This document shows positions 1 through 64,000 of a stretch of 64,000 nucleotides of DNA, piece after piece. Source of the stretch: Nostoc sp. FACHB-280. Its GTDB lineage: Bacteria > Cyanobacteriota > Cyanobacteriia > Cyanobacteriales > Nostocaceae. Position numbers and translations under genes: made by a program. The first letter of the stretch is position 1, and each line of letters starts with the position of its first letter. The stretch covers positions 1 through 64,000 of the forward strand of contig NZ_JACJSD010000014.1 in NCBI RefSeq assembly GCF_014697615.1, read 5' to 3'. A model generated the notes under the pieces. The model made no database searches. It saw only the letters and a program-made list of their open reading frames with translations, and had not been told where the DNA came from.

Positions 1-51
1 TTCCCTTCTTTGATTAATGAACGTGATGCTTTGAGAATTTTAGACAACTAA
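1..51 (+). CDS. C-terminal tail of a gene entering from the left edge (partial)
   Basis: Frame 1 is open from the first base and closes with TAA at 49-51, giving 16 codons ending in RILDN. Nothing in this short tail identifies a family. It may equally be chance, since 16 codons is little evidence. The next gene lies on the other strand, so this would be the end of a plus-strand unit converging on the ABC permease gene. Confidence 0.3.
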   Translation, partial: FPSLINERDALRILDN

Positions 52-166
52 AACTTATCTTTGTTTCTACTTGACTACCTACTCAATTCTTCTGTTGTTT
101 TTTCACGACTTTTTCAGCAAGCCCTAAGTAGAAGGACAGAAGAAAACCTAACTTGAAATTGATAGC

Positions 167-230
167 TTGAGCGTAGTCGAAACTCTCTTTGAATTGGCAT
201 AAGGCTATCGAGCATTGAGCGAAGTCGAAA
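167..230. repeat. Two copies of a short dispersed repeat (TTGAGCGWAGTCGAAA)
   Basis: TTGAGCGTAGTCGAAA lies at 167-182 and TTGAGCGAAGTCGAAA at 215-230, one mismatch apart. A related string (ACTGAGCGCAGCCGAA, followed by GTAGTCGAAG) lies inside the smc coding region at 23796-23821. This is a small dispersed repeat of the kind common in Nostoc intergenic DNA. Confidence 0.6.
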
Positions 231-276
231 TGCGTCTTCTCAAGAATTATGTCAACCTGCTTAAAACTCTCAATTC

Positions 277-302
277 CTCCGCGCCTCCGCGTCTCTGCGT
301 GA
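277..302. repeat. Dispersed repeat of the CGCGTCTCTGCGTGA type
   Basis: The string starts CTCCGCGCCTCCGCG and ends TCTCTGCGTGA. A near-identical copy lies inside smc (23875-23900) and an inverted partial copy inside ileS (45958-45975). It therefore occurs both between and within genes in this window. Confidence 0.7.
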
Positions 303-305
303 AAT

Positions 306-347
306 AAAAATATATTAGCTCACGCGAAAAATATATTAGCTCACGCG
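306..347. repeat. Perfect 21-bp tandem duplication at the 3' end of the ABC permease gene
   Basis: Two adjacent identical 21-base units occupy 306-326 and 327-347. Each unit is an AT-rich stretch ending in AGCTCACGCG. The second unit contains the minus-strand stop codon (341-343) of the permease gene, so the duplication has copied the last codons of that gene. Bases 1-340 hold no other gene that I can support. Confidence 0.8.
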
Positions 348-1129
348 CCCATTCCAGAGTAACGCTTCAATCCCGCCCGCCACAACAAACGGTTTGCGCC
401 CAAAAATATCAATATCCAACCAATCATACATAAAAAACCCCGCCCAATATCTACAGGTAATCCCACCAAAATACTTGCAGGGAAATCAATTAAATAGGGA
501 AAAGGTGTAAATAACACAATATTCCTGACAAATTCGGGAAACACATTTAAAGGTGCAACCATCCCCGATAAAAATAAAAAAAATAAGAACCAGAAATTTT
601 CTAAAGCACTAGCGCGTTCTGTCCAAAAAGCTAACACAGCAAAGGTGTACTGAATAACAAACCGCAAGATAAATGCTAACACCACTGCTAACGTAAATAG
701 AAACACTTGCCCAAAACTCGGCAACCAAAAGGCCTGGGGATACAGTGCAAAAAATAAAATTATTAGCACTATGGTAAATGGTATCCGCGTCACTCTTTCA
801 GCCAGATGAGACGCTACATGATGCCACACAGGATCTAGTGGTTGTAATAATTTGGGAGAAAGTCTACCTTCTACAACTTCCTTTTCAAATTCCCAAATTA
901 CCCAAGCAACAGTGATTTGTCTAACCACAAAAACTGTTAGAAAATAACGAGAAAAATCTAAAGAAGACAAACCAAATTTGCCTCCTTGCGCTGCTTGCAT
1001 CCAAACACCCATAAGGATTATAGGTAAAGATCCAGACAACACCCATAAAATTAGTTCTGCACGATACTCCATCATATAGGCGTTGTATACAGTCAAAAAA
1101 GTTACGGTTTTTCTAATAAATTTTTTCAT
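341..1129 (-). CDS. ABC-2 type transporter permease
   Basis: The 262-residue protein has about six hydrophobic membrane segments (for example residues 26-45, 115-160, 175-200 and 225-250) and no catalytic motif. This matches the ABC-2 permease family of exporters (COG3694/COG4587-like). It would form the membrane channel for the ATP-binding subunit encoded about 70 bases upstream on the same strand. Such cyanobacterial exporters usually use two different permeases, and the second is not in this window. The substrate cannot be told from sequence. The ATG start at 1129 is the first in frame. The stop codon lies in a 21-bp tandem duplication. Confidence 0.82.
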   Translation of the reverse strand: MKKFIRKTVTFLTVYNAYMMEYRAELILWVLSGSLPIILMGVWMQAAQGGKFGLSSLDFSRYFLTVFVVRQITVAWVIWEFEKEVVEGRLSPKLLQPLDPVWHHVASHLAERVTRIPFTIVLIILFFALYPQAFWLPSFGQVFLFTLAVVLAFILRFVIQYTFAVLAFWTERASALENFWFLFFLFLSGMVAPLNVFPEFVRNIVLFTPFPYLIDFPASILVGLPVDIGRGFLCMIGWILIFLGANRLLWRAGLKRYSGMGA

Positions 1130-1201
1130 TTGTTATTTGTCATTTGTGCCTTTGTCGTCAACCAAGTTGTTTTATTTCTTTTTCTCAGCACTCAGCACTT
1201 A

Positions 1202-2182
1202 CTACACGACTCCCGCCTGAAATACTTTCCCGATGACTTCTTCTATGGGCGGTTCTTTGACTTCTAAATCTATGACTTCTAGTTCTGACAAAATCTTAGA
1301 CACCGTACGAGTCAGAGCTTCTTGCTGTACCATGAAACATGCTGCTCGACCGTCTAAAGATTGCACATCCCCGTAAGACTTGAGTTTTTCTTTCGATAAA
1401 GGCTGGGCTAACTCTACGTGAACTTCTCTGTATGGGGCGAAGCGTTCTAAAAGTCCATCTAAACTACCGTCATACATCAGCTTTCCTTGGTGAATTAATA
1501 ATACTCGCTGACATAAAGCGGTAATATCAGCCATGTAGTGACTAGTTAATAATACGGTGGCTTGATAACGCTGATTGTAGTCGCGCAAAAAATCGCGTAC
1601 TGCTACCTGAGCATTCACATCAAGTCCGAGAGTTGGTTCATCGAGGAACAATACTTGAGGACGGTGTAAAAGTGCGGCTAACAGTTCTGCTTTCATTCGT
1701 TCACCCAAAGATAGCTTACGTACAGGTTGAGTCAGCTTTCCTTGGAGGTTTAACATCTCTGTTAGTTCTTTTACCCGTTTAGAAAATTCTTGGTCAGAAA
1801 TGTTGTAGACAGCAGCATTAATTTTTAAGGAATCTATTGCGGGTAAGTCCCAGATTAATTGCTGCTTTTGTCCCATCACCAAGGTAATTTTTTGCAAAAA
1901 TGCTTCTTGGCGTAAAAATGGAACATATCCAGCAACCCTAACTGAACCATTACTAGGATGAATCAGACCAGTGAGCATTTTGAGTGTGGTAGTTTTTCCA
2001 GCACCATTCGGCCCTAAAAATCCTACTACCTCACCAGGGGTAATTTCAAAGGAAACATTTTCAACAGCTTGAATTGAACGGTAGGTGCGGCGGAAAAAGT
2101 GAGTAATTGTCCCAGCAATACCTGGTTCTTTAATCGCCACCGGATAAGATTTACTTAAATTTTCAACAAAAATATGCGACAT
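1202..2182 (-). CDS. ABC transporter ATP-binding protein (partner of the ABC-2 permease)
   Basis: From the chosen ATG at 2182 (MSHIFVENLSKSY) the product is 326 residues. Walker A (GPNGAGKT) is at about residues 57-64. A signature-like LSLGERMK follows, then Walker B with LFLDEPTLGLD and a switch histidine in LTSHYM. The domain has an N-terminal insertion (about residues 18-36), as in the COG4586-like ATPases that pair with DUF990-type permeases. It hydrolyses ATP on the inner face of the membrane and drives the permease encoded next downstream. The frame opens 22 codons earlier, but that stretch has no family resemblance. The C-terminal 70 residues follow the usual regulatory extension. Confidence 0.85.
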   Translation of the reverse strand: MSHIFVENLSKSYPVAIKEPGIAGTITHFFRRTYRSIQAVENVSFEITPGEVVGFLGPNGAGKTTTLKMLTGLIHPSNGSVRVAGYVPFLRQEAFLQKITLVMGQKQQLIWDLPAIDSLKINAAVYNISDQEFSKRVKELTEMLNLQGKLTQPVRKLSLGERMKAELLAALLHRPQVLFLDEPTLGLDVNAQVAVRDFLRDYNQRYQATVLLTSHYMADITALCQRVLLIHQGKLMYDGSLDGLLERFAPYREVHVELAQPLSKEKLKSYGDVQSLDGRAACFMVQQEALTRTVSKILSELEVIDLEVKEPPIEEVIGKVFQAGVV

Positions 2183-2352
2183 AAAATTTATCTTAAAACC
2201 TTCAAGGGACTGTTTCAGCCACAAACATAGCCCTAGCTTATGCTTCAACTGCTCAACTGTTATATATAGAACAACTATCAGCGTGGATCTGCGTCCCTCT
2301 GAAGTTTTAAATAGTTATCAGTATTATCCTTGAGATTCGTAAAGCAAGTGCG

Positions 2353-3999
2353 CTAACGTAAACGCCCCGATCGCAAAATACTAATAATCAACCACAATCC
2401 TAATAAACTGGCGGCGGCAAATAACACACTACTTAATACAGATAGTTGCGGTGTCTGGGTTTTAGTGGAAATAATCGCTGCTCCCATAATCAGTGAACCT
2501 ACTAGAATACTGAATGAGAGGCGATTGGCTGCATCATCCATTGTGCGGCGTACACCATCTAATCCATGCAAAGATAGATTCCAACGCAATGTTTCTGATG
2601 TTACACGGTCGAGTAAAAGTTCAACTTGTCGGGGTGATTGTAATGATAAACTTTTGAGGTCAAGGGCGGTACGCAAAAGCGATCGCACCGGATTTTCACC
2701 AACCAATTGACGGCGAAACAAATCGGTAATTAAGGGCTTCACCTCATCAAACAAATTAATCTCTGGATTAAATGCCCTAGCCACACCTTCTAAATTAGCT
2801 AGGGTTTTGGCATACAAACCCATATTGCTGGGCAATCTAATTTTATTGTTGCGGGCGACTTGCAAAATTTCATAAATCACTTGACTAAAATTCATGTTTG
2901 TCAAGCTGACGTTGTGATATTTTCGCAACATGCGATCGTAATCACTTTCCAGCCGCGCCAAAATTACGGGCTGTGGCGAATCTGCTAATTGTAAAGTTAA
3001 CTGAGCGCATCGACCAGCATCTAAATCTACAATTGCCAACAACATCTCTGTTAAAATCTGCTGGGTGCGGGGATCAAGTCTACCCACCATTCCACAATCT
3101 AAAAGTGCTACCCGACCATCTTGCAGATAAAATAAATTTCCCGGATGGGGATCGGCATGAAAAAACCCATCAATATATAACTGTTGGAAAAATGCTCTAA
3201 ATAGTAATGTTGTTATATTTTTGCGTTGGGTAGCAATATCTGTTCCGTTGTTGTCATTGGTCAACCTTGCCGACAATAACGGCACACCATCTAACCATTC
3301 CATCACTAACAATTTTTCGGAAGTTAAATGCCAGTGAATTTCCGCCACGACAATTTGTTGCGGGTCAAACCAACGACCTTTCGCTAAATTCCGGCGTAAT
3401 TGGTCTGTAAAAGTCGCTTCTCTGGTAAAGTCTAACTCTGCCTCTAAAGCTTTGGTAAATTCTTCTGCAATTGATTTTATTTCGTAAGTTTGTCCAAAAT
3501 CAGTACGCGCTACTAAATCAGCGATCCCCTGAATTAACGCAATATCTTGGGCAATAGTCGTATCAATTCCCGGACGTTGGACTTTTAAGGCTACCTCCCG
3601 GCCATCAGCCAGTGTAGCGCGATGAGTTTGGGCAATTGATCCCGCCGCAACTGGTACGGGGTTAATCTTGGGAAAAACTTCTTCTAAGGGTCTTTTTAAC
3701 TGTTTGCGAATAACTACTTCTATCTCTGACCAGGGAACAGGCGGTACTTCGTCTTGCAGTGTTGACAGTTCCTCAATGTAAGCAGCACTGAGTAAATCGG
3801 GACGAGTCGATAATAACTGACCAAGCTTGATATAAACAGGCCCCAAACTTACCAAAATATTTTTCAATACTGCTGGGGTAGGTAACTGGGGTTCATCGGT
3901 TTTGCCACCAGTTAGTAGCCTCCGCATATAGTCCCAGCCATTACGAAGCACTACTTCAATAATTTCTCGTTGACGAGGAACAGTTTGAGTTAGAAACAT
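2353..3999 (-). CDS. ABC1/UbiB/AarF family atypical kinase
   Basis: The protein shows the UbiB-type kinase hallmarks: a KxGQ motif (VYIKLGQLLSTRPDLL, about residues 55-70), an Ala-rich nucleotide loop (PVAAGSIAQTHRA), a lysine in VALKVQRPG, the catalytic-loop-like FFHADPHPGNLF, and LLDCGMVG in place of DFG. Two hydrophobic segments end the protein (about 495-545), as in membrane-linked members. Known family members act in quinone or prenyl-lipid metabolism, probably as ATPases rather than protein kinases. Cyanobacteria have several paralogues, so the exact role is open. I start at ATG 3999 (MFLTQTVPRQ); a TTG six codons upstream is possible. yidD lies about 30 bases upstream on the same strand. 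Confidence 0.85.
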   Translation of the reverse strand: MFLTQTVPRQREIIEVVLRNGWDYMRRLLTGGKTDEPQLPTPAVLKNILVSLGPVYIKLGQLLSTRPDLLSAAYIEELSTLQDEVPPVPWSEIEVVIRKQLKRPLEEVFPKINPVPVAAGSIAQTHRATLADGREVALKVQRPGIDTTIAQDIALIQGIADLVARTDFGQTYEIKSIAEEFTKALEAELDFTREATFTDQLRRNLAKGRWFDPQQIVVAEIHWHLTSEKLLVMEWLDGVPLLSARLTNDNNGTDIATQRKNITTLLFRAFFQQLYIDGFFHADPHPGNLFYLQDGRVALLDCGMVGRLDPRTQQILTEMLLAIVDLDAGRCAQLTLQLADSPQPVILARLESDYDRMLRKYHNVSLTNMNFSQVIYEILQVARNNKIRLPSNMGLYAKTLANLEGVARAFNPEINLFDEVKPLITDLFRRQLVGENPVRSLLRTALDLKSLSLQSPRQVELLLDRVTSETLRWNLSLHGLDGVRRTMDDAANRLSFSILVGSLIMGAAIISTKTQTPQLSVLSSVLFAAASLLGLWLIISILRSGRLR

Positions 4000-4030
4000 G
4001 ATGGTAAACAACTGCAAGAACGCAGAGAAT

Positions 4031-4315
4031 TTAAAAGGGTAGACAGCAGGGAATTACAATACAGCCAGAGCTAGTTTTATTTAAGGTTTTACTCGCTAAA
4101 GCACAGTCTTGAAATCTTTTTTGGGATGATTTTACAACTTGTATCAAGCTTTGCTCACTTAACATTCTTTTAATATAAGTAGAACAAGATTCCCCACTAT
4201 GTAATTGCCGATGGGGGCAAGCAAAGCCTTTCACTGGAGAAATATATCTTTGATAAGCAGTGATAGAGTGAATTGCCATTGTCTTGGCCAGAGGCTCAAA
4301 GCTTAAAGTCATCAT
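4031..4315 (-). CDS. yidD: Membrane protein insertion efficiency factor, YidD family
   Basis: The 94-residue product contains the YidD core, from AYQRYISPVKGFACPHRQL to SCSTYIKR, with paired cysteines. The family is known to help YidC insert proteins into the inner membrane, and in many bacteria the gene sits by yidC or rpmH, which is not so here. The tail beyond about residue 70 is poorly conserved and carries extra cysteines (GCIVIPCC). The first ATG (4315) is taken; another Met at residue 13 could be the true start. It probably shares a transcript with the UbiB-type gene that follows about 30 bases downstream. Confidence 0.75.
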   Translation of the reverse strand: MMTLSFEPLAKTMAIHSITAYQRYISPVKGFACPHRQLHSGESCSTYIKRMLSEQSLIQVVKSSQKRFQDCALASKTLNKTSSGCIVIPCCLPF

Positions 4316-4400
4316 AAACTGTCAGTAAAAACAACAGACAGTCAAGTTATAATAGGAAAACTAGCTTTTAAGCCTCTGTCAAGGGTTTTAACTTTGATAA

Positions 4401-5465
4401 TTACAGTAGGTTTGTAAAGCGCGGGTCATCTTGCAGGATTTTGAGAACCTGTTTAATTTCTTGGGTGCGTTCTTTATTAACGATGAGGGTAACATTGCGA
4501 TCGCGCACAATGACCACATCCTCTAAACCAATAGTAACAATTACATCCTCTGGATTAGTAGCATAAACAATCGCTCCTTGCGTATCTAAACCTAAATGGG
4601 TAGCTAATTCTACATTGGGAGTCTCTTCCTTTTTTAATAAACGTTCGATCGCATTCCAATCTCCTAAATCATCCCAACCAAAATCTACCGGGAGGACGTA
4701 TGCTAAATTGGTTTTTTCCATGAGTGCATAGTCTATACTCTTTTTAGGTAATTCAGGGTAAATATCAGGGCCGTATTGTTCTAGAGGTTTTATGATTTCT
4801 GGAGCATGGGTGTAAAGTTCCTCAAGAACAACCCCAGCCCGAAAGACAAACATTCCACTATTCCAGCTAAAACGTCCCGTAGATAAAAAAGTTTCTGCTA
4901 ACTCACGGTTGGGCTTTTCAGTAAAGCGGTTGACATGATAAGCTGGCAACTCATTAAAGCTACCAATCTTTTCACCTTGTTCAATGTAGCCGTAACCAGT
5001 TGATGGAAAAGCAGGCTTAATTCCTAAAGTAACAATCGCTCTGGTGCTTGTTGCTAGTTGAGTAGCAGCCTTTAATGTGTCAGTAAACGCCTTTTGGTCA
5101 GCTATCCAATGGTCAGCCGGAAAAAAGCCGATAATTGCGTCTTCTCCATAACGTTTTTTTATTTCTAAACTTGTCCAAGCAACGGCAGCGGCAGTATCCC
5201 TTCCTTCTACCTCAATGAGTAAATTGGACGATGGCAGTTCGGGTAACTGTTGGCGTACACCTCCAGCTATCTGGCTGGAAGTAATCACCCACAAGGAATT
5301 CCACCCGTCTGCCAATGGGAGCAACCGATCCGCAGTTGCTTGCAGTAAACTTCTAGAACTGCCATCTAAGCTTAAAAATTGTTTAGGACGGTCTTTGCGA
5401 CTCAAAGGCCAGAAACGCTCACCTTTGCCACCAGCGAGGATAACGGGGAACAAGGAACTATTCAT
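4401..5465 (-). CDS. Mannose-1-phosphate guanylyltransferase (GDP-mannose synthesis)
   Basis: The 354-residue enzyme opens with the nucleotidyltransferase signature LAGGKGERFWPLSRKDRPKQ and has the family FFPADH and FTEKP motifs, with WNSGMFVF in the active site. It makes GDP-mannose from mannose 1-phosphate and GTP in the cytosol, feeding cell-surface polysaccharide and glycan synthesis. It has only the transferase domain and lacks the C-terminal isomerase domain of bifunctional ManC/AlgA enzymes. The ATG at 5465 is chosen; an in-frame GTG at 5477 adds four residues. The LCP glycan ligase gene is divergent, across about 115 bases. Confidence 0.88.
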   Translation of the reverse strand: MNSSLFPVILAGGKGERFWPLSRKDRPKQFLSLDGSSRSLLQATADRLLPLADGWNSLWVITSSQIAGGVRQQLPELPSSNLLIEVEGRDTAAAVAWTSLEIKKRYGEDAIIGFFPADHWIADQKAFTDTLKAATQLATSTRAIVTLGIKPAFPSTGYGYIEQGEKIGSFNELPAYHVNRFTEKPNRELAETFLSTGRFSWNSGMFVFRAGVVLEELYTHAPEIIKPLEQYGPDIYPELPKKSIDYALMEKTNLAYVLPVDFGWDDLGDWNAIERLLKKEETPNVELATHLGLDTQGAIVYATNPEDVIVTIGLEDVVIVRDRNVTLIVNKERTQEIKQVLKILQDDPRFTNLL

Positions 5466-5582
5466 GTTGTCATACACACCTACGCAAGAACACTACAAGT
5501 TTACTGTGAGCATTTACTCTGGCAAGATTTGTAGCTTGCATTAACATAACTTTTATGGAAGTGGTTGAGTGGGGAGAAAATT

Positions 5583-7094
5583 GTGATTAGAGAAGTTCAA
5601 TTATCTGAAAATCAAGTAAAGTCTCAGCAAATACCGAATTTAGACTTGGAAAGCAAACCAGGTCAAATTCAACGCGTTGAAACTCAAGGAACGCTGCAAA
5701 CCGTCACCGAGACCAGCACAGATTCGGCATCTCAAGAAGCATCAGCCAGTTCCACCCGCACTGTTGTCGAGTCAGTCAGTGCTATTCCCAACGAACTGTA
5801 CGACAGATTGGGCTTAAGTATGCCCAGGTGGCTACTGTGGATACTGACAGTAGTTATGGGGGTAATTCTTTCTGGTCTTTTAGTTTCCACCTTGGCGCTG
5901 TGGACTCCCTTGTGGAGCAATTTAGATAAAACCGATGAGGAACTCGGTTTCGCAGGTAAAGAAGAGCAGAAAGTCCCTTTACCTGGGGAATTATGGAGCA
6001 AAATTTCCCAATACCAGCTATCCCGCCCCATGAATATTTTGATTATGGGGATTGAGCCAGTTAACGGTGCTGTTGATGGTTCACCAGAAAGTTTTGCTGG
6101 AAAAAGCGATACCATGCTTTTGGTCAGGCTCAACCCCAGTGATAAATCTATTCGGGTGCTTTCCATTCCCAGAGATACGATGATTGCGATCCCCGAAAAA
6201 GGGTTAACCAAGCTATCAGATGCTAATCCCCAAGGCGGGCCGGTATTGGCTGCTAGAGTAGTCAGCCGTACCTTAAACAATGCGCCCATCGACCGTTACA
6301 TTCGCATTTCTACCAGTGGCTTAAGGCAATTAGTGGATCAGTTGGGTGGGGTGGAAGTATTTGTACCTAAAGCAATAGAATACCACGATAGTAGCAGCCA
6401 ATTGAACATTAATCTAGTCAGTGGCTGGCAAACCCTTGACGGCGAACAGGCAGAACAATTTGCCCGTTTCCGGGAAGATGGACTAGGGGATTTACCTAGA
6501 GTACAGCGTCAACAAGCACTACTAGGCGCATTGATTCAACGCCTCAATAGTCCTACTGTCGTACCGAAATTGCCCCAATTAACCCGCATTATGCGGAAGT
6601 ATTTTGATACCAACTTAAAGATAGAAGAAATGATGGCTTTGGTGAATTTCTCCGTGAATGTAGAGAGGAATAATTTCCAAATGACCACTGTACCTGGTAC
6701 TTTCAGCCGTTTCAGTCAAGACCCCAATAGCTATTGGCTGAATATGACTGGACAATCAAATCTCTTGAATAATTATGTTGGGGTGGATGTACCTGGACTC
6801 AAGCCAGATACACGTCCAGTTTCTAACCTCAAAATTGCTATTCAAAATGCTTCTAATCAACCACAAGTTACGGAAAAAGTTATTGCTTATCTCAAAGAGA
6901 AAGGCTTTAAAAATATTTACACAACCTCAGATTGGCCTGATAGCCAGCGTCAAACTCAGATTATTGTTCACAGAGGTAGCCGACAACCAGGAATTGAGTT
7001 ACAAAAAATCTTAGGTTTGGGTCAAATTGAAGTGTCAACAGCTGGAGACTTGGAATCAGATATCACAATTCGGATTGGGAAAGATTGGAAATAG
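5583..7094 (+). CDS. LytR-CpsA-Psr (LCP) family glycopolymer ligase
   Basis: The protein has a cytoplasmic N-terminus of about 80 residues rich in Ser, Thr and Gln, one membrane segment (about 83-107, WLLWILTVVMGVILSG), then an LCP domain outside the membrane with GKSDTMLLVRLNP, VLSIPRDT and the closing LPRVQRQQALL. A C-terminal LytR_C domain starts near NLKIAIQNAS. LCP enzymes transfer polyprenyl-linked glycopolymers onto the wall. GTG at 5583 is preferred because GGGGAG (5571-5576) lies seven bases before it; a TTG at 5565 would add six residues. The divergent neighbour makes GDP-mannose, which suggits a shared surface-glycan theme (inference). Confidence 0.87.
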   Translation: MIREVQLSENQVKSQQIPNLDLESKPGQIQRVETQGTLQTVTETSTDSASQEASASSTRTVVESVSAIPNELYDRLGLSMPRWLLWILTVVMGVILSGLLVSTLALWTPLWSNLDKTDEELGFAGKEEQKVPLPGELWSKISQYQLSRPMNILIMGIEPVNGAVDGSPESFAGKSDTMLLVRLNPSDKSIRVLSIPRDTMIAIPEKGLTKLSDANPQGGPVLAARVVSRTLNNAPIDRYIRISTSGLRQLVDQLGGVEVFVPKAIEYHDSSSQLNINLVSGWQTLDGEQAEQFARFREDGLGDLPRVQRQQALLGALIQRLNSPTVVPKLPQLTRIMRKYFDTNLKIEEMMALVNFSVNVERNNFQMTTVPGTFSRFSQDPNSYWLNMTGQSNLLNNYVGVDVPGLKPDTRPVSNLKIAIQNASNQPQVTEKVIAYLKEKGFKNIYTTSDWPDSQRQTQIIVHRGSRQPGIELQKILGLGQIEVSTAGDLESDITIRIGKDWK

Positions 7095-7248
7095 TCACAA
7101 GTTATTGGTCAAGAGTCATTAGTTATTTGTTACTATCTGCTTGACTCTTGACTATAAAGCTATGAACAAGATTGGGCGAAAATATTGAAGTTTTCTAAAA
7201 TCAAACTTCACCCAGTTTTCATAACTCAGTAGAGAGGTGCGTAAAGTT

Positions 7249-7755
7249 ATGAAAAAGATTTGGCAGAAATTGTTAAGTTTAATTATCATTTTCCTTTTAG
7301 CTGGCTTGTGGCTAATACTGAGTCCAAGACCAGCTTTTGCTCAAATTAATACCATCAACTACAGCAATACCAATTTAGAAAACCGTGACTTCTCCAATGC
7401 TGATTTAGCGGGTGTAACTTTTGTGGCTGCGGAAATGCGGGGTACTAATTTCCAAGGCGCAAATTTAACTAATGCTATTTTCACCAAAGGAGTTTTATTA
7501 AAAGCTAATTTAGCAGGTGCAAACTTAACGGGTGCTTTAGTAGATCGAGTGACTTTAGATGGTGCTAACTTAAAAAATGCTAATTTTACGGAAGCTACTT
7601 TAACGCGTAGTCGTTTTTACGATGCTGATATTACTGGCGCGGATTTTACAGATGCGTTAATTGACCGCTATCAAGTGTCATTGTTATGTGAAAGGGCGAC
7701 TGGGGTAAATCCAACTACGGGGGTGGCGACACGCGATAGTTTGGGTTGTCGTTGA
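7249..7755 (+). CDS. Exported pentapeptide-repeat protein
   Basis: The 168-residue protein starts MKKIWQKLLSLIII, has a clear signal peptide, and is probably cut after ...PRPAFA (about residue 31). The mature part is a run of A(N/D)LXX pentapeptide repeats (for example NADLAGVTF, GANLTNAIF, GANLTGALV, NANFTEATL), which fold as a right-handed four-sided helix. Two cysteines (LCERA and the C-terminal GCR) could form a disulfide, as in lumenal pentapeptide proteins. Export points to the thylakoid lumen or periplasm. The ATG at 7249 follows GAGAGG at 7232-7237; an upstream GTG at 7237 is less likely. The biochemical role is not known for this family. Confidence 0.85.
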   Translation: MKKIWQKLLSLIIIFLLAGLWLILSPRPAFAQINTINYSNTNLENRDFSNADLAGVTFVAAEMRGTNFQGANLTNAIFTKGVLLKANLAGANLTGALVDRVTLDGANLKNANFTEATLTRSRFYDADITGADFTDALIDRYQVSLLCERATGVNPTTGVATRDSLGCR

Positions 7756-7889
7756 AGAGTTGTCAGTATTCAGAATACAGAAGTCAGAAGCGGTCACAGT
7801 AATTTGACTCAGAGTCTAAAACTATGAGAATCTCTGTCGAGGAAAATTTAGTACAACAAGGCAAAAGTCAAAAGGCAAAAATCAAAAGA

Positions 7890-7922
7890 AAGAATAACGA
7901 TACTACAAGCCTTTTAGCAATT
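7890..7922. repeat. Dispersed repeat shared with 58921-58957
   Basis: AAAGAATAACGATACTACAA followed by GCCTTTTAGCAATTT recurs, with three differences, upstream of the small RNAs at 58921. The surrounding 7756-8012 also holds a facing pair of repeats (ATTCAGAATACAGAAGTCAG near 7782 and ATTCTGACTTCTGACTCC near 7984) and AAAAGGCAAAA strings near 7860. No gene is seen in this interval. Confidence 0.55.
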
Positions 7923-8012
7923 TCTTATGGTCTGTTTATTTACGCAGTACTGTACTAGATTAACTAAATATTCTGGATTCTGACTTCTGACTCCTGAATT
8001 CTTACAAAGAAT

Positions 8013-11000
8013 TTAATCATAAGAACAGGGAAGTTCAATGAGAAATTCGGTTCCTTTTCCGGGAGTGGATGTACATTTAATTTGACCTTGATGCTTTTCG
8101 ACAATGATTTGGTGGCTAATAGATAAACCTAATCCTGTACCTTTACCGGGTTCCTTGGTGGTAAAGAAAGGGTCGAAAATATGGGAAGTGACATCTTCAG
8201 GGATTCCCAGACCATTATCAGCGATTTTGATGATTACTTGGCGATCGCGCCTTTGAGTACTGATCCAAATTTTTAAAGGTACTCTAGGACAGGTAGTTGA
8301 AGCTTGTAAATGCTGATTCCAGATGACTTTAAACTTATCTTCTAAAGCATCAATACTGTTACTCAGAAGATTCATAAATACTTGATTCAGTTGGGCAGGA
8401 TAACATTCAACCAAAGGTAATGTGCCGTATTCCTTCACCACCTCAATATTGGGGCGGGCATAATTTTCTTTAAGGCGATGTCCTAAAATCAGCAAAGTAC
8501 TATCCAATCCCTGATGAATATCTACTGCTCTTACATCAGCTTCATCAGTACGAGAAAAATTTCTGAGTGATAGTACAATTTCTTTAATTCTTTCCGCACC
8601 GACTTTCATAGAATCTATTGTTTTAGGCAAATCTTCAAGGATAAATTCCAAATTATGATTATCTATTTCTTCTTTAATATTTGGCAATAAAGAATTATAT
8701 TTACGGTAAATCTGCAAAACGCTCAATAACTCTTGGGTATATTCATTTAAATGAATCAGATTACCAAAAATAAAACTAACAGGGTTATTAATTTCGTGAG
8801 CGACCCCAGCGAGTAATTGTCCTAACCCTGCCATTTTCTCGCCCTGAATTAACCGTGCTTGAGTCTGCTTTAATTCACATAAAGTTTGAGTTAATTCTAG
8901 AGTTTGACGTTTTGTTTGTTCCAGTAATTCTGCTTGTTGAATAGCAATCCCTAACTGCACGCCAACTTGTGCTAATAAATTGATTTCTTCATCTTTCCAA
9001 TAACGTGGTTGTGAATTTTGATAAGCGACTAATAGTCCCCATAATCTTTCGCCTTGACGTATAGGTACAAAAGTTTCATTACGAGGTAATTTATCATCTT
9101 CATCTGTATCTTCAAAGGTGGCCAAAACGAGCGGATTAACTTGTATTAGATGTTTCCAACCATCTTTAAAAGAATCAGCAACAAATTTACCACTCCAATC
9201 GGCATTAAAGCGATATATGGCTACTCTCTCGACTTTTAATAACTCACGTACAGCTTGAGTAGTAGTTTTAAAAATAGTTGTTATATCCAACGACTGGCGG
9301 ATTTTATCAATAGTTTCAGCTAATAATTTTTGCCGTTCCATTGATTTTTCGCGTTCATTAGCCTCTGCTAACTGAACGGCTTGAGTTTGAACTTGGGTTA
9401 AATAAGAATCTTGTTTTAAAGCAACTCCTAATTGTTCAGCTATTTGGATCACAAAATCAATTTCTGACTGTTGCCAATTACGCGGAGTTTTACATTGATG
9501 AATACACAATAAGCCCCATAGAAGACCTTCTTGTAAAAGTGGAGCTACTAAATTAGCTCGTACTTGAAATCTTTCGAGAATTTCTATATAACACGAGGGA
9601 AAATTACCTTGATAAATATCAGTAATTACATTGACTCTACCTTGGGCATAAAGAGGGGCAAAATTTTCACTAAAACAATGATCATAAACTTTGTCTGCTA
9701 CTGCTGAAGGATAACCATGACTTACAGCATCATATATAAATTCTCCTTCCCAGTCTTTTTGTTGATCAAATCGAAAAACACCTACACGGTCAGCTTGCAG
9801 TAATTGTCTTACCTCTATGACAGAGGTTTGAAAAATTGTATCTAAATCTAAAGACTCCCGAATTCGGGTAATAATGCTAGTTAAAGTTTTCTGCTGATTG
9901 GCTTGATAGCGAGCTTCATGTAAGAGTTTGTTGTGTTGTAAAGCTACTCCCAAGTTTTCAGCAATTTGAGTCGCAAATTCTATTTCTGAAGGTTGCCAAT
10001 TTCTGGGTTTATCACATTGGTGAACACATAATAAACCCCATAAATTGCCCTGTTTTAGTAGTGGTACTACTAAATTAGCTCGCACTTGGAAATTTCCTAA
10101 AATTTTAGTATGACAGGCACTTAATCCCGCATCATAAATATCAGCTACAGCCTGGACTCTACCTTGTTGATAATGCACCGCAAACTGTTCACCAAAACAA
10201 TAGTCGTAAACTTTAGCAGCTACTACGGAGTCCCACTCTGGTGCAACATCTTCAGAGATAAATTCGCCTTCCCAGTCTTTTTGCGGATCAAAGTGAAAAA
10301 TTGCAACTCTATCTGCTTGCAGCATTTGCCGCACTTCCGTAACGGTAGTTTGAAAAATTGTTTCTAAATCTAGGGATTTACGGATGCGTGTGATTACACT
10401 CGTTAAAGTTTTTTGCTGTTCTGCTTGGGCATTAGCTTGAGCTAGTAGTTCATAGTGTCGCAAGGCTACACCTATTTGCGTACCAATTTTGCTCAACGAT
10501 TCAATTTCATAAGACTGCCATTGTCTAGGAACAGAATTTTGATAGGCAGCAATAATGCCCCAAAGTTTATCACCTTGGAGAATGGGAGCAGTGGCGAAAG
10601 CTTTAGCTTCAAATTGTTCTAATAAAATCACATGGCAATTGGTTAATCCCTCTTGATAAATATCATTGGCGCTAAAAGTTTGGTTTTGAGCATAACGTCC
10701 ACCTTGGGTTTGTTGTAAATAAGTATCGTTAATTACAGGTTGAACATTAACTAAAGGTGTCCAACCTTCAACAAATGATTCAGCAACAAACTCACCACTC
10801 CAATCAGGATTAAAGCGGAATATAGCAACACGATCAGCTTCTAAAAGTTGCCGGATTTCTTGAGTAGTGGTTTTAAAGATGCTATCAATGTCCAAAGGTG
10901 GACGAATTTGATCAACGATTTGGGCAATTACTTGGTCACGTTGGGCTGTTTGTGCCAGTTTTGTTGCTTGTAGTTGAACTTTTTTCAGGTGACTGGCTTG

Positions 11001-11555
11001 TTGAATTGCAATGGTGAGATGGTCAGCAATTTGGCGAATAAATTCAATTTCAGCATCTTGCCATTGACGTGGTTGGCTACATTGATGAATACAAATTAAT
11101 CCCCATAATTCCTGGTCTCTTAATAGGGGAACAATCAGGTTAGCACGGACATTAAATCTACTCAAAATTTCTCGATGACACTTACTCAGTTCAGCATCAT
11201 AAATATCTGCTACTGCTTGTACTTTGCCTTGTTGATAATCAGCCGCGAATCGCTCACCAAAACAATGGTCGTAGACTTTTGCTGCTAAAGCTGATTCCCA
11301 TTGGCCAGCAACATCTTCAGCGACAAATTCTCCTTCCCAGTTTTTTTGATGATCGAATTGAAATATGGCTACTCGATCAGCTTGAAGTAATTGACGGACT
11401 TCTTTGACTGTAATTTTAAATATTGTTTCTAATTCTAAAGATTCTCTGATTCTAACTATCACACTAGCTAGAGCTTTATGTTTTTCTAATTGTTCTTGTA
11501 GTTGAGTATTTGTGGAGATAAATTCGGGTTCTGTGAGTATTGATTCGGCTTCCAT
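8013..11555 (-). CDS. Histidine kinase with five GAF domains, four with cyanobacteriochrome-type cysteines
   Basis: The 1180-residue soluble kinase has five GAF domains (about 30-190, 210-370, 385-540, 560-715, 740-880), a DHp domain with phospho-acceptor H920 (GVAHEINNP) and a HATPase domain ([19 protein letters not shown]). GAF1, GAF3 and GAF4 carry Asp-X-Cys-Phe (C98, C453, C627), each exactly 28 residues before a second cysteine (C126 and C481 in Cys-His, C655 in Cys-Tyr). That is the two-cysteine layout of DXCF cyanobacteriochromes. GAF2 lacks DXCF but has Cys307-His and [11 protein letters not shown], like red/green types. GAF5 has lost the cysteine region. It is therefore probably a multi-colour bilin photoreceptor kinase (inference). 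No response regulator is adjacent. Confidence 0.9.
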
Positions 11556-11960
11556 ATTTTAAATTGGTTGTTAGTCAAAAAATTTTTAATACCAGTTTTC
11601 CCCATCAGGAAGACTGATGACACAGCACATCAATTACTATGTTGCCCACTTTTGGCAGATAATCAACCATAAATGTGTCAAGTTGAGAATTTAGCTAAAT
11701 ATTGTGGAAAGCAATTTATTCAAAGGACTGACAATTTAGAAAATCAGGATTTTGTGAGGGTAAGGTTGGAACAATTTAACTTCTATGCACAAGAACTTAT
11801 GAGCGTGTCAAAGTCAGAGAACAAAACCTTTTTGATTCTTGGATATGTAAATGGTTTTATTTAAACTTCGGGTTTATCTTAAAATTGACCTGACAGACGA
11901 CAAGATTTCAGGTTAAATATTGTCAGATATGCACTCTGCAAGAGTTGTCAGGTATTATTC
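11556..11960. other. Gene-poor interval between the GAF kinase and murJ
   Basis: The two flanking genes diverge, so both promoters should lie here. An open frame at 11673-11864 gives 63 residues with no recognisable family and no Shine-Dalgarno sequence, and I do not call it. An inverted pair CCTGACA (about 11889) and TGTCAGG (about 11946), with a further TTGTCAG between, lies just before murJ and could be a regulatory site, but the evidence is weak. Confidence 0.4.
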
Positions 11961-13565
11961 GTGACTAATCAAGAACAAAAATCATCTCGTTCTTTCGCTG
12001 GAATTGCTGGCATTGTTGCGGCAGCCACATTAATTAGTAAAGTATTTGGTTTGGTACGGCAGCAAGCGATCGCTGCCGCTTTTGGTGTTGGTGCAGCTGC
12101 TACTGCTTATAGCTATGCCTATATTATTCCTGGCTTTTTATTGATATTGCTGGGTGGGGTGAATGGGCCGTTACACAGTGCTGTTGTGAGTGTTTTAGCC
12201 AAGCGCAAGCAACAAGAAGCAGCGCCTTTGGTAGAAACTGTGACAACGTTAGTGGGTGGCATTTTGTTAGTAGTAACGGTTGCCCAGGTTTTTTTAGCAG
12301 ATACGATTGTTGATATTGTCGGTCATGGTTTGGCAGAAAATACAAGAGCGATCGCTATCCAACAACTGCAAATCATGGCACCGATGGCTTTATTTTCCGG
12401 CTTGATTGGCATCGGCTTCGGTACCCTAAATGCGGCTAATCAATATTGGTTACTTTCAATTAGTCCCTTATTATCGAGTGTTACCGTAGTTGTGGGCATT
12501 GGGATTTTGGCTTTGCAACTGGGTAAAAACATTATTCTGCCAGAATACGCCTTTATGGGCGGGATGGTGTTAGCTTGGGGAACGTTAGCCGGCGCAATTC
12601 TTCAATGGGTGGTGCAACTAATTGTGCAGTGGCGATTAGGACTGGGGACACTACGTTTACGATTTGATTTTAAAGCCCCTGGTGTTCAAGAAGTCATTAA
12701 AATTATGACTCCGGCAACAATTTCTTCGGGAATGATGCCGATTAATGTGGCTACTGACCTTTACTTTGCCAGTCCGATTCCTGGGGCTGCGGCTGGGTTT
12801 AACTATGCAAATTTGCTAGTGCAAACACCTTTAGGAATTATTTCTAATATTATTTTGTTACCTTTATTGCCCATTTTTGCCAAACTAGCAGAACCCGAAA
12901 ATTGGCCAGATTTAAAATTACGCATTCGCCAAGGTTTATTACTGACTGCCTGCACGATGCTACCTCTAGGCGCTTTGATGGTAGTGTTATCTGTACCAAT
13001 TGTGCAGATAGTATATGAACGGGGAGCCTTTAAACAAGATGCTACAAAGTTAGTTTCTTCGTTATTAGTTGCTTATGGAATCGGGATGTTTGTTTACTTG
13101 GGGCGTGATGTGTTGGTGCGGGTATTTTACGCTTTAGGAGATGGACAAACACCGTTTCGCATCAGCACTTTTAACATTTTGCTAAACATTGTCTTGGATT
13201 ATTTCTTTGTACAACCCTTTGGCGCACCAGGTTTGGTGTTAGCAACTGTAGGTGTGAATTGCAGTTCAATGTTAATGCTGTTATGGTTGCTAGACCGCAA
13301 GCTGAATGGTTTACCTTGGCGTGAGTGGAGTGTGCCAATTTTTGGTTTATTTGGTAGTAGTGTAGTGGCTGGGTTTATCAGCTATGGGACTTTGTTTGGT
13401 TTACAGCAGTTGTTAGGTACAAAAGGTTTAATAATTCAGTTAATAGAGTTATCAGTGGCTGGTGTAGTTGGTTTAGTTGTGTTTGGTGCGATCGCCTCAC
13501 TGATTAAAATTCCAGAAGTCAATACTTTTGCAATGCGAATGCGCCAGCGTTTCTTCAAAAAATAA
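11961..13565 (+). CDS. murJ: Lipid II flippase MurJ
   Basis: The 534-residue protein has about 14 membrane segments and the MurJ/MviN opening ATLISKVFGLVRQQAIAAAFG with the family arginine. Further conserved pieces include the PGAAAGFNYANLLVQTPLGI segment with QTPLG, and VRVFYALGDGQTPF near residue 390. MurJ flips lipid II across the inner membrane for peptidoglycan synthesis. The start is a GTG (GTGACTAATCAAG), with AAGAGTTGTCAGG upstream and no strong Shine-Dalgarno sequence. A HIP1 site (GCGATCGC) lies inside the fourth line of the gene. A stem TTCACCC/GGGTGAA just downstream (13578-13595) may end the transcript. Confidence 0.93.
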   Translation: MTNQEQKSSRSFAGIAGIVAAATLISKVFGLVRQQAIAAAFGVGAAATAYSYAYIIPGFLLILLGGVNGPLHSAVVSVLAKRKQQEAAPLVETVTTLVGGILLVVTVAQVFLADTIVDIVGHGLAENTRAIAIQQLQIMAPMALFSGLIGIGFGTLNAANQYWLLSISPLLSSVTVVVGIGILALQLGKNIILPEYAFMGGMVLAWGTLAGAILQWVVQLIVQWRLGLGTLRLRFDFKAPGVQEVIKIMTPATISSGMMPINVATDLYFASPIPGAAAGFNYANLLVQTPLGIISNIILLPLLPIFAKLAEPENWPDLKLRIRQGLLLTACTMLPLGALMVVLSVPIVQIVYERGAFKQDATKLVSSLLVAYGIGMFVYLGRDVLVRVFYALGDGQTPFRISTFNILLNIVLDYFFVQPFGAPGLVLATVGVNCSSMLMLLWLLDRKLNGLPWREWSVPIFGLFGSSVVAGFISYGTLFGLQQLLGTKGLIIQLIELSVAGVVGLVVFGAIASLIKIPEVNTFAMRMRQRFFKK

Positions 13566-13577
13566 TTCTTGATTTGG

Positions 13578-13595
13578 TTCACCCAACTGGGTGAA
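13578..13595 (+). terminator. Short hairpin after murJ
   Basis: TTCACCC and GGGTGAA form a 7-bp stem with a 4-base loop 13 bases after the murJ stop, followed by GGATTTTT. It is a plausible but weak intrinsic terminator, and the repeated CACCC motifs downstream (13604, 13621) suggest it may also be a repeat. Confidence 0.4.
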
Positions 13596-13705
13596 GGATT
13601 TTTCACCCATTCGGCTACCTGGGTGTAGGAGGGTAAAACGAATTAAAAAAGCGACTCTAGTAGTAGAGAGCATTGATTGCACTCAACTCTAGTGGAGAGA
13701 AACTT

Positions 13706-14218
13706 ATGAAACTCAGAACTTTAACTACTTCTTTTCTCGTAGTTGCTTCTATTGTCCTCTCAGCTGGAATTGCGGCTGCTCAAACTGCTGGTACTAACGG
13801 TAGCTACATTGGTGCTGGTGTTGCAGCAGGTGCTACTAGTGGTGGACAAGGAAACGATAACGCTCAATTTGGTGGTAATGTCCAAGGACGTTATGCCATA
13901 CCTAATGCACCTGTATCACTGCGAGGAAGCGTGTTATTTGGTGGTGATACAACTGCCTTTATGCCTATCTTGACTTACGATGCTGCGATCGCCAAAAATA
14001 CTAATGTTTATTTAGGTGGTGGTTACTCATTTTTGGCTAATGAAGGTCACAACACCCCATTAGGTAATCGCAACGCACCTGTAGTCACCTTGGGTTTAGA
14101 GTCGGAAGTTAGCAAAAACGTTATTGCCTATGGCGATGCTAAATGGGGTATTGACGCTTATAAAAACAGTGATGCGGATGCTGTTAGCTTCCAAGCAGGA
14201 TTAGGCTATCGTTTCTAA
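13706..14218 (+). CDS. Small exported outer-membrane beta-barrel-like protein
   Basis: From ATG 13706 (MKLRTLTTSFLVV; GGAGAGA nine bases upstream) the product is 170 residues. It has a signal peptide cut near AAAQ-TAG (about residue 25). The rest is Gly-rich and alternates polar and apolar residues (YIGAGVAAGA, PVSLRGSVLFGG, VYLGGGYSFLA, VVTLGLESEV), ending in GLGYRF. A terminal Phe after an amphipathic strand is the usual beta-barrel assembly signal, so about eight strands in the outer membrane are likely. No cargo or enzyme motif is seen, so its role is unknown. It converges on the histidine kinase gene downstream. Confidence 0.75.
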   Translation: MKLRTLTTSFLVVASIVLSAGIAAAQTAGTNGSYIGAGVAAGATSGGQGNDNAQFGGNVQGRYAIPNAPVSLRGSVLFGGDTTAFMPILTYDAAIAKNTNVYLGGGYSFLANEGHNTPLGNRNAPVVTLGLESEVSKNVIAYGDAKWGIDAYKNSDADAVSFQAGLGYRF

Positions 14219-14273
14219 AAGCCGGACTAGAGTGCTGAATCAAAATACGAGTCTCTCACCTCTAGTCCCTCTT

Positions 14274-16001
14274 TCAAGATTCCCGCACAGTCAGAGGTAG
14301 GCGTACCGTAAAAGTCGAGCCTACTCCTGGCTGACTTTTCACAGAAATTTCACCACCCATCATCTGACAAAAATGACGACTGATAGCTAAACCTAGTCCA
14401 GTACCACCATATTTTTTAGTGGTGGAATTATCTCCTTGGGTAAAAGGTTGAAATAACTGCTGCTGTTGTTGTTGAGTCATTCCAATACCTGTATCAGCAA
14501 CAATAAACGCAATCATTCCAAAGGGAGAGTCTGATAATGAGTTGGGTTTTTCACTTTTAACGGTGAGGGTGACTTTGCCGTTAGTAGTGAATTTAGACGC
14601 ATTACTTAACAAGTTTAAAAGTACTTGTCGCATTCTTGTCTGATCGGCATACATTGTACCTAGCTGTTCGTCGTAGTCTACTTCTAAAATGTTGCCATTT
14701 TTTTCGACGGAAGGCTTAATAGTCAACACCAGATTATTAACCAGATTGGCAATTTCAAATGTCTCTGGATAAAGAGTCATTTTCCCCGCTTCAATTTTGG
14801 ATAAGTCGAGGATGTCATTAATCAATTCTAATAAGTGTCTACCTGCGGAATTGATTGTTTCTAAATCAGTAATAAAGTCACCTGATAAATTTAAATCTGT
14901 AGCATCATCTTGGAGTAATTGGCTAAGTCCAATAACTGCATTTAAGGGTGTACGTAATTCGTGGCTGACGTTAGCTAAAAAGACACTTTTGGCGGTGCTG
15001 GCGGCTTCCGCTAGTTCTTTAGCTTGTTCTAGTTGTTTTGTGCGTTCTGAAACTCGCTCAATCAACCGATTTAATGATTTGGCTAATAAGCCAATTTCAT
15101 CTTCGGTGGTGACGGGGGCGCGTAAATCAAAGTTCGATTTGCGGGCGACTTGTTCGGCGACTTGAGTCACTGTAATGACTGGTTCGGCGATCGCTCGACT
15201 GGTGCGCCATGCGATAATAGCTGCGATCGCGACCGATACCAGCATACTCACCATCACAATTAATCTTTCAACACCTTTTGCCTGTTCTACATCTATCTGC
15301 CTATCTTGTTCTTGATTTTCGGCAGTTTGCAGAATATTCGTTAATTTCTCTGAAAGGCTATCTAATTGCATGGCAGTTTCACCACGCATAATTTTTAACA
15401 ACTGCTCTCGGACTACAACAATTTGTTGGGGCTGTAATGGCTGTTGATCAATTTCCTTTAATACAGCTTCTATTTGAGCTACGTAGGATTTTAAATTAAT
15501 TGTATAATCTTCCAATAAAGCCTGTAAATTAGCACTAGTCGCTGCTAATTGCATTGGCTTTCTTTCGATAAAACTGTCAATCTTTTTCTCTAAATCTTCA
15601 GCTTTATTAACATTTCTTAAAAACTCTGTTTTTTTAGTGAGTAGTTGTTGAGAATTATCTAATACTGCGACTAAATTAGAACTATGTAATTGCGCTCCTA
15701 ATACAGCATTTTTATAGTTAGTTAGTAGTTGGCGTTGTTCTTGAGCTTGATTAAACTGCCTAATTTCTTTTCCGCGGTAGTAGTTGGCAATTACCAGACC
15801 AGTAAGTGAGCCAAAAAAACCAATACCAATAGCTACAAAGTAGCCGTAGCCAATTTTTTGATGTATCCGCCAAGAACTAGCTTTGAGTTTCCCACTGGAG
15901 GGGAATTCGATTGTGGGCAGTTCTTCGCTTGATGAATCTTTGGCTGGCATTTTTTTGCTTTCTGAATTACTGTCAATTGGGTTAGGCTTGTGAGTTTGCA
16001 T
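14274..16001 (-). CDS. Membrane sensor histidine kinase with HAMP domain
   Basis: The 575-residue kinase has a cytoplasmic N-terminal tail, a first membrane segment (about 48-70), a helical extracytoplasmic sensor of about 170 residues resembling four-helix CHASE3-like modules, a second membrane segment (about 248-266), a HAMP linker ([13 protein letters not shown]), a HisKA domain with [13 protein letters not shown] (His near residue 347), and a HATPase domain ([17 protein letters not shown]). It autophosphorylates and passes phosphate to a separate response regulator not encoded nearby. The ligand is unknown. A polyglutamine stretch ([12 protein letters not shown]) occurs in the ATP lid region. 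The ATG start at 16001 is clear. Confidence 0.88.
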
Positions 16002-16573
16002 TCCTCAAATCTCCTCGCCCTTCCGCAAAAATCGCCACATCAATTCCATCTTTAAAATTAAATTAACTGGTGATTAACACCTACACAATTTTTTGTAAGA
16101 AGCAGCGTAAATAATTATTCTTTAAATAATTGTCATGACTTCATTGTATTTAGGTGATTTTGATATGAATGTATACAAAAACACTGAAAAATGATAAAAC
16201 TCTGTGTTTACATATAATTAATACTTCTTTATAGTAAAGCTTATATTGAAATTTTATCTTTAGGGTTACGGTTTTTGAAACCTAGTTAATATCAGGTAGG
16301 TTTTAACTATTAGATACACTGTACTTATTTTTAATCTTGTCTTGTTATGATGGAAATACTTAAATGCCAGACAGATTAATTCATATCGCATCTTAACATC
16401 GATCAGTAGGATTCTCAAACAATTTTAGAATTTGGATTGCCTAGAGACTAAAAAACCTCTGCCTTGCTACTACCCAAGCAATACAAAGACAGAGGAATTT
16501 TTATATCTAGGGAGTGTTGGCTGTATTTTACTCCCGATTTTGCTCAGTTGGTGATTGTGACTCTGTTAGAGTA
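16002..16573. other. Long AT-rich intergenic interval upstream of the HAMP kinase gene
   Basis: This 570-base stretch has no gene that I can support. It should hold the kinase promoter at its left end and the metK terminator at its right end (16456-16502). The middle is AT-rich with poly-A and poly-T runs. Confidence 0.6.
16456..16502 (-). terminator. Likely terminator downstream of metK
   Basis: CCTCTGCCTTG (16456-16466) pairs with CAAAGACAGAGG (16484-16495) apart from two mismatches or bulges. The stem is flanked by AAAAA on the left and TTTTT on the right, so it could stop transcription in both directions. It lies about 75 bases beyond the metK stop. Confidence 0.65.
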
Positions 16574-17836
16574 CTAAGCGATCGCAGTTGAACGCAACTG
16601 AGAAACTGCTTGCTTTAACAACTCAGCCTTATCGATTTGTTCCCAAGGCAAGTCTAAATCATTCCGTCCCAAGTGACCGTAAGCCGCGATGTCCTGATAA
16701 AAACGTCCGCCTCTTTCACTTGGTAAGTTACGTAAGTTGAAGCTATGAATAATTCCTGCTGGACGTAGTTCAAAGTTTTGTTTGACTAATTCCAACAAAA
16801 TTTCATCATCAACTTTGCCAGTCCCAAAGGTTTCTAGGAGAATACTAACTGGTCTAGCAACACCGATTGCATAACTCAACTGCACTTCGCATTTTTCTGC
16901 CAAGCCAGCAGCTACAATGTTTTTGGCTACATAACGCGCCGCATAAGCCGCAGAACGGTCTACTTTTGTGGGGTCTTTGCCAGAGAAAGCGCCACCACCA
17001 TGACGGGAATAACCACCGTAGGTATCAACAATGATTTTTCTGCCTGTCAAACCAGAGTCACCTTGCGGCCCACCAATCACAAATTTACCCGTAGGATTGA
17101 CTAAAAAGCGAGTTTCTTGATCAGGCTTGATAGTAATATCACTAAAAACAGGCTCAACCACTGCTGTCCAGAGGTCTTGCTTAATTTTAGCTTGCACTGC
17201 GGCTTCATCAGTGATTTCCCCAATTGTAGCCGTATGCTGTGTGGAAATCAGGATAGTATCAATGCCTACAGGTTTACCATCTTCGTAGACTACGGTTACT
17301 TGAGTTTTACCGTCGGGACGCAGGTATGATAATTCGCCTGTTTTGCGGACTGCTGCCAGTCGGCGGGCAATGCGGTGTGCCAAACTGATGGGTAAGGGCA
17401 TCAGTTCTGGAGTTTCGTTACAAGCAAAGCCAAACATGATACCTTGGTCGCCAGCCCCAGTGGTATCGAATAGTTCTTCGCTATCCTGTTGACGGGTTTC
17501 ATGGGCAACATTTACACCTTGGGCAATATCAGGTGATTGTTCATCTAAGGCTACAATTACGCTGGTGCTATTAGCAGAAAAGCCGTTATCTGCATCAACA
17601 TAGCCAATTTCAGCGATCTTTTTGCGAGCTAGATGCACATAGTTGACATTAGCTTTAGTAGTAATTTCACCAGTAATTAATACTAAACCAGTATTAACTA
17701 CTACTTCCGCAGCTACGCGACTGCTGGGGTCTTGTGCCAGTAAGGTATCAAGAATCGTATCTGAAATTTGATCGCAGATTTTATCTGGATGGCCTTCAGT
17801 TACTGACTCGGAGGTAAATAAATAGCGTCTAGACAA
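16574..17836 (-). CDS. metK: S-adenosylmethionine synthase
   Basis: MetK joins ATP and methionine to make S-adenosylmethionine, the cell's methyl donor, in the cytosol. Family signatures are plain: [20 protein letters not shown] at the start, [15 protein letters not shown] in the middle and [19 protein letters not shown] later. I place the start at a TTG (17834-17836) giving [10 protein letters not shown] and 420 residues, because a perfect AGGAGG lies seven bases upstream. The in-frame codons before it (from 17866) would put that sequence inside the gene. It is transcribed alone, with a hairpin terminator downstream. Confidence 0.96.
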
Positions 17837-17847
17837 AGAGATTTCCT
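17837..17847 (-). promoter_or_regulatory. Strong ribosome binding site deciding the metK TTG start
   Basis: On the minus strand AGGAGG is followed by seven bases and then TTG. This supports a rare TTG initiation codon for an essential gene, over the ATA/ATT-rich codons further upstream. Confidence 0.75.
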
Positions 17848-18092
17848 CCTGTAAGAGTATAATCACTGACTAAATAAAGTATTTAGTTCAGCTAATTATT
17901 TCTAGAATCATATCAATCTTGACACATTCCGTAGTAAGTGTATTTTTAGATTTTTAAAAAGAGATAATCAAATTTGGGTATTTGTAAAGGAATTAATAAT
18001 TAAATATTTGGGAAAGTCAGCCCGGTACACTCCCTAATCTTTCATACCTATATTCCCCTAAAATAAGGAGCGAGTAAGCGTCAATAATTATT

Positions 18093-19052
18093 ATGCGAGT
18101 AGTAGCCCTTGTACCTGGCGGAATTGGCGACCAAATTCTCTTCTTTCCGACTTTAGATAGTCTGAAGCGTTATTATCCCGACGCTCAGATAGATGTCGTT
18201 ACGGAACCCCAGTCAAAGGCTGCCTATCGAGTGAGCAAGTCTGTTCACGAGGTACTGACCTTTGATTATAAAGATCGCAACAGTCTAGCAGATTGGGGTA
18301 ACTTGGTAGGCACAATGCGCGATCGCGAGTATGATGTCGCCATTGCTTTTGGGCAAAGCTGGTTAGTGGGACTAATGCTCTGGTTAACAGGGATTCCCAT
18401 GCGGATTGGCTTTCAAGGCAAAGGAGCCGTGTTTCTGACTCATACTGTGCCGTTTAATCCATCTCAGTATGTAGCGGCGGCGTATCACGAGTTGCTAAAA
18501 CCATTGGGTATAGCCACACCCGTACCAGAGTTAGCAGTAAATGTCCCGAAACCCGATATCGACTGGTCACAAAATGAGCAAAAACGTCTAGGCGTAAATG
18601 ACACAGGCTACGTCTTGATTTATGGAGGGGTTGATGCAGGCTCACGGGCGAAAGGTGCTGAGAAAATCTATCCGGTTGAGCATTGGCAGCCAATTATTCA
18701 AGAATTTCAACAAAAACAGCCAGATATGTCTGTAGTTGTGATTCAAGGTGCTGATGATGAACAGTTTGTGCGATCGCTCCGCGAATCCTGTCCAGAAATC
18801 AAAGTCACATCTCCTGATAATACAGGTAAGTTGACAGCTATGATTGCCGGTGCAAACCTAATGCTGTCTACCGAAAGTGCGCCATTACAGTTGAGTGTCG
18901 CAGCTCAGACTTATACCATTGGTCTGTTCGGCTCTTCAGATCCAGGTAAATTGTTACCAAAAAGTGAAAAATTCCTCGCTATTAAATCCCCCTCTGGGAA
19001 AGTAGCAGATATTTCACCCACAACAGTTTCCGAAAAAATCTGGGGCGGCTAA
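18093..19052 (+). CDS. Glycosyltransferase family 9 (heptosyltransferase-like)
   Basis: The 319-residue protein starts MRVVALVPGGIGDQILFFPT, the GT9 opening (normally GxGDxL), and has the donor-site region VVVIQGADDEQFVRSL followed by LMLSTESAPLQLSVA, where family members read D/E-S-G-P-x-H. Here the sequence is TESAPLQL, so the usual His is replaced. GT9 enzymes add heptose or similar sugars to lipopolysaccharide cores. Cyanobacterial members have unknown substrates. It is a single gene that diverges from metK across about 250 bases. Confidence 0.8.
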   Translation: MRVVALVPGGIGDQILFFPTLDSLKRYYPDAQIDVVTEPQSKAAYRVSKSVHEVLTFDYKDRNSLADWGNLVGTMRDREYDVAIAFGQSWLVGLMLWLTGIPMRIGFQGKGAVFLTHTVPFNPSQYVAAAYHELLKPLGIATPVPELAVNVPKPDIDWSQNEQKRLGVNDTGYVLIYGGVDAGSRAKGAEKIYPVEHWQPIIQEFQQKQPDMSVVVIQGADDEQFVRSLRESCPEIKVTSPDNTGKLTAMIAGANLMLSTESAPLQLSVAAQTYTIGLFGSSDPGKLLPKSEKFLAIKSPSGKVADISPTTVSEKIWGG

Positions 19053-19068
19053 TTTCATACCAATTATG

Positions 19069-19096
19069 TAGAGATGTTGTATACAACGTCTCTACA
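19069..19096. repeat. 28-bp palindromic repeat (GTAGAGA...TCTCTAC), copy 1
   Basis: Arms GTAGAGATGTTG and CAACGTCTCTAC meet at a central TATA, with one mismatched pair. A second 28-bp copy lies at 48100-48127 after ileS and a decayed one at 26983-27010. Two of the three sit just after plus-strand genes, so they may double as terminators. Confidence 0.75.
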
Positions 19097-19425
19097 ACAT
19101 TTAGTTAAGGTAATGAGAGTTGATATCTCAATTTCCTATCAGACAATAAGAAAGATTTGGGGGATTCTCCCCCAAGCCCCCGATTGGGTGACGGTTGCGT
19201 CCCCCAAGCCCCCTCCAAAATCATTTTTTCGTTTTTTGTTGAGTTATATGCCTTGCCTGCGCGTGAGGCTTGAAATTCATGTTTTATAACATTCGTGAAA
19301 GAAGTCTAGTGGTATGGCGGTAGTCAGATATGTTAGGACAATTTGAAAGCTTGAATGCCAGGAATATTAAGACTTTTTCTCCTGCCTTCTGCCTCCTGCC
19401 TTCTACTATAAATGACATAAAAATT

Positions 19426-19454
19426 AACCCCTCCTGATAACTTTAGGAGGGGTT
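19426..19454 (-). terminator. Intrinsic terminator of the PRC-barrel gene
   Basis: AACCCCTCCT (19426-19435) and AGGAGGGGTT (19445-19454) make a perfect 10-bp stem with a 9-base loop. On the minus strand a T-rich run (AATTTTTATG) follows directly. It begins six bases after the stop codon of the PRC-barrel gene. Confidence 0.85.
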
Positions 19455-19459
19455 GAAAA

Positions 19460-20440
19460 TTAATATCCGCCTTCTTCTTCGTATTCTGGCTGCCTTTCTT
19501 TGACTTTCTTGGGAATGTTCACGGGTTTTGGTGCATCTTCCCAAGCGTCGCTTTCTACATCGTCGTCATAATCATCGTAATCGTCGGTGTAGGCTTTGGT
19601 TTCGTACTTGGGCGGTTGTTGATATCTGTCGCCCCCTGTGGCTTCGCTCCAGTTATCATCTTCGTCGTCTTCTTCGTAGCGGATAGACTCATATTGTCGC
19701 GCTCGCATAACTTCGCGCCGTGGCCTTTCTTCTTCTACGTAGTCTTCGTTCCATTCTTCTTCCCGCGCTACGGGTTCGGGGGCGCGGACTTTTGGCTTGG
19801 GTGGCTGTAATGGTGTGCCGCTAGGTAGCTGATTTGAAGGTGCAACTGTGCGCGGTGCAGAATAACCATATTCTTCTTCTGCATCGCGTTCCCAAGGTGG
19901 TTTGCCGATACCTAAACGTTCCAAAACGCCTACTGTTAATTGGGTTGTACGTTCTTCGGCTCCTTCAAACACAATTAATCTGCTGGGGCCTGTGCTAACA
20001 ACTTCGTCGATGGAAATTTCGTAAGTGCTGAGAAATTGGTCGGGAATTTGCGGTACTCCCAAAGAAGCAATAATTATTGAGTGCAGCTTCCCTGAGATAC
20101 CATCAAACTTAAAGCCCCGCACTCTACCTAAAACTTCACCTGTTTCTGTAATTACTTCCCAGTTAATCAGGTTACTAAAAGCTTCAATTTCAATATCTTC
20201 GATGACATCTTCGTTATCAACCAAGATGGCATCACCAATTTGGTTGATACTGCTGAGGTACATATAGCGTGGCAGTCCAGAGATAGAGATCAGGCTGTCT
20301 CGTAAACCAAGAGCCACAACCTCCCTTTGATCGATATCAACCCAGATTTGATTCACAATCCCTAGCCGCTTGGCGTTGTCGCGGGTAATCACCTGAGTAT
20401 TTAATAAGTCGGAACGCCTAATTATCTGTTCAGAGGTCAT
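19460..20440 (-). CDS. PRC-barrel domain protein with acidic C-terminal tail
   Basis: The 326-residue protein has two PRC-barrel modules: residues 1-80 (RRSDLLNTQVITRDNAKRLG, VDIDQREVVALGL) and about 85-165 (WEVITETGEVLGRVRGFKFD). After a linker it ends in a disordered tail of about 130 residues rich in Asp, Glu, Tyr and Pro (EEDDEDDNWSEA, YDDYDDDVESD). PRC barrels are small beta folds that bind protein or RNA partners, as in RimM and photosynthetic reaction centres. The two-barrel cyanobacterial form has no assigned function that I can name. It lies about 60 bases downstream of smc on the same strand and may share its transcript. Confidence 0.83.
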   Translation of the reverse strand: MTSEQIIRRSDLLNTQVITRDNAKRLGIVNQIWVDIDQREVVALGLRDSLISISGLPRYMYLSSINQIGDAILVDNEDVIEDIEIEAFSNLINWEVITETGEVLGRVRGFKFDGISGKLHSIIIASLGVPQIPDQFLSTYEISIDEVVSTGPSRLIVFEGAEERTTQLTVGVLERLGIGKPPWERDAEEEYGYSAPRTVAPSNQLPSGTPLQPPKPKVRAPEPVAREEEWNEDYVEEERPRREVMRARQYESIRYEEDDEDDNWSEATGGDRYQQPPKYETKAYTDDYDDYDDDVESDAWEDAPKPVNIPKKVKERQPEYEEEGGY

Positions 20441-20498
20441 TCTATACCGAGTCCTGATCTCGAATCCGGTTTATCTATACACTATTATTAACAAAGAT

Positions 20499-23400
20499 TC
20501 AAGCAGATGTATTCGAGGATGTTAACTTAATTCCCAAAACTTGGGTGTAAGCGCCTCGTGCTTGAGTAACGCCAATGGTGCGTTCGGCTGATTCTATCAT
20601 CGGACGACGCAAACTCACAACTATGAACTGTGCCAGTTGTGCTTGTTGTTTGATCATTCTAGCCAATCGTTCTACGTTTGCCCCGTCTAAGAACATATCT
20701 ACTTCATCAAAGGCATAAAAAGGTGATGGGCGATAGCGTTGCAGGGCGAAAATAAAACTTAAGGCGGTGAGGGATTTTTCTCCTCCAGACATGGAAGCAA
20801 GTCGCTGTACGGGTTTACCTTTGGGGTGCGCGACTAAGTTTAAACCACTGTTAAAGGGATCTTCAGGATCATCAAGTTGCAGGTAGCCGTCGCCTTCTGA
20901 GAGGGTGGCGAAAATTGATTGGAAGTTTTCGTTTACCGCGTCAAAGGCTTCTTTAAAGGCGCGTTGTCGCAAGGTGGTAAAGTTTTCAATTCTTAATAAT
21001 AATTCCGTGCGTTCTGCTTCTAAGGTTTGTAATTTTTCTGTGAGTTCTTGCAGGCGGTTTTGGGTGCGTTCGTATTCTTCCAACGCCAGCATATTTACAG
21101 GTTCCATTGCTTGTAGGCGTTTGGCAAGCGATCGCAATTCTTTCTGCAATTCTTCTAAATCTACCTGTTCTGGCACTTCCGGTAAAGGACTAGGCAATTC
21201 TGGCAGCAGTTCTCGCAATTGATTTTGCAACGCTTCTAGTTCTTCACGCCGCTTTTGCTGGGTTTCTTGGAGTTTTTCTAGTTCCCATTCCAATTGTTGC
21301 TGACGGAGCAAATGCGATCGCACTTCTTGTTCTATTGCATCACGTTTTACCTTTTCTTCACCCAAACTTTTTTCCATTTCGCTGAGTTTGGCGCGAGTTT
21401 CGGTGATTTGAGTGCTGAGTGCTGCGTGCTGGGTGCTGAGTGTTTGGAGTTTCTGCTGAGAATTTGCTTGTTCTTGATGATACTGAGTTATTTTTTGGTC
21501 GGCTTCTTGGATGCGTTCTTGTAAACGCTGTTGCTGATTTTCTAAGTTTTTCAGCCGTTGTTCCGCTTCCCGTAATGCGGATTCCCGTTGTTGTAATTGT
21601 TGCTCTTGGGTTTTAATTACCGCTTGAATTTGCTGCCATTCACTAGGCGTTTGGGATGCTTCTAATTCTGCTAAAACATGACGCAGTTGTTGTAATTGCG
21701 CTTCTTGCCCTGGTAAATCTTTATCCAAAATTTCTAGGCGAGATTGGGCGGCGGAGAATTTTTCGGTATTTTGGGCAAGTTGCGATCGCGTTCCTTCTAA
21801 TTGCGTCGTCAAAGCTTTAATATCTTTTTGCAACTGTTCTAATTGCAATTGCTGTTCGCGGCGTGCTTGACGGGCTTCGGTGAGTTCTTGGGATAGTTGT
21901 TTGGTTTTGCTGGATAAAGAAGCGATCGCATCAATACAACGATCTAAAATTCGTTCTATATCTACCAAGCGATTTTTCAACGCAATCGCCTCATCTGATT
22001 CTGCGGCTTCCCCTGTACCGAAGCGCAACGCTGAACGCTGATTTGTGCTACCACCAGTCATTGCGCCACTGGTTTCCAGCAATTCTCCATCTAAGGTAAC
22101 GATGCGATATAAACCAAGGTTTTTCCGCGCCTGTTCTAAGGTGGAGAATACAACAGTGTTTCCAAAAACATAGTTAAATACATCTTTATAACGGCGATCG
22201 CATTCAACTAAGTTCACAGCATAACTGACAAAGCCATTAGCTAACCGCAAAGTTGCATCTTGGGTAATTCTGGGAGCCTGAATCTTATTTAAGGGTAAAA
22301 ATGTCGCTCTCCCAGCGCGTTTTTGTTTGAGTAATTCAATTCCGGCGGCGGCGATACCGTCATCATCAACAACAATATGTCCCAACCTCGCACCAGCAGC
22401 AATTTCCAACGCCAACTGATACCGAGGTTCCACCCGTCCCAAATGTACCACCAAACCACAAACCCCAGGCATTCCCGACTGGATAATTACCTTACTAGCT
22501 TGCGTCCCTTGGACTTCTTGTTGTGCTTGGGTTTGCGCCTCAATTTTATCTAACTGGCGTTGTTTTTCCCGTTGTTCACTAGAAAGCCGCTTTTGTGTAT
22601 CTTGCTGAATTTGTAATTCCTGCTCTGTCGCCGCCAGATTTTGGGCTAGGTTTTGGATGGGTTCGCTAGAGGCGTTAAATTCTGCCTCAACTCGCACACA
22701 TTCAGCTTGCTTTTCTGCCAGTTGCGGTTCTAAAGTGGCAATTAACTGAGTTTGTTCGTGAATTAATTCTTGTAGCTGACTATTCCTTTCTCTTAATTGT
22801 GCTTGTTCTGTGCGTTGCGGTTCCAGAGTTTGCAGTACAGTTTCAATTTGACGGTTGAGTGCAGTTTGTTGCTGTACCCAAGCTTCCGAGGCGGTGGCGA
22901 TTTCGGCGGCGGCTTCGCGGGATTTTTGTAGTGCTTGTTCTGCCTCATCCCGTTGCTGTTGACAATATACAATCGATTGCCGTTCGACATTCTGGGTTTC
23001 GGCAATTTCTCCCAAAGCTTGCTGATGCTGTTGAATGTCTTGCTGAGTTTGCACCAAGCGTTTAGCGGTTTCTTGGGAAGTTGTTTCTAATTCTGTTTGC
23101 TGACGCTGGAGTTGCTTGCGTTCTGCTTCTTGAGTTGCAAGAGTCGCTTGTACCGCTAGTAATTCCTCTTCACCCAAAGCTTTCACATGAGCATTAAGCT
23201 TTTCTAATTCAGCAGTTTTCTGAGTAATGCCGACATTTAAAGTTTCTAATTGCAGTGTAAGGTCATTATGAGAGCGATCGCCATTTTGAATTTCCGTCGC
23301 TAACTTTTCTTGCTGTGCTTGCAGCGAACGCCACGATAACACCGCTTCCCAAGATTGCTTGTGCAGATATTCCGTCCGCAACTTTTGATATTTTTCCGCC

Positions 23401-24179
23401 TTTGCCCTATCTTGAGAAAGGCGATCGCGTTGTGCAGTTAACTCCGTCTCAATAATTCGGCAACTATCTTCCTTCTCCTTCACCTCATCCAACGTACCCT
23501 TAGCTTGGTGAATTTTGCGATCAAACGCCGCCACCCCCGCCAACTCATCAATAATTTCCCGCCTTTCCCTAGCATTCATCGAGATAATGCTAGTCACGTC
23601 CCCTTGCAACACCACGTTATAGCCTTCAGGATAAATCCGCAGATTCTCCAAAGCCTCATGTAACTCCGTCAGCGTACAGGCAGCACCATTGATATAGTAA
23701 TTTGACGTGTAAGTTCCTTGATGAGTTACCCGCAACCGTCTAGTTACACTCCATTCAGTGCTGAGTGCTGAGTGCTGTTCACTGAGCGAACTTGTACTGA
23801 GCGCAGCCGAAGTAGTCGAAGTGTGAGTGCTGAGTGCTGAGTCCGAATTCTCACTTTCTCCCTCTAATTCCTCACTCCGCGCCTCTGCGTCTCTGCGTGA
23901 GATATCCTCCCCCGTCAAATCAAACGTCACTGTGACACTAGCTTCCACAGATGCGCGTCCTTTAGCCGTTTGAGTATTATTTACCAAATCCGGCAAGCGA
24001 TCGGCTCGCATCCCCTTAGAACTAGCAAGTCCTAAACAAAACAACAACGCATCCAAAATATTCGACTTACCGGAACCATTCGGCCCAGATATGACAGTGA
24101 ACCCCGGCAGCAAAGGGACTGAAGTAGTACCGCCGAAGGATTTGAAGTTGGTAAGTTCCACGCGCTTGACGTACACCAT
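20499..24179 (-). CDS. smc: Chromosome segregation protein SMC
   Basis: The 1226-residue protein has the SMC plan: an N-terminal ATPase half with Walker A GPNGSGKSN (about 32-40), a long coiled coil, a hinge around residues 550-710 (GVCGLVVHLGRVEPRYQLA, MTGGSTN), a return coiled coil, and a C-terminal half with the ABC signature LASMSGGEKSLTAL and Walker B PFYAFDEVDMFLD. It organises and segregates the chromosome with ScpA and ScpB, which are not here. Between about residues 88 and 142 of the head there is a low-complexity insert (ALSTHTSTTSAALST...) encoded by dispersed repeats. A related heptanucleotide array recurs in the coiled coil near 21410-21440. The frame stays open through both. Confidence 0.94.
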   Translation of the reverse strand: MVYVKRVELTNFKSFGGTTSVPLLPGFTVISGPNGSGKSNILDALLFCLGLASSKGMRADRLPDLVNNTQTAKGRASVEASVTVTFDLTGEDISRRDAEARSEELEGESENSDSALSTHTSTTSAALSTSSLSEQHSALSTEWSVTRRLRVTHQGTYTSNYYINGAACTLTELHEALENLRIYPEGYNVVLQGDVTSIISMNARERREIIDELAGVAAFDRKIHQAKGTLDEVKEKEDSCRIIETELTAQRDRLSQDRAKAEKYQKLRTEYLHKQSWEAVLSWRSLQAQQEKLATEIQNGDRSHNDLTLQLETLNVGITQKTAELEKLNAHVKALGEEELLAVQATLATQEAERKQLQRQQTELETTSQETAKRLVQTQQDIQQHQQALGEIAETQNVERQSIVYCQQQRDEAEQALQKSREAAAEIATASEAWVQQQTALNRQIETVLQTLEPQRTEQAQLRERNSQLQELIHEQTQLIATLEPQLAEKQAECVRVEAEFNASSEPIQNLAQNLAATEQELQIQQDTQKRLSSEQREKQRQLDKIEAQTQAQQEVQGTQASKVIIQSGMPGVCGLVVHLGRVEPRYQLALEIAAGARLGHIVVDDDGIAAAGIELLKQKRAGRATFLPLNKIQAPRITQDATLRLANGFVSYAVNLVECDRRYKDVFNYVFGNTVVFSTLEQARKNLGLYRIVTLDGELLETSGAMTGGSTNQRSALRFGTGEAAESDEAIALKNRLVDIERILDRCIDAIASLSSKTKQLSQELTEARQARREQQLQLEQLQKDIKALTTQLEGTRSQLAQNTEKFSAAQSRLEILDKDLPGQEAQLQQLRHVLAELEASQTPSEWQQIQAVIKTQEQQLQQRESALREAEQRLKNLENQQQRLQERIQEADQKITQYHQEQANSQQKLQTLSTQHAALSTQITETRAKLSEMEKSLGEEKVKRDAIEQEVRSHLLRQQQLEWELEKLQETQQKRREELEALQNQLRELLPELPSPLPEVPEQVDLEELQKELRSLAKRLQAMEPVNMLALEEYERTQNRLQELTEKLQTLEAERTELLLRIENFTTLRQRAFKEAFDAVNENFQSIFATLSEGDGYLQLDDPEDPFNSGLNLVAHPKGKPVQRLASMSGGEKSLTALSFIFALQRYRPSPFYAFDEVDMFLDGANVERLARMIKQQAQLAQFIVVSLRRPMIESAERTIGVTQARGAYTQVLGIKLTSSNTSA
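21408..21442. repeat. Heptanucleotide-type repeat array inside smc
   Basis: GAGTGCTGAGTGCTGCGTGC followed by TGGGTGCTGAGTG is a degenerate GTGCTGA array of the STRR type known from heterocystous cyanobacteria. On the coding strand it gives LSTQHAALSTQ inside the returning coiled coil, a sequence compatible with helix. Confidence 0.65.
23756..23900. repeat. Composite dispersed-repeat insertion inside smc
   Basis: About 145 bases combine an STRR-like GTGCTGAGTGCTGAGTGCTG array (23767 onward), an ACTGAGCGCAGCCGAAG unit, a second GTGCTGA array (23826-23841), and a copy of the CTCCGCGCCTCTGCGTCTCT repeat also seen at 277-302. All of it is translated in frame within the SMC head. Confidence 0.8.
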
Positions 24180-24280
24180 AGTATGCGCTGGTTCACTGGG
24201 CTAATGGCTAATGAAGAACAAGTGTATCAATTAATGAAAATTTAGCAATAGGTTGTATGAATAAATTATCGAACCGCCTT

Positions 24281-24333
24281 AGACGCGAAGCGGCTTCCCG
24301 AAGGGTAGGCGCAGAGAGCGCAGAGGAGGGGAG
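24281..24333. repeat. Dispersed palindromic repeat upstream of smc
   Basis: TAGACGCGAAGCGGCTTCCC followed by GAAGGGTAGGCGCAGAGAGC is a typical Nostoc small dispersed repeat, with internal GAAGCGGCTTC symmetry. It lies in the 216-base gap between smc and the HEAT-like gene. The gap holds no gene. Confidence 0.6.
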
Positions 24334-24395
24334 GTATTATTAAAATATCAAAGTAATTTTAACGAACTTTAGGGAAAATAGTATTATTCTCAGAA

Positions 24396-25223
24396 TTATA
24401 ATTGTTGAGTTTTGTTATCGATAAATGTTTCTAACTCTTGCATAGTATATGTAGAAAGATTATTAGTAACCATATAACGAGAGAATTGTAGCGATACTCT
24501 GAAAAATGTCAAACATGGTTCTAACTTTTTCAAATCTTTTCTCTGTTTTTTATAATCTGATTTAGCCATATTTTCTTGCAGTTTCCTATGATTTAATGCT
24601 AATAATTGATATTCATACTCTGCCTCTGCTTTAATAAGTGGATGTGAATCATTTCGCAATTTTTCTGAAAAATTGTATTTCATGGAAAAAGTTCCATCCT
24701 CCTCACTTGGTGAATGGTAAATAAATTCTCCTAGTAAGTTGATAACAGCCCAGCGAGTTGTGTAATATTGGCTGTTCACCATACTTTCAAGTAAATCCCA
24801 CGAATTTTCCACACCCAGCCAGAATAATTCACCTAGTAGTCTCGGTAATAAAATTGGGTCACTTTCACGATATTGATAGAAAGCTTGTAGCAAAACAGGC
24901 ACACTATCATAGCTGCATATTTTTCCTAGTGTATAAATTACTTGTTTGCGGATGAAGTGGTTTTCTGCAAATATAAGACGTTCTAACTCAGGAATAATCA
25001 CAGGTTTTAATTGTGTTTCCCAAGATATTTTACAAGTCTCATTACGAGAACAACTTAAGACAAAATCTCTAATAAAAAGACCAGCATAACTCATAATCTC
25101 ATCATCATCATCCTGAAGGATTTTTATAAGAGTTTCAGCCGCGCCAGGAGTTGTTACCACCTCAGCCATATAGTCTGAGTCTTCTAAATGGGAGAGATAG
25201 TTAATAATTTTAGTTTCTAGCAT
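24396..25223 (-). CDS. HEAT-like repeat protein of unknown function
   Basis: The 275-residue all-helical protein shows about five HEAT/ARM-like helical pairs (for example TLIKILQDDDDEIMSYAGLF, HFIRKQVIYTLGKICSYDSV, WAVINLLGEFI). Such repeats usually bind proteins. It follows the pseudokinase-TPR gene by 33 bases on the same strand and probably forms a two-gene operon with it, so the two products may work together (inference). ATG 25223 is taken; a TTG at 25250 would add nine residues and leave six bases to the upstream stop. Neither has a good ribosome binding site. Confidence 0.6.
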   Translation of the reverse strand: MLETKIINYLSHLEDSDYMAEVVTTPGAAETLIKILQDDDDEIMSYAGLFIRDFVLSCSRNETCKISWETQLKPVIIPELERLIFAENHFIRKQVIYTLGKICSYDSVPVLLQAFYQYRESDPILLPRLLGELFWLGVENSWDLLESMVNSQYYTTRWAVINLLGEFIYHSPSEEDGTFSMKYNFSEKLRNDSHPLIKAEAEYEYQLLALNHRKLQENMAKSDYKKQRKDLKKLEPCLTFFRVSLQFSRYMVTNNLSTYTMQELETFIDNKTQQL

Positions 25224-25256
25224 TTTTAATGAGTATATTCTATCAAGCAAAAATAA

Positions 25257-26750
25257 CTATTTCTGCAAGGCTTTGATTTCTTGGGTTATCTTGTTATAAC
25301 CTGATTTATCTCCTTGTTCTTGAAATAGGTTTTCAGCTTTTTCAAAATCCCTTAGTGCTGCCTTTTTCTTACCTAGTTGGACGTTGACTAAGCCCCGATG
25401 ATAATAAGCTAAACCATAGCTAGAATTAAGTGCGATCGCTCTGTTAAAATCCAGTATTGCGCTTTGATATTCTTTCACTTTCACCCGCGCCAAACCCCTC
25501 TCATAGTATGCGTAGGGGTTTTGAGAGTTAAGTTTAATGGCTTTTGTGTAGTCTGCGATCGCGTCTTTATATTTACCCAACCCGAATAAAGCAAATCCTC
25601 GGTCATAATAAGCATTAGCATCTTGAGGATTCAGGGTGATTGCTTGACTCGAATCTGCTTGGGCTTTTTCATAATCTCCTAAGCGAGAAAACGCATCACC
25701 ACGATGGTTATAAGCCAGAGAATTCTGGGGATTGATTTCCAGAGTTTGAGTTAAATTATCTACGGATTCTTGATAGTTCCCTTGCTCATATTCACTGACA
25801 CCTTCTTGATAAAATAACTGCTCACTATTAACTGGTGTTAACCAGTGGCTAAACCAGCCGATAAACATAGCAGCCAGTAAACTAGCAATTCCGAAAATGA
25901 CAAATTTGAACTTTTGAATCTGTAATGGTTGTGGTTGATATTGTTGATTTTTTAATTCTTGCAGGTCATTGATCACTTCTGTTACAGACTGGTATCTTTT
26001 CTGGTAGTCAAACCTGACCATTTGATTGATAATGCGTGTAAATTCTCGGCTAACTTTTATCGTTCTATCACGCCAGATAATTTCGCCTGTTATTAAGTTT
26101 TTTTGACTTTGTAATCTTGATACTTCTTCGTAAGATAAGCCCATAATTGCTGCGATCGCAATCATGCCCAAAGCGTAAATATCACTGTTATAGTGTGGTT
26201 GTCCTTGTAACTGCTCTAAAGGTATATATTCTAAATTACTAACCGTAGTCGTCACCATTTCCTTGATAGAGCCAAAGTCAACTAAAACTAATTTATTATC
26301 TGAGTGTCGGCGAATGATATTTTCTGGCTGAATATCTTGATGAATGATATTATGGCGATGTATAAATAGTAAAATATCTAAGATTTCTAATAACAAGTTA
26401 ATAACTTGGTCTTCTCTAAGCGGAAACCCTACTAAAATTTCTTCGGCTAATTGATGACCATCAATTAATTCTTGAACTAGATAAAATTCTTCATTGGATT
26501 CAAAATAATCAATGATTTTCTGAATTCTGTCGTTTTCCTGGGCTAATTGTTTCAATATCTTAGCTTCCTGGAAAAAAGACTTTCTCAACCAAGCTAAATT
26601 TTGCAGATGATGAGTTTCTGGGCGGAGTTGCTGGAGAATAAATAATTGATTAGGAATTTGAATATCTTCAACTAGATAGATATTTACCGACTCCTCTATG
26701 TACAATAATTGCAGGATACGATAACGTGTACCCAGAATTTGCTCATCCAT
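25257..26750 (-). CDS. Membrane-anchored kinase-like protein (probable pseudokinase) with TPR repeats
   Basis: Residues 1-265 have a Ser/Thr kinase fold, but several catalytic residues are changed. The Gly-rich loop is absent (LLYIEESVNIYLVED). The beta-3 lysine is Gln40 (FILQQLRP, where relatives read VIKQL). The catalytic loop is H137-Q-D-I-Q141-P-E-N, so both Arg and Lys of HRDLKPEN are lost. D139, N144 and D158-F-G remain. A membrane segment (about 283-302) and four TPR repeats (about 320-480, EINPQNSLAYNHRGDAFSRL type) follow, placing the TPRs outside or in the lumen. It probably scaffolds rather than phosphorylates (inference). Confidence 0.85.
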   Translation of the reverse strand: MDEQILGTRYRILQLLYIEESVNIYLVEDIQIPNQLFILQQLRPETHHLQNLAWLRKSFFQEAKILKQLAQENDRIQKIIDYFESNEEFYLVQELIDGHQLAEEILVGFPLREDQVINLLLEILDILLFIHRHNIIHQDIQPENIIRRHSDNKLVLVDFGSIKEMVTTTVSNLEYIPLEQLQGQPHYNSDIYALGMIAIAAIMGLSYEEVSRLQSQKNLITGEIIWRDRTIKVSREFTRIINQMVRFDYQKRYQSVTEVINDLQELKNQQYQPQPLQIQKFKFVIFGIASLLAAMFIGWFSHWLTPVNSEQLFYQEGVSEYEQGNYQESVDNLTQTLEINPQNSLAYNHRGDAFSRLGDYEKAQADSSQAITLNPQDANAYYDRGFALFGLGKYKDAIADYTKAIKLNSQNPYAYYERGLARVKVKEYQSAILDFNRAIALNSSYGLAYYHRGLVNVQLGKKKAALRDFEKAENLFQEQGDKSGYNKITQEIKALQK

Positions 26751-27200
26751 ATATAAGCTTTTATAGGAAATTAATTAATTATATACTGGTATTATTACTA
26801 GTATAATTTTTGTGGGGATCAAGAGTTACAAAAAATATACAAAGAAACAGAAGATTTTTAATTCATCTCATTAATTTCCAGAACTGGCATAAAGCAGTAT
26901 AGCTAAAACTTTGATATTGCACCATTCTCAATACCTGTAGAATGATAACGTTTCTGGATGAAAATGCGATTTGTCAGTTATTGTAGAGACGTTGTATAAA
27001 ATATCTCTCAAAATTGATTGAGTACAACTTCAGATTAAATGGAGATGAGCAAATTTCTAGGCTTGATTATCACTTTGAATATTACTGAGTAACCACTCAA
27101 TAATTCAAAGATATCATGATTGCCGTGGGATCACTCATGACAGGCTATTGCTCAGTACGGTAAAAGAGTTGTAATCGAATTGCTATAAACGCCAAATAGC
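26751..27200. other. Intergenic interval upstream of the pseudokinase gene and the 27201 gene
   Basis: These 450 bases lie between divergent genes. They contain a decayed copy of the 28-bp GTAGAGACGTTG palindrome (26983-27010), whose right arm is degenerate, and a weak inverted pair TATACT/AGTATA (26782-26805) about 30 bases upstream of the pseudokinase start. No gene is seen. Confidence 0.5.
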
Positions 27201-28061
27201 TTGAACATCAACTTATTCAAACGTAACCAAAATCAAGTAACTGCGACCAAGCGTCAGTTCCTGAAGGCGCTACGTCGGCGTGATACTGCGGCTATCCAAA
27301 ACTTATCCATGCGATCGCAAAATATTATCGGCGAAGAAAAATTAACGCAGATTGTCGAGGAAGCATTGCGTGAGTGCGATGCTGAAAGCCACAGTTGGTT
27401 TTTTGCTAATTTTTTAGGGCAATTTAGATATCAACAGATGCAGCAAGCTGCTCAAAATAATGTCTTTCATATACTTGTCACCGCAGGTTTAGAACCAGGA
27501 AAAGACTTTAGTTTTGGGCTAGATGGTGAGATGATTGTCAGCGATCGCGCCAAGCAAATCTTACTTGATCACCTCCCACAAGAACAGCGAAAATTGTTTG
27601 CGGCTCAATTGCAAGTCTCCAGAGTTGCCGATCCAATTGTGGCAATCGAAAAGCAATTGGGTTGTCCGTTTTATCAAAATTTAACTAAAATTGCGGCTCA
27701 TCAAGTCAAGAGCCTGAGTGACCAGCAAGCTGCTGCTTATTTAGGGGTCTTAATGGCTGGTTTAGTCAAGCGTCATCCAGCCCTGCAAGATGTGGACTTT
27801 CCTACAAAGTTTATTTTGAATACTCTGCAAGGATTACCACAGCAGCGAGCCACAGCCATATTAAACGATCCAGAAACCAATCCGCAGTTTGATGAAGTAA
27901 TTATCTTCCAAGATTTATTAGCCGCAATGGCAGAACCAGAAACTAGCGAAGCAGAAGATTGTAACAGCTTAGAACAACTCAAAAAACTTGATAGAGTTTG
28001 GTGTGGTGAATATCGCCTTGCTGAAATAGTCGCCAGCTTGGAAGAGTTATCTAGGGAATAA
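27201..28061 (+). CDS. Conserved-looking protein of unknown function
   Basis: I do not recognise this 286-residue protein. It is soluble, mostly helical, with no signal peptide or membrane segment. Notable pieces are an N-terminal basic stretch (KRNQNQVTATKRQFLKALRRR), FLGQFRYQQMQQAAQNNVFH, and a Cys in KQLGCPFYQNLTKIA. The frame starts at TTG 27201, since the next Met is at residue 37. There is no clear Shine-Dalgarno sequence, so the start is uncertain. Codon use and a HIP1 octamer (27541-27548) are like its neighbours, which argues for a long-resident gene. It converges on lysC. Confidence 0.65.
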   Translation: MNINLFKRNQNQVTATKRQFLKALRRRDTAAIQNLSMRSQNIIGEEKLTQIVEEALRECDAESHSWFFANFLGQFRYQQMQQAAQNNVFHILVTAGLEPGKDFSFGLDGEMIVSDRAKQILLDHLPQEQRKLFAAQLQVSRVADPIVAIEKQLGCPFYQNLTKIAAHQVKSLSDQQAAAYLGVLMAGLVKRHPALQDVDFPTKFILNTLQGLPQQRATAILNDPETNPQFDEVIIFQDLLAAMAEPETSEAEDCNSLEQLKKLDRVWCGEYRLAEIVASLEELSRE

Positions 28062-28106
28062 CAAATCCCCAGATAAAATTACGTCAAACCTTGAGTTTGG
28101 CTGAGT

Positions 28107-29960
28107 TTATACTGGCACTACGAATTTCTCGCTACCAGCAAGCTCAAAGGCTGTATGAATCACTTGTAAAGCCTTCACACCTTGTTCTTGGGCAACGACA
28201 CAACTAATTTTAATTTCTGAGGTAGCAATCATTTGAATATTGATTTGGTGTTGAGCCAACGCTTCAAACATTTTGGCTGCTACACCTGGTTGTCCTACCA
28301 TACCCGCGCCAACAATACTAACTTTAGCGATCGCACTATCTAACACAACTTCACCCCAACCTAATTCTGCTGCAACTTGAGTTAGCAGTCTTTGGGCAGT
28401 TTCCCCGTCCATACGTGGAACTGTAAAAGCAATATCTCGTTTGGGAACACCATCAATGATGCGACAGCGTTGCGATTGAATAATCATATCTACGCTGATA
28501 TTGTGCTGTGCTAATATCCCAAACAATTTCGCCGCCATTCCTGCTTTATCAGGAACTTGGCGAATCGCCAGACGCGCTTGGTTCATATCTAAGGCGACAC
28601 CGCGCACAGGGGAAGAAGAAACGGGGCAGGGCGCAGGGGGCGGAGGGCAAGGAAATACTTCTTGTTCCCTAGTTGTTGTTTCCTCTGTCTCTCCCTTAGC
28701 TGCAATTTCAAAGGCGTTACTGAGTGCAGCCACGGCGCGATCGCAGTCTACGGCATCAACTACACAGCTAACTTTGACTTCACTCGTAGAAATCATTTGA
28801 ATGTTTACGCCTGCTTCTGCAAGGGTAGCAAACATTTTCGCCGCCACCCCAGGACGGCCAATCATCCCTGCACCTGCAATGCTGACTTTAGCAATGTCTT
28901 GTTCGATCATGACTTCGGCTTCGTCTGATTTGGGGTTGGATGGATTTCTCAGGGCGGGTGCGATCGCTGCTGCTACTGCTTCTGCCCGTTTTAATATTGG
29001 TGTAGTAACTGTAAAGGCAATGTCATTGCTATTACCTTCGTGAATGGATTGAATAATTAAGTCTACATCGACATTTTGCCGAGCAATTTCTCCAAATAAC
29101 TTAGCTGCTACCCCTGGCTTGTCAGGTACACGTAACAAAGCCACCTTAGCTTGATTTGTATCAAATTCCACCGCATCCACAGGACGGGCAATTTCTAAAT
29201 TGATTAGCGATCGCTCTTGGGGTTTAGATGATGTTACCCAAGTACCGGGGTCATCTGTCCAACTAGACCGCACAACCAAAGGTACACCATAGTTCCGGGC
29301 AATTTCCACTGAGCGCGGATGTAAGACTTTTGCCCCCAGGCTTGCCAGTTCTAGCATTTCATTACAGGTAATCGCATCCATCAACTGGGCTTCGGGAACT
29401 AAGCGGGGGTCTGTAGTTAAAATCCCTGGTACATCTGTATAAATTTCACAAAAATCTGCTTGGATTGCTGCGGCTAATGCCACCGCAGAAGTATCAGAAC
29501 CGCCACGTCCCAAGGTCGTAATTTCTAACTCTCCGGTACTGGATATGCCTTGAAAGCCAGCTACCACAACTACTTTACCTTCCCTAATATGCCTCAACAG
29601 GCGGTTTGTTTCGATGTGTAAAATCCGGGCGCGAGTGTGTTCTGCTTCTGTCACAATTCCTACTTGTGCGCCAGTCATGGAAATTGCTGGTTGTCCAATT
29701 TCTTGCAATGCCATACTGAGTAAAGCAATCGTCACCTGTTCCCCAGTAGACAGCAACATATCCATTTCCCGGCGGTTAGGATTTTGAGAAATTTCGTTGG
29801 CTAGTTTGACAAGTCCATCTGTAGTTTTCCCCATTGCGGAAACTACGACAACCAAAGAGTTTCCGGCTTTAACTGTTTTAGAGACACGCTGTGCAACAGC
29901 TTGGATACGTTCGACTGAACCGACAGATGTACCACCGAATTTCTGAACTATAAGCGCCAT
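28107..29960 (-). CDS. lysC: Aspartate kinase with four ACT domains
   Basis: This enzyme phosphorylates aspartate in the first step toward lysine, threonine and methionine. The 617-residue protein opens with IVQKFGGTSVGSVERI, followed by STGEQVT and LGRGGSDTSAVALA in the kinase domain (1-245). Two pairs of ACT domains follow (about 260-420 and 455-615), which sense the end-product amino acids. The tandem pairing is the known cyanobacterial layout. Between the pairs sits a low-complexity linker with VFPCPPPPAPCPVSSSP (about 430-452), encoded by a G-rich dispersed repeat, GGGGCAGGGCGCAGGGGGCG at 28622. The frame is kept. DedA lies upstream on the same strand, across about 195 bases. Confidence 0.93.
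   Translation of the reverse strand: MALIVQKFGGTSVGSVERIQAVAQRVSKTVKAGNSLVVVVSAMGKTTDGLVKLANEISQNPNRREMDMLLSTGEQVTIALLSMALQEIGQPAISMTGAQVGIVTEAEHTRARILHIETNRLLRHIREGKVVVVAGFQGISSTGELEITTLGRGGSDTSAVALAAAIQADFCEIYTDVPGILTTDPRLVPEAQLMDAITCNEMLELASLGAKVLHPRSVEIARNYGVPLVVRSSWTDDPGTWVTSSKPQERSLINLEIARPVDAVEFDTNQAKVALLRVPDKPGVAAKLFGEIARQNVDVDLIIQSIHEGNSNDIAFTVTTPILKRAEAVAAAIAPALRNPSNPKSDEAEVMIEQDIAKVSIAGAGMIGRPGVAAKMFATLAEAGVNIQMISTSEVKVSCVVDAVDCDRAVAALSNAFEIAAKGETEETTTREQEVFPCPPPPAPCPVSSSPVRGVALDMNQARLAIRQVPDKAGMAAKLFGILAQHNISVDMIIQSQRCRIIDGVPKRDIAFTVPRMDGETAQRLLTQVAAELGWGEVVLDSAIAKVSIVGAGMVGQPGVAAKMFEALAQHQINIQMIATSEIKISCVVAQEQGVKALQVIHTAFELAGSEKFVVPV
28610..28662. repeat. G-rich dispersed repeat inside lysC
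   Basis: GGGGCAGGGCGCAGGGGGCG and flanking bases resemble intergenic copies at about 32515-32540 (GGGGCAGGGGGCAGGAAGCA) and 33162-33190 (GGGGGCAGGGAGCGGGGAGC). In lysC it encodes the Pro- and Cys-rich linker between the ACT pairs. Confidence 0.65.
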
Positions 29961-30088
29961 ATCTTTGTCTTAAATGAAGTTTGCCTACTTTCATCAAGGC
30001 TCCTACCGGGTTAGGAAGCTTTGAAGGCATTAGCAGTAGTTATTTAGTTTACAGAAAATATTGGGTAGTTTGAAATTTTCATAAAAAT

Positions 30089-30140
30089 AAAAGGCAAAAG
30101 CCAAAATTCTTTCTTTTGACTTCTGCCTTTTGCCTTTTTA
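30089..30140 (-). terminator. Hairpin-forming repeat downstream of dedA
   Basis: AAAAGGCAAAAG (30089-30100) pairs with CTTTTGCCTTTT (about 30127-30138). The same AAAGGCAAAAG repeat occurs near 7860 and 37012. It lies directly after the DedA stop and is T-rich on both flanks, so it may act as a terminator. Confidence 0.5.
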
Positions 30141-30154
30141 CTTTTTACTTATAT

Positions 30155-30784
30155 TTATTCGCCTGCTGCACGCTTCACTTGTCGGGATTCTAACCACAAG
30201 GGAATGACAATCACAGCAACTAAAATCAGTAAGGCTGCGATCGCAAATTGGCTAACCCAAGCAACTAATTGTTCTAAAGAAATTACTTTGCCTGCAAAAA
30301 AAGCTAATGTCACCATCACAACAGCCCAGGTGGTTGCTCCTGCTAGGTTATATAAGAAAAATTTTGGAAATGGTATTTCTGCAATTCCAGCTAATGGAGC
30401 CGCAAAAATTCGCAATAAAGCGAAAAACCTGCCAAAAAATACAGCTTTAATAGCATTTTGACTAAATTGCTCTTTAATATTTAGTAATTTTTCTTCAGAA
30501 ATCCTAAATATTTTCCCGATTTGCAATAGGAAAGGCCAACCTCCCAGTCTCCCAATCCAATAGCCGCAAGCACCGCCAATCACAGCACCTGCAACTGCAT
30601 CACCCACAACTAACCAGTAACTTAGTTCATCACTACCAGCTAGAAACCCACCGACAAGGGTGACGGTTTCACCAGGAATAGGAATGCCCAAGTTTTCTAG
30701 TAAAATCCCCAAAAAAATTGCCCAGTAACCATACTGGTGGGCAAATTCCTGGATGTTTTCTAGTGAAATAAATTCAAGAGACAT
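30155..30784 (-). CDS. DedA/SNARE-associated family membrane protein
   Basis: The 209-residue inner-membrane protein has the DedA pattern: FLGILLENLGIPIPGETV near residue 20, with the paired E and P, then GGxCGYWIGR (GGACGYWIGRLGG), FFGRFFALLRIFAAPLAG, and FLLYNLAGATTWAVV before the last membrane helices. Family members are thought to be lipid scramblases or flippases, including for undecaprenyl phosphate (UptA-type). The key Arg residues in FGRFFALLR are present. It is probably monocistronic, with the STAS gene divergent. Confidence 0.85.
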   Translation of the reverse strand: MSLEFISLENIQEFAHQYGYWAIFLGILLENLGIPIPGETVTLVGGFLAGSDELSYWLVVGDAVAGAVIGGACGYWIGRLGGWPFLLQIGKIFRISEEKLLNIKEQFSQNAIKAVFFGRFFALLRIFAAPLAGIAEIPFPKFFLYNLAGATTWAVVMVTLAFFAGKVISLEQLVAWVSQFAIAALLILVAVIVIPLWLESRQVKRAAGE

Positions 30785-31254
30785 CCCGCACCGCCGCCTT
30801 TACAATTTTTTACCTTTACTCTATCTTGGCGTGTTTGTGGCTGGAGTGTCAATCACAGTACTGTTTTACAAACTCTTATTAATTGCAGTATCTCGCGTTA
30901 CTTATAGCTAAAGGTTGATGATATTTATAACTTATTTGGTATTGACTATTATGCTTTTAAGCGTTAATAACATAGGTGCATAATATATCAAACAAATCAA
31001 TAAATTTTTTATGAAAAATTCACAAAAATATCATTAAATTATGAAAATTTTGTAAAAGCTACTATTGATACTGAATTTACTAGGCGTTTGTGCCTATATT
31101 TAAAAAAGTTAATACAAATTATACGACATGAATACGTAAGCTTATGAGGTTGAGTTCACAGCACCTGTGAACCAGCAATTTTTCATTATTGAAACCGCGC
31201 AGTATTGATGTCAATTTTCATTTTGTCCAGTAGTTCAACTACCCAGATAAATAC
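30785..31254. other. AT-rich interval between dedA and the STAS gene
   Basis: This 470-base stretch between divergent genes should hold both promoters. Apart from the palindrome at 31154-31172 it is featureless AT-rich DNA, and no gene is supported. Confidence 0.5.
31154..31172. promoter_or_regulatory. Perfect 8-bp-arm palindrome upstream of the STAS gene
   Basis: GTTCACAG and CTGTGAAC flank a central CAC. The site is centred about 90 bases upstream of the STAS start codon. It looks like a binding site for a dimeric regulator. No protein can be assigned from sequence. Confidence 0.45.
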
Positions 31255-31608
31255 ATGACTATCGCACAAGAATTGCAAGTGGTTTTATTCAAACCCCAAG
31301 GGAGCATAGACTTGCAGGGTGGTATGGCTCTCAGCCAAAGTATGGCAGAAGTAGTACCCCAGCCTGATCAACTTTGGGTCATTGACCTCGCAGAAGTAGA
31401 TTTCATGGATAGTTCTGGTTTGGTGCCATTAGTTAAAGCACTGACAACAGCCCGACAATGCGGTTGTCGCTTGGTTATTTGTAATGCCAAAGCGCCTGTA
31501 AGGTTAATTTTAGAACTGACCCAGTTGGATTCGGTTTTTGAAATTTTTAACACTTACGAAGACATCACCAATGTGATTAATCAACAGCCTTTGCCACTAG
31601 CAAGCTAA
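31255..31608 (+). CDS. STAS-domain protein (anti-sigma factor antagonist type)
   Basis: The 117-residue protein is a single STAS domain: GSIDLQGG near the start, VIDLAEVDFMDSSGLVPLVKAL in the middle with the phospho-acceptor Ser of DSSGL (about residue 54), then CRLVICNAKAPVRLILELTQLD. STAS antagonists switch partner proteins by Ser phosphorylation, often controlled by RsbW/SpoIIAB-like kinases or PP2C phosphatases. No such partner is encoded beside it. A palindrome lies upstream and a hairpin terminator downstream (31765-31792). Confidence 0.87.
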   Translation: MTIAQELQVVLFKPQGSIDLQGGMALSQSMAEVVPQPDQLWVIDLAEVDFMDSSGLVPLVKALTTARQCGCRLVICNAKAPVRLILELTQLDSVFEIFNTYEDITNVINQQPLPLAS

Positions 31609-31764
31609 TCCAAAAATATAGCACTAAAAATTGTTAGTGTCTACCAAGAGCAATTATGTCTTTTCATGTGAATCGATCGCTAAATTGCTGTAGAGCTAAA
31701 ATTTCGCACCTGCACAACACAAATAAAATAAAAGTCTCAACTTAGGAACAGCAAAGACTTTAAG

Positions 31765-31792
31765 AGCCTGTAATTGCAGGCTTTATTTTTTT
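31765..31792 (+). terminator. Intrinsic terminator between converging genes
   Basis: AGCCTG and CAGGCT make a 6-bp stem with a 6-base loop, followed by TTTATTTTTTT. It fits the end of the STAS transcript although it lies about 160 bases past the stop. It touches the 3' end of the opposing coiled-coil gene. Confidence 0.7.
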
Positions 31793-32351
31793 AAGCATTT
31801 TGTACCGCCGAAACATTTCCTTGTCCGGTGGTGGGGCGAGGAAAGTTCGGCAAGTCAATACCATTGTGGCTGGAGTTACGAGTTTTGAGCGCCAAACGAT
31901 AGCTGACGCTTTGCAGTTCTGCTTGCAGTTTGCGATTTTCTCTTTGCAAAATCGCAACTTTTTCTCTGATGGGAGTCATGCGTTCTTCAAACTTCCGACG
32001 ATAAATTTGAGGTAATTCTTGTACTACCTGCTCCAACATCCGGCTGCGGTCTGTTAACTCTTGGACAGACTGGCGCAGTTGATAAATCTCGCCATCACGA
32101 GTGGCGATTTGCTCTTGATAAAAAGTTACCTGCTGCTCAACAGCTTGTAATTGTTCTCGTAACGCTTGCAACTGACTTAAATCACGCTCTGATTCAGAAC
32201 GTTGGGGCATGAAATTAGCATTGCCCTTCACCAGCCGAAAGAGTTCTTGAGATAACTGCTGCACTAATTGGTCTCGCAGTTGCAACTCTTGGCGCAATTG
32301 CGATACTTCTTGAGAGAGAGCTTGGATGTTGGGTATGTCAGTTTGGCTCAC
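31791..32351 (-). CDS. Coiled-coil protein of unknown function
   Basis: The 186-residue protein is almost entirely predicted coiled coil from residue 8 to about 150, rich in Gln, Leu and Glu in heptads (LSQEVSQLRQELQLRDQLVQ, LREQLQAVEQQVTFYQEQI). A short Ser/Asn/Pro-rich tail follows. There is no membrane segment. The length and regular frame support a real structural or scaffold protein, but no family name can be given. It lies downstream of rpsF on the same strand but 275 bases away, so co-transcription is uncertain. Confidence 0.65.
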   Translation of the reverse strand: MSQTDIPNIQALSQEVSQLRQELQLRDQLVQQLSQELFRLVKGNANFMPQRSESERDLSQLQALREQLQAVEQQVTFYQEQIATRDGEIYQLRQSVQELTDRSRMLEQVVQELPQIYRRKFEERMTPIREKVAILQRENRKLQAELQSVSYRLALKTRNSSHNGIDLPNFPRPTTGQGNVSAVQNA

Positions 32352-32499
32352 AGTGGCTTACAGCTCCCGTTGACGAATCTTGGATCATCTTAGGTATAAC
32401 GGCGATCGTACTGCCTTTGGCAAGTACTTGTTAATTTAGCATTCCCAACCGAAGCACAAAAAAGTCAAAGGTAAAAAAAATTTTATTTAAAGAAGGCAG

Positions 32500-32610
32500 A
32501 AGTTAGTGGGAGGAAAAGGGGCAGGGGGCAGGAAGCAGAGGTGAAGTTGTAATATTTTTGGCTCGACCCTACGCAGGGTAACTGAGCAAAATTCACCCCC
32601 TTGCACCCTG
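32500..32610. repeat. G-rich dispersed repeats between rpsF and the coiled-coil gene
   Basis: GGGGCAGGGGGCAGGAAGCA at about 32518 matches the motif inside lysC and at 33162. A facing C-rich stretch (CCCCCTTGCACCCTGCACCC, about 32596) could pair with it. This may act as a terminator for rpsF. Confidence 0.5.
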
Positions 32611-32627
32611 CACCCCTGCCTTCTCTC

Positions 32628-32954
32628 CTATGCAGTTACTGCAACTTTTTCTGCTGCTGGTGCTGCAACTTCTTGCTTAATGGTCAAGTAGCGAATTACT
32701 TCTTCACTCAAACGCATAGCACGTTCTAAAGGAGCAACAATGGTTCCCGGCCCAGTGTAGTTCAGTTGGATGTAGATTCCATCCCGTTGCTTTTTGATTT
32801 CATAAGCCAGACGACGCTTACCCCGATTTTGAATTTCAATATTTTCGGCACCTTGCTCTTGAATCAAGGTTTGGTATTTAGCGATCGCTTGATCTACCTG
32901 TTCGTCACTGAGGTCAGGACGCAGGATATACATTGTTTCGTAAACTGTGGACAT
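32628..32954 (-). CDS. rpsF: 30S ribosomal protein S6
   Basis: The 108-residue product matches S6: [19 protein letters not shown] at the start, [20 protein letters not shown] in the middle and [12 protein letters not shown] with [16 protein letters not shown] at the end. S6 binds 16S rRNA with S18 on the small-subunit platform. AGGGGA lies about ten bases upstream of the ATG. In many bacteria rpsF is followed by ssb and rpsR; neither is here, as usual in cyanobacteria. The C-terminal Ala-rich tail is short. Confidence 0.95.
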
Positions 32955-33380
32955 GAGTTGAAAATCCCCTTTTGGACAATTTGGCTGCTGGCGTGAAATG
33001 ATACAAATATTCCTAGAAAATATTCGTACACTTCAACATCTGAAGCAACAAGGAACTATAATCTTACCAGTTTTTTATATGAATCATCAGCAAAATCTGC
33101 CAAAATTCGTACTTTAGCCAAAAGTGATTTTTATGGATGGGAAGGAGTTAATCAGAGGAAAGGGGGCAGGGAGCGGGGAGCAGAGGGGAATTGGGGAAAA
33201 TTCTCCCGCCTACTCCTTTTCCCCCTGCCTCTTCCAGTAAACAACAGCAAATTAATTGATCTATTGGCTGAACCAACAGGTATGCTTCCCAAAGGGGGCT
33301 ATTAACTCTTAGCTCTCATTGCTGAAGATTCTTTGTGCTTACGGCTCTTAATTGCAGACAATAAGGATATTATCAAGGTT
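32955..33380. other. Intergenic interval with G-rich repeats between rpsF and the FAH gene
   Basis: A copy of the G-rich repeat (GGGGGCAGGGAGCGGGGAGC) lies near 33162 and faces a C-rich CTCCTTTTCCCCCTGCCTC near 33212, so the two could form a hairpin. The genes diverge, so both promoters should be here. An open frame from 33333 only extends the FAH gene upstream of its better start. Confidence 0.5.
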
Positions 33381-34154
33381 ATGGCACAGCGTTATGTGCG
33401 AGTTCAAAATCCAGAAGGCAAAATTTATTATGGGTTGCTCCAATTATCTCTAAATGTACAGGTGTTGGATGCGCCACCCTGGTTACAAGGACAACCAACA
33501 GATTTAGTTTTAGCACCCGATAGTTATCAAATTCTTTCTCCTTGCGCTCCCTCAAAAATTGTGGCGGTTGGCAAGAATTATGCAGACCACGCAGCCGAAA
33601 TGGGAACCTCTGTGCCGAGTGAGCCATTGATTTTCCTCAAACCGCCAACATCAATTATTGCGACTGAAACCAACATCAAATATCCTATTCAGTCTCACAG
33701 AGTTGATTATGAAGGAGAATTGGCCCTGATAATTGGCGATCGCGCTTGTGACTGCACTCCAGAAGAAGCTCAAACCAAAATTTGGGGTTATACAATTGCC
33801 AATGATGTGACAGCGCGAGATTTACAACAAAAAGACGGTCAATGGACTAGAGCCAAGGGGTTTGATACCTTTTGTCCCCTAGGCCCTTGGATTGTCCGAG
33901 AATTAAATCCAGGTGCGAGATTGCAGACTTTCATCAATGATGAGCCAAATCCCGTACAATCTGCGGGAATTGATCAGATGGTGTTTGCCCCTGATGTTTT
34001 GGTATCTTATATCAGCAAAGTGATGACCCTGATTCCAGGGGATGTAGTGCTGACAGGTACACCATTAGGTATTGGCCCTTTGCATATAGGCGATCGCATC
34101 CGGGTAGAAATTGAAGGTATTGGTCGTCTAGAAAACACCATCGTCGCCCGTTAA
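33381..34154 (+). CDS. Fumarylacetoacetate hydrolase family protein
   Basis: The 257-residue enzyme has the FAH fold signatures: KIVAVGKNYADHAAEMG, PLIFLKPPTSI, and the metal-binding DYEGELALIIG with Glu and Asp ligands, then GYTIANDVTARDLQ and a closing GDVVLTGTPLGIGP. Family members are Mg- or Mn-dependent and cleave C-C bonds in acylpyruvates or decarboxylate oxaloacetate (FAHD1-like). The substrate here cannot be told. I start at ATG 33381 (MAQRYVRVQN; AAGG six bases upstream) rather than 16 codons earlier. It is monocistronic. Confidence 0.88.
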   Translation: MAQRYVRVQNPEGKIYYGLLQLSLNVQVLDAPPWLQGQPTDLVLAPDSYQILSPCAPSKIVAVGKNYADHAAEMGTSVPSEPLIFLKPPTSIIATETNIKYPIQSHRVDYEGELALIIGDRACDCTPEEAQTKIWGYTIANDVTARDLQQKDGQWTRAKGFDTFCPLGPWIVRELNPGARLQTFINDEPNPVQSAGIDQMVFAPDVLVSYISKVMTLIPGDVVLTGTPLGIGPLHIGDRIRVEIEGIGRLENTIVAR

Positions 34155-34181
34155 AAAGTGCTGAGTGCTGAGTACTGAGGA

Positions 34182-34222
34182 GCCACTGCGTTGCGGAGGT
34201 TCCCTCCGTTGAAGCAAGTGGC
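34182..34222. repeat. Palindromic dispersed repeat (GCCACTGC...GCAAGTGGC), copy 1
   Basis: Outer arms GCCACTGC and GCAAGTGGC flank an inner GGAGGTTCCCTCC palindrome. A sister copy lies at 58861-58901. A GTGCTGAGTGCTGAGTACTG heptanucleotide array precedes it. Together they fill most of the gap between the FAH and Tic20-like genes. Confidence 0.7.
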
Positions 34223-34277
34223 GTTGCTGAGTCACAAAACTAGCCCCTAGCCTCTAGACCCTAATTCATACATCCAG

Positions 34278-34754
34278 TTACCGCACCTGCATATAAACAG
34301 CATCGGAAATTGCGGGAATTTCTGCGTAACGTCCCAAAAGCGACTGGATGACTGAATATGCTACTGCTGCTACTATGCCGAGAAAAATAGTGCTGTATAG
34401 AGTTTGCAGGGCAAAGCCACCATTAGGAATTAGCCCGACGATATCAGTTAGGATGCCACACAAAAAGATAATAATGTCTAACAAAATTGCTTGCATGGTG
34501 TTGAAACGAATGAAGTGAGAGATATTTTCGTTTCTGACTACTAACAGCCATAAAGCAAAGAAAATAATTAATCCAGCAAATCTTACACGCCTATATAATG
34601 ACCATAAAATTAGCACAGGCCCAAACACAACTGTCAGCGCAGGAAACTGTTGTAACAAAATAAAACCAAAACTTAGCACCTCAATCAAAGGTAGTAAATA
34701 AGGTAAACAAGCAAAAATGCGATCAGAAAAGTTTGTCGAACCACGCCAGGCCAT
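34278..34754 (-). CDS. Tic20-like membrane protein
   Basis: From ATG 34754 (MAWRGSTNFSDRIFACLPYL; GGAGAA seven bases upstream) the product is 158 residues with four membrane segments. The opening up to LPYLLPLIEVLSFG is that of cyanobacterial Tic20 homologues, relatives of the chloroplast inner-envelope import protein. Their role in cyanobacteria is unsettled. The frame is open 39 codons further upstream, but that part overlaps the ribosome binding region and has no family resemblance. A small Cys-rich gene lies 80 bases upstream on the same strand. Confidence 0.83.
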   Translation of the reverse strand: MAWRGSTNFSDRIFACLPYLLPLIEVLSFGFILLQQFPALTVVFGPVLILWSLYRRVRFAGLIIFFALWLLVVRNENISHFIRFNTMQAILLDIIIFLCGILTDIVGLIPNGGFALQTLYSTIFLGIVAAVAYSVIQSLLGRYAEIPAISDAVYMQVR

Positions 34755-34834
34755 TTTGCGTTCTCCTGTGGCAGAATTTTCAGAGTTACTTGAGCCTAGG
34801 ATAACGCAGTTGTCTAATCTCCCAGAAGCGAAAA

Positions 34835-35032
34835 TCAGCGAATCTCGGCAATCCGAAAACCCATGATACACTCATACTGTTCTGGCTGTTGTTCGCTGAG
34901 TTTGCGAATAGCTTGACCACAATGCAGTTGTCCACCATGCCAACGGGGTTGACCACTCCTATTCGCAAGTACACAAGATTGACACACCTGCTCAGGAGCA
35001 AGGATTTGATCATCCATTAACATGACTAACAT
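34835..35032 (-). CDS. Small Cys-containing protein upstream of the Tic20-like gene
   Basis: A 65-residue product starts at ATG 35032 with AGGAGG seven bases before it, a strong signal that the gene is real. It has a CxxC (EQVCQSCVLA), then HCGQ and YECIMGF, four cysteines in all, which suggests a small zinc-ribbon-like or redox fold. The family is not one I can name. It is codirectional with the Tic20-like gene and may share its transcript. Two further in-frame Met codons (residues 4 and 6) are alternative starts. Confidence 0.6.
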   Translation of the reverse strand: MLVMLMDDQILAPEQVCQSCVLANRSGQPRWHGGQLHCGQAIRKLSEQQPEQYECIMGFRIAEIR

Positions 35033-35707
35033 CCAACGACCTCCTGTAAATTTCAAAATTATTGCTTGCGCTTCAGCTAAGAAGATTTTTGTTGATAGCT
35101 CAAGAACTGCTGGTGACAGAATTTACCCAAGTTTTACATCAAAGCCAAATTGCTTTGGTGTAAGAATTCAGCACTCAGGAGTCAGAAGTCAGAATAATAA
35201 AGTTCAGTAGTAAGTCAGGAAATAAATTTATCAAATATTGTTCCTTATTCTTTAACCCTTCTGGCTGCTGAATTCTGACTCCTGACTTCTTTAGCTTTGG
35301 TTTAGCTGCTTAGTTGGGCTGTGCTGTTTGTCTAAAGCTGTTTTTGAGAAAAATGAGGTTAATCGCCAAAGATTCCTCACTGAACCTTAAATTTATTGTA
35401 TGTTGAGTCTTTCGGCGATTGAGTTATGGAGTAATAACTCAATACATAAATTTTTAACCCAAGAGTAATGTTTGTTGTATTCTCTAAATAACTGTTAAGT
35501 TCATGTTCCAGAAAGAGCTTTATAATAATTAACACATCAATGGGACTTAATCGGGCTGGGAGCTAAGTAATCAATTTCCGTTACTACCAATAGTGAATAG
35601 TCAGCAGTCAATAAATCTGGCAATGTAAACATTTGACTGCGAGTTATTACTTTGAAACTCAGTTCCAAAAAATACCATTGTCCCAATTTCCACTAAGGAT
35701 AGTTAAA
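35033..35707. other. Long upstream region of glyA with inverted repeats
   Basis: The interval holds a facing pair of repeats (AGGAGTCAGAAGTCAGAAT near 35177 and GAATTCTGACTCCTGACTTC near 35269), then a 12-bp stem AATCGCCAAAGA / TCTTTCGGCGATT (35361-35372 with 35408-35420, one bulge) and a perfect 7-bp hairpin GAGTTAT/ATAACTC (35421-35440). The last two could form a structured 5' leader or a terminator before glyA. No gene is supported; the open frame at 35022-35210 opposes the small Cys protein. Confidence 0.5.
35361..35440 (+). promoter_or_regulatory. Candidate structured leader element upstream of glyA
   Basis: Two stems follow one another: 12 pairs with a single bulge enclosing about 35 bases, then a 7-pair hairpin with a 6-base loop. 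They end about 270 bases before the glyA start. It matches no riboswitch that I recognise. It could also be part of a dispersed repeat. Confidence 0.3.
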
Positions 35708-36991
35708 GTGACTAGGACTAATTCAGATTTTCTTGCATCTTCTGACCCCGCGATCGCTGGATTAATAAATGAAGAACTCCAGCGTCAACGTGACCACCTA
35801 GAATTGATTGCGAGTGAAAACTTTACCTCTGCGGCTGTACTCGCAGCTCAAGGTTCAGTCTTAACTAATAAATATGCTGAAGGACTGCCCGGTAAACGTT
35901 ATTATGGCGGCTGTGAATTTGTTGATAAAGTCGAACAAATCGCCATTGACCGAGCTAAACAAATGTTTGGTGCGGCTCATGCTAACGTCCAACCCCATTC
36001 CGGCGCACAAGCAAACTTTGCAGTTTTCCTGACTTTACTGGAACCAGGCGACAAAATCATGGGGATGGATTTGTCTCATGGTGGACACCTGACCCACGGT
36101 TCGCCTGTTAACGTTTCGGGTAAGTGGTTCCAAGTCAGCCACTACGGTGTCAGCAAAGACACAGAACAACTCGACTACGACCAAATTCGAGAGCTGGCGT
36201 TAAGGGAGCGTCCAAAGCTCTTGATTTGTGGTTATTCGGCTTATCCTCGGATTATTGACTTTGAAAAATTCCGTAGCATTGCGGATGAAGTAGGTGCTTA
36301 TTTATTAGCTGATATTGCTCACATCGCTGGTTTAGTGGCTTCTGGCTTACATCCCGACCCCATTCCTTACTGTGATGTTGTCACAACGACTACTCACAAA
36401 ACCCTGCGAGGCCCTAGAGGTGGATTAATCTTAACTAAAGATGCAGAACTGGGTAAAAAGCTAGATAAATCAGTTTTCCCTGGAACTCAAGGCGGGCCTT
36501 TAGAACACGTCATTGCAGGTAAAGCAGTAGCTTTTGGTGAAGTCTTAAAGCCAGAGTTTAAAACCTATTCTGCACAGGTAATTGAAAATGCACGAGCTTT
36601 AGCCACACAATTACAAAACCGTGGCTTAAAGTTAGTGTCTGATGGTACAGATAACCATTTGATGCTGGTAGATTTACGCTCCATTGGTTTGACAGGTAAA
36701 CAAGCCGATCAATTAGTAAGCGGTGTAAATATTACTGCCAACAAAAATACCGTACCCTTTGATCCCCAATCACCATTTGTTACCAGTGGTTTGAGACTAG
36801 GTTCTCCTGCTATGACTACTAGAGGATTGGGTGTAGCAGAGTTTACCGAAATTGGTGATATTATTGCCGATCGCCTGCTCAACCCCGAATCAGAAGCAGT
36901 TGCAGCTGATTGTAAACATCGAGTAGCGGCATTGTGCGATCGCTTCCCCCTATACCCACACCTGCAAATTCCCGTACCAGCACTAGCATAA
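35708..36991 (+). CDS. glyA: Serine hydroxymethyltransferase
   Basis: GlyA converts serine and tetrahydrofolate to glycine and methylene-tetrahydrofolate, using pyridoxal phosphate. The 427-residue protein shows [37 protein letters not shown], and the PLP-lysine motif [16 protein letters not shown] start at GTG 35708 ([14 protein letters not shown]), with AAGGA nine bases upstream, because family members begin just before this point. The frame extends 25 codons further upstream without similarity. It is probably monocistronic, with a strong hairpin repeat after the stop. Confidence 0.95.
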
Positions 36992-37062
36992 AGTCAAAAG
37001 TTAAAAGTAAAAAGGCAAAAGAATTATTGGTTTTTACTTTTGCCTTTTACCTTTTGACTTAA
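36990..37062 (+). terminator. Large hairpin repeat after glyA
   Basis: AAAGTCAAAAGTTAAAAGTA and AAAAGGCAAAAG on the left face CTTTTGCCTTTTACCTTTTG and ACTT on the right, with a short loop near 37025. The stem has few mismatches and is A/T-rich, consistent with a terminator. Related AAAAGGCAAAAG strings occur at 7860 and 30089, so it is also a dispersed repeat. Confidence 0.6.
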
Positions 37063-37160
37063 AAATCTTCTGCTGATAAAAACCGAAAATGTAGTAGATA
37101 TTAAGTAGAACCCTCCCTCGGCAGAGTTTTGTCTTAACCACTACTTAATTTAAAATACAG

Positions 37161-38207
37161 ATGCCTGCTCAGATTTATCATCTGATTGCCTTCCTGGTCG
37201 CAGCCGTAGTCGTTCTCTGGACTACGCCTGATGTAAAAAACATTGGTATAAAAAGTGGAACTGTAGATAAACCTGGTGGTCGAAAAGTTCATGAACGCCC
37301 AATGGTACGTCTGGGTGGAGTTTCTATCTTCGCAGGTACTCTCATTTCTCTACTCATTGTTTGGTGGCTAGGTGGATTTGCCAATTTACCACCTGACAAA
37401 GAATGGCAAATTTGGGGCGTTACCTTGGGGGGTTTAGGCTTTTTTCTCATTGGTTTAGCAGACGATTTACTCAATCTGTCTCCCTTGGGAAGATTGATTT
37501 TACAAGTAATTGTTGCTGCTGGCGCGTGGAAAGCAGGTGTAAGTATAGACTTTATTACAGTCCCTACCATAGGCATAGTTGAACTAAACTGGCTAAGTTT
37601 GCCAATTACCGTAATTTGGCTGGTGGGGATGGTGAACGCTATCAACTGGATTGACGGTTTAGATGGTTTAGCGGCTGGTGTGTCGGGAATTGCAGCCATA
37701 GTTATGCTTTTGGTGTCTTTATTTATGCACCAACCAGCCGCAGCCTTAATTGCAGCTGCTTTAGCTGGCGCAGCATTAGGTTTTCTCCGCTATAATTTCA
37801 ACCCCGCCCAAATCTTTATGGGAGATGGCGGGTCTTATTTTATGGGATTTACCTTAGCGGCTGTAGGCGTAATTGGTTTGGTGAAAGTTCCAGCTTTTAC
37901 CGCCGTAATTTTGCCTTATTTAATTTTGGCAGTACCCATTTTAGATATGTCCGCAGTCATTTTGACCCGCATTCGTCGTGGTCAATTGCCTTGGGTAGCA
38001 GATAGATGTCACTTACACCATCGATTACTACAAGCGGGTTTATCTCATCGCTGGACTGTGTTATTTATTTATACACTTACACTCTGGGTTGGCAGTTTAG
38101 CCTTAGCCGTAGCTGGTATCCCTAGTGGTATTGCTTATGCTTTTGGTGCTACCTCATTGTTAACTTATACCAGTTGGCGAGTTTGGAAACGCTCTCAGCA
38201 AAAGTAA
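37161..38207 (+). CDS. MraY/WecA-type polyprenyl-phosphate sugar-1-phosphate transferase
   Basis: The 348-residue protein has about ten membrane segments and the catalytic motifs of the family: KPGGRKVHERPMVRLGG, GLADDLLNLSPLGRL (Asp pair), NAINWIDGLDGLAAG, FMGDGGSYFMGF, and DRCHLHHRLLQAGLSH (His cluster). The first motif and the final HLHHRL are of the WecA/TagO branch rather than MraY, so it probably loads an N-acetylhexosamine 1-phosphate onto undecaprenyl phosphate to start a surface polysaccharide. It could feed LCP-type ligation. CinA follows after 200 bases of repeat. Confidence 0.88.
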   Translation: MPAQIYHLIAFLVAAVVVLWTTPDVKNIGIKSGTVDKPGGRKVHERPMVRLGGVSIFAGTLISLLIVWWLGGFANLPPDKEWQIWGVTLGGLGFFLIGLADDLLNLSPLGRLILQVIVAAGAWKAGVSIDFITVPTIGIVELNWLSLPITVIWLVGMVNAINWIDGLDGLAAGVSGIAAIVMLLVSLFMHQPAAALIAAALAGAALGFLRYNFNPAQIFMGDGGSYFMGFTLAAVGVIGLVKVPAFTAVILPYLILAVPILDMSAVILTRIRRGQLPWVADRCHLHHRLLQAGLSHRWTVLFIYTLTLWVGSLALAVAGIPSGIAYAFGATSLLTYTSWRVWKRSQQK

Positions 38208-38215
38208 AAATTAGT

Positions 38216-38395
38216 AAGGTAAAAGAAATACAGTATTTTAAATAAGAATACAGAAGTCGGAATTCAGAATTAATAAGTGGAGGAAAAAACCACCACTAAT
38301 GAGCGAAAGACTTAGCTGGTTATTTTAAAGTTTATCCGCCATTTTGATTCCTGACTTCTGAATTCTATTTAGATCAAGCCTGTTTCTTTTACCTT
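38216..38395. repeat. Nested inverted repeats forming a 180-bp potential hairpin
   Basis: Outer arms AAGGTAAAAGAAA (38216-38228) and TTTCTTTTACCTT (38383-38395) are perfect complements. Inside, AGAATACAGAAGTCGGAAT (38245-38263) faces ATTCCTGACTTCTGAATTCT (38347-38366) with few mismatches. The inner arms belong to a family also at 7780/7984 and 35177/35269. No gene lies within. Confidence 0.65.
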
Positions 38396-38409
38396 TTGCT
38401 TTAATTATT

Positions 38410-39660
38410 ATGAGTGCAGAAATTATTTGTGTTGGTACTGAACTGCTATTAGGTGATATTCTCAACAGTAATTCTCAATTCCTCGCCCAACAATTAGCGA
38501 AACTCGGCATTCCTCATTATTATCAAACAGTGGTGGGGGATAATCCCGAAAGATTAAAGAAAGTTATTGAAATTGCTATTGCTAGAGCGAATATTTTAAT
38601 TTTTACGGGTGGTCTTGGCCCCACACCAGATGATTTAACTTGTGAAACCATTGCAGATTTTTTTGGCGCACCTTTAGTAGAAGATCCAGAAATTATCGAA
38701 GATATTACTCAGAAATTTGCTCAACGGGGTCGGGTGATGACTCCCACCAACCGCAAGCAAGCTTTAATTCCCCAAGGTGCTGAAGTTTTACCCAACCCAA
38801 CAGGAACCGCACCGGGGATTATTTGGCAACCTCGTCCGGAAATTACGATTTTTACTTTCCCTGGTGTTCCTAGTGAAATGTACAGAATGTGGTACGAAAC
38901 AGCAGTACCATTTCTGCAAAGCCAAGGCTGGGGTAAGGAAATTATTTATAGCCGGAGTTTAAGATTTTGGGGTATTGGTGAGTCGGCTTTAGCGGAAAAA
39001 GTGTCTTCTTATTTCAACTTACCCAACCCAACAGTTGCACCTTACGCGGGTAAGGGAGAGGTAAGACTAAGAATTTCTGCCAAAGCAACATCAGAAGCCG
39101 CCGCCGAGGAATTGATTGCACCTATTGAACAACAATTGAAAGAAATTGCCGGGTTAGATTGTTATGGTGCTGATGATGATACTTTAGCTTCTGTGGTGGG
39201 TGAGTTGTTGCGTTCAGCAGGCGAAACTGTATCAGTAGCCGAATCTTGTACTGGTGGTGGATTGGGGCAAATGTTCACAGAAATTGCTGGTAGTTCTGAT
39301 TATTTTTGGGGTGGGGTCATTTCTTACGATAACTCGGCAAAGGTGCGGTTATTGGGGGTAAACCCAGAAGATTTAGAGAAATTTGGGGCTGTGAGTCCTG
39401 TGGTAGCTGAACAAATGGCTATGGGAGTGAAAAGCCGCTTAGAAACTAGTTGGGGATTGAGTATTACTGGTATTGCTGGCCCTGGTGGCGGAACGGATAC
39501 CAAGCCTGTGGGTTTAGTTTATATCGGTTTAGCTGGGCCAAATAACGAAGTGAAAAGTTTTGAGCAGCGTTTTGGGACAATGCGCGATCGCACTTTTATT
39601 CGTCATTTAAGCGCCTGTACAGCAATAGATTTGCTGCGTCGGCGGTTGTTGATGCGGTAA
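38410..39660 (+). CDS. cinA: CinA-like protein (competence/damage-inducible protein A)
   Basis: The 416-residue protein has an N-terminal MoCF/CinA domain (IICVGTELLLGDILNSNSQF, FTGGLGPTPDDLT, FPGVPSEM) and a C-terminal CinA domain (SVAESCTGGGLGQMFTEIAG, ITGIAGPGGG, GLVYIGL) of the PncC type. PncC removes amide from NMN in NAD salvage, and the N-terminal domain has ADP-ribose pyrophosphatase activity in studied homologues. Both halves look intact. It is codirectional with the WecA-like gene but separated by a repeat, so probably has its own promoter. Confidence 0.92.
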   Translation: MSAEIICVGTELLLGDILNSNSQFLAQQLAKLGIPHYYQTVVGDNPERLKKVIEIAIARANILIFTGGLGPTPDDLTCETIADFFGAPLVEDPEIIEDITQKFAQRGRVMTPTNRKQALIPQGAEVLPNPTGTAPGIIWQPRPEITIFTFPGVPSEMYRMWYETAVPFLQSQGWGKEIIYSRSLRFWGIGESALAEKVSSYFNLPNPTVAPYAGKGEVRLRISAKATSEAAAEELIAPIEQQLKEIAGLDCYGADDDTLASVVGELLRSAGETVSVAESCTGGGLGQMFTEIAGSSDYFWGGVISYDNSAKVRLLGVNPEDLEKFGAVSPVVAEQMAMGVKSRLETSWGLSITGIAGPGGGTDTKPVGLVYIGLAGPNNEVKSFEQRFGTMRDRTFIRHLSACTAIDLLRRRLLMR

Positions 39661-39770
39661 GGAGTCGGGATTGGGGAATAGGGAGTAGATTTGTTTATAG
39701 CTAACTTCGGATTTTTTATCTAAATGAGGTGCATTTCTCTAGTCCCTAACCCCTAGCCTCTCTGAACTAT

Positions 39771-40385
39771 ATGAGCAAAATTCCTATCCTCCAACCAAAT
39801 CAGTCTTACACTTTCCGAAGCTATTTTGAGATGTTATTTGAGCCAGAAGATATCTTGGCTGAATTTGGTTATTCTTTAAAACGTTCTACTCTAAATTTGC
39901 CAAAGTCAAATGCTGAATTAGACAGATTGATCAATCTCAAATCCAGAATAGAAGAAAGTTTGCCATATATAAGTTTAACTAGTGAAGCAGCCCGGAGAGA
40001 GTTATTAATCGCGCCAATTTTATTAGATGTTATTCATTACACCCGCGCTCAATTGAGAATTGAATATCCTTTGACGGTTACAGAACAGTTAAAAGGTTCT
40101 CTTGATTACTATCTGCATACTGACCAGAAGCTTTTAGTTGTAGAAGCCAAAAATGCTGATTTAGCCAGAGGATTTACTCAACTAGCAGTAGAATTAATTG
40201 CTTTAGATAGGTGGACTGATTCTCAAGATGTTTATCTACAAGGGGCAGTTTCTACAGGTGATATCTGGCAATTTGGTGGATTAAATCGAGAAAATAAACA
40301 AATAACTCAGGACTTAAATTTATATAGAGTTCCGGCGGATATAGAAGAGCTAATTAGGATTTTAGTAGCGATATTGGGTTATTGA
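39771..40385 (+). CDS. PD-(D/E)XK nuclease-like protein of unknown function
   Basis: The 204-residue protein has a restriction-endonuclease-like core: LKGSLDYYLHTDQKLLVVEAKNADLARGF, in which Asp (GSLDYY) and the E-A-K (VVEAK) sit at the usual PD-(D/E)XK spacing, followed by a helix with Gln (FTQLAVELIALDRW). No partner methylase or DNA-binding module is adjacent. Similar single-domain proteins occur widely in cyanobacteria without assigned function. A HIP1-centred palindromic terminator starts at its stop codon. It converges on the 40415 gene. Confidence 0.65.
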   Translation: MSKIPILQPNQSYTFRSYFEMLFEPEDILAEFGYSLKRSTLNLPKSNAELDRLINLKSRIEESLPYISLTSEAARRELLIAPILLDVIHYTRAQLRIEYPLTVTEQLKGSLDYYLHTDQKLLVVEAKNADLARGFTQLAVELIALDRWTDSQDVYLQGAVSTGDIWQFGGLNRENKQITQDLNLYRVPADIEELIRILVAILGY

Positions 40386-40410
40386 AAAAAAGAGCGATCG
40401 CTCTTTTTTA
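40385..40410. terminator. Bidirectional terminator built on a HIP1 octamer
   Basis: AAAAAAGAGCGATCGCTCTTTTTT is a near-perfect palindrome. The centre GCGATCGC is HIP1, and the A and T runs give U-tails on both strands. It sits between two converging genes. Confidence 0.85.
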
Positions 40411-40414
40411 GTCC

Positions 40415-40654
40415 TCAATCTAGAGTTACCTGTTTAACCGTAATACTCATCATTTGCTGATCTTCACTGTTTGGTGCAATTTGCGGCTTACTCCAAGCTG
40501 CTACTTCGACAAAGCCAAGACGATACAGCCAGTGAATAATGCTATTGATACCGCGTCGGGAACCAATCAGGAGAATTTTGACAGACTCGCGTTTTGGTTG
40601 AGATGAAGCAGGGTCAATAAAGTCAGGTGTATTAGAGACAAATTCTTCAGCCAT
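40415..40654 (-). CDS. Small protein of unknown function, divergent from an XRE-type regulator
   Basis: The 79-residue product starts MAEEFVSNTPDF and has a core VKILLIGSRRGINSIIHWLYRLGFVEVAAW with a Rossmann-like beta strand and glycine turn, then a tail ending in VKQVTLD. I believe such short proteins recur in cyanobacteria near regulators and nucleases, but no function is known. It is divergently transcribed from the XRE-type gene, and two identical 20-bp palindromes lie between them, so it is a likely target of that regulator (inference). Confidence 0.6.
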   Translation of the reverse strand: MAEEFVSNTPDFIDPASSQPKRESVKILLIGSRRGINSIIHWLYRLGFVEVAAWSKPQIAPNSEDQQMMSITVKQVTLD

Positions 40655-40681
40655 TGAGTTATACCTAAGATTTTTAAATTT

Positions 40682-40701
40682 ATGTACGCAATCAGGTACA
40701 T
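40682..40701. promoter_or_regulatory. Operator copy 1 (ATGTAC-N8-GTACAT)
   Basis: ATGTACGCAATCAGGTACAT is a 20-bp imperfect palindrome with 6-base arms. An identical 20-base copy lies at 40720-40739, 38 bases centre to centre. Copy 1 starts 28 bases upstream of the minus-strand 40415 gene. Confidence 0.75.
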
Positions 40702-40719
40702 AAGATTCAGTCTACCTTA

Positions 40720-40739
40720 ATGTACGCAATCAGGTACAT
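40720..40739. promoter_or_regulatory. Operator copy 2 (ATGTAC-N8-GTACAT)
   Basis: This copy is identical to that at 40682-40701. It ends 35 bases before the XRE-type start codon, in the position expected for autoregulation by a Cro/CI-like repressor. Confidence 0.75.
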
Positions 40740-40774
40740 TTACTTAGTTTTAATTCCCTGACAAAATCTAAAAA

Positions 40775-41005
40775 ATGGGGAAAGCAGGTAAAGCACTAAA
40801 ACAGGTCTTGGAGATTTACGACATCAGCCAGAATCAACTGGCTGTGGCAATGGGTATAGCAAGGTCTAGTATTAATGGTTGGGTAAACGAGACTAGATCG
40901 CCAACATCTGACGCAATACTAGAAATCCGCAAGGGTTTACAAAAAATTAATTCAGAAGCAGCTCAAGAGTTCATTCGGCTTTACTTGAGTGAAGAAGATT
41001 GTTGA
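40775..41005 (+). CDS. Small XRE/Cro-type helix-turn-helix regulator
   Basis: The 76-residue protein is one HTH domain: LKQVLEIYDISQNQLAVAMGIARSSINGWVNETRSP, with the recognition helix in ARSSINGW, then a short helical tail. It probably binds the duplicated 20-bp palindrome just upstream and controls both itself and the divergent 40415 gene (inference). Nothing here shows whether it belongs to a toxin-antitoxin pair. Confidence 0.8.
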   Translation: MGKAGKALKQVLEIYDISQNQLAVAMGIARSSINGWVNETRSPTSDAILEIRKGLQKINSEAAQEFIRLYLSEEDC

Positions 41006-41035
41006 CATACTTGTACTAAAGTACTTCCTTGGTTA

Positions 41036-41512
41036 CTAATTATCAACATAATTTTGGGATTTGTATTTTTCATAAATTCTGACAGCAGCTTCTAGATATT
41101 GAAACAATAAATGGTAATCAGATATATCAGGTAATACTAATTCAACAGCAGCAGTAGTTTCCATGATGCCAAGATGCTCTGCTTCATTTTTAAAGGCTTC
41201 AATAGACCACCACAATCGAGCTATAGCAGTTTGTATTTCTTCCCTTTCAGGCAAATACCATATTTTTTGACCAATTTCATAACACTGTAAAGAAGTTAAG
41301 ACATTTGCCTCTTCAATTGCTTGCTGAACATATTTATCAAGCTGGGAAAATTTATCAGATTTTCTATCTAATGAATATATTTGTATACATGCTATCCCCC
41401 ATTTAATTGCTAAAATATAATGATATTTTTGTAATTCTTAGGCAACTGGATAAGCCCAAAGTATTTTTTTCTGTTCTATGGTTTGTTTTACATTTTCTAT
41501 TATTTGTTTCAT
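41036..41512 (-). pseudogene. Four-helix-bundle-like gene broken by one in-frame stop codon
   Basis: One minus-strand frame runs from ATG (41510-41512) to the stop at 41036, interrupted only by TAA at 41438-41440, after 24 codons (MKQIIENVKQ...WAYPVA). Downstream codons continue as ELQKYHYILAIKWG and into LWWSIEAFKNEAEHLGIMET. A CAA-to-TAA change (Gln in VA-Q-ELQKYHY) would explain it. A TTG at 41254 could still start a 72-residue product, but the sequence upstream looks equally coding. The full product would be about 158 helical residues. I do not recognise the family. Confidence 0.6.
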
Positions 41513-41549
41513 AACTAAGTATCAATAAATTATTTAATAAATACCAAAA

Positions 41550-41580
41550 GAAAGTGACTCTGAATTTCAGAGTCACTTTC
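41550..41580 (-). terminator. Terminator downstream of gnd
   Basis: GAAAGTGACTCTGA (41550-41563) and TCAGAGTCACTTTC (41567-41580) form a perfect 14-bp stem with a 3-base loop. On the minus strand it is followed by TTTTGG. A second hairpin nearer the gene (AAACTTTCAC 41603-41612 with GTGAAAGTTT 41625-41634) directly follows the gnd stop codon. Confidence 0.85.
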
Positions 41581-41634
41581 TAATTTGCAACAGACAGCAA
41601 TTTAAACTTTCACAACATACTCAAAAGTGAAAGT

Positions 41635-43065
41635 TTACTTTTTAGCTTCTTCGATGGGAACCCATTCTGTGTGGAAAGAACCGGGTTTGTCGAGACGCAG
41701 ATAGGTGTGTGCGCCGAAGTAGTCGCGTTGTGCTTGAGTGAGGTTTTGGGGCAAGCGATCGCGGCGATAGCTGTCAAAATAATCTAAAGATGCGCTAAAA
41801 GCTGGGACAGGAATACCCAGTTGAGCAGCAGTAATGATCACTTCCCGCCAAGCTGCTTGTCTGTCTAGAATTGTTTGCTTAAATTCAGGAGCTAAGAGCA
41901 AGTTAGGCAATGCAGGATTTTCGGTAAATGCCTTTTTAATCTTATTCAAAAAGCCAGCGCGAATAATACAGCCACCTTTCCAAATCCGAGCTAATTCGCC
42001 CAAATCCAAATTCCAGTTGAAGGTTTTGGAAGCTGTAGATAGCAGCGCCATCCCTTGAGCGTAAGAACAAATCTTGGAGCAATATAACGCATCCCGGACT
42101 TTGTTAATAAACTCTTTGGTAGTACCGCTATATTTGCCACTGGGGCCTGAGAGTTGTTTAGATGCAGCTATCCGTTCATCTTTAATTGAAGAGATAATCC
42201 GCGCATTTACGGCTGCTGTAATGGTAGGAATAGAAACGCCTAATTCCAACGCAGTTTGTACAGTCCAACGACCAGTTCCCTTTTGACCTGCTGCGTCTAC
42301 AATCAAATCTACCAAAGGTAGACTGGTGTCTGGGTCAATGTAAGGGAAGATATTAGCTGTAATCTCAATCAAAAATGAGTTGAGTTCGTCAGTGGTGTTC
42401 CATTCAGCAAACACTTCGTGAAGTTGATTGTGGTCAAGTCCACCAGCATTTTTCAGCAAGTCGTAGGCTTCAGCAATTAGCTGCATGTCACCATACTCAA
42501 TGCCGTTGTGTACCATCTTCACATAGTGACCGGAACCACCAGGGCCAACGTATGTCACACAAGGGCCGTCATCAACTTGGGCAGCAATTTTATTGAAAAT
42601 TGGTGAGAGATACTCATAAGAACTTTGGGTACCACCGGGCATGAGAGAAGGGCCGTTTAATGCGCCTTCTTCACCACCACTTACACCCATACCGAGAAAC
42701 CGTAGACCTAGGGGTTCTAATTCTTCGGTACGTCTTTGGGTATCTTCAAACCAAGAGTTGCCGCCATCAATGATGATATCGCCTTCGTCGAGCAAAGGTT
42801 TTAGCTGTTGAATCACCGCATCTACGGGTTTACCAGCTTGCACCATTACTAGAATTTTGCGGGGACGTTCTAGTGCGGCGACGAATTCTTCTAAAGTAAA
42901 GGCCGCTTTAACGTTACGTCCTGGCGCACGTTCAGCCATGAAAGCATCGGTTTTTTCGCGGGAGCGGTTGTATACTGCAATTGGAAAACCGTTACGTTCC
43001 ACGTTGAGAGCGATATTCTCGCCCATAACAGCTAATCCAATCACACCAAAGCTTTGTAGTGTCAT
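41635..43065 (-). CDS. gnd: 6-phosphogluconate dehydrogenase, decarboxylating
   Basis: Gnd oxidises 6-phosphogluconate to ribulose 5-phosphate, making NADPH in the oxidative pentose phosphate pathway. That pathway supplies reductant to heterocysts and to cells in the dark. The 476-residue protein has the Rossmann opening FGVIGLAVMGENIALNVERN, ILVMVQAGKPVD, GVSGGEEGALNGPSLMPGG, and the catalytic GPGGSGHYVKMVHNGIEYGD. It ends with the usual QRDYFGAHTYLRLDKPG-type tail. Two hairpins follow the stop. It is transcribed alone. Confidence 0.95.
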   Translation of the reverse strand: MTLQSFGVIGLAVMGENIALNVERNGFPIAVYNRSREKTDAFMAERAPGRNVKAAFTLEEFVAALERPRKILVMVQAGKPVDAVIQQLKPLLDEGDIIIDGGNSWFEDTQRRTEELEPLGLRFLGMGVSGGEEGALNGPSLMPGGTQSSYEYLSPIFNKIAAQVDDGPCVTYVGPGGSGHYVKMVHNGIEYGDMQLIAEAYDLLKNAGGLDHNQLHEVFAEWNTTDELNSFLIEITANIFPYIDPDTSLPLVDLIVDAAGQKGTGRWTVQTALELGVSIPTITAAVNARIISSIKDERIAASKQLSGPSGKYSGTTKEFINKVRDALYCSKICSYAQGMALLSTASKTFNWNLDLGELARIWKGGCIIRAGFLNKIKKAFTENPALPNLLLAPEFKQTILDRQAAWREVIITAAQLGIPVPAFSASLDYFDSYRRDRLPQNLTQAQRDYFGAHTYLRLDKPGSFHTEWVPIEEAKK

Positions 43066-43379
43066 AACTAGTTTGGCTAACTCTTGCAGATTCTTTCATC
43101 TTTTAGGGTAATCCGAGAGTTTCTCTTATCCCCTAAAGAAGACATTAAGAGTTACCTTGATTGCTAAAAGCTCAGAACTAACATCACATATAACAAGTTT
43201 TAAATTGTATCTAATTCAACAATTGTGCTACAAAATTTGCAAAATTGGAGTATCTAGTTTAGGCATTAGGCAGATGGGATAAAGGATTAAATTCAGAATA
43301 ATTTTTCCTTAAATTAAGATAAATTTTCCTGTATCCAGTCCCTAATACCTGATAACAAATAGTTAAGGAGTAACCAAAA
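43066..43379. other. Intergenic interval between gnd and ycf66
   Basis: These 314 bases separate divergent genes and should hold both promoters. AAGGAG lies nine bases upstream of the ycf66 ATG. No repeat or further gene stands out. Confidence 0.5.
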
Positions 43380-44078
43380 ATGCTGGCATACGTCCTAGCT
43401 TTGGTGGTCGGTATTGGTAGTTTATTACTCTACATATCGGCGTTCTTTTTCCCTGAAATCCATCGCAAGAATGATTTTATTTGGAGCGGCATTGGGCTGT
43501 TTTACGCTTTAGTATTATGGGTGTTTGCCCCCCACATTAGCGGCGGATTATTACTAGGCCATGTGGCGAGTGTGGCTCTTTTGGTGTGGTTTGGTTGGCA
43601 AACTTTATCACTGCGTCGCCAAGTCACACCACAGTTACAACAAACGCCTGTACCCAGTTCGGAAGCTGTGAAAACTTCTCTGCAAGCACAGGTGACAAAG
43701 GTATCTCTTCCAGAACGCCTTGGCAAATTACAACAAAGTTTGAGTAGCACCTTTGGCGGTGTGAAAAGCAAAGTACAACCACCTGTCAGTAAAAATGTAC
43801 CAGTAGAGCAACCTGCTGTTGAGATTATTGACAAAACTACACCCATTCCAGAACCTGCGACTGAAGAAGTACCTGCGACTACAGATGCTGCACCTGTAAC
43901 TGAGGTGGTTCCAGAAGTAATTCCACCCCATCCCCCATCCCCGGAGTTGGTGGAAGCCGCGCAAGCACATCCTGAAGCAGAAAATATAGAACCAATCCCC
44001 GTAGAAGAAATTGCGCCTGATGCGGTGCTTGCTCCCCCTGCGGAAGCCCCACCAGAACAAATACCACCAAATAGTTGA
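43380..44078 (+). CDS. Ycf66 family membrane protein
   Basis: The N-terminal 80 residues have two or three membrane segments and the Ycf66 pattern MLAYVLALVVGIGSLLLYIS, FFPEIHRKNDFIWSGIGLFYAL and GGLLLGHVASVALLVWFGWQTL. The remaining 150 residues are a soluble tail rich in Pro, Glu, Val and Ala, which is typical of cyanobacterial members and probably disordered. Ycf66 is found in cyanobacteria and some plastid genomes. Its function is not established. ATG 43380 follows AAGGAG. A hairpin (44095-44130) ends the unit. Confidence 0.88.
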   Translation: MLAYVLALVVGIGSLLLYISAFFFPEIHRKNDFIWSGIGLFYALVLWVFAPHISGGLLLGHVASVALLVWFGWQTLSLRRQVTPQLQQTPVPSSEAVKTSLQAQVTKVSLPERLGKLQQSLSSTFGGVKSKVQPPVSKNVPVEQPAVEIIDKTTPIPEPATEEVPATTDAAPVTEVVPEVIPPHPPSPELVEAAQAHPEAENIEPIPVEEIAPDAVLAPPAEAPPEQIPPNS

Positions 44079-44094
44079 ATTCGTTAAATTTTGT

Positions 44095-44130
44095 AAAACC
44101 CAGCTTGATTTTATGATCATGTTGGGTTTT
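44095..44130 (+). terminator. Terminator after ycf66
   Basis: AAAACCCAGC (44095-44104) pairs with GTTGGGTTTT (44121-44130), ten pairs allowing one G-T. The stem ends in TTTT and lies 17 bases after the stop. Confidence 0.7.
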
Positions 44131-44178
44131 GCTGTGATCTCAAGTTGCTAGTGGCGATCGCACAAATTAAACTAGCGA

Positions 44179-44577
44179 CTAAATAAATAATGCAGGAGAC
44201 ACATGAAAAAATTCTCCTAATGCTTTTGCTTGAGCTTTACTAATTGCTCTGTTACCGTTCACAACTTCGGAAACCACGCCTTTAGAACCAATAATTCCCA
44301 CCAAGTCAGATTGTTTAATTCCTCGCGCTTCCATCAAATGCTTAAGGATTGCATGAGGCGATGATGGTTCAATAGGATAGTGTTTTTTTTCAAACTCTTC
44401 AATGAGAGTCACTAGCAACTGTAGTATGGCGGTTTGTTCTGGTGTACGATTTTTACATACCATTAATTTTTCTACAGTTTCTAGAGTGCGATCGTATTCT
44501 TCTTCTGTTGCGATTACTTTAGGTTGAAACTCAACTAGCAGTTCACTGTAAGAGTTTTGATTAAACAAAATATTCAT
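44179..44577 (-). CDS. higA: HigA-like antitoxin
   Basis: The 132-residue protein has an N-terminal helical part (LVEFQPKVIATEEEYDRTLETVEKLM) and a C-terminal HTH (LKHLMEARGIKQSDLVGIIGSKGVVSEVVNGNRAISK), the layout of HigA antitoxins that pair with HigB RNases. It lies downstream of the toxin gene, the typical higBA order. ATG 44577 (MNILFNQNSY) is chosen; ATG 44586 or TTG 44631 are possible. Inverted repeats in the 119-base gap to higB (44614-44639, 44651-44667) could be an internal operator giving extra antitoxin. Confidence 0.82.
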   Translation of the reverse strand: MNILFNQNSYSELLVEFQPKVIATEEEYDRTLETVEKLMVCKNRTPEQTAILQLLVTLIEEFEKKHYPIEPSSPHAILKHLMEARGIKQSDLVGIIGSKGVVSEVVNGNRAISKAQAKALGEFFHVSPALFI

Positions 44578-44613
44578 ATTTAACATCCGTTGACGGCGAA
44601 GACCCGTATCATG

Positions 44614-44667
44614 ACTTACTCCAATCCTCAAAAGTAAGTATGACTTTTAGGCACTACCAAATAGTGC
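44614..44667. promoter_or_regulatory. Two inverted repeats between higB and higA
   Basis: ACTTACT (44614-44620) and AGTAAGT (44633-44639) form one pair, and GCACTA (44651-44656) and TAGTGC (44662-44667) a second. They lie in an unusually long gap inside a toxin-antitoxin operon. They may be an internal promoter and operator for higA or RNA hairpins. Confidence 0.4.
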
Positions 44668-44696
44668 AACCTAATTTTAATTTTATCTAAAAAATA

Positions 44697-44996
44697 TCAA
44701 AAGAAAGGGTCATTTTTCCAATTTTCTTTATCATAATCAGCGTGAGTCAGAAAATATTTATAATAAACAGTTTGAATTTCATAATCAATGCTAACAATTA
44801 GGCGATAAGTATTACCTTTTATGTTGAAAACTGTAAAATTACCTACTACATCTGCTGTTGGGTAAAATTGTCTAACTTCGTTGAAGTTTTGCCATGATGC
44901 AGATTTCACAATTTGATACCAAGAGTTAACTGACTCTACTGCATCTGGATATTTACCAGCATCAGCACGTAAATTACGAATGCTGATTAGGTGCAT
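44697..44996 (-). CDS. higB: HigB-like toxin (RelE-fold mRNA interferase)
   Basis: The 99-residue protein has the HigB pattern: MHLISIRNLRADAGKYPDAV, SVNSWYQIVKSASWQNFNEVRQFYPTADVVG, VFNIKGNTYRLIVSIDYEI and FLTHADYDKENW near the end. HigB cuts mRNA on ribosomes when the antitoxin is lost. The conserved Tyr, His and Asp near the C-terminus are present, so the toxin looks intact. It is the first gene of a minus-strand pair with higA. A long perfect palindrome (45048-45072) lies about 50 bases upstream. Confidence 0.85.
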   Translation of the reverse strand: MHLISIRNLRADAGKYPDAVESVNSWYQIVKSASWQNFNEVRQFYPTADVVGNFTVFNIKGNTYRLIVSIDYEIQTVYYKYFLTHADYDKENWKNDPFF

Positions 44997-45047
44997 TTTT
45001 TATTTTTGATATCAAAACTAAATATTTTTTTATTTTGTCGAACTTCT

Positions 45048-45072
45048 ATATGTTCTCATTTTGAGAACATAT
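45048..45072. promoter_or_regulatory. Perfect 25-bp palindrome upstream of higBA, likely HigA operator
   Basis: ATATGTTCTCA and TGAGAACATAT are 11-base perfect arms around TTT. The position just before the toxin gene fits an autoregulatory operator bound by a HigA dimer. It also lies about 80 bases upstream of the ileS start, so it may affect ileS too. Confidence 0.7.
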
Positions 45073-45150
45073 TGTCAAGTTAATTTTTTGAGCTTCCTGC
45101 CATCTTCTATAATTGATAAAACCTGCACATATATTCTTAGGCATGAAGCT

Positions 45151-48081
45151 GTGACGGAAACTGGAAGTTACAAAGACACTGTAAATCTACCTAAAACTAA
45201 TTTTGAGATGCGGGCTAACGCCATCAAGCGTGAACCGGAAATCCAAAAGTTTTGGGCAGACAATCAAATTTTTGAACGCCTGTCGCAAGAAAACCCAGGC
45301 GAATTATTTATACTGCATGATGGCCCTCCCTACGCAAATGGCTCTCTGCATATTGGTCATGCCTTAAATAAAATTCTCAAAGATATTATTAATCGCTACC
45401 AGTTGTTACAAGGGCGTAAGGTTCGTTATGTGCCTGGTTGGGACTGTCACGGCTTACCAATTGAACTGAAGGTTTTGCAAAATCTTAAGTCGGCAGAAAG
45501 GCAGAGTTTAACGCCTTTGCAATTGCGGCAAAAAGCCAAAGAGTTTGCTTTAGCAACGGTAGATGACCAACGTAAAAGTTTTAAACGCTATGGTGTTTGG
45601 GGTGACTGGGATAACCCATATCTCACCCTAAAGCCGGAATATGAAGCGGCGCAAATTGGTGTATTCGGGCAGATGGTGTTGAAAGGATACATCTATCGTG
45701 GGTTGAAGCCTGTTCACTGGAGTCCTAGTTCTAAAACGGCTTTGGCTGAGGCGGAATTGGAATATCCAGAAGGTCATACTTCGCGGAGTATCTATGCTGC
45801 GTTCCCTGTGACTGGTTTGTCAGAGGTAGCAAAATCAACTTTGGGAGAATATCTGCCAGAGTTGGGTGTGGCTGTGTGGACAACTACACCTTGGACAATT
45901 CCCGGTAACTTGGCTGTTGCGGTGAATGGGGATTTGAATTATGCGGTTGTGGAGGTTTCACGCAGAGACGCGGAGGAGGACACTTGCGTGGGCGGGTCTC
46001 CCGACTTGAGCAAAGTGTCCGTCGCGCAGAGAGGATTTAAGTATCTGATTGTGGCAGCGGATTTGGTGGAACGTCTAGCAGCGACTATCTCGGCTGAGTT
46101 GACGGTGAAGGCTACTTTTAAGGGTAAGGAGTTAGAACATACTACTTACCGTCATCCTTTATATGATCGGGAAAGTCCGGTGGTGGTGGGTGGTGATTAT
46201 ATCACTACTGAGTCAGGTACTGGGTTGGTACATACTGCCCCTGGTCACGGTCAAGAAGACTACATTGTGGGTCAGCGTTATGGTTTGCCCATCCTTGCAC
46301 CAGTGGATGACAATGGCAACTTTACCGAGGAAGCGGGACAGTTTGCTGGGTTGAATGTGTTGGGTGATGGAAATCAGGCGGTAATTGATGCGCTGACGGC
46401 GGCGGGTTCGCTGTTGAAGGAGGAACCTTACCAGCATAAATATCCTTATGACTGGCGGACGAAGAAACCCACGATTTTTCGGGCGACGGAACAGTGGTTT
46501 GCTTCGGTGCAAGGATTTAGGGATGAAGCATTAAAGGCGATCGCTTCTGTAAAATGGATACCAGCCCAAGGTGAAAATCGCATCACGCCAATGGTGGCGG
46601 AACGTTCTGATTGGTGTATCTCTCGTCAGCGTTCTTGGGGTGTACCAATTCCGGTATTCTATGATGATGAAACTGGCGAACCTCTGTTAAATGAGGAAAC
46701 TATCAACCATGTTCAAGCTATCGTTGCCGAAAAAGGTTCTGATGCTTGGTGGGAATTGTCGGTAGAAGAATTATTGCCAGAATCTTATCGCAACAACGGC
46801 AAGTCTTACCGCAGAGGTACAGACACAATGGATGTCTGGTTTGATTCTGGTTCATCTTGGGCGGCTGTGCTTAAGCAACGTCCAGAGTTACGCTACCCTG
46901 CTGATATTTATTTGGAAGGTTCTGACCAACATCGCGGTTGGTTCCAGTCGAGTTTGCTGACTAGTGTAGCGGTAAATGGCATTGCACCTTATAAAACTGT
47001 ATTAACTCACGGCTTTGCTTTGGATGAGCAAGGGCGGAAAATGAGTAAATCAGAAGGAAATGTGGTTGACCCCAATGCCATCATTGAAGGCGGGAAAAAT
47101 CAAAAATCAGACCCAGCTTATGGTGCAGATGTGTTGAGATTGTGGGTATCATCGGTAGACTATTCTGGTGATGTCCGCATTGGGAAAAATATCATCAAGC
47201 AGCTTAACGATGTGCGCGGTAAGATTCGCAATACAGCGCGGTTCTTGTTGGGAAGCTTGCATGATTTTGACCCGGAAAAAGATGCAATACCTTTTGAGGA
47301 TTTGCCGCAGTTAGATAAATATATGCTGCACCGCATTCGTGAGGTGTTTCAAGAAGTGACGGAAGCGTTTGAGAGTTTCCAATTCTTCCGCTTCTTCCAA
47401 ACTGTGCAGAATTTCTGCGTGGTCGATTTATCTAACTTCTACTTAGATATCGCCAAGGATAGATTGTACATCAGTGCGCCGAATGCTTTCCGCCGTCGCA
47501 GTTGTCAGACAGTGATACACATCGCTTTAGAAAATTTAGCACGAGCGATCGCACCTGTTCTCTGTCACACTGCGGAAGATATCTGGCAATATCTCCCCTA
47601 CAAAACACCCTACAAATCAGTGTTTCAAGCTGGTTGGGTGAAGTTAGAAGATGAATGGGATAATCCAGATTTAGGGGAATTTTGGGAGACTTTGCGTTCA
47701 CTCCGCACTGACGTTAACAAAGTTTTAGAACAAGCCAGGATAGAAAAAATGATTGGTTCTTCCCTGGAAGCTAAAGCTTTGATTCATATCCCTCACAAAC
47801 AGTTAGGTGATGCTATCAAAGCCTTTAACCCCAGCAAGGGTAACGGTATTGATGAACTGCGGTATTTATTGCTGACATCTCAGGTGGAAGTATTAGATTC
47901 ACCGGAGAAATTGCAAGGATTAAAATACACCGCGCAAACCGTAGACTGGCAAATTGGGGTAGTGAATGCAGATGGCGAAAAATGCGATCGCTGCTGGAAC
48001 TACTCAACCCATGTGGGAGAATCACAAGAGCATCCTTTATTGTGTGAAAGGTGCATTCCCGCCTTAGTTGGTGAGTTTTAA
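45151..48081 (+). CDS. ileS: Isoleucyl-tRNA synthetase
   Basis: The 976-residue class I synthetase has the HIGH motif in PPYANGSLHIGHALNKILKD, the KMSKS motif in GRKMSKSEGNVVDP, an editing domain (TWTIPGNLAVAV with TTPWT), and a C-terminal zinc site (CDRCW and CERC). It charges tRNA-Ile. The start is GTG 45151 (MTETGSYKDTVNLPKTNFEM), since upstream residues lack similarity. In the editing domain region, about residues 270-295 (SRRDAEEDTCVGGSPDLSKV...), an insert is encoded by nested dispersed repeats, yet the frame is intact. A 28-bp palindromic repeat follows the stop. Confidence 0.95.
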   Translation: MTETGSYKDTVNLPKTNFEMRANAIKREPEIQKFWADNQIFERLSQENPGELFILHDGPPYANGSLHIGHALNKILKDIINRYQLLQGRKVRYVPGWDCHGLPIELKVLQNLKSAERQSLTPLQLRQKAKEFALATVDDQRKSFKRYGVWGDWDNPYLTLKPEYEAAQIGVFGQMVLKGYIYRGLKPVHWSPSSKTALAEAELEYPEGHTSRSIYAAFPVTGLSEVAKSTLGEYLPELGVAVWTTTPWTIPGNLAVAVNGDLNYAVVEVSRRDAEEDTCVGGSPDLSKVSVAQRGFKYLIVAADLVERLAATISAELTVKATFKGKELEHTTYRHPLYDRESPVVVGGDYITTESGTGLVHTAPGHGQEDYIVGQRYGLPILAPVDDNGNFTEEAGQFAGLNVLGDGNQAVIDALTAAGSLLKEEPYQHKYPYDWRTKKPTIFRATEQWFASVQGFRDEALKAIASVKWIPAQGENRITPMVAERSDWCISRQRSWGVPIPVFYDDETGEPLLNEETINHVQAIVAEKGSDAWWELSVEELLPESYRNNGKSYRRGTDTMDVWFDSGSSWAAVLKQRPELRYPADIYLEGSDQHRGWFQSSLLTSVAVNGIAPYKTVLTHGFALDEQGRKMSKSEGNVVDPNAIIEGGKNQKSDPAYGADVLRLWVSSVDYSGDVRIGKNIIKQLNDVRGKIRNTARFLLGSLHDFDPEKDAIPFEDLPQLDKYMLHRIREVFQEVTEAFESFQFFRFFQTVQNFCVVDLSNFYLDIAKDRLYISAPNAFRRRSCQTVIHIALENLARAIAPVLCHTAEDIWQYLPYKTPYKSVFQAGWVKLEDEWDNPDLGEFWETLRSLRTDVNKVLEQARIEKMIGSSLEAKALIHIPHKQLGDAIKAFNPSKGNGIDELRYLLLTSQVEVLDSPEKLQGLKYTAQTVDWQIGVVNADGEKCDRCWNYSTHVGESQEHPLLCERCIPALVGEF
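45958..46030. repeat. Nested dispersed repeats inside ileS
   Basis: TCACGCAGAGACGCGGAG (45958-45975) is the inverse of the repeat at 277-302. It abuts a separate palindromic unit with arms GGACACTT (45978-45985) and AAGTGTCC (46013-46020), containing TGCGTGGGCGGGTCTCCCG. CGCGCAGAGAG follows. This looks like one repeat inserted into another. Confidence 0.75.
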
Positions 48082-48099
48082 AACAGGTTTAACATGAAT

Positions 48100-48127
48100 G
48101 TAGAGACGTTTGATCAAACGTTTCTAC
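48100..48127. repeat. 28-bp palindromic repeat (GTAGAGA...TTTCTAC), copy 3
   Basis: GTAGAGACGTTTGA and TCAAACGTTTCTAC face each other with one mismatch, 18 bases after the ileS stop. It is a member of the family at 19069 and 26983 and may end the ileS transcript. Confidence 0.75.
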
Positions 48128-48155
48128 ATTTATTTAGGAATTTATATTTTCCAAG

Positions 48156-48764
48156 ATGATGAACACCCAATTACCTGTAATCACAGACCTCTTAGGAATG
48201 GTGTTGAAAATGCAACCAAACATCATCGTAAGTGACGAGCAACTTTTTGATTTCTGTCAAGTAAATCGTGATTTTCGTATTGAACGTAATCACCTTGGAG
48301 AATTATTGATTATGCCCCCCACAGGCTCAGAAACAGATGAACGCAATTTTAATTTAACTGGTCAATTATGGATATGGGCAAAGCAAGATGGTACAGGTGT
48401 AGGTTTTGGTTCTAGCGGTGGTTTTACCTTACCTAACGGTGCAGTGCGTTCTCCTGATGCAGCCTGGATAAAAAAAGCCAGATGGGAAACAATACCTGTA
48501 GAACAAAGAAAGAGGTTTGCACCTATTTGTCCTGAATTTGTGGTGGAATTGCGTTCAGAGACAGATAATTTGAAAACATTACAAGAAAAAATGGCAGAAT
48601 ATATAGCTAATGGCACAGAATTAGGTTGGTTAATAGATAGAAAACAACACAAAGTATTTATTTATCGTCCAGAACAAGCTGTAGAAGAATTAGATAATCC
48701 TTTGACATTAAGCGGTGAAGATATATTAGCAGGATTTGTTTTAGATTTAAGTCAAATTTGGTAA
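48156..48764 (+). CDS. Uma2 family (DUF820) PD-(D/E)XK endonuclease-like protein
   Basis: The 202-residue protein has the Uma2 core: FCQVNRDFRIERNHLGELLIMPPTGSETDERN, FTLPNGAVRSPDAAWI, and FVVELRSETDNLKTLQEKMAEYIANGTELGWLID. The ligands Asp (SPDAAW) and E-x-R/K (VELRS) are in place. These nuclease-like proteins are extremely numerous in filamentous cyanobacteria and often near mobile DNA. Their biological role is not established. Start ATG 48156, or the next codon ATG. Confidence 0.88.
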   Translation: MMNTQLPVITDLLGMVLKMQPNIIVSDEQLFDFCQVNRDFRIERNHLGELLIMPPTGSETDERNFNLTGQLWIWAKQDGTGVGFGSSGGFTLPNGAVRSPDAAWIKKARWETIPVEQRKRFAPICPEFVVELRSETDNLKTLQEKMAEYIANGTELGWLIDRKQHKVFIYRPEQAVEELDNPLTLSGEDILAGFVLDLSQIW

Positions 48765-48874
48765 GCGGATACAGGGTTTTGGTTGAGTGCAGTATGTCTG
48801 CCAAGGGGAGAGGTCAAAAAAGACTATGCTATTTGATTTTTTAAACTTTCAGGAATGTATTTAGACACAATATC

Positions 48875-49279
48875 TTACAAACTTGGCACATGATGTCCCC
48901 GCCAACGGAGTAAAACAGCAGCTTGAGCTTTACAAAGCATAAAAAGGTCAGTTTCGTGACGCAGTTTCATGAGTTCTAATTTTTCTGCATCTGTTATGCT
49001 ACCACTAGAATTACGCTCTAATAGCCAGTCATATCGCTCCATTTGCTCTACTGTTTTGCAACTGCGGAGAATTTGCCACAAACTATTGTCATCTAGTTTA
49101 TCTAAAGCTGCGATATCAGCTTGAAATTCTTCTGGTACATCGTCCCATGCTGGTGGACTTCCTACCTGTAAAGCATGAACTATTACCTCTTCAATGGGAC
49201 GACGTTGAGCCTGGGCAGTGTTGACTAAACGTTGATAAAGTATTTGTGGAATTTGCAGCGTAATTGTTTCTGTGACCAT
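48875..49279 (-). CDS. Hypothetical protein with ribbon-helix-helix-like N-terminus
   Basis: The 134-residue product begins VTETITLQIPQILYQRLVNTAQAQRRPIEEVIVHAL, a beta strand and two helices like an antitoxin-type ribbon-helix-helix domain. The remainder is helical and ends in LCKAQAAVLLRWRGHHVPS. A DNA-binding antitoxin is possible, but the usual toxin partner (PIN, RelE) is not adjacent. It is the last minus-strand gene after parA, 133 bases away, with a hairpin between. Confidence 0.55.
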   Translation of the reverse strand: MVTETITLQIPQILYQRLVNTAQAQRRPIEEVIVHALQVGSPPAWDDVPEEFQADIAALDKLDDNSLWQILRSCKTVEQMERYDWLLERNSSGSITDAEKLELMKLRHETDLFMLCKAQAAVLLRWRGHHVPSL

Positions 49280-49360
49280 TGCTCAATTTCCAACCCATAC
49301 CTTGATGAACTATCTTGATTTTAGTTTAAGTGCGATCGCTGCTGAAACTTTTTAGGAAGT

Positions 49361-49400
49361 AGGTGACAGGTTACAGATCATTTTCTATTACCTGTCACCT
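49361..49400 (-). terminator. Hairpin after parA
   Basis: AGGTGACAGGT (49361-49371) and ACCTGTCACCT (49390-49400) are perfect 11-base arms with an 18-base loop, 12 bases after the parA stop. It resembles a dispersed repeat and may end the parA transcript. Confidence 0.55.
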
Positions 49401-49412
49401 ATCACCTCTCCC

Positions 49413-50297
49413 CTATAACTTCTGCAATAACTCTTGAGTTAACTGCAAAAATGCTTTAGAACCAGCAGACTGAGGTGCATTCAACACAGCAGGCATAAAA
49501 CTATCAACAGCTTTAGCCACATTAATATCAACAGGAATTTGTGCCTTACAAATTTGTTCTACACCAAAATCTTCCACAACCCGGTGCATAACTTGTTTGT
49601 AATATCTGCCAGTGAGCAAATTAGTATTGCACATACTAAATACAATTCCCAGCATTTTGATATTGATTTGTGCTTCTTGTTCGTGACTATCTTTTAACTG
49701 ACCAATGCGTCTTTCTAACAGTTGAATCCCGACTACAGATAGTGGTTCTGGCTTGGCGGGGAGGATATAAAAATCACTAGCAGCTAAAGCACTGCGAGTC
49801 AACAAATTGTAACCAGGAGCGCAATCTAACAGAATAAAATCATATTGCTCTCGCACTGGTTTTAAAATGTTATTTATCAATACTCGCTCAAAGCGATTCC
49901 ACACAGTTTCAAAGTTTTGTTCACCAAAAGCAACCGTTTGTTTGTGCAGCATTTCTGACACCACAAACTCATCATATAAATCGATATCACCTGGCAATAA
50001 ATGTAGTTCTGAAAGTCCACAAACTTGCGTTTGAATAATATCGTTAATTGTTACCTTACTATTGGGATCTGGATTGATAACATCGTCGATTAAATATCTA
50101 AATGTCAATCTTTGTTTGCGACGCTTGGCAAAGTCTAAAGGCGACATCAGACTCAGCGTGGCACTGATTTGGGTATCTAAATCTAATACCAGTACCCGCT
50201 TACCATGATTTTTCGCCAAACAAGTGGCTAAGTTGACGGTGAGAGTCGTTTTCCCTACACCGCCTTTCATATTTGCAGTAGCAATTACATATCCCAT
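49413..50297 (-). CDS. ParA-family ATPase
   Basis: The 294-residue protein has a deviant Walker A, MKGGVGKTTLTVNLATCLA (residues 10-28), a switch motif VLDLDTQISATLSLM, and YDFILLDCAPGYNLLTRSAL. It belongs to the ParA/Soj/MinD-like group that positions DNA or protein cargo by ATP-dependent dimerisation. No parB or parS site is beside it, so it is an orphan. It lies 134 bases downstream of the nuclease-translocase gene on the same strand and could be a fourth member of that cassette (inference). AGAGGAA is positioned before the ATG. Confidence 0.88.
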   Translation of the reverse strand: MGYVIATANMKGGVGKTTLTVNLATCLAKNHGKRVLVLDLDTQISATLSLMSPLDFAKRRKQRLTFRYLIDDVINPDPNSKVTINDIIQTQVCGLSELHLLPGDIDLYDEFVVSEMLHKQTVAFGEQNFETVWNRFERVLINNILKPVREQYDFILLDCAPGYNLLTRSALAASDFYILPAKPEPLSVVGIQLLERRIGQLKDSHEQEAQINIKMLGIVFSMCNTNLLTGRYYKQVMHRVVEDFGVEQICKAQIPVDINVAKAVDSFMPAVLNAPQSAGSKAFLQLTQELLQKL

Positions 50298-50431
50298 TGG
50301 TTAATTCCTCTGATGACGCATTCCCATCTAGGTAGCGTACACCCATCCTGAACGCTTAAAACTTTCGTTAAATTTAATATTTGTGGGAAATCAAAAATTA
50401 AAACTTTCAAATTATAGCAGTACCTATTTAC

Positions 50432-53008
50432 CTAAACGGAGGGTAACTGAATATTTGTGGCCAATAAGCTTTGTAAACGATGCTGTTGAGAGCCCACTTG
50501 GTAAAGTAAATCACCTTTACCCAATAAGTAAGCAGAAGAGGTTTCTGTTCCTCCCAGGACAATTTTTGAGTCTGCTTCACTGGCGGTTCGTAAAGCAACA
50601 CGTCCTGGTAAATTTGCGCGGATAATTGGTGTAACCACCTTAGCTTCTGGACGTTGGGTAGCAATGATTAAATGAATACCTGCGGCGCGTGCCATTGCTC
50701 CTAAACGTTTGATACTTTGTTCTAGTACGGTGCGAATTTCTTTTTCTGCCATAAAGTCTGCATATTCATCAAATATACAGACAATGCGAGGTAAAGACTG
50801 GGAAGAACACTGGTTATAAGTGCTTAAATCAGCACATCCCGCTTTTTCAAACTGCTGATAGCGAGACTCCATCTCTGTTACTAATTCTTCCATAAGTCCG
50901 ACAGCGCGATCGCTATCTTTGACGACTGGTGAATATAACCAAGCCATCCGTTCAAACTCTGGAAACGTGACGCGCTTGGGGTCAACCAAAGCAATTTTGA
51001 GATGTTGCGGTGCATAACGATATAGTAAGCTGAGGAGGAGCGATCGCAAAAATTCACTCTTACCGCTACCAGTTGTCCCACCAACTAAAAAGTGACAAGA
51101 ATTCGGATCTGATAAGTCTGCTTCTAATAATTCACCCTCTATGTTTACCCCAATAGCAATTTTTACAGGTGCAGTTGCAGGTAAAAATTTTGCTTGAATA
51201 TACTTTTCTAAATGGGCAATTTGCCTATCTGGACGAGGTAAATCAATACTGACATATCCCGCTTGTGGTGCAATTAAAGGTGCATTTGCTAACCCTAATT
51301 GCACTTGCAAATCATCCGATAACTTCAGTAAAGCATTCACTTTCACGCCAAGATGAGGCTTCAATTTAACCCTGATAAAAGCAGGCCCAACAGCAGCACC
51401 TTGATAATCAACACCCACACCAAACGATTGCAAAGTATTAATTAAAGTTTCCCCTATCTCATCAGCATTTGCTGTTTCTTGACTATCTTCTATCTCTTCC
51501 TCCCCCCTTTTGAAGGGGGGCTGGGGGGGATCAAATTCTACAACACCAAAAAAAGTCTGACACTTTTGCTGTTGAGGACAAATTTTGCACAAATGAGGCT
51601 GAGTTGTTGGCGGTGGTGGGTTGGGATGAGGAGATTCCCAAGTCAACCATTGCTGCATTTGTAGTAATTTATGAGGAATTAACTGATGTACTGTATTTTC
51701 TAACTGTTCCCAAGAATAACGATACTCTTTAAACTCAGGTAATACACAATAAACCGCAGAATCAACCGGAACTTTTTTCTGTTGGTGTAACATATAACTG
51801 TAAAGTGCAACCTGAGCTAATTGCGCTGAAGGATCTACAGGTTGATAGGTTTTAAACTCCACCACACACAGGCGATTAATTTCAAAATTAAACACCAGAC
51901 AGTCAAATTCACCTCTAACTAATTGTTGTGTTGTATCTGGAAGAGGAAAATTATATTCAATATTGCGTTCTTGAGATAAAAAAGTGTTACTAATTAATGT
52001 CTCTGCATTGCAATGGTGACGATTAGTTAATAATAGTTCTGCAAAGCGTTTGATGAGTCCTTGTAATCCATTCCAAACCTGTAAAAGCGTCTGTCCTTGT
52101 TCACCATCTTTTTGGATAGCTTTTTGTAAATAAGGAAAAAACTCAAGTTGATAAAATAACTGTTGCAATGCAGTCGTAATTTCTTCTAAATTTAACTGTG
52201 ATGCAGGTGGTTTAAATAAATTACTAAACTGTGGCTCAATAATAGCTAATTTAACAAACTTATCTGCTAACTGATGAAAGGGATTACCAATACCAATAGC
52301 TGTATCTTGTGGTAAAAATATTGCTTTATCACCAAATTGATGATTTAGATAAAACAGCCTTGGACACTCAAAAGCCAATCTAACTTTAGTAACACTTAAA
52401 GCAGAATTTTGCGATTTATTTGTTAAATGCTGTGAGCCATTGTTAACCATAACAATATTAGGATTATATATTTTAATTAGCTGATGATGCACAGCAGCTA
52501 GATAAACTGTATCCATTGCAGCATATTCTAACTGCTTTTGGCTGAGAGGGCGTTTTCCCCAATCACTAGATTGTTCTGCTATGTTGATATTAGAAAAATG
52601 ACAGAGTTCAACTGCTAAAGTTTTCAGTTTTAAATTCGACGTTTGCAATTTTTGGCGTGTAATTTTTCTCGCAAGTTGTAAAGTACAAGTTACATTCTTT
52701 GCTAGATGACTTCCTAAATATTTTAAGTCAAATACAGCATTATGAAATACTTTTTCAATTTGAGGGTTAATCATGATTTGATTAATGAAATTAGCCACTA
52801 ACCCATGATTATTTAGTACATCAAAAATATAAGCAGATGAGCCTGTGCTATCTGTAGGGTCAGCTAATACCTGAATCAACGATAATTTAGGTTGTGAAGT
52901 ATACCAATTAGCAATTTCTGTATCTAACCACAATATTTTAGTCGTTGTTAATTGCGACATTACTTCTTGAATTGTGGCTGGTTCTGTCAGGTAGTGCATT
53001 GATAACAT
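50432..53008 (-). CDS. Fused DEDD exonuclease, Cas4-like FeS nuclease and FtsK/HerA-type translocase
   Basis: From ATG 53008 (MLSMHYLTEP) the product is 858 residues. Residues 20-180 are an RNase D-like 3'-5' exonuclease (D29-T-E31 in LWLDTE, D94 in HNAVFDLKYL, Y162 and D166 in LEYAAMDTVYL). Residues 205-490 are a PD-(D/E)XK domain of the Cas4/AddB sort, with D369 (GEFDCLV), E384-F-K386 and four cysteines (C215 in FECPRLFY; C474, C477, C483) placed for a [4Fe-4S] cluster. Residues 530-858 are an FtsK-like ATPase (Walker A GGTTGSGKS 643-651; Walker B IVCIFDEYAD 742-751). The start is 14 bases after the upstream stop. A repeat-encoded DPPQPPFKRGE insert sits at about 493-503. No characterised protein that I know has this order. 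Confidence 0.85.
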   Translation of the reverse strand: MLSMHYLTEPATIQEVMSQLTTTKILWLDTEIANWYTSQPKLSLIQVLADPTDSTGSSAYIFDVLNNHGLVANFINQIMINPQIEKVFHNAVFDLKYLGSHLAKNVTCTLQLARKITRQKLQTSNLKLKTLAVELCHFSNINIAEQSSDWGKRPLSQKQLEYAAMDTVYLAAVHHQLIKIYNPNIVMVNNGSQHLTNKSQNSALSVTKVRLAFECPRLFYLNHQFGDKAIFLPQDTAIGIGNPFHQLADKFVKLAIIEPQFSNLFKPPASQLNLEEITTALQQLFYQLEFFPYLQKAIQKDGEQGQTLLQVWNGLQGLIKRFAELLLTNRHHCNAETLISNTFLSQERNIEYNFPLPDTTQQLVRGEFDCLVFNFEINRLCVVEFKTYQPVDPSAQLAQVALYSYMLHQQKKVPVDSAVYCVLPEFKEYRYSWEQLENTVHQLIPHKLLQMQQWLTWESPHPNPPPPTTQPHLCKICPQQQKCQTFFGVVEFDPPQPPFKRGEEEIEDSQETANADEIGETLINTLQSFGVGVDYQGAAVGPAFIRVKLKPHLGVKVNALLKLSDDLQVQLGLANAPLIAPQAGYVSIDLPRPDRQIAHLEKYIQAKFLPATAPVKIAIGVNIEGELLEADLSDPNSCHFLVGGTTGSGKSEFLRSLLLSLLYRYAPQHLKIALVDPKRVTFPEFERMAWLYSPVVKDSDRAVGLMEELVTEMESRYQQFEKAGCADLSTYNQCSSQSLPRIVCIFDEYADFMAEKEIRTVLEQSIKRLGAMARAAGIHLIIATQRPEAKVVTPIIRANLPGRVALRTASEADSKIVLGGTETSSAYLLGKGDLLYQVGSQQHRLQSLLATNIQLPSV
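51490..51537. repeat. C/G-rich palindromic repeat inside the nuclease-translocase gene
   Basis: TCCCCCCTTTTGAAGGGGGG followed by a CTGGGGGGGATC run is a common cyanobacterial repeat with a CCCCCC/GGGGGG stem. It is read in frame as DPPQPPFKRGE on the minus strand, between the FeS nuclease and the translocase, which is a tolerant linker position. Confidence 0.7.
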
Positions 53009-53022
53009 TGAATAAACATAAG

Positions 53023-55134
53023 TTAGGCGACTAAACAAATTAATTGGTCTTGTAACTTAGCCTTTGGGTTAATAATTTTTACTTTCTTCTCTTGACATAA
53101 AAGCTCAATTAATAACTGAACATCATTTGCTTTCACATTAGGGAACTGATCAACAGAATTCTTTATCAAAGTAGGTACACCCATAAAGCTTTGAGTTTTA
53201 ACTAGATTTACTAAAAAATCTTTAACAGGGCGTAAATCTTCTTTCTTGTAATTTCCGTTATCTTTAACAGGTTCTTGCTTGGCGACAAGTCCTAAATCCT
53301 GTAATAAGGTACACTTGTGTAATATCTTCGATGACTGCATTAGTGATTGTAAATATTGCAGATTAATCACTTTACCATGAATTACTAATTCTTGAGAAAG
53401 TGCGGCATTTATTAGGTTATGATATGTTGCCAAATAATGAACAGAAGTTAATGAAGGTTTGAGATGAATATGATTAGTTGCTGTAAAAACTTGTTGATAT
53501 ATTTGATATCCCACAAGTCGTCCTTGTCCTACACTACTTAAACGAATCAAATATAAAGTTTGACAAATATCTTGCTGAATAACTTTTTGACAAGCACTCA
53601 TAACATGAAAAAAGCTATTCATATTGGCATCTTCTGTCCATACTATTCCTATCTTGTCTCGTTTACCAATTTTTTGATAACTTAAGGAATAGCTTGCAAA
53701 TCTACCATTTAAAAGTTTTGGCTTAATTTGTTGTACTCCGCATAACTCCATAGCTTCCTGGAGCATCCGAATTAAATCAGAAGATGCTGTTAAGTTAATT
53801 TTTTTGATTTTTAGCTGAGTTTTTTTGTACTCTTGTTCCCATAACAACCGAAATTCAGCCTGAATTATTTCTTCTACGTTATTTATTGTGTCAGTTGTAT
53901 TTTTAGTGGTACTTATATCAGTTTTTTTCTGTGTATTTTCCTTGCCATTCTCGGTTATTTCTTGATTATTTTTTTTAAAAAATTCCTCTTTAATATTTTC
54001 TTTATATGTTTGATAAGCTACCATACCTAGATTAATCACATTTCTAGGATAAGTCTTTTTACCGGGAAAATTACTTTCTAACAACTGTCTTTCTAATGGA
54101 AAAATTGGTGATTTTGGAAGGCTACTTGCCTGAATATGTAAATTCTTAAGAAGATAAGCCCAAATAGACTCTGCTTGCTCTAAATTAATAGACTTGAGCT
54201 TGAGATATTTATGAATTCCAGCTTTATCAGCTTGTTGAATACGGTTTTGATGAATATTTAATGTATTAGTAATAATACTAATTATTACTAAAAAGTTCTT
54301 GAGTGATTCACCATGAATAGTTGTGTTTACATCAAAAAATGGTTGTATATCTAGAAATCCATCCTGCATTTTCGGCATTGTATCTAGATTATCAAAACAT
54401 AATACAATAGGTTTAGTTTCTGTAGAGATTCTTCCAAAATTAGCTAGAATATTCTTAGCTTCATCCTCTGACTCAATACATTGTTTAACTTTAAGAGCTT
54501 GCATCGATTCTTCACTTAAAGAGTCACCTCGCAACCACTCACAAGCTAATGTATAAAGTTCTGGATTAGTTAAATCATGTAACAGTCCAAAAAAAATATC
54601 GGGATTGTATATTCGTGCTGTTTTATAGGTATCTTTCAGATGCTTAATAAATTTCTGTCTGTCACTTGATAAAAATTCCCATATATTGTCGTTAAAAAAT
54701 CGCTGTTTGAGACTCCGCTTAGTGAAAGCAGACAAGCTTTTTAGCCATAACATTAATTGAGATTCTGTCTGCTCATCTGGAATTTGAATTAAGCTATCAA
54801 CTGTATAGCGTAGAATATGTCTCCAAATATTATTGCTATCAGCCCAATCACATAGTATGTAAACAAAAAAAGCCTTGGCATTAAGAGTTCGTTTGAGACG
54901 ACCTAATAAATGACTTTTACCAGAACCAGGATCACCTACAATCATAACAGAACGACTGCGATGATCTGTAACGACTAAATCGAGAAATTCTTGAATATCA
55001 TTAATTACTTCTTGATGAATAGAATCAACATTTAGAGATGCGTTTTGTTGTTCTTCCCAAAAATTCATCGGTTTTGGGTTGATTCGGTTAAAAGGATTAA
55101 CCTCTCGGAGAATAATTTCGTTAATATTTGCCAT
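53023..55134 (-). CDS. P-loop ATPase, middle gene of the nuclease-translocase cassette
   Basis: The 703-residue protein has Walker A GDPGSGKSH (67-75) and Walker B IVLCFDNLD (243-251), a large AAA/STAND-like ATPase fold, then a low-complexity linker (about 395-425, TENGKENTQKKTDISTTK) and a C-terminal half ending in a predicted winged helix (LIKNSVDQFPNVKANDVQLL). It resembles ORC/Cdc6- or BrxC-like NTPases only in general form, and I cannot name the family. It is 48 bases downstream of the winged-helix gene and 14 bases upstream of the nuclease-translocase gene, so the three are clearly one transcript. Confidence 0.75.
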   Translation of the reverse strand: MANINEIILREVNPFNRINPKPMNFWEEQQNASLNVDSIHQEVINDIQEFLDLVVTDHRSRSVMIVGDPGSGKSHLLGRLKRTLNAKAFFVYILCDWADSNNIWRHILRYTVDSLIQIPDEQTESQLMLWLKSLSAFTKRSLKQRFFNDNIWEFLSSDRQKFIKHLKDTYKTARIYNPDIFFGLLHDLTNPELYTLACEWLRGDSLSEESMQALKVKQCIESEDEAKNILANFGRISTETKPIVLCFDNLDTMPKMQDGFLDIQPFFDVNTTIHGESLKNFLVIISIITNTLNIHQNRIQQADKAGIHKYLKLKSINLEQAESIWAYLLKNLHIQASSLPKSPIFPLERQLLESNFPGKKTYPRNVINLGMVAYQTYKENIKEEFFKKNNQEITENGKENTQKKTDISTTKNTTDTINNVEEIIQAEFRLLWEQEYKKTQLKIKKINLTASSDLIRMLQEAMELCGVQQIKPKLLNGRFASYSLSYQKIGKRDKIGIVWTEDANMNSFFHVMSACQKVIQQDICQTLYLIRLSSVGQGRLVGYQIYQQVFTATNHIHLKPSLTSVHYLATYHNLINAALSQELVIHGKVINLQYLQSLMQSSKILHKCTLLQDLGLVAKQEPVKDNGNYKKEDLRPVKDFLVNLVKTQSFMGVPTLIKNSVDQFPNVKANDVQLLIELLCQEKKVKIINPKAKLQDQLICLVA

Positions 55135-55182
55135 GCTTAAGCTTGATGAAATGATGGATTTGCTTTTTACGTAAAATCTGTT

Positions 55183-56022
55183 TTAATTCACTGTAATAAA
55201 AAACAGCGAACCACCAATATTTTGATGAATCCCTGCATCTATTTGCTCTGCGGTATAGATACTAGCTTCTTGTAGAGTACTAAAATCAATTTTGTCTTGA
55301 GCCTGCAAACGATACAAAGCCTGATCTAATTCATCACGCGATAATGGCGGTTGTAATTTTTGCCGCAGATGGAAAATAGGTAGATAATTCTCTGTTCCTA
55401 ATTCCTTATCTAATTTTTCAACAATTTGTAAAATTTCTTCGTCATTAATATTAATGCTGTTATCAGATTGTGGCTCAAATATAGGTGGTTGTTCCTGTTT
55501 AACTCGCAAAGTCTTGCGTAAAAACCGTAGATAATTACCCAGCAATTCTAAGCTGATGGCTGGTTGAACGCCTTTGTTGGGGTTGTAGTCATCCCGGAGA
55601 AACTCAATTCCTCTTTCAGTCAGCCAAACTTCAGCTTTGGTCTTTTTGAGTTGGGTTTCAGCTTCAATTAACCCGCGTTCCTTGAGGGTTTTTAATACTG
55701 CGTCTCGTTCAGCAGCTTTTAAACCGGCGATTTTGCTGGGTGCGATTTTACCGGAAGCTTTACTGATTTTCTCCAGCACCTTAAGTTCTGTGTCTGTGAT
55801 GGGTACTTCTCCTGCTGGGAGTTTCAGCAAGGCTTGACCAGTAGATAGAATCTTAACTGTGGCAATCTCACGGGTATAGTCTACCAGTTCACGATCGCCT
55901 AACTCTCGACAAATTTTATCTTTACCTTTAAAACTACTAAAAGCAGACAATCCTGCTCGATAATTGGCAAATCCCAATAACTTTAGAAGAAACTTTAATT
56001 CATTCGTATCCATGCTAGTCAT
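55183..56022 (-). CDS. Winged-helix-type protein, first gene of the nuclease-translocase cassette
   Basis: The 279-residue protein appears to contain two or three winged-helix modules: about 15-90 (YRAGLSAFSSFKGKDKICRE onward), 95-140 (KISPSKIAG-type, with VLKTLKERGLIEAETQLKKTKAEVWLTERGIEFL), and 200-270 (LRQKLQPPLSRDELDQALYRLQAQDKIDF). No catalytic motif is seen. It may be the DNA-binding or loading part of the system, or its regulator. Start ATG 56022 is preceded by AGGCTTG; ATG 56013 is also possible. Confidence 0.65.
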   Translation of the reverse strand: MTSMDTNELKFLLKLLGFANYRAGLSAFSSFKGKDKICRELGDRELVDYTREIATVKILSTGQALLKLPAGEVPITDTELKVLEKISKASGKIAPSKIAGLKAAERDAVLKTLKERGLIEAETQLKKTKAEVWLTERGIEFLRDDYNPNKGVQPAISLELLGNYLRFLRKTLRVKQEQPPIFEPQSDNSININDEEILQIVEKLDKELGTENYLPIFHLRQKLQPPLSRDELDQALYRLQAQDKIDFSTLQEASIYTAEQIDAGIHQNIGGSLFFITVN

Positions 56023-56779
56023 CAAGCCTATATTTAATTCCGCTATAGTCTGGTGCTAAGGGCAAAAATTTACACACCTCCTTATCGTAGCTGTAATTAG
56101 TGCTGATGACTACAACAGAACTAGCGATCGCTGATTCACATTTAAGCAATTATTATTAATTTTCATTGAAAAATATAAATACTAAAAAACTATCAAGAAA
56201 AAAAATACTTTCTATTATAAAGAGTCTATATCTAGAAAATCAGTCAATTAGCGATCGCACATAATATCAAAACTATCTCTAGCTTGTTTTTCGTTCAAAC
56301 TACCGATAAACTAACTAGATGTTTAAGAATTTGGTAATGCGATCGCCTGCAAATTCTACATAGACTATTGTGGAAATATCTCATGTTTCACACATTCTTT
56401 GGTACTGAGAAACTAAAAGCATATTGAGATATAGCAAGCCTAAGTAATTTACAAACATCTATCTCCCTTGTCTACCGTGTCTCTCTGAAGTCTCTTATTC
56501 ATATAGCAATCCTATCTGAGTTGTAAAAAATATTCTTTATAACGAACCGCAAAGGACGCAAAGGACACAAAGAAGAAGAATAAAGAGAAGAAAGAGAATT
56601 TCACAAATGATTTAGGATTGCTATATCTCAAATAAGATGGCTATCGTTAGGTATTTTTATCTACCAATTTATAGATAAAAATCTATCTATCTTTTGACTT
56701 CACAAGTTACCTCATCTGGGAGAAACGCCGATAAATCAATGTTGTTAATCTGATTACAGATGAGATTTCCGAGGTCGTT
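56023..56779. other. Intergenic interval upstream of the cassette, with a MITE-like element
   Basis: The 757 bases lie between divergent genes. They hold the cassette promoter region at the left, several HIP1 or near-HIP1 sites (about 56125, 56250, 56340) and the 126-bp element at 56501-56626. No gene is seen. Confidence 0.6.
56501..56626. mobile_element. MITE-like element with 14-bp terminal inverted repeats
   Basis: ATATAGCAATCCTA (56501-56514) is exactly inverted as TAGGATTGCTATAT (56613-56626). The 98 bases between include AACGAACCGCAAAGGACGCA and AAGGACACAAAGAAG, a direct-repeat motif seen widely in Nostoc genomes, and no reading frame. Ends of this type suggest a non-autonomous mobile repeat. 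No target duplication is obvious. Confidence 0.6.
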
Positions 56780-57052
56780 ATGAATATTATTGCTTGGATA
56801 ATATTAGGTTTATTAGCTGGTGCGATCGCTAAAGCCATTTACCCTGGTTATCAAGGTGGCGGTATTCTTTCCACAATGATTTTAGGTATTGTTGGTGCTT
56901 TTCTTGGTGGAAGTTTATATACTTTGTTGCAAACGGGAACTTTGCAGTTGACAGCCACTAGTTTTAGTCTTCCCGGTTTATTTATAGCAATCATTGGTGC
57001 CATTATTGCTATTTACTTATGGGGATTGTTGCAAAGAAGCAGTAATGCTTAA
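56780..57052 (+). CDS. GlsB/YeaQ/YmgE family stress-response membrane protein
   Basis: The 90-residue protein has three membrane segments and the family glycine pattern: IIAWIILGLLAGAIAKAIYPG at the start, then GILSTMILGIVGAFLGGSLY and IAIIGAIIAIYLWG at the end. Family members are small inner-membrane proteins linked to stress responses, of unknown mechanism. It is followed by a Mn-catalase gene 231 bases on, so both could serve oxidative or osmotic stress (inference). Confidence 0.87.
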   Translation: MNIIAWIILGLLAGAIAKAIYPGYQGGGILSTMILGIVGAFLGGSLYTLLQTGTLQLTATSFSLPGLFIAIIGAIIAIYLWGLLQRSSNA

Positions 57053-57283
57053 ACCATCGTGATTCAACCTTTATTCAATCTAGAGTGTGTTTGGTAAACT
57101 TCACCAATAACACTCTTTACCACCATACAAAGATGGTTTTGACATACCTACTGTAGAAAGCTAGTTTGCCAACAACGCACTAATCATATTGTTTATCTAT
57201 AAAAGCAGTTAAAAACTATCAACTGCTAAGGCAATAAATTTATTGCTCACGATGTTTTGTTGAAAAAATCGCAGAGGTCTTGC

Positions 57284-57979
57284 ATGTTTTTCCATAAGAA
57301 AGATCCAATTCATGTTGTCAACGTTAATGACAGCAACCCCCGTTTTGCTCAGTTACTGCTTGAGCAGTTTGGCGGTGCAACAGGAGAACTAACAGCCGCT
57401 TTGCAATATTGGGTGCAATCTTTTCATGTGGAAAATGCTGGAATTCGAGATATGTTGCAAGATATTGCCATTGAAGAATTCGGGCATTTAGAAATGGTTG
57501 GTAAACTAATTGAAGCTCACACTAAAGATACTGACCAAACCGAGGCTTATAAAAGTACTCTGTTCGCTGTTCGTGGCATTGGCCCCCACTTTTTAGATAG
57601 TCAAGGTAATGCTTGGACAGCTAACTATATCAACGAAGGTGGAGATGTAGTCCGTGATTTGCGAGCCAATATTGCTGCTGAAGCTGGCGCTCGTCAAACT
57701 TACGAAGAGTTAATTAAGTTAGCACCAGATCAAGGTACGAAAAATACTTTGGTGCATCTATTAACTAGAGAAATTTCGCATACCCAGATGTTTATGAAAG
57801 CATTAGATTCTCTGGGTAAATTGACAGATCCATTCTTCGGTAATATTCAGCCTGATGAAACAGTGAATATTTACTACAATCTGTCTACTAATGGTAATGG
57901 TCACGATGAGCGCGGCCCTTGGAATTCTGAACCTGCTTTCAAATACGTTGCTAATCCTTTAGAAAGCAAAACTAACTAA
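57284..57979 (+). CDS. Manganese catalase family protein
   Basis: The 231-residue protein is a ferritin-like four-helix bundle with two-metal ligands: Glu in LQYWVQSFHVEN and IAIEEFGHLEMV (E-E-x-x-H), then Glu in AAEAGARQTYEE and TREISHTQMFMKAL (E-x-x-H). Mn-catalases break down hydrogen peroxide. Anabaena-type cyanobacteria lack heme catalase and carry two such genes (KatA, KatB); which one this is cannot be settled by eye. Start ATG 57284 follows GAGG; an upstream TTG adds nine residues. Probably cytosolic. Confidence 0.86.
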   Translation: MFFHKKDPIHVVNVNDSNPRFAQLLLEQFGGATGELTAALQYWVQSFHVENAGIRDMLQDIAIEEFGHLEMVGKLIEAHTKDTDQTEAYKSTLFAVRGIGPHFLDSQGNAWTANYINEGGDVVRDLRANIAAEAGARQTYEELIKLAPDQGTKNTLVHLLTREISHTQMFMKALDSLGKLTDPFFGNIQPDETVNIYYNLSTNGNGHDERGPWNSEPAFKYVANPLESKTN

Positions 57980-58109
57980 AGTTTTTGTCTTCCTAATTCT
58001 GTGTCAACCCTCAATAATCATGACTTAAGTCAGTGGGAGTTTCTTCCCTGACTTATTTTGTTGCCTTTTTTTAATTCAAAACTCAGCACTGTTCTAGGGA
58101 GATTTATCA

Positions 58110-58853
58110 GTGATTGTTAAACCCACACAAAATGGTTGGGAAGTAATTTATCATCGCGCCCATGCTTTACTTGCAGCACAGTTAGCAGGACAGTGGCGGC
58201 GGAAAAATGCACCCCCCAGATTATACGAAACATTAGCTGCAATTTCTCATCACGATGACTTAGAAAAAGAGTGGGAAGAAGATAACCTGACGGAAGCTGG
58301 CGCACCAAGGGATTTCATGTTGAATACAGACATTGATGTGGAGAAGTTAGCCAATCTAGTGAAGAATGCTCACTATCGTGGACGTTGGGTCACTCTTTTA
58401 ATTTCTAAGCACATGTGTCGAATCAATGAGTCTCAACGAGGTAAGTCGCCAGAATTAGACAAGTTTTTAGACGAACAAGTACAAAACCAAAAACATTGGT
58501 GTAAAGAGTTAGGGATTGCCAAAGATGAGGCGGATGCAGCTTACGCATTTATGCAGTGGTGCGATCGCCTATCTCTAATTCTCTGTCAGCAAGAACTACC
58601 TGCGGATGAACGCTTCTTAGAAATTAGCAAAGGGCCTGATGGTCAACGTTATGACATTATGCAACGCAGTGACTCTTTAGTCACAGTCGAACCTTGGCCG
58701 TTTGAAGACGAAAAATTTACTGTCAATGTCGAAGCTTGTGAATTATCCCAAGTCAAGTTTGCTACTCCCGCTAAACTGATTCAAGCCCTCCAACAAGCTC
58801 CCATTAAAGTACTAGAGTGGACTTTTGTAGCTAGTACAACAGGGCAAAAGTAA
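58110..58853 (+). CDS. DUF3891 family protein
   Basis: The 247-residue soluble protein has conserved His and Asp clusters: YHRAHALLAAQLAGQW, AISHHDD (HHDD), HYRGRWVTLLISKHMCRI and MQWCDRLSLILCQQELP, which look like an HD-type metal site. Start GTG 58110 lies after AGGGAG. DUF3891 proteins have no assigned function, though the HHDD arrangement suggests a metal-dependent phosphohydrolase fold (inference). It follows the Mn-catalase gene by 130 bases and may be cotranscribed. Confidence 0.82.
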   Translation: MIVKPTQNGWEVIYHRAHALLAAQLAGQWRRKNAPPRLYETLAAISHHDDLEKEWEEDNLTEAGAPRDFMLNTDIDVEKLANLVKNAHYRGRWVTLLISKHMCRINESQRGKSPELDKFLDEQVQNQKHWCKELGIAKDEADAAYAFMQWCDRLSLILCQQELPADERFLEISKGPDGQRYDIMQRSDSLVTVEPWPFEDEKFTVNVEACELSQVKFATPAKLIQALQQAPIKVLEWTFVASTTGQK

Positions 58854-58860
58854 AAAGTGA

Positions 58861-58901
58861 GCCAGTGCGGTGGACGGGTTCCCCGGCATAAAGCAACTGG
58901 C
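58861..58901. repeat. Palindromic dispersed repeat (GCCAGTGC...GCAACTGGC), copy 2
   Basis: Arms GCCAGTGC and GCAACTGGC enclose a GGGTTCCCC centre. It is the sister of 34182-34222; the arms match but the centre differs by several bases. Confidence 0.7.
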
Positions 58902-59007
58902 GAACTCGCAAGAGGAAAAAGAAAGAATAGTGATACCACAAGCCTTTTAGCAATTCCAGATTTTCACTAAGTTTCGTCTTCGCTCAACTACCGCATAATC
59001 ATCGAAA

Positions 59008-59088
59008 AATACAAATGAAAAAGCGTCCGGGAGTGTTGCCGTGTTTCCACCCCAGACGCTCTTTCTTTTCAACTTGCTCCTCACACAC
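59008..59088 (-). ncRNA. Yfr2-family small RNA, copy B
   Basis: The 5' part reads TGTGTGTGAGGAGCAAGTTG, which is complementary to the known Yfr1 motif CUCCUCACAC. A terminal hairpin GCGTCTGGG / CCCGGACGC with loop GTGGAAACACGGCAACACT ends in CTTTTTC. The GGAAACA loop is a Yfr2 hallmark. An upstream TATTTT box (59095-59100) and a TTTACT 18 bases before it fit a promoter. Loop and 5' arm are shared with copy A, while the stem bases differ and still pair. It precedes nothing coding on its strand. Confidence 0.78.
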
Positions 59089-59179
59089 AAATATAAAATA
59101 GCATTTGTTTTTTGAATTAGTAAATCTGTTGTGTGACAGTTTTACCAATTGCACAAAGTATGCTAAAATATACAGCCCA

Positions 59180-59253
59180 AATAAAAAGCACCTGATGGTG
59201 TTGCCGTGTTTCCACCCCAGGCGCTTTTTATTTTCAACTTGCTCCTCACACAC
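59180..59253 (-). ncRNA. Yfr2-family small RNA, copy A
   Basis: The 5' part has the same TGTGTGTGAGGAGCAAGTTG. The hairpin is GCGCCTG / CAGGTGC with loop GGGTGGAAACACGGCAACAC, followed by TTTTTATTT. A TTGTCA (59283-59288), 17-base spacer and TAACTT (59260-59265) form a good sigma-70 promoter ending about 7 bases before the predicted 5' end. Copies A and B lie about 165 bases apart in the same direction, so each seems to have its own promoter and terminator. Confidence 0.8.
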
Positions 59254-59259
59254 AACTAG

Positions 59260-59288
59260 AAGTTATCACTTGTTTTTGGAAATGACAA
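59260..59288 (-). promoter_or_regulatory. Sigma-70-type promoter of small RNA copy A
   Basis: TTGTCA and TAACTT are separated by 17 bases on the minus strand. The -10 element ends about seven bases before the start of the conserved TGTGTGTGAGG. Confidence 0.6.
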
Positions 59289-59453
59289 GTATATTATGTA
59301 ACACTTTATTAAGTCTTTAAATCACCCGTGATTTACGGCAGTGATACACATACAACTTAAATATTTAGATAAGATATAACTCAGGATGGTTGCCTACCAG
59401 CAATAAAAATTTTATGTCTTAGACACAGGTGACTTCCAAGGATTAATCGCAGT

Positions 59454-62400
59454 ATGTCAAAAATCCAGCGCTTCTATTTGCAGCGTTACTTTGTTTCTGT
59501 GTTTTCCGTGTTAATGGCGCTGCTACTAGGCTTAACGCTGGATAACTTTTTAAAATTGGAAGTCTCGCCAATTTTTTTTGTTGCTGTAGTCTTTAGTAGT
59601 TGGTATGGGGGATTAGTTTCTGGCTTATGGGCAACTTTGTTGGCGGTTGTAGTCAATAACTACTTTTTCATTTCGCCCATCTATTCTCTACTACCCAAAA
59701 CCGGGGCTGATGTAATACAGCTAGTTGTTTTTGGGTTCACAGCACTATTCATTAGTTCTTTAAATTCAGAGTTATATATTGCCAAGCAGAAATCTGAGTC
59801 TAAGTTGGCCAAGTTGAAAGTGAACTATCGCCGTCTGTTGGAAACAGCTTATGAAGGGATTTGGATATTTGATCAAGATGGAAAAACAGAATCTGTCAAT
59901 TCCCAACTAGCTGCAATGCTTGGTTATCGTGTAGAGCAGATGAGCGATCGCGCCATTTTTGATTTTTTAGCACATGATGCTCAAAGCGAAATTCGGCAAT
60001 GGCTAGAACAAAATCAGCAACAGCACCAGGAAACAAAACGACAATTTGAACTCTGCTTACGCCGCCAAGACGCATCGGAACTTTGGGTAATTGCTTCTCT
60101 TAGCTCAATTTTAGATGAGCAAGGCAAATTCTCTGGTATGGTTGCAATGCTCACTGATATTACCGAGCGCAAGCATTCCGAGGCGATTTTAGCGCAAGAA
60201 CAGGCCAAGCGCGATCGCGAAGGTCAACTGTTGCGTGCCATGCTCGATATTTTACCTGTAGGAGTAGTGATTGCTGATGCTCAAGGCAAATTTATCGAAG
60301 TTAATCCAGCTATCAAAATGATTTGGGGAGAAAATGCCCCTTTTTTAGATGACCCCAGTCAATATCATGAATATAAAGGATGGTGGGCAGATACCGGTAA
60401 ACCAATTGCTGCCCACGAATGGACACTAGCTAGAGTTTTAACTACAGGTGAAACAGTCATTGGCGAAGAAATTGATATTGAAAGTTTTGATGGTAAACGC
60501 AAAACCATCCTTAATTCTGCTATTCCTATCCGCGATGAAACTGGAGCAATTATTCATGCTGTTGCTGTGAATGTTGATATTACCGAACGCAAGCATTCCG
60601 AAGCGAAATTGCGCCAAAGTGAAGCATTTGCCAAAGCCAGGGCTGAAGAACTAGAAACCATTATGGAAACTGTACCAGCCGCAGTTTGGATTGCTCAAGA
60701 TCCCCAATGTCATCACATGACAGTTAACCGCAGTGCGTATAAATTAATGCGCCTAGAACCAGGCTCTATTATGACAGCAACTCCGGTTAGTGGAGAATAC
60801 CCTTTTCCCTTTAAAATTCAACAAAATGGGCAAGATGTCCCCCTTAAAGAACTACCAATGCAGCAAGCTGCTTTAACAGGTGAGGAGACAGAGGGAGAAT
60901 TTGAGTTTGTTTTTAGTGAAGATGATGTGCAATTTATTTATGGCAAAGCAGCACCATTGCGTGATTCTGCGGGTAAGATTAGGGGTGTCGTCGGAGCCTT
61001 TTTAGATATAACTGAGCGCAAGCTTCAAGAAGAAGCATTAAGGCAAAAGCAAGAATGGTTAGATTTAGCCCAAACAGTTGGTAAAATTGGCAGCTTTGAA
61101 TGGCATATCCCCACTAACGTTAATATTTGGTCAAAAGAATTAGAAGTAATTTACGGTTTACAGCCTGGTGAATTTGGTGGAACCTATGAAGATTGGAAAA
61201 AATGGGTTCATCCTGACGATTTAGCCACAACCCATGCAGATATAGTTAATTCTTTAAAAACAGGCCAGTTTTTCACCGACTTTCGGGTAGTGTGGCGGGA
61301 TGGCAGTATTCATTGGCTTCATGCTAGAGCCAAAGTTTATTACGATCGCGAAGGTAAACCCTTACGGATGGTAGGAGTTAATGTTGATATTAGCGATCGC
61401 AAACAAGCCGAAGAAGCACTCAAACAAAGTGAATCTCGCTTACGGCAGCTATTAGAATCAAGCATTATCGGGATTATTGAAGCCGAACCAGATAAAATTA
61501 CCTTTGCCAACGATGCCTTTTTACAAATGCTTGGTTATACCCAAGAAGATTTATTAGCGGGGAAACTGCGTTGGCAAAACATGACACCGCCAGAATATAG
61601 AGAACTAGATAAAGCCAAAGTAGAAGAAGTCTTTGTTTCTGGTGTTTGTACTCCGTTTGAGAAAGAATATATCCGTAAAGATGGCACGCGTGTGCCGATT
61701 TTATTGGGTGCGACTTTATTAACACGCAGTCCATTTAGATGGGTTTGCTTTGTACTTGACCTAAGCAAACGTAAACAAGCCGAAGCAGCCTTGCAACAAA
61801 GCGAATTGATGTTTGGCACACTGGCGGACACAATGGCGCAAATGTTTTGGATTACCCAACCAGATGGCTACCATGAGTATTTTAATCAACGTTGGTATGA
61901 CTACACAGGCACAACCTTAGAACAAACCCAAGGTGAAGGCTGGTTAAATATTTTACATCCTGATGATGTGCAGAGTACTATCAATTGCTGGCTAGATTGC
62001 TTGCAGACTGGGAAAAAGTATGAGATTGAATATCGTATGCGTCGCGCTGCGGATGGCGAATATCGCTGGCATTTAGGATTAGCATTTCCATTGAGAAATC
62101 AAGACGGACAGATTATCAAATGGTTTGGTTCATGTACTGATATTCATGAACAAAAAATAATGGTGGAAGAACGGGCGCAAGCATTAGAACGAGAACGTGC
62201 AGCCAGAATAGAACTAGAAACAGCCAACCGGATGAAAGATGACTTTTTAGCAATTGTCTCCCATGAATTGCGATCGCCACTGAATCCGATTCTCGGTTGG
62301 GCAAAACTGCTCAAAAGTCGCAGATTAGATGCAGCTAAGACAAACCAAGCCTTAGACACCATCGAGCGCAATGCTAAATTACAAGCAAGATTAATTGATG

Positions 62401-63335
62401 ATTTACTAGATGTTTCGCGGATTCTGCGCGGGAAGCTAAGTTTGAATATCTGCACAGTTGACTTAGTAAGCTGCTTAGAAGCCGCACTAGATACTGTGCG
62501 TTTAGCCGCCGAAAGCAAATTAATTCAGCTACAAACAGATTTTGCCGTGAGTGCGCTACAAGTAGCAGGTGATCCCAACCGCCTACAACAAATTATTTGG
62601 AACCTACTCACCAATGCCGTGAAGTTTACACCAGAAGGCGGCAGAGTGGAAGTCCGACTAGAAATAGTGGGTAATTCTGCCCAAATTCAAGTTACAGATA
62701 CAGGTAAAGGTATTAGTGCAGAGTTTCTCCCATTCGTGTTTGACCGCTTCCGCCAAGCCGATGAGGTTACAACGCGGAAATTTGGTGGACTAGGATTAGG
62801 ATTAGCCATTGTGCGCCATCTTGTCGAACTCCACGGTGGTACTGTGCAAGTCACAAGTCCCGGAGAAAACCTAGGCGCAACCTTTACCGTGCAGTTACCG
62901 TTAATTGTGACCACCACTGAAACATTGCCCAACTATCCTTTAATTGAAAATGCCCCAAATCTTCAAGGTGTGCAGATAGTTATTGTAGATGATGATGTTG
63001 ATACTTTGAATTTACTCACTTTTATTTTGGAACAGTATGGTGCGACAGTCCAAGCGGTAAACTCAGCCCTAGCAGCAATACAAGCGATCGCTCAAACACA
63101 ACCAGATTTACTGTTGAGTGATATTGGTATGCCAACAATGGATGGCTACATGCTAATTGAACAGGTAAGAAAGACTACTCCTGCCAGTATATTACCTGCG
63201 ATCGCTTTAACTGCTTTTGCCGGCGAAGTAAATTCCCAAAAAATCATCTCCGCAGGCTTTCAGCGACATCTCACCAAACCCATCGAACCAGCAGAATTAG
63301 CAGCAGTCATAGCCAGCTTGATTTATAGTAGGTGA
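59454..63335 (+). CDS. Multi-PAS hybrid histidine kinase with receiver domain
   Basis: The 1293-residue protein opens with a KdpD-like DUF4118 membrane module (four segments within residues 10-110, SVLMALLLGLTLDNFLKLE onward). Five or six PAS/PAC units follow (each ending near DITERKHSEA, DISDRKQAEE, DLSKRKQAEA or DIHEQKIMVEE), then HisKA (SHELRSPLNPILGWAKLL, His near 937), HATPase (DTGKGISAE, FGGLGLGLAI) and a C-terminal receiver (VDDDVDTLNLL, phospho-Asp near 1222 in LLLSDIGMPTMDG). It is a phosphorelay hybrid with many input sites; signals are not predictable from sequence. The PAS units look like tandem duplications. No partner is adjacent. Confidence 0.9.
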   Translation: MSKIQRFYLQRYFVSVFSVLMALLLGLTLDNFLKLEVSPIFFVAVVFSSWYGGLVSGLWATLLAVVVNNYFFISPIYSLLPKTGADVIQLVVFGFTALFISSLNSELYIAKQKSESKLAKLKVNYRRLLETAYEGIWIFDQDGKTESVNSQLAAMLGYRVEQMSDRAIFDFLAHDAQSEIRQWLEQNQQQHQETKRQFELCLRRQDASELWVIASLSSILDEQGKFSGMVAMLTDITERKHSEAILAQEQAKRDREGQLLRAMLDILPVGVVIADAQGKFIEVNPAIKMIWGENAPFLDDPSQYHEYKGWWADTGKPIAAHEWTLARVLTTGETVIGEEIDIESFDGKRKTILNSAIPIRDETGAIIHAVAVNVDITERKHSEAKLRQSEAFAKARAEELETIMETVPAAVWIAQDPQCHHMTVNRSAYKLMRLEPGSIMTATPVSGEYPFPFKIQQNGQDVPLKELPMQQAALTGEETEGEFEFVFSEDDVQFIYGKAAPLRDSAGKIRGVVGAFLDITERKLQEEALRQKQEWLDLAQTVGKIGSFEWHIPTNVNIWSKELEVIYGLQPGEFGGTYEDWKKWVHPDDLATTHADIVNSLKTGQFFTDFRVVWRDGSIHWLHARAKVYYDREGKPLRMVGVNVDISDRKQAEEALKQSESRLRQLLESSIIGIIEAEPDKITFANDAFLQMLGYTQEDLLAGKLRWQNMTPPEYRELDKAKVEEVFVSGVCTPFEKEYIRKDGTRVPILLGATLLTRSPFRWVCFVLDLSKRKQAEAALQQSELMFGTLADTMAQMFWITQPDGYHEYFNQRWYDYTGTTLEQTQGEGWLNILHPDDVQSTINCWLDCLQTGKKYEIEYRMRRAADGEYRWHLGLAFPLRNQDGQIIKWFGSCTDIHEQKIMVEERAQALERERAARIELETANRMKDDFLAIVSHELRSPLNPILGWAKLLKSRRLDAAKTNQALDTIERNAKLQARLIDDLLDVSRILRGKLSLNICTVDLVSCLEAALDTVRLAAESKLIQLQTDFAVSALQVAGDPNRLQQIIWNLLTNAVKFTPEGGRVEVRLEIVGNSAQIQVTDTGKGISAEFLPFVFDRFRQADEVTTRKFGGLGLGLAIVRHLVELHGGTVQVTSPGENLGATFTVQLPLIVTTTETLPNYPLIENAPNLQGVQIVIVDDDVDTLNLLTFILEQYGATVQAVNSALAAIQAIAQTQPDLLLSDIGMPTMDGYMLIEQVRKTTPASILPAIALTAFAGEVNSQKIISAGFQRHLTKPIEPAELAAVIASLIYSR

Positions 63336-63361
63336 TAGGTTGTAGGTTACAGGTTACAGAA

Positions 63362-63393
63362 AGGTAGGTTGGGTTGCGCTATCGCTCCACCCA
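63362..63393. repeat. GTTGGGT-type palindromic repeat
   Basis: GTTGGGTTGCGCTATCGCTC and CACCCAAC form a hairpin (GTTGGGT / ACCCAAC). It resembles the TTGGGTTTCGCTACGCTCAA class of dispersed repeats seen in Nostoc. It lies between two converging genes and may stop both. Confidence 0.6.
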
Positions 63394-63439
63394 ACATTTG
63401 CCAGTTTTAATTTTAGCTTTGCTATACTCAGCACTTGAT

Positions 63440-64000
63440 TCAATCTTCGTTGAGCCAACGTAAAATATTAGCTTTACTATCTACTAAACCTTTGTAAACA
63501 AGTGACTCTGGTGACATAGATTCAATTGCAGCACTTAACTTACCCCGTAACAGCGAATCTTGTGTCAGCACAGCGCAATCTCTAAAATAAGTACGAATAG
63601 TAAACAATGCTGCTTGATACTGTGGTAGTCCCCAAATAACTTGTCGTTCAATTCGCAAATAAAGCTGGGGATGCTGAGGATCAAAGTTTCTACCTTGCCA
63701 CTGATTAACTAATACACTAGGTGGTGGTTCAGGATGATGATTTAGGCGCATATCGGTACTCAAACCCCAAGCAAAGCGCACCGTTGGTTGACGGTTAATC
63801 ATAGTATGAACGATCGCATCTGCACGGTGATTAATTTTTTCCATATCCGCCACAGGTATATGTATGGTGGCAAAATCTTGACCAATTTTTTCTGCGGCTG
63901 ACCAATGGTTGGGGTAACACAAGTGAACTGCACTTAGCCAATTACCACCATCTTTAGCACTGCAAATAACTGTAAAATCTTCTTGTACTTGGGCGGCTAA
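63440..64000 (-). CDS. DUF3445 family (heme-dependent oxidative N-demethylase-like), partial
   Basis: The frame continues past the right edge, so the N-terminal part is missing; the visible part begins with AAQVQEDFTVICSAKDGGNW. The C-terminal part reads LCYPNHWSAAEKIGQDFATIHIPV, then LYLRIERQVIWGLPQYQAALFTIRTY and ends in WLNED. These are the DUF3445 signatures, a family including subunits of heme-dependent oxidative N-demethylase. The conserved CYPNHW and ERQ are intact. The gene converges on the hybrid kinase gene across a palindromic repeat. The substrate in cyanobacteria is unknown. Confidence 0.8.
   Translation of the reverse strand, partial: LAAQVQEDFTVICSAKDGGNWLSAVHLCYPNHWSAAEKIGQDFATIHIPVADMEKINHRADAIVHTMINRQPTVRFAWGLSTDMRLNHHPEPPPSVLVNQWQGRNFDPQHPQLYLRIERQVIWGLPQYQAALFTIRTYFRDCAVLTQDSLLRGKLSAAIESMSPESLVYKGLVDSKANILRWLNED

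Follow-up and report, generated by a model that had tools for sequence, protein, structure and literature searches.

Exchange of divergent ATPase alleles in a cyanobacterial winged helix–ATPase–nuclease/FtsK operon predicted to act on invading DNA

We found that the gene of an Orc/Cdc6-like ATPase, the middle member of a three-gene operon conserved among cyanobacteria, is exchanged between deeply divergent alleles, an observation that is new here. The operon lies on a 64,000-nucleotide stretch of Nostoc sp. FACHB-280 (contig NZ_JACJSD010000014.1, positions 1 to 64,000; hereafter, the window), where a winged-helix protein (WH), the ATPase, and a fusion of two nuclease domains with an FtsK motor are encoded one after the other. 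Judging by its predicted domains, it is of a kind already known from computational prediction, as is the function assigned to that kind. It is probably a restriction-like anti-invader system, the cyanobacterial form of the Orc/Cdc6-type HerA/FtsK capture systems. The features of the region are as follows:

55183..56025, minus strand: WH, putative triple winged-helix DNA-binding protein, 280 aa (open reading frame, AlphaFold2 model, homology to WH proteins of sister operons)
53023..55134, minus strand: Orc/Cdc6-like AAA+ ATPase, 703 aa (AAA_16, Foldseek)
53300..55500 (approximate), minus strand: block exchanged for a divergent allele, L006 versus the window (DNA identity)
50432..53038, minus strand: DEDDy exonuclease–Cas4-like nuclease–FtsK fusion, 868 aa counted from a TTG (Pfam)
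49413..50297, minus strand: ParA-family ATPase, neighbouring core gene judged to be outside the system (orthologue survey)

All four open reading frames were found on the minus strand, with gaps of 48 nt between WH and ATPase and of 134 nt between fusion and ParA, as a preliminary description of this DNA had claimed. The 14 nt that it gave between ATPase and fusion hold when counted from the ATG at residue 11 of the fusion; in the alignment, the homologues mostly begin at residue 14 (ATG at ~52999), which gives a gap of ~23 nt. The WH protein probably starts at a conserved ATG, its residue 5. Of the neighbours named in that description, the Uma2 gene was confirmed by Pfam (E 7e-41), and HigBA could not be upheld, the 134-aa reading frame in question having no Pfam match at E ≤ 1.

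Then, we evaluated the conservation of the operon. GTDB species genomes were scanned with the fusion alone, which gave 145 relatives, and the best 80 of these 145 were fetched, all of them cyanobacterial. WH, ATPase and fusion occur in one order and on one strand in 71 of the best 80 of 145 loci (including L008, in which the ATPase is broken), which bears out the claim that they form one conserved operon. The remaining nine comprise seven loci cut by contig ends, L021 without a detectable WH, and L075 without WH and ATPase. In a further sample, the ATPase adjoins a full or nearly full fusion in 15 of 17 whole genomes, and the WH–ATPase pair lies far from the fusion in 2 of the 17; the genes are therefore not usually apart. 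In genomes G135 and G195, WH and ATPase stay paired while the fusion is elsewhere, an arrangement that indicates a unit made of WH–ATPase plus a separable fusion.

The distribution of the operon is patchy, and decayed copies occur. By hand count, strong ATPase matches (E ≤ 1e-60) are present in 34 of 195 class genomes, at least four of them with stops or fragments, and matches of at least 300 bits in 66 of 119 family genomes, so that 53 have none by that cut; in the window’s own genus the ATPase was found in two of five genomes. Three of the 66 family genomes (G241, G254 and G283) contain only a divergent ATPase, at 38–39% identity, with no adjoining WH or fusion. The operon of L141 is fragmented and contains a transposase, and L133 and L134 retain a 3′ remnant of the fusion (86% identical). 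The sole plasmid record found was a copy on a conjugative plasmid of Pseudanabaena PCC 7367, comprising a fusion without DEDD domain, the ATPase and a WH-like gene. Viral contigs were pattern-scanned with the ATPase alignments A2 and A4, and no relative was confirmed, two short patterns per alignment being a search by which relatives could be missed; a phage origin was set aside with that limit.

Additional ATPase copies were also observed. In L087 and L089, WH is followed by two tandem type-A ATPase genes with no adjoining fusion (the pair is 45% identical in L087), and genome G021 has a separate complete operon (L088) elsewhere. A second ATPase of 668–696 aa, ~38–39% identical, stands beside the operon or replaces it near ParA in L140 (10397–12445), L143, L144 and L145.

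The fusion consists, as described earlier, of a DEDD exonuclease, a Cas4-like nuclease and an FtsK motor. The first domain (residues 15–189) is a 3′-5′ exonuclease of the RNase D-type DEDDy group (Pfam DNA_pol_A_exo1, E 7e-28), the second (214–494) is a Cas4/RecB-like PD-(D/E)XK domain with four cysteines (PDDEXK_1, E 2.7e-13), and the third (516–840) comprises the FtsK alpha and motor parts (FtsK_alpha, E 1.6e-11; FtsK_SpoIIIE, E 5e-41). Residues D379, K396, C225, C484, C487 and C493 are identical in all 81 aligned fusions and position 394 is E or D in each of the 81 rows, in which the FtsK Walker A and B residues are invariant as well; the DEDDy residues are invariant in all rows having the column. 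The PD-(D/E)XK domain thus has the features of an active REase-fold nuclease, its activity being a prediction from sequence. The nearest solved structures are FtsK motors (2iuu, E 2e-64), and the exonuclease part leads to diDNase/NrnC-type enzymes. The candidate that the fusion is the cellular FtsK was rejected, since Pfam gave no match to FtsK gamma or 4TM at E ≤ 1 and the genome has a separate 736-aa FtsK-like frame (G000:C51). Most or all of the DEDD domain is missing from the fusions of L086, L106, L085, L169 and L173 (~650–690 aa), so the exonuclease may be dispensable. L170 has a complete operon with an additional stand-alone Cas4-like nuclease (4925–5788) upstream; three Uma2-like genes lie in tandem nearby.

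The ATPase is organized into an AAA+ region (~40–380; Pfam AAA_16, E 3e-9), a variable linker, an alpha/beta middle domain (~450–580) and a C-terminal winged helix (~635–703). Searched by sequence, it found no solved structure below E 0.06. Its AlphaFold2 model (pLDDT 82.9) has a secondary structure that fits these three domains, and Foldseek placed Cdc6/Orc1 (2qby_B, E 2.8e-5) best, with ORC subunits also matched; extra domains in the model keep the TM-scores low (~0.2 by query, at most 0.48 by target). On the strength of this model, we assign the protein to the Orc/Cdc6-like AAA+ ATPases. The helix and strand order of residues 451–579, followed by the C-terminal wing, is in the model consistent with an inserted inactive REase, for which the middle domain is a candidate. 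Walker A reads GDPGSGKS. In 73 of the 74 ungapped rows, the Walker B aspartate is followed by N or Q and not by E, a substitution suggesting that the ATPase may work like a switch.

For the winged-helix protein, the AlphaFold2 model (mean pLDDT 84) contains three winged-helix-like modules, in line with the preliminary description, and the sole Pfam match, HTH_45, is below threshold (0.0034). Searching solved structures with the sequence gave weak wHTH matches; with the model, Foldseek gave no match at E ≤ 0.001, and the DndG/SspG HMMs did not match the protein. In a profile comparison, the third winged helix (window positions 55183–55443) weakly matched Z-alpha proteins, which bind Z-DNA (1sfu, E 0.005); the resemblance is probably generic to winged helices.

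The exchange of the ATPase can be read from pairs of closely related operons. Between the window and L006 (Nostoc sp. FACHB-110), the fusion is 96.5% and ParA 97% identical, yet the ATPase only 63.6%. The end of WH and most of the ATPase form a block (~53,300–55,500) of 69–77% DNA identity or unalignable, against 91–99% in the operon DNA flanking it and 85% at the lower block edge. In L137, the fusion is 89% and the ATPase 91% identical to those of the window. Over 69 complete operons, fusion identity correlates with that of WH at 0.87, of the C-half of the ATPase at 0.77, and of its N-half at 0.43. Among the 56 pairs with fusions at least 85% identical, N-half identity is below 70% in 27, between 70 and 80% in one, and at least 80% in 28, and half of such close-fusion groups (7/14, at 75% linkage) contain two or three N-half alleles. 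For example, the fusion of L017 (Dolichospermum) is 96% identical to that of L084, yet its ATPase N-half is nearest to L027 (Brasilonema). The divergent N-halves are often 45–60% identical, and the alleles persist across families.

Furthermore, forcing the fusion-based groups together in the N-half tree was rejected by the AU test in three of four cases (p-AU 6e-8 or less), p values that are descriptive as the groups were named after the identities had been seen; the members of the fourth (L033 and L038) were already together. Seven N-half clusters require 15 changes on the fusion tree versus 6 on their own tree. In swapped pairs the entire ATPase is divergent, and WH residues 241–280 are at 49–61% versus 92–93% in unswapped pairs; the other regions differ little, with identities of 69 versus 82 for the WH linker (181–200) and 77 versus 89 for fusion residues 281–320. 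ParA identity is 94.1% in the 22 swapped and 94.2% in the 13 unswapped pairs having it. In unswapped pairs, divergence of the ATPase exceeds that of the fusion only modestly, which makes the diversity look like the outcome of old alleles being exchanged and not simply of fast change. That the WH tail travels with the ATPase may reflect nothing beyond their closeness, given that crossovers could occur in a well-conserved stretch immediately preceding the tail.

We tentatively propose, as a quite possible explanation, that the ATPase and the last wing of its WH partner are an exchangeable specificity cassette of the machine, comparable to HsdS in type I restriction, whose old alleles are swapped by homologous recombination into conserved operons, their diversity being maintained through frequency-dependent selection by phages, plasmids or their inhibitors. 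Here we infer target specificity from ATPase diversity. If the proposal is true, exchanging ATPase alleles between strains should direct the defence to other targets, and the natural allele pairs are a ready experiment.

The gene following the operon, parA, had been counted as part of it. An orthologue was found in all 14 Nostocaceae genomes tested, 10 of which are without the operon’s ATPase, and this rules ParA out as a fourth member; the gene belongs to the core whether the operon is there or not, and its product is 83–98% identical across the 13 other genomes. It lies downstream of the operon in 42 of the best 80 of 145 loci, and the distance to the fusion is at most 600 nt in 25 of the 80. 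We also studied 16 further loci near ParA, which were selected, several of them for an absent or damaged operon. In 8 of these 16, a gene of 454–472 aa and then one of ~240–260 aa stand divergently beside ParA. The first encodes a protein with a weak ParA-like match in seven of the eight cases, and in L130 with an HSDR_N restriction-type domain at the cut-off; the second has a ParB_N domain in L130 and L131. This two-gene cassette, which replaces the operon in L130 (1511–3649) and at the same place in L131–L134 and L143–L145, and which adjoins the fusion remnant in L133 and L134, is possibly a ParAB-nuclease defence pair, going by its domains. The ParA site, occupied by the operon, the cassette or remnants, marks a place with turnover and not a member of the system.

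Through weaker ATPase matches we reached sister operons (L090–L104, L122, L123 and L126), consisting of a WH gene (212–267 aa), an ATPase gene (615–666 aa, ~800 in two) and a third gene (430–494 aa). In the six third genes scanned, out of 14 aligned, Pfam found DUF1802 in all six and Mrr_cat in five (E 0.017 to 1.4e-4, one above the cut-off), and a D...E-C-K motif is invariant in 14/14. Such a DUF1802-Mrr gene is present in 17 of the 19 fetched sister loci with a strong ATPase, and not in L097 and L124; the latter (7549–10948) holds a distant ATPase relative in another context, adjoining a vWA (TerF-like) gene. By hhalign, the ATPases of the two operon types are homologous (probability 99.9, E 1.6e-33, 538 columns), as are their WH proteins (probability 98.4, E 5.4e-15), and the fusion and the DUF1802-Mrr protein are unrelated (probability 0.16). 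Strong ATPase matches of the sister type occur in ~40 of 195 class genomes (hand count).

Across the ATPase relatives, these parts reappear in differing fusions. A third form (L115–L121, L125 and L165) has ATPases of ~990–1100 aa, with a HerA-type motor fused to the related ATPase in the two scanned of eight such proteins, an adjoining DUF559 nuclease gene in the three loci scanned, and a WH-like gene in several; on a Tsukamurella plasmid, an annotated set of this form adjoins VapB and PIN genes. In a fourth form (L107–L114), the ATPase is alone (~790–850 aa); the single protein scanned, that of L107, begins with an RNase_T (DEDDh-type) exonuclease domain. A common WH–ATPase core with exchangeable nuclease partners suggests one recognition module for several restriction effectors.

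To assess the surroundings of the operons, a PADLOC scan took in 110 of the 176 proteins that neighbour 30 chosen type-A loci and 110 of the 119 that neighbour 17 type-B loci, with 104 proteins from 19 arbitrary regions as control; six control proteins from L145, which is a hotspot locus in its own right, were excluded. Among the matches listed, a type IIG enzyme, AbiEi/AbiEii and HEC-06 were matched once each by type-A neighbours, type-B neighbours gave Septu, PARIS AriA and MADS proteins, and the control matches, in six proteins, were all kinase-type. Among these listed matches, there was no clear excess of defence genes around the operon relative to the control.

The preliminary description had supposed one complex acting on DNA, and the reading with the best support is, with ParA left out, a machine that acts on invading DNA. 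In such a machine, the triple-wHTH protein and the Orc/Cdc6-like ATPase would bind DNA and recognise an invader-specific feature. The ATPase, as loader or switch, would recruit or open the FtsK-type ring on the bound DNA, as Orc/Cdc6 and FtsK biology suggests. The ring would pump DNA past the four-cysteine (Fe-S-type) PD-(D/E)XK nuclease, which is predicted to cut it, and the DEDDy domain may trim ends or short products. The ATPase allele, possibly with the last 40 WH residues, would set the recognition target or the evasion of invader inhibitors. Such a role in specificity would explain why that segment moves from species to species and the motor-nuclease remains tied to its lineage. Indeed, an ATPase that is swapped between species like an exchangeable part points to the component doing the recognition.

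One alternative is a housekeeping role, in a machine for DNA-end processing or for chromosome or plasmid segregation. Broken or dimeric DNA would then be resolved or degraded by an FtsK-like pump loaded by the ATPase, and the RecB/Cas4-like and DEDD nucleases would carry out the resection. The parts list is suitable, the FtsK alpha and motor parts resemble those of cellular FtsK (the 2iuu match above), the fusion is strongly conserved, and ParA stands downstream in the 42 loci. That Nostocaceae have kept the operon widely and for a long time could equally be explained by a semi-essential housekeeping role, and it was counted against defence, as were the lack of a clear PADLOC neighbour enrichment, the distant fusion in 2 of 17 genomes, the three family genomes with only a divergent ATPase, and the allele exchange in so far as it could come from selection other than invader recognition. 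However, the ATPase is absent by bit score from 53 of 119 family genomes, including three of the five of the same genus, operon copies decay, the genome has its separate FtsK-like gene (C51), ParA is independent of the operon, and swapping of alleles as divergent as 50% is not what one would expect of a core repair gene. We consider this role unlikely. The allele exchange, together with patchy distribution and decayed copies, favours a restriction-like defence in which the ATPase (perhaps with the WH tail) sets specificity, and defence fits better than repair or segregation because of the intact nucleases, the pump, the Orc/Cdc6-like ATPase and the restriction-type sister operons in addition to these three points. 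The conserved gene order and the HerA-fused ATPase relatives beside a DUF559 nuclease count in favour of defence as well.

Mrr-type nucleases suggest restriction of incoming DNA in general, and those of the sister operons speak in this way against a specialised barrier to plasmids, conjugation or transformation rather than to phages. Such a barrier agrees with the copy on the conjugative plasmid of Pseudanabaena PCC 7367, possibly an inter-plasmid weapon, and with the published model in which HerA/FtsK pumps intercept segregating, transferring or packaging DNA (PMC10853773); all in all, we find it quite improbable. That the operon is a selfish or addictive module of no benefit to the host would accord with decay, patchiness and nuclease content, and is highly improbable: there is no mobility gene among WH, ATPase and fusion, the pattern scans confirmed no relative on viral contigs, one plasmid record has the set, and ParA downstream in 42 of the best 80 of 145 loci indicates a lasting chromosomal position. 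The anti-invader reading is also favoured by the published prediction of such a function for the same architecture, as given in that paper’s account of capture systems (PMC10853773).

Comparison with known systems places the operon as follows. Membership of DndFGH/SspFGH (DptFGH), which share a HerA/FtsK motor and a multi-wHTH partner with it, was rejected: the PADLOC SspH model matches the fusion motor (residues 516–852, E 7e-68), whereas DndF/SspF and DndG/SspG have no match in the operon at E ≤ 1, and the DndF model TIGR03238 exceeded its cut-off in none of the 195 class genomes, with three sub-threshold matches. HerA-NurA likewise combines a pump with a nuclease; the pump studied here differs in having FtsK-alpha and an FtsK motor, and no NurA match was found in the operon, so membership was dismissed. 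In BREX (BrxC) and in the BREX-Related Capture systems of a 2026 BREX survey, which takes up the capture-system theme again, an Orc/Cdc6-type ATPase, HerA/FtsK and wHTH recur together, according to the parts of the survey on this theme (PMC12839542). BREX itself was excluded, as WH, ATPase and fusion have no Pfam match to PglZ, PglX or BrxA; PF10923 (BrxC/D) matches the ATPase below the cut-off (E 0.0075). No model of PADLOC-DB 2.0.0 matches the ATPase or WH better than E 2.9e-5, and the literature searched yielded no experimental work on this operon type.

The preliminary description recognised no named system in this combination, which does match the Orc/Cdc6 branch of the HerA/FtsK capture systems (Rakesh, Aravind and Krishnan 2024, PMC10853773); at the level of computational prediction, the set is largely a system already named. 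In the sections on capture systems, these are predicted from genome and domain context without experiment, and capture and restriction of invader DNA are proposed (PMC10853773). The same sections describe separate, related Orc/Cdc6 genes accompanied by a REase-ASCH protein and a triple-wHTH protein (PMC10853773), apparently the DUF1802-Mrr operons, in which DUF1802 may correspond to the ASCH domain. Those operons have a homologous ATPase and WH, and differ in the third gene, DUF1802-Mrr instead of DEDD-Cas4-FtsK. The main text of the paper is without cyanobacteria, and its capture-system sections without ATPase allele exchange (PMC10853773). Because filamentous cyanobacteria offer intact operons by the dozen, along with genomes naturally lacking them, decayed copies and ATPase alleles swapped in nature, existing strain pairs allow a direct test of which subunit decides what is ‘foreign’. 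As far as those sections define the Orc/Cdc6 branch, the operon fits most of its features, those of the branch being an Orc/Cdc6 AAA+ ATPase with an inserted inactive REase (here a candidate domain) and a C-terminal wHTH, a separate multi-wHTH protein, an active REase-fold nuclease, HerA/FtsK coupled to the ATPase and in one set with FtsK-alpha, and, in some sets, a 3′-5′ exonuclease fused to the FtsK component (PMC10853773).
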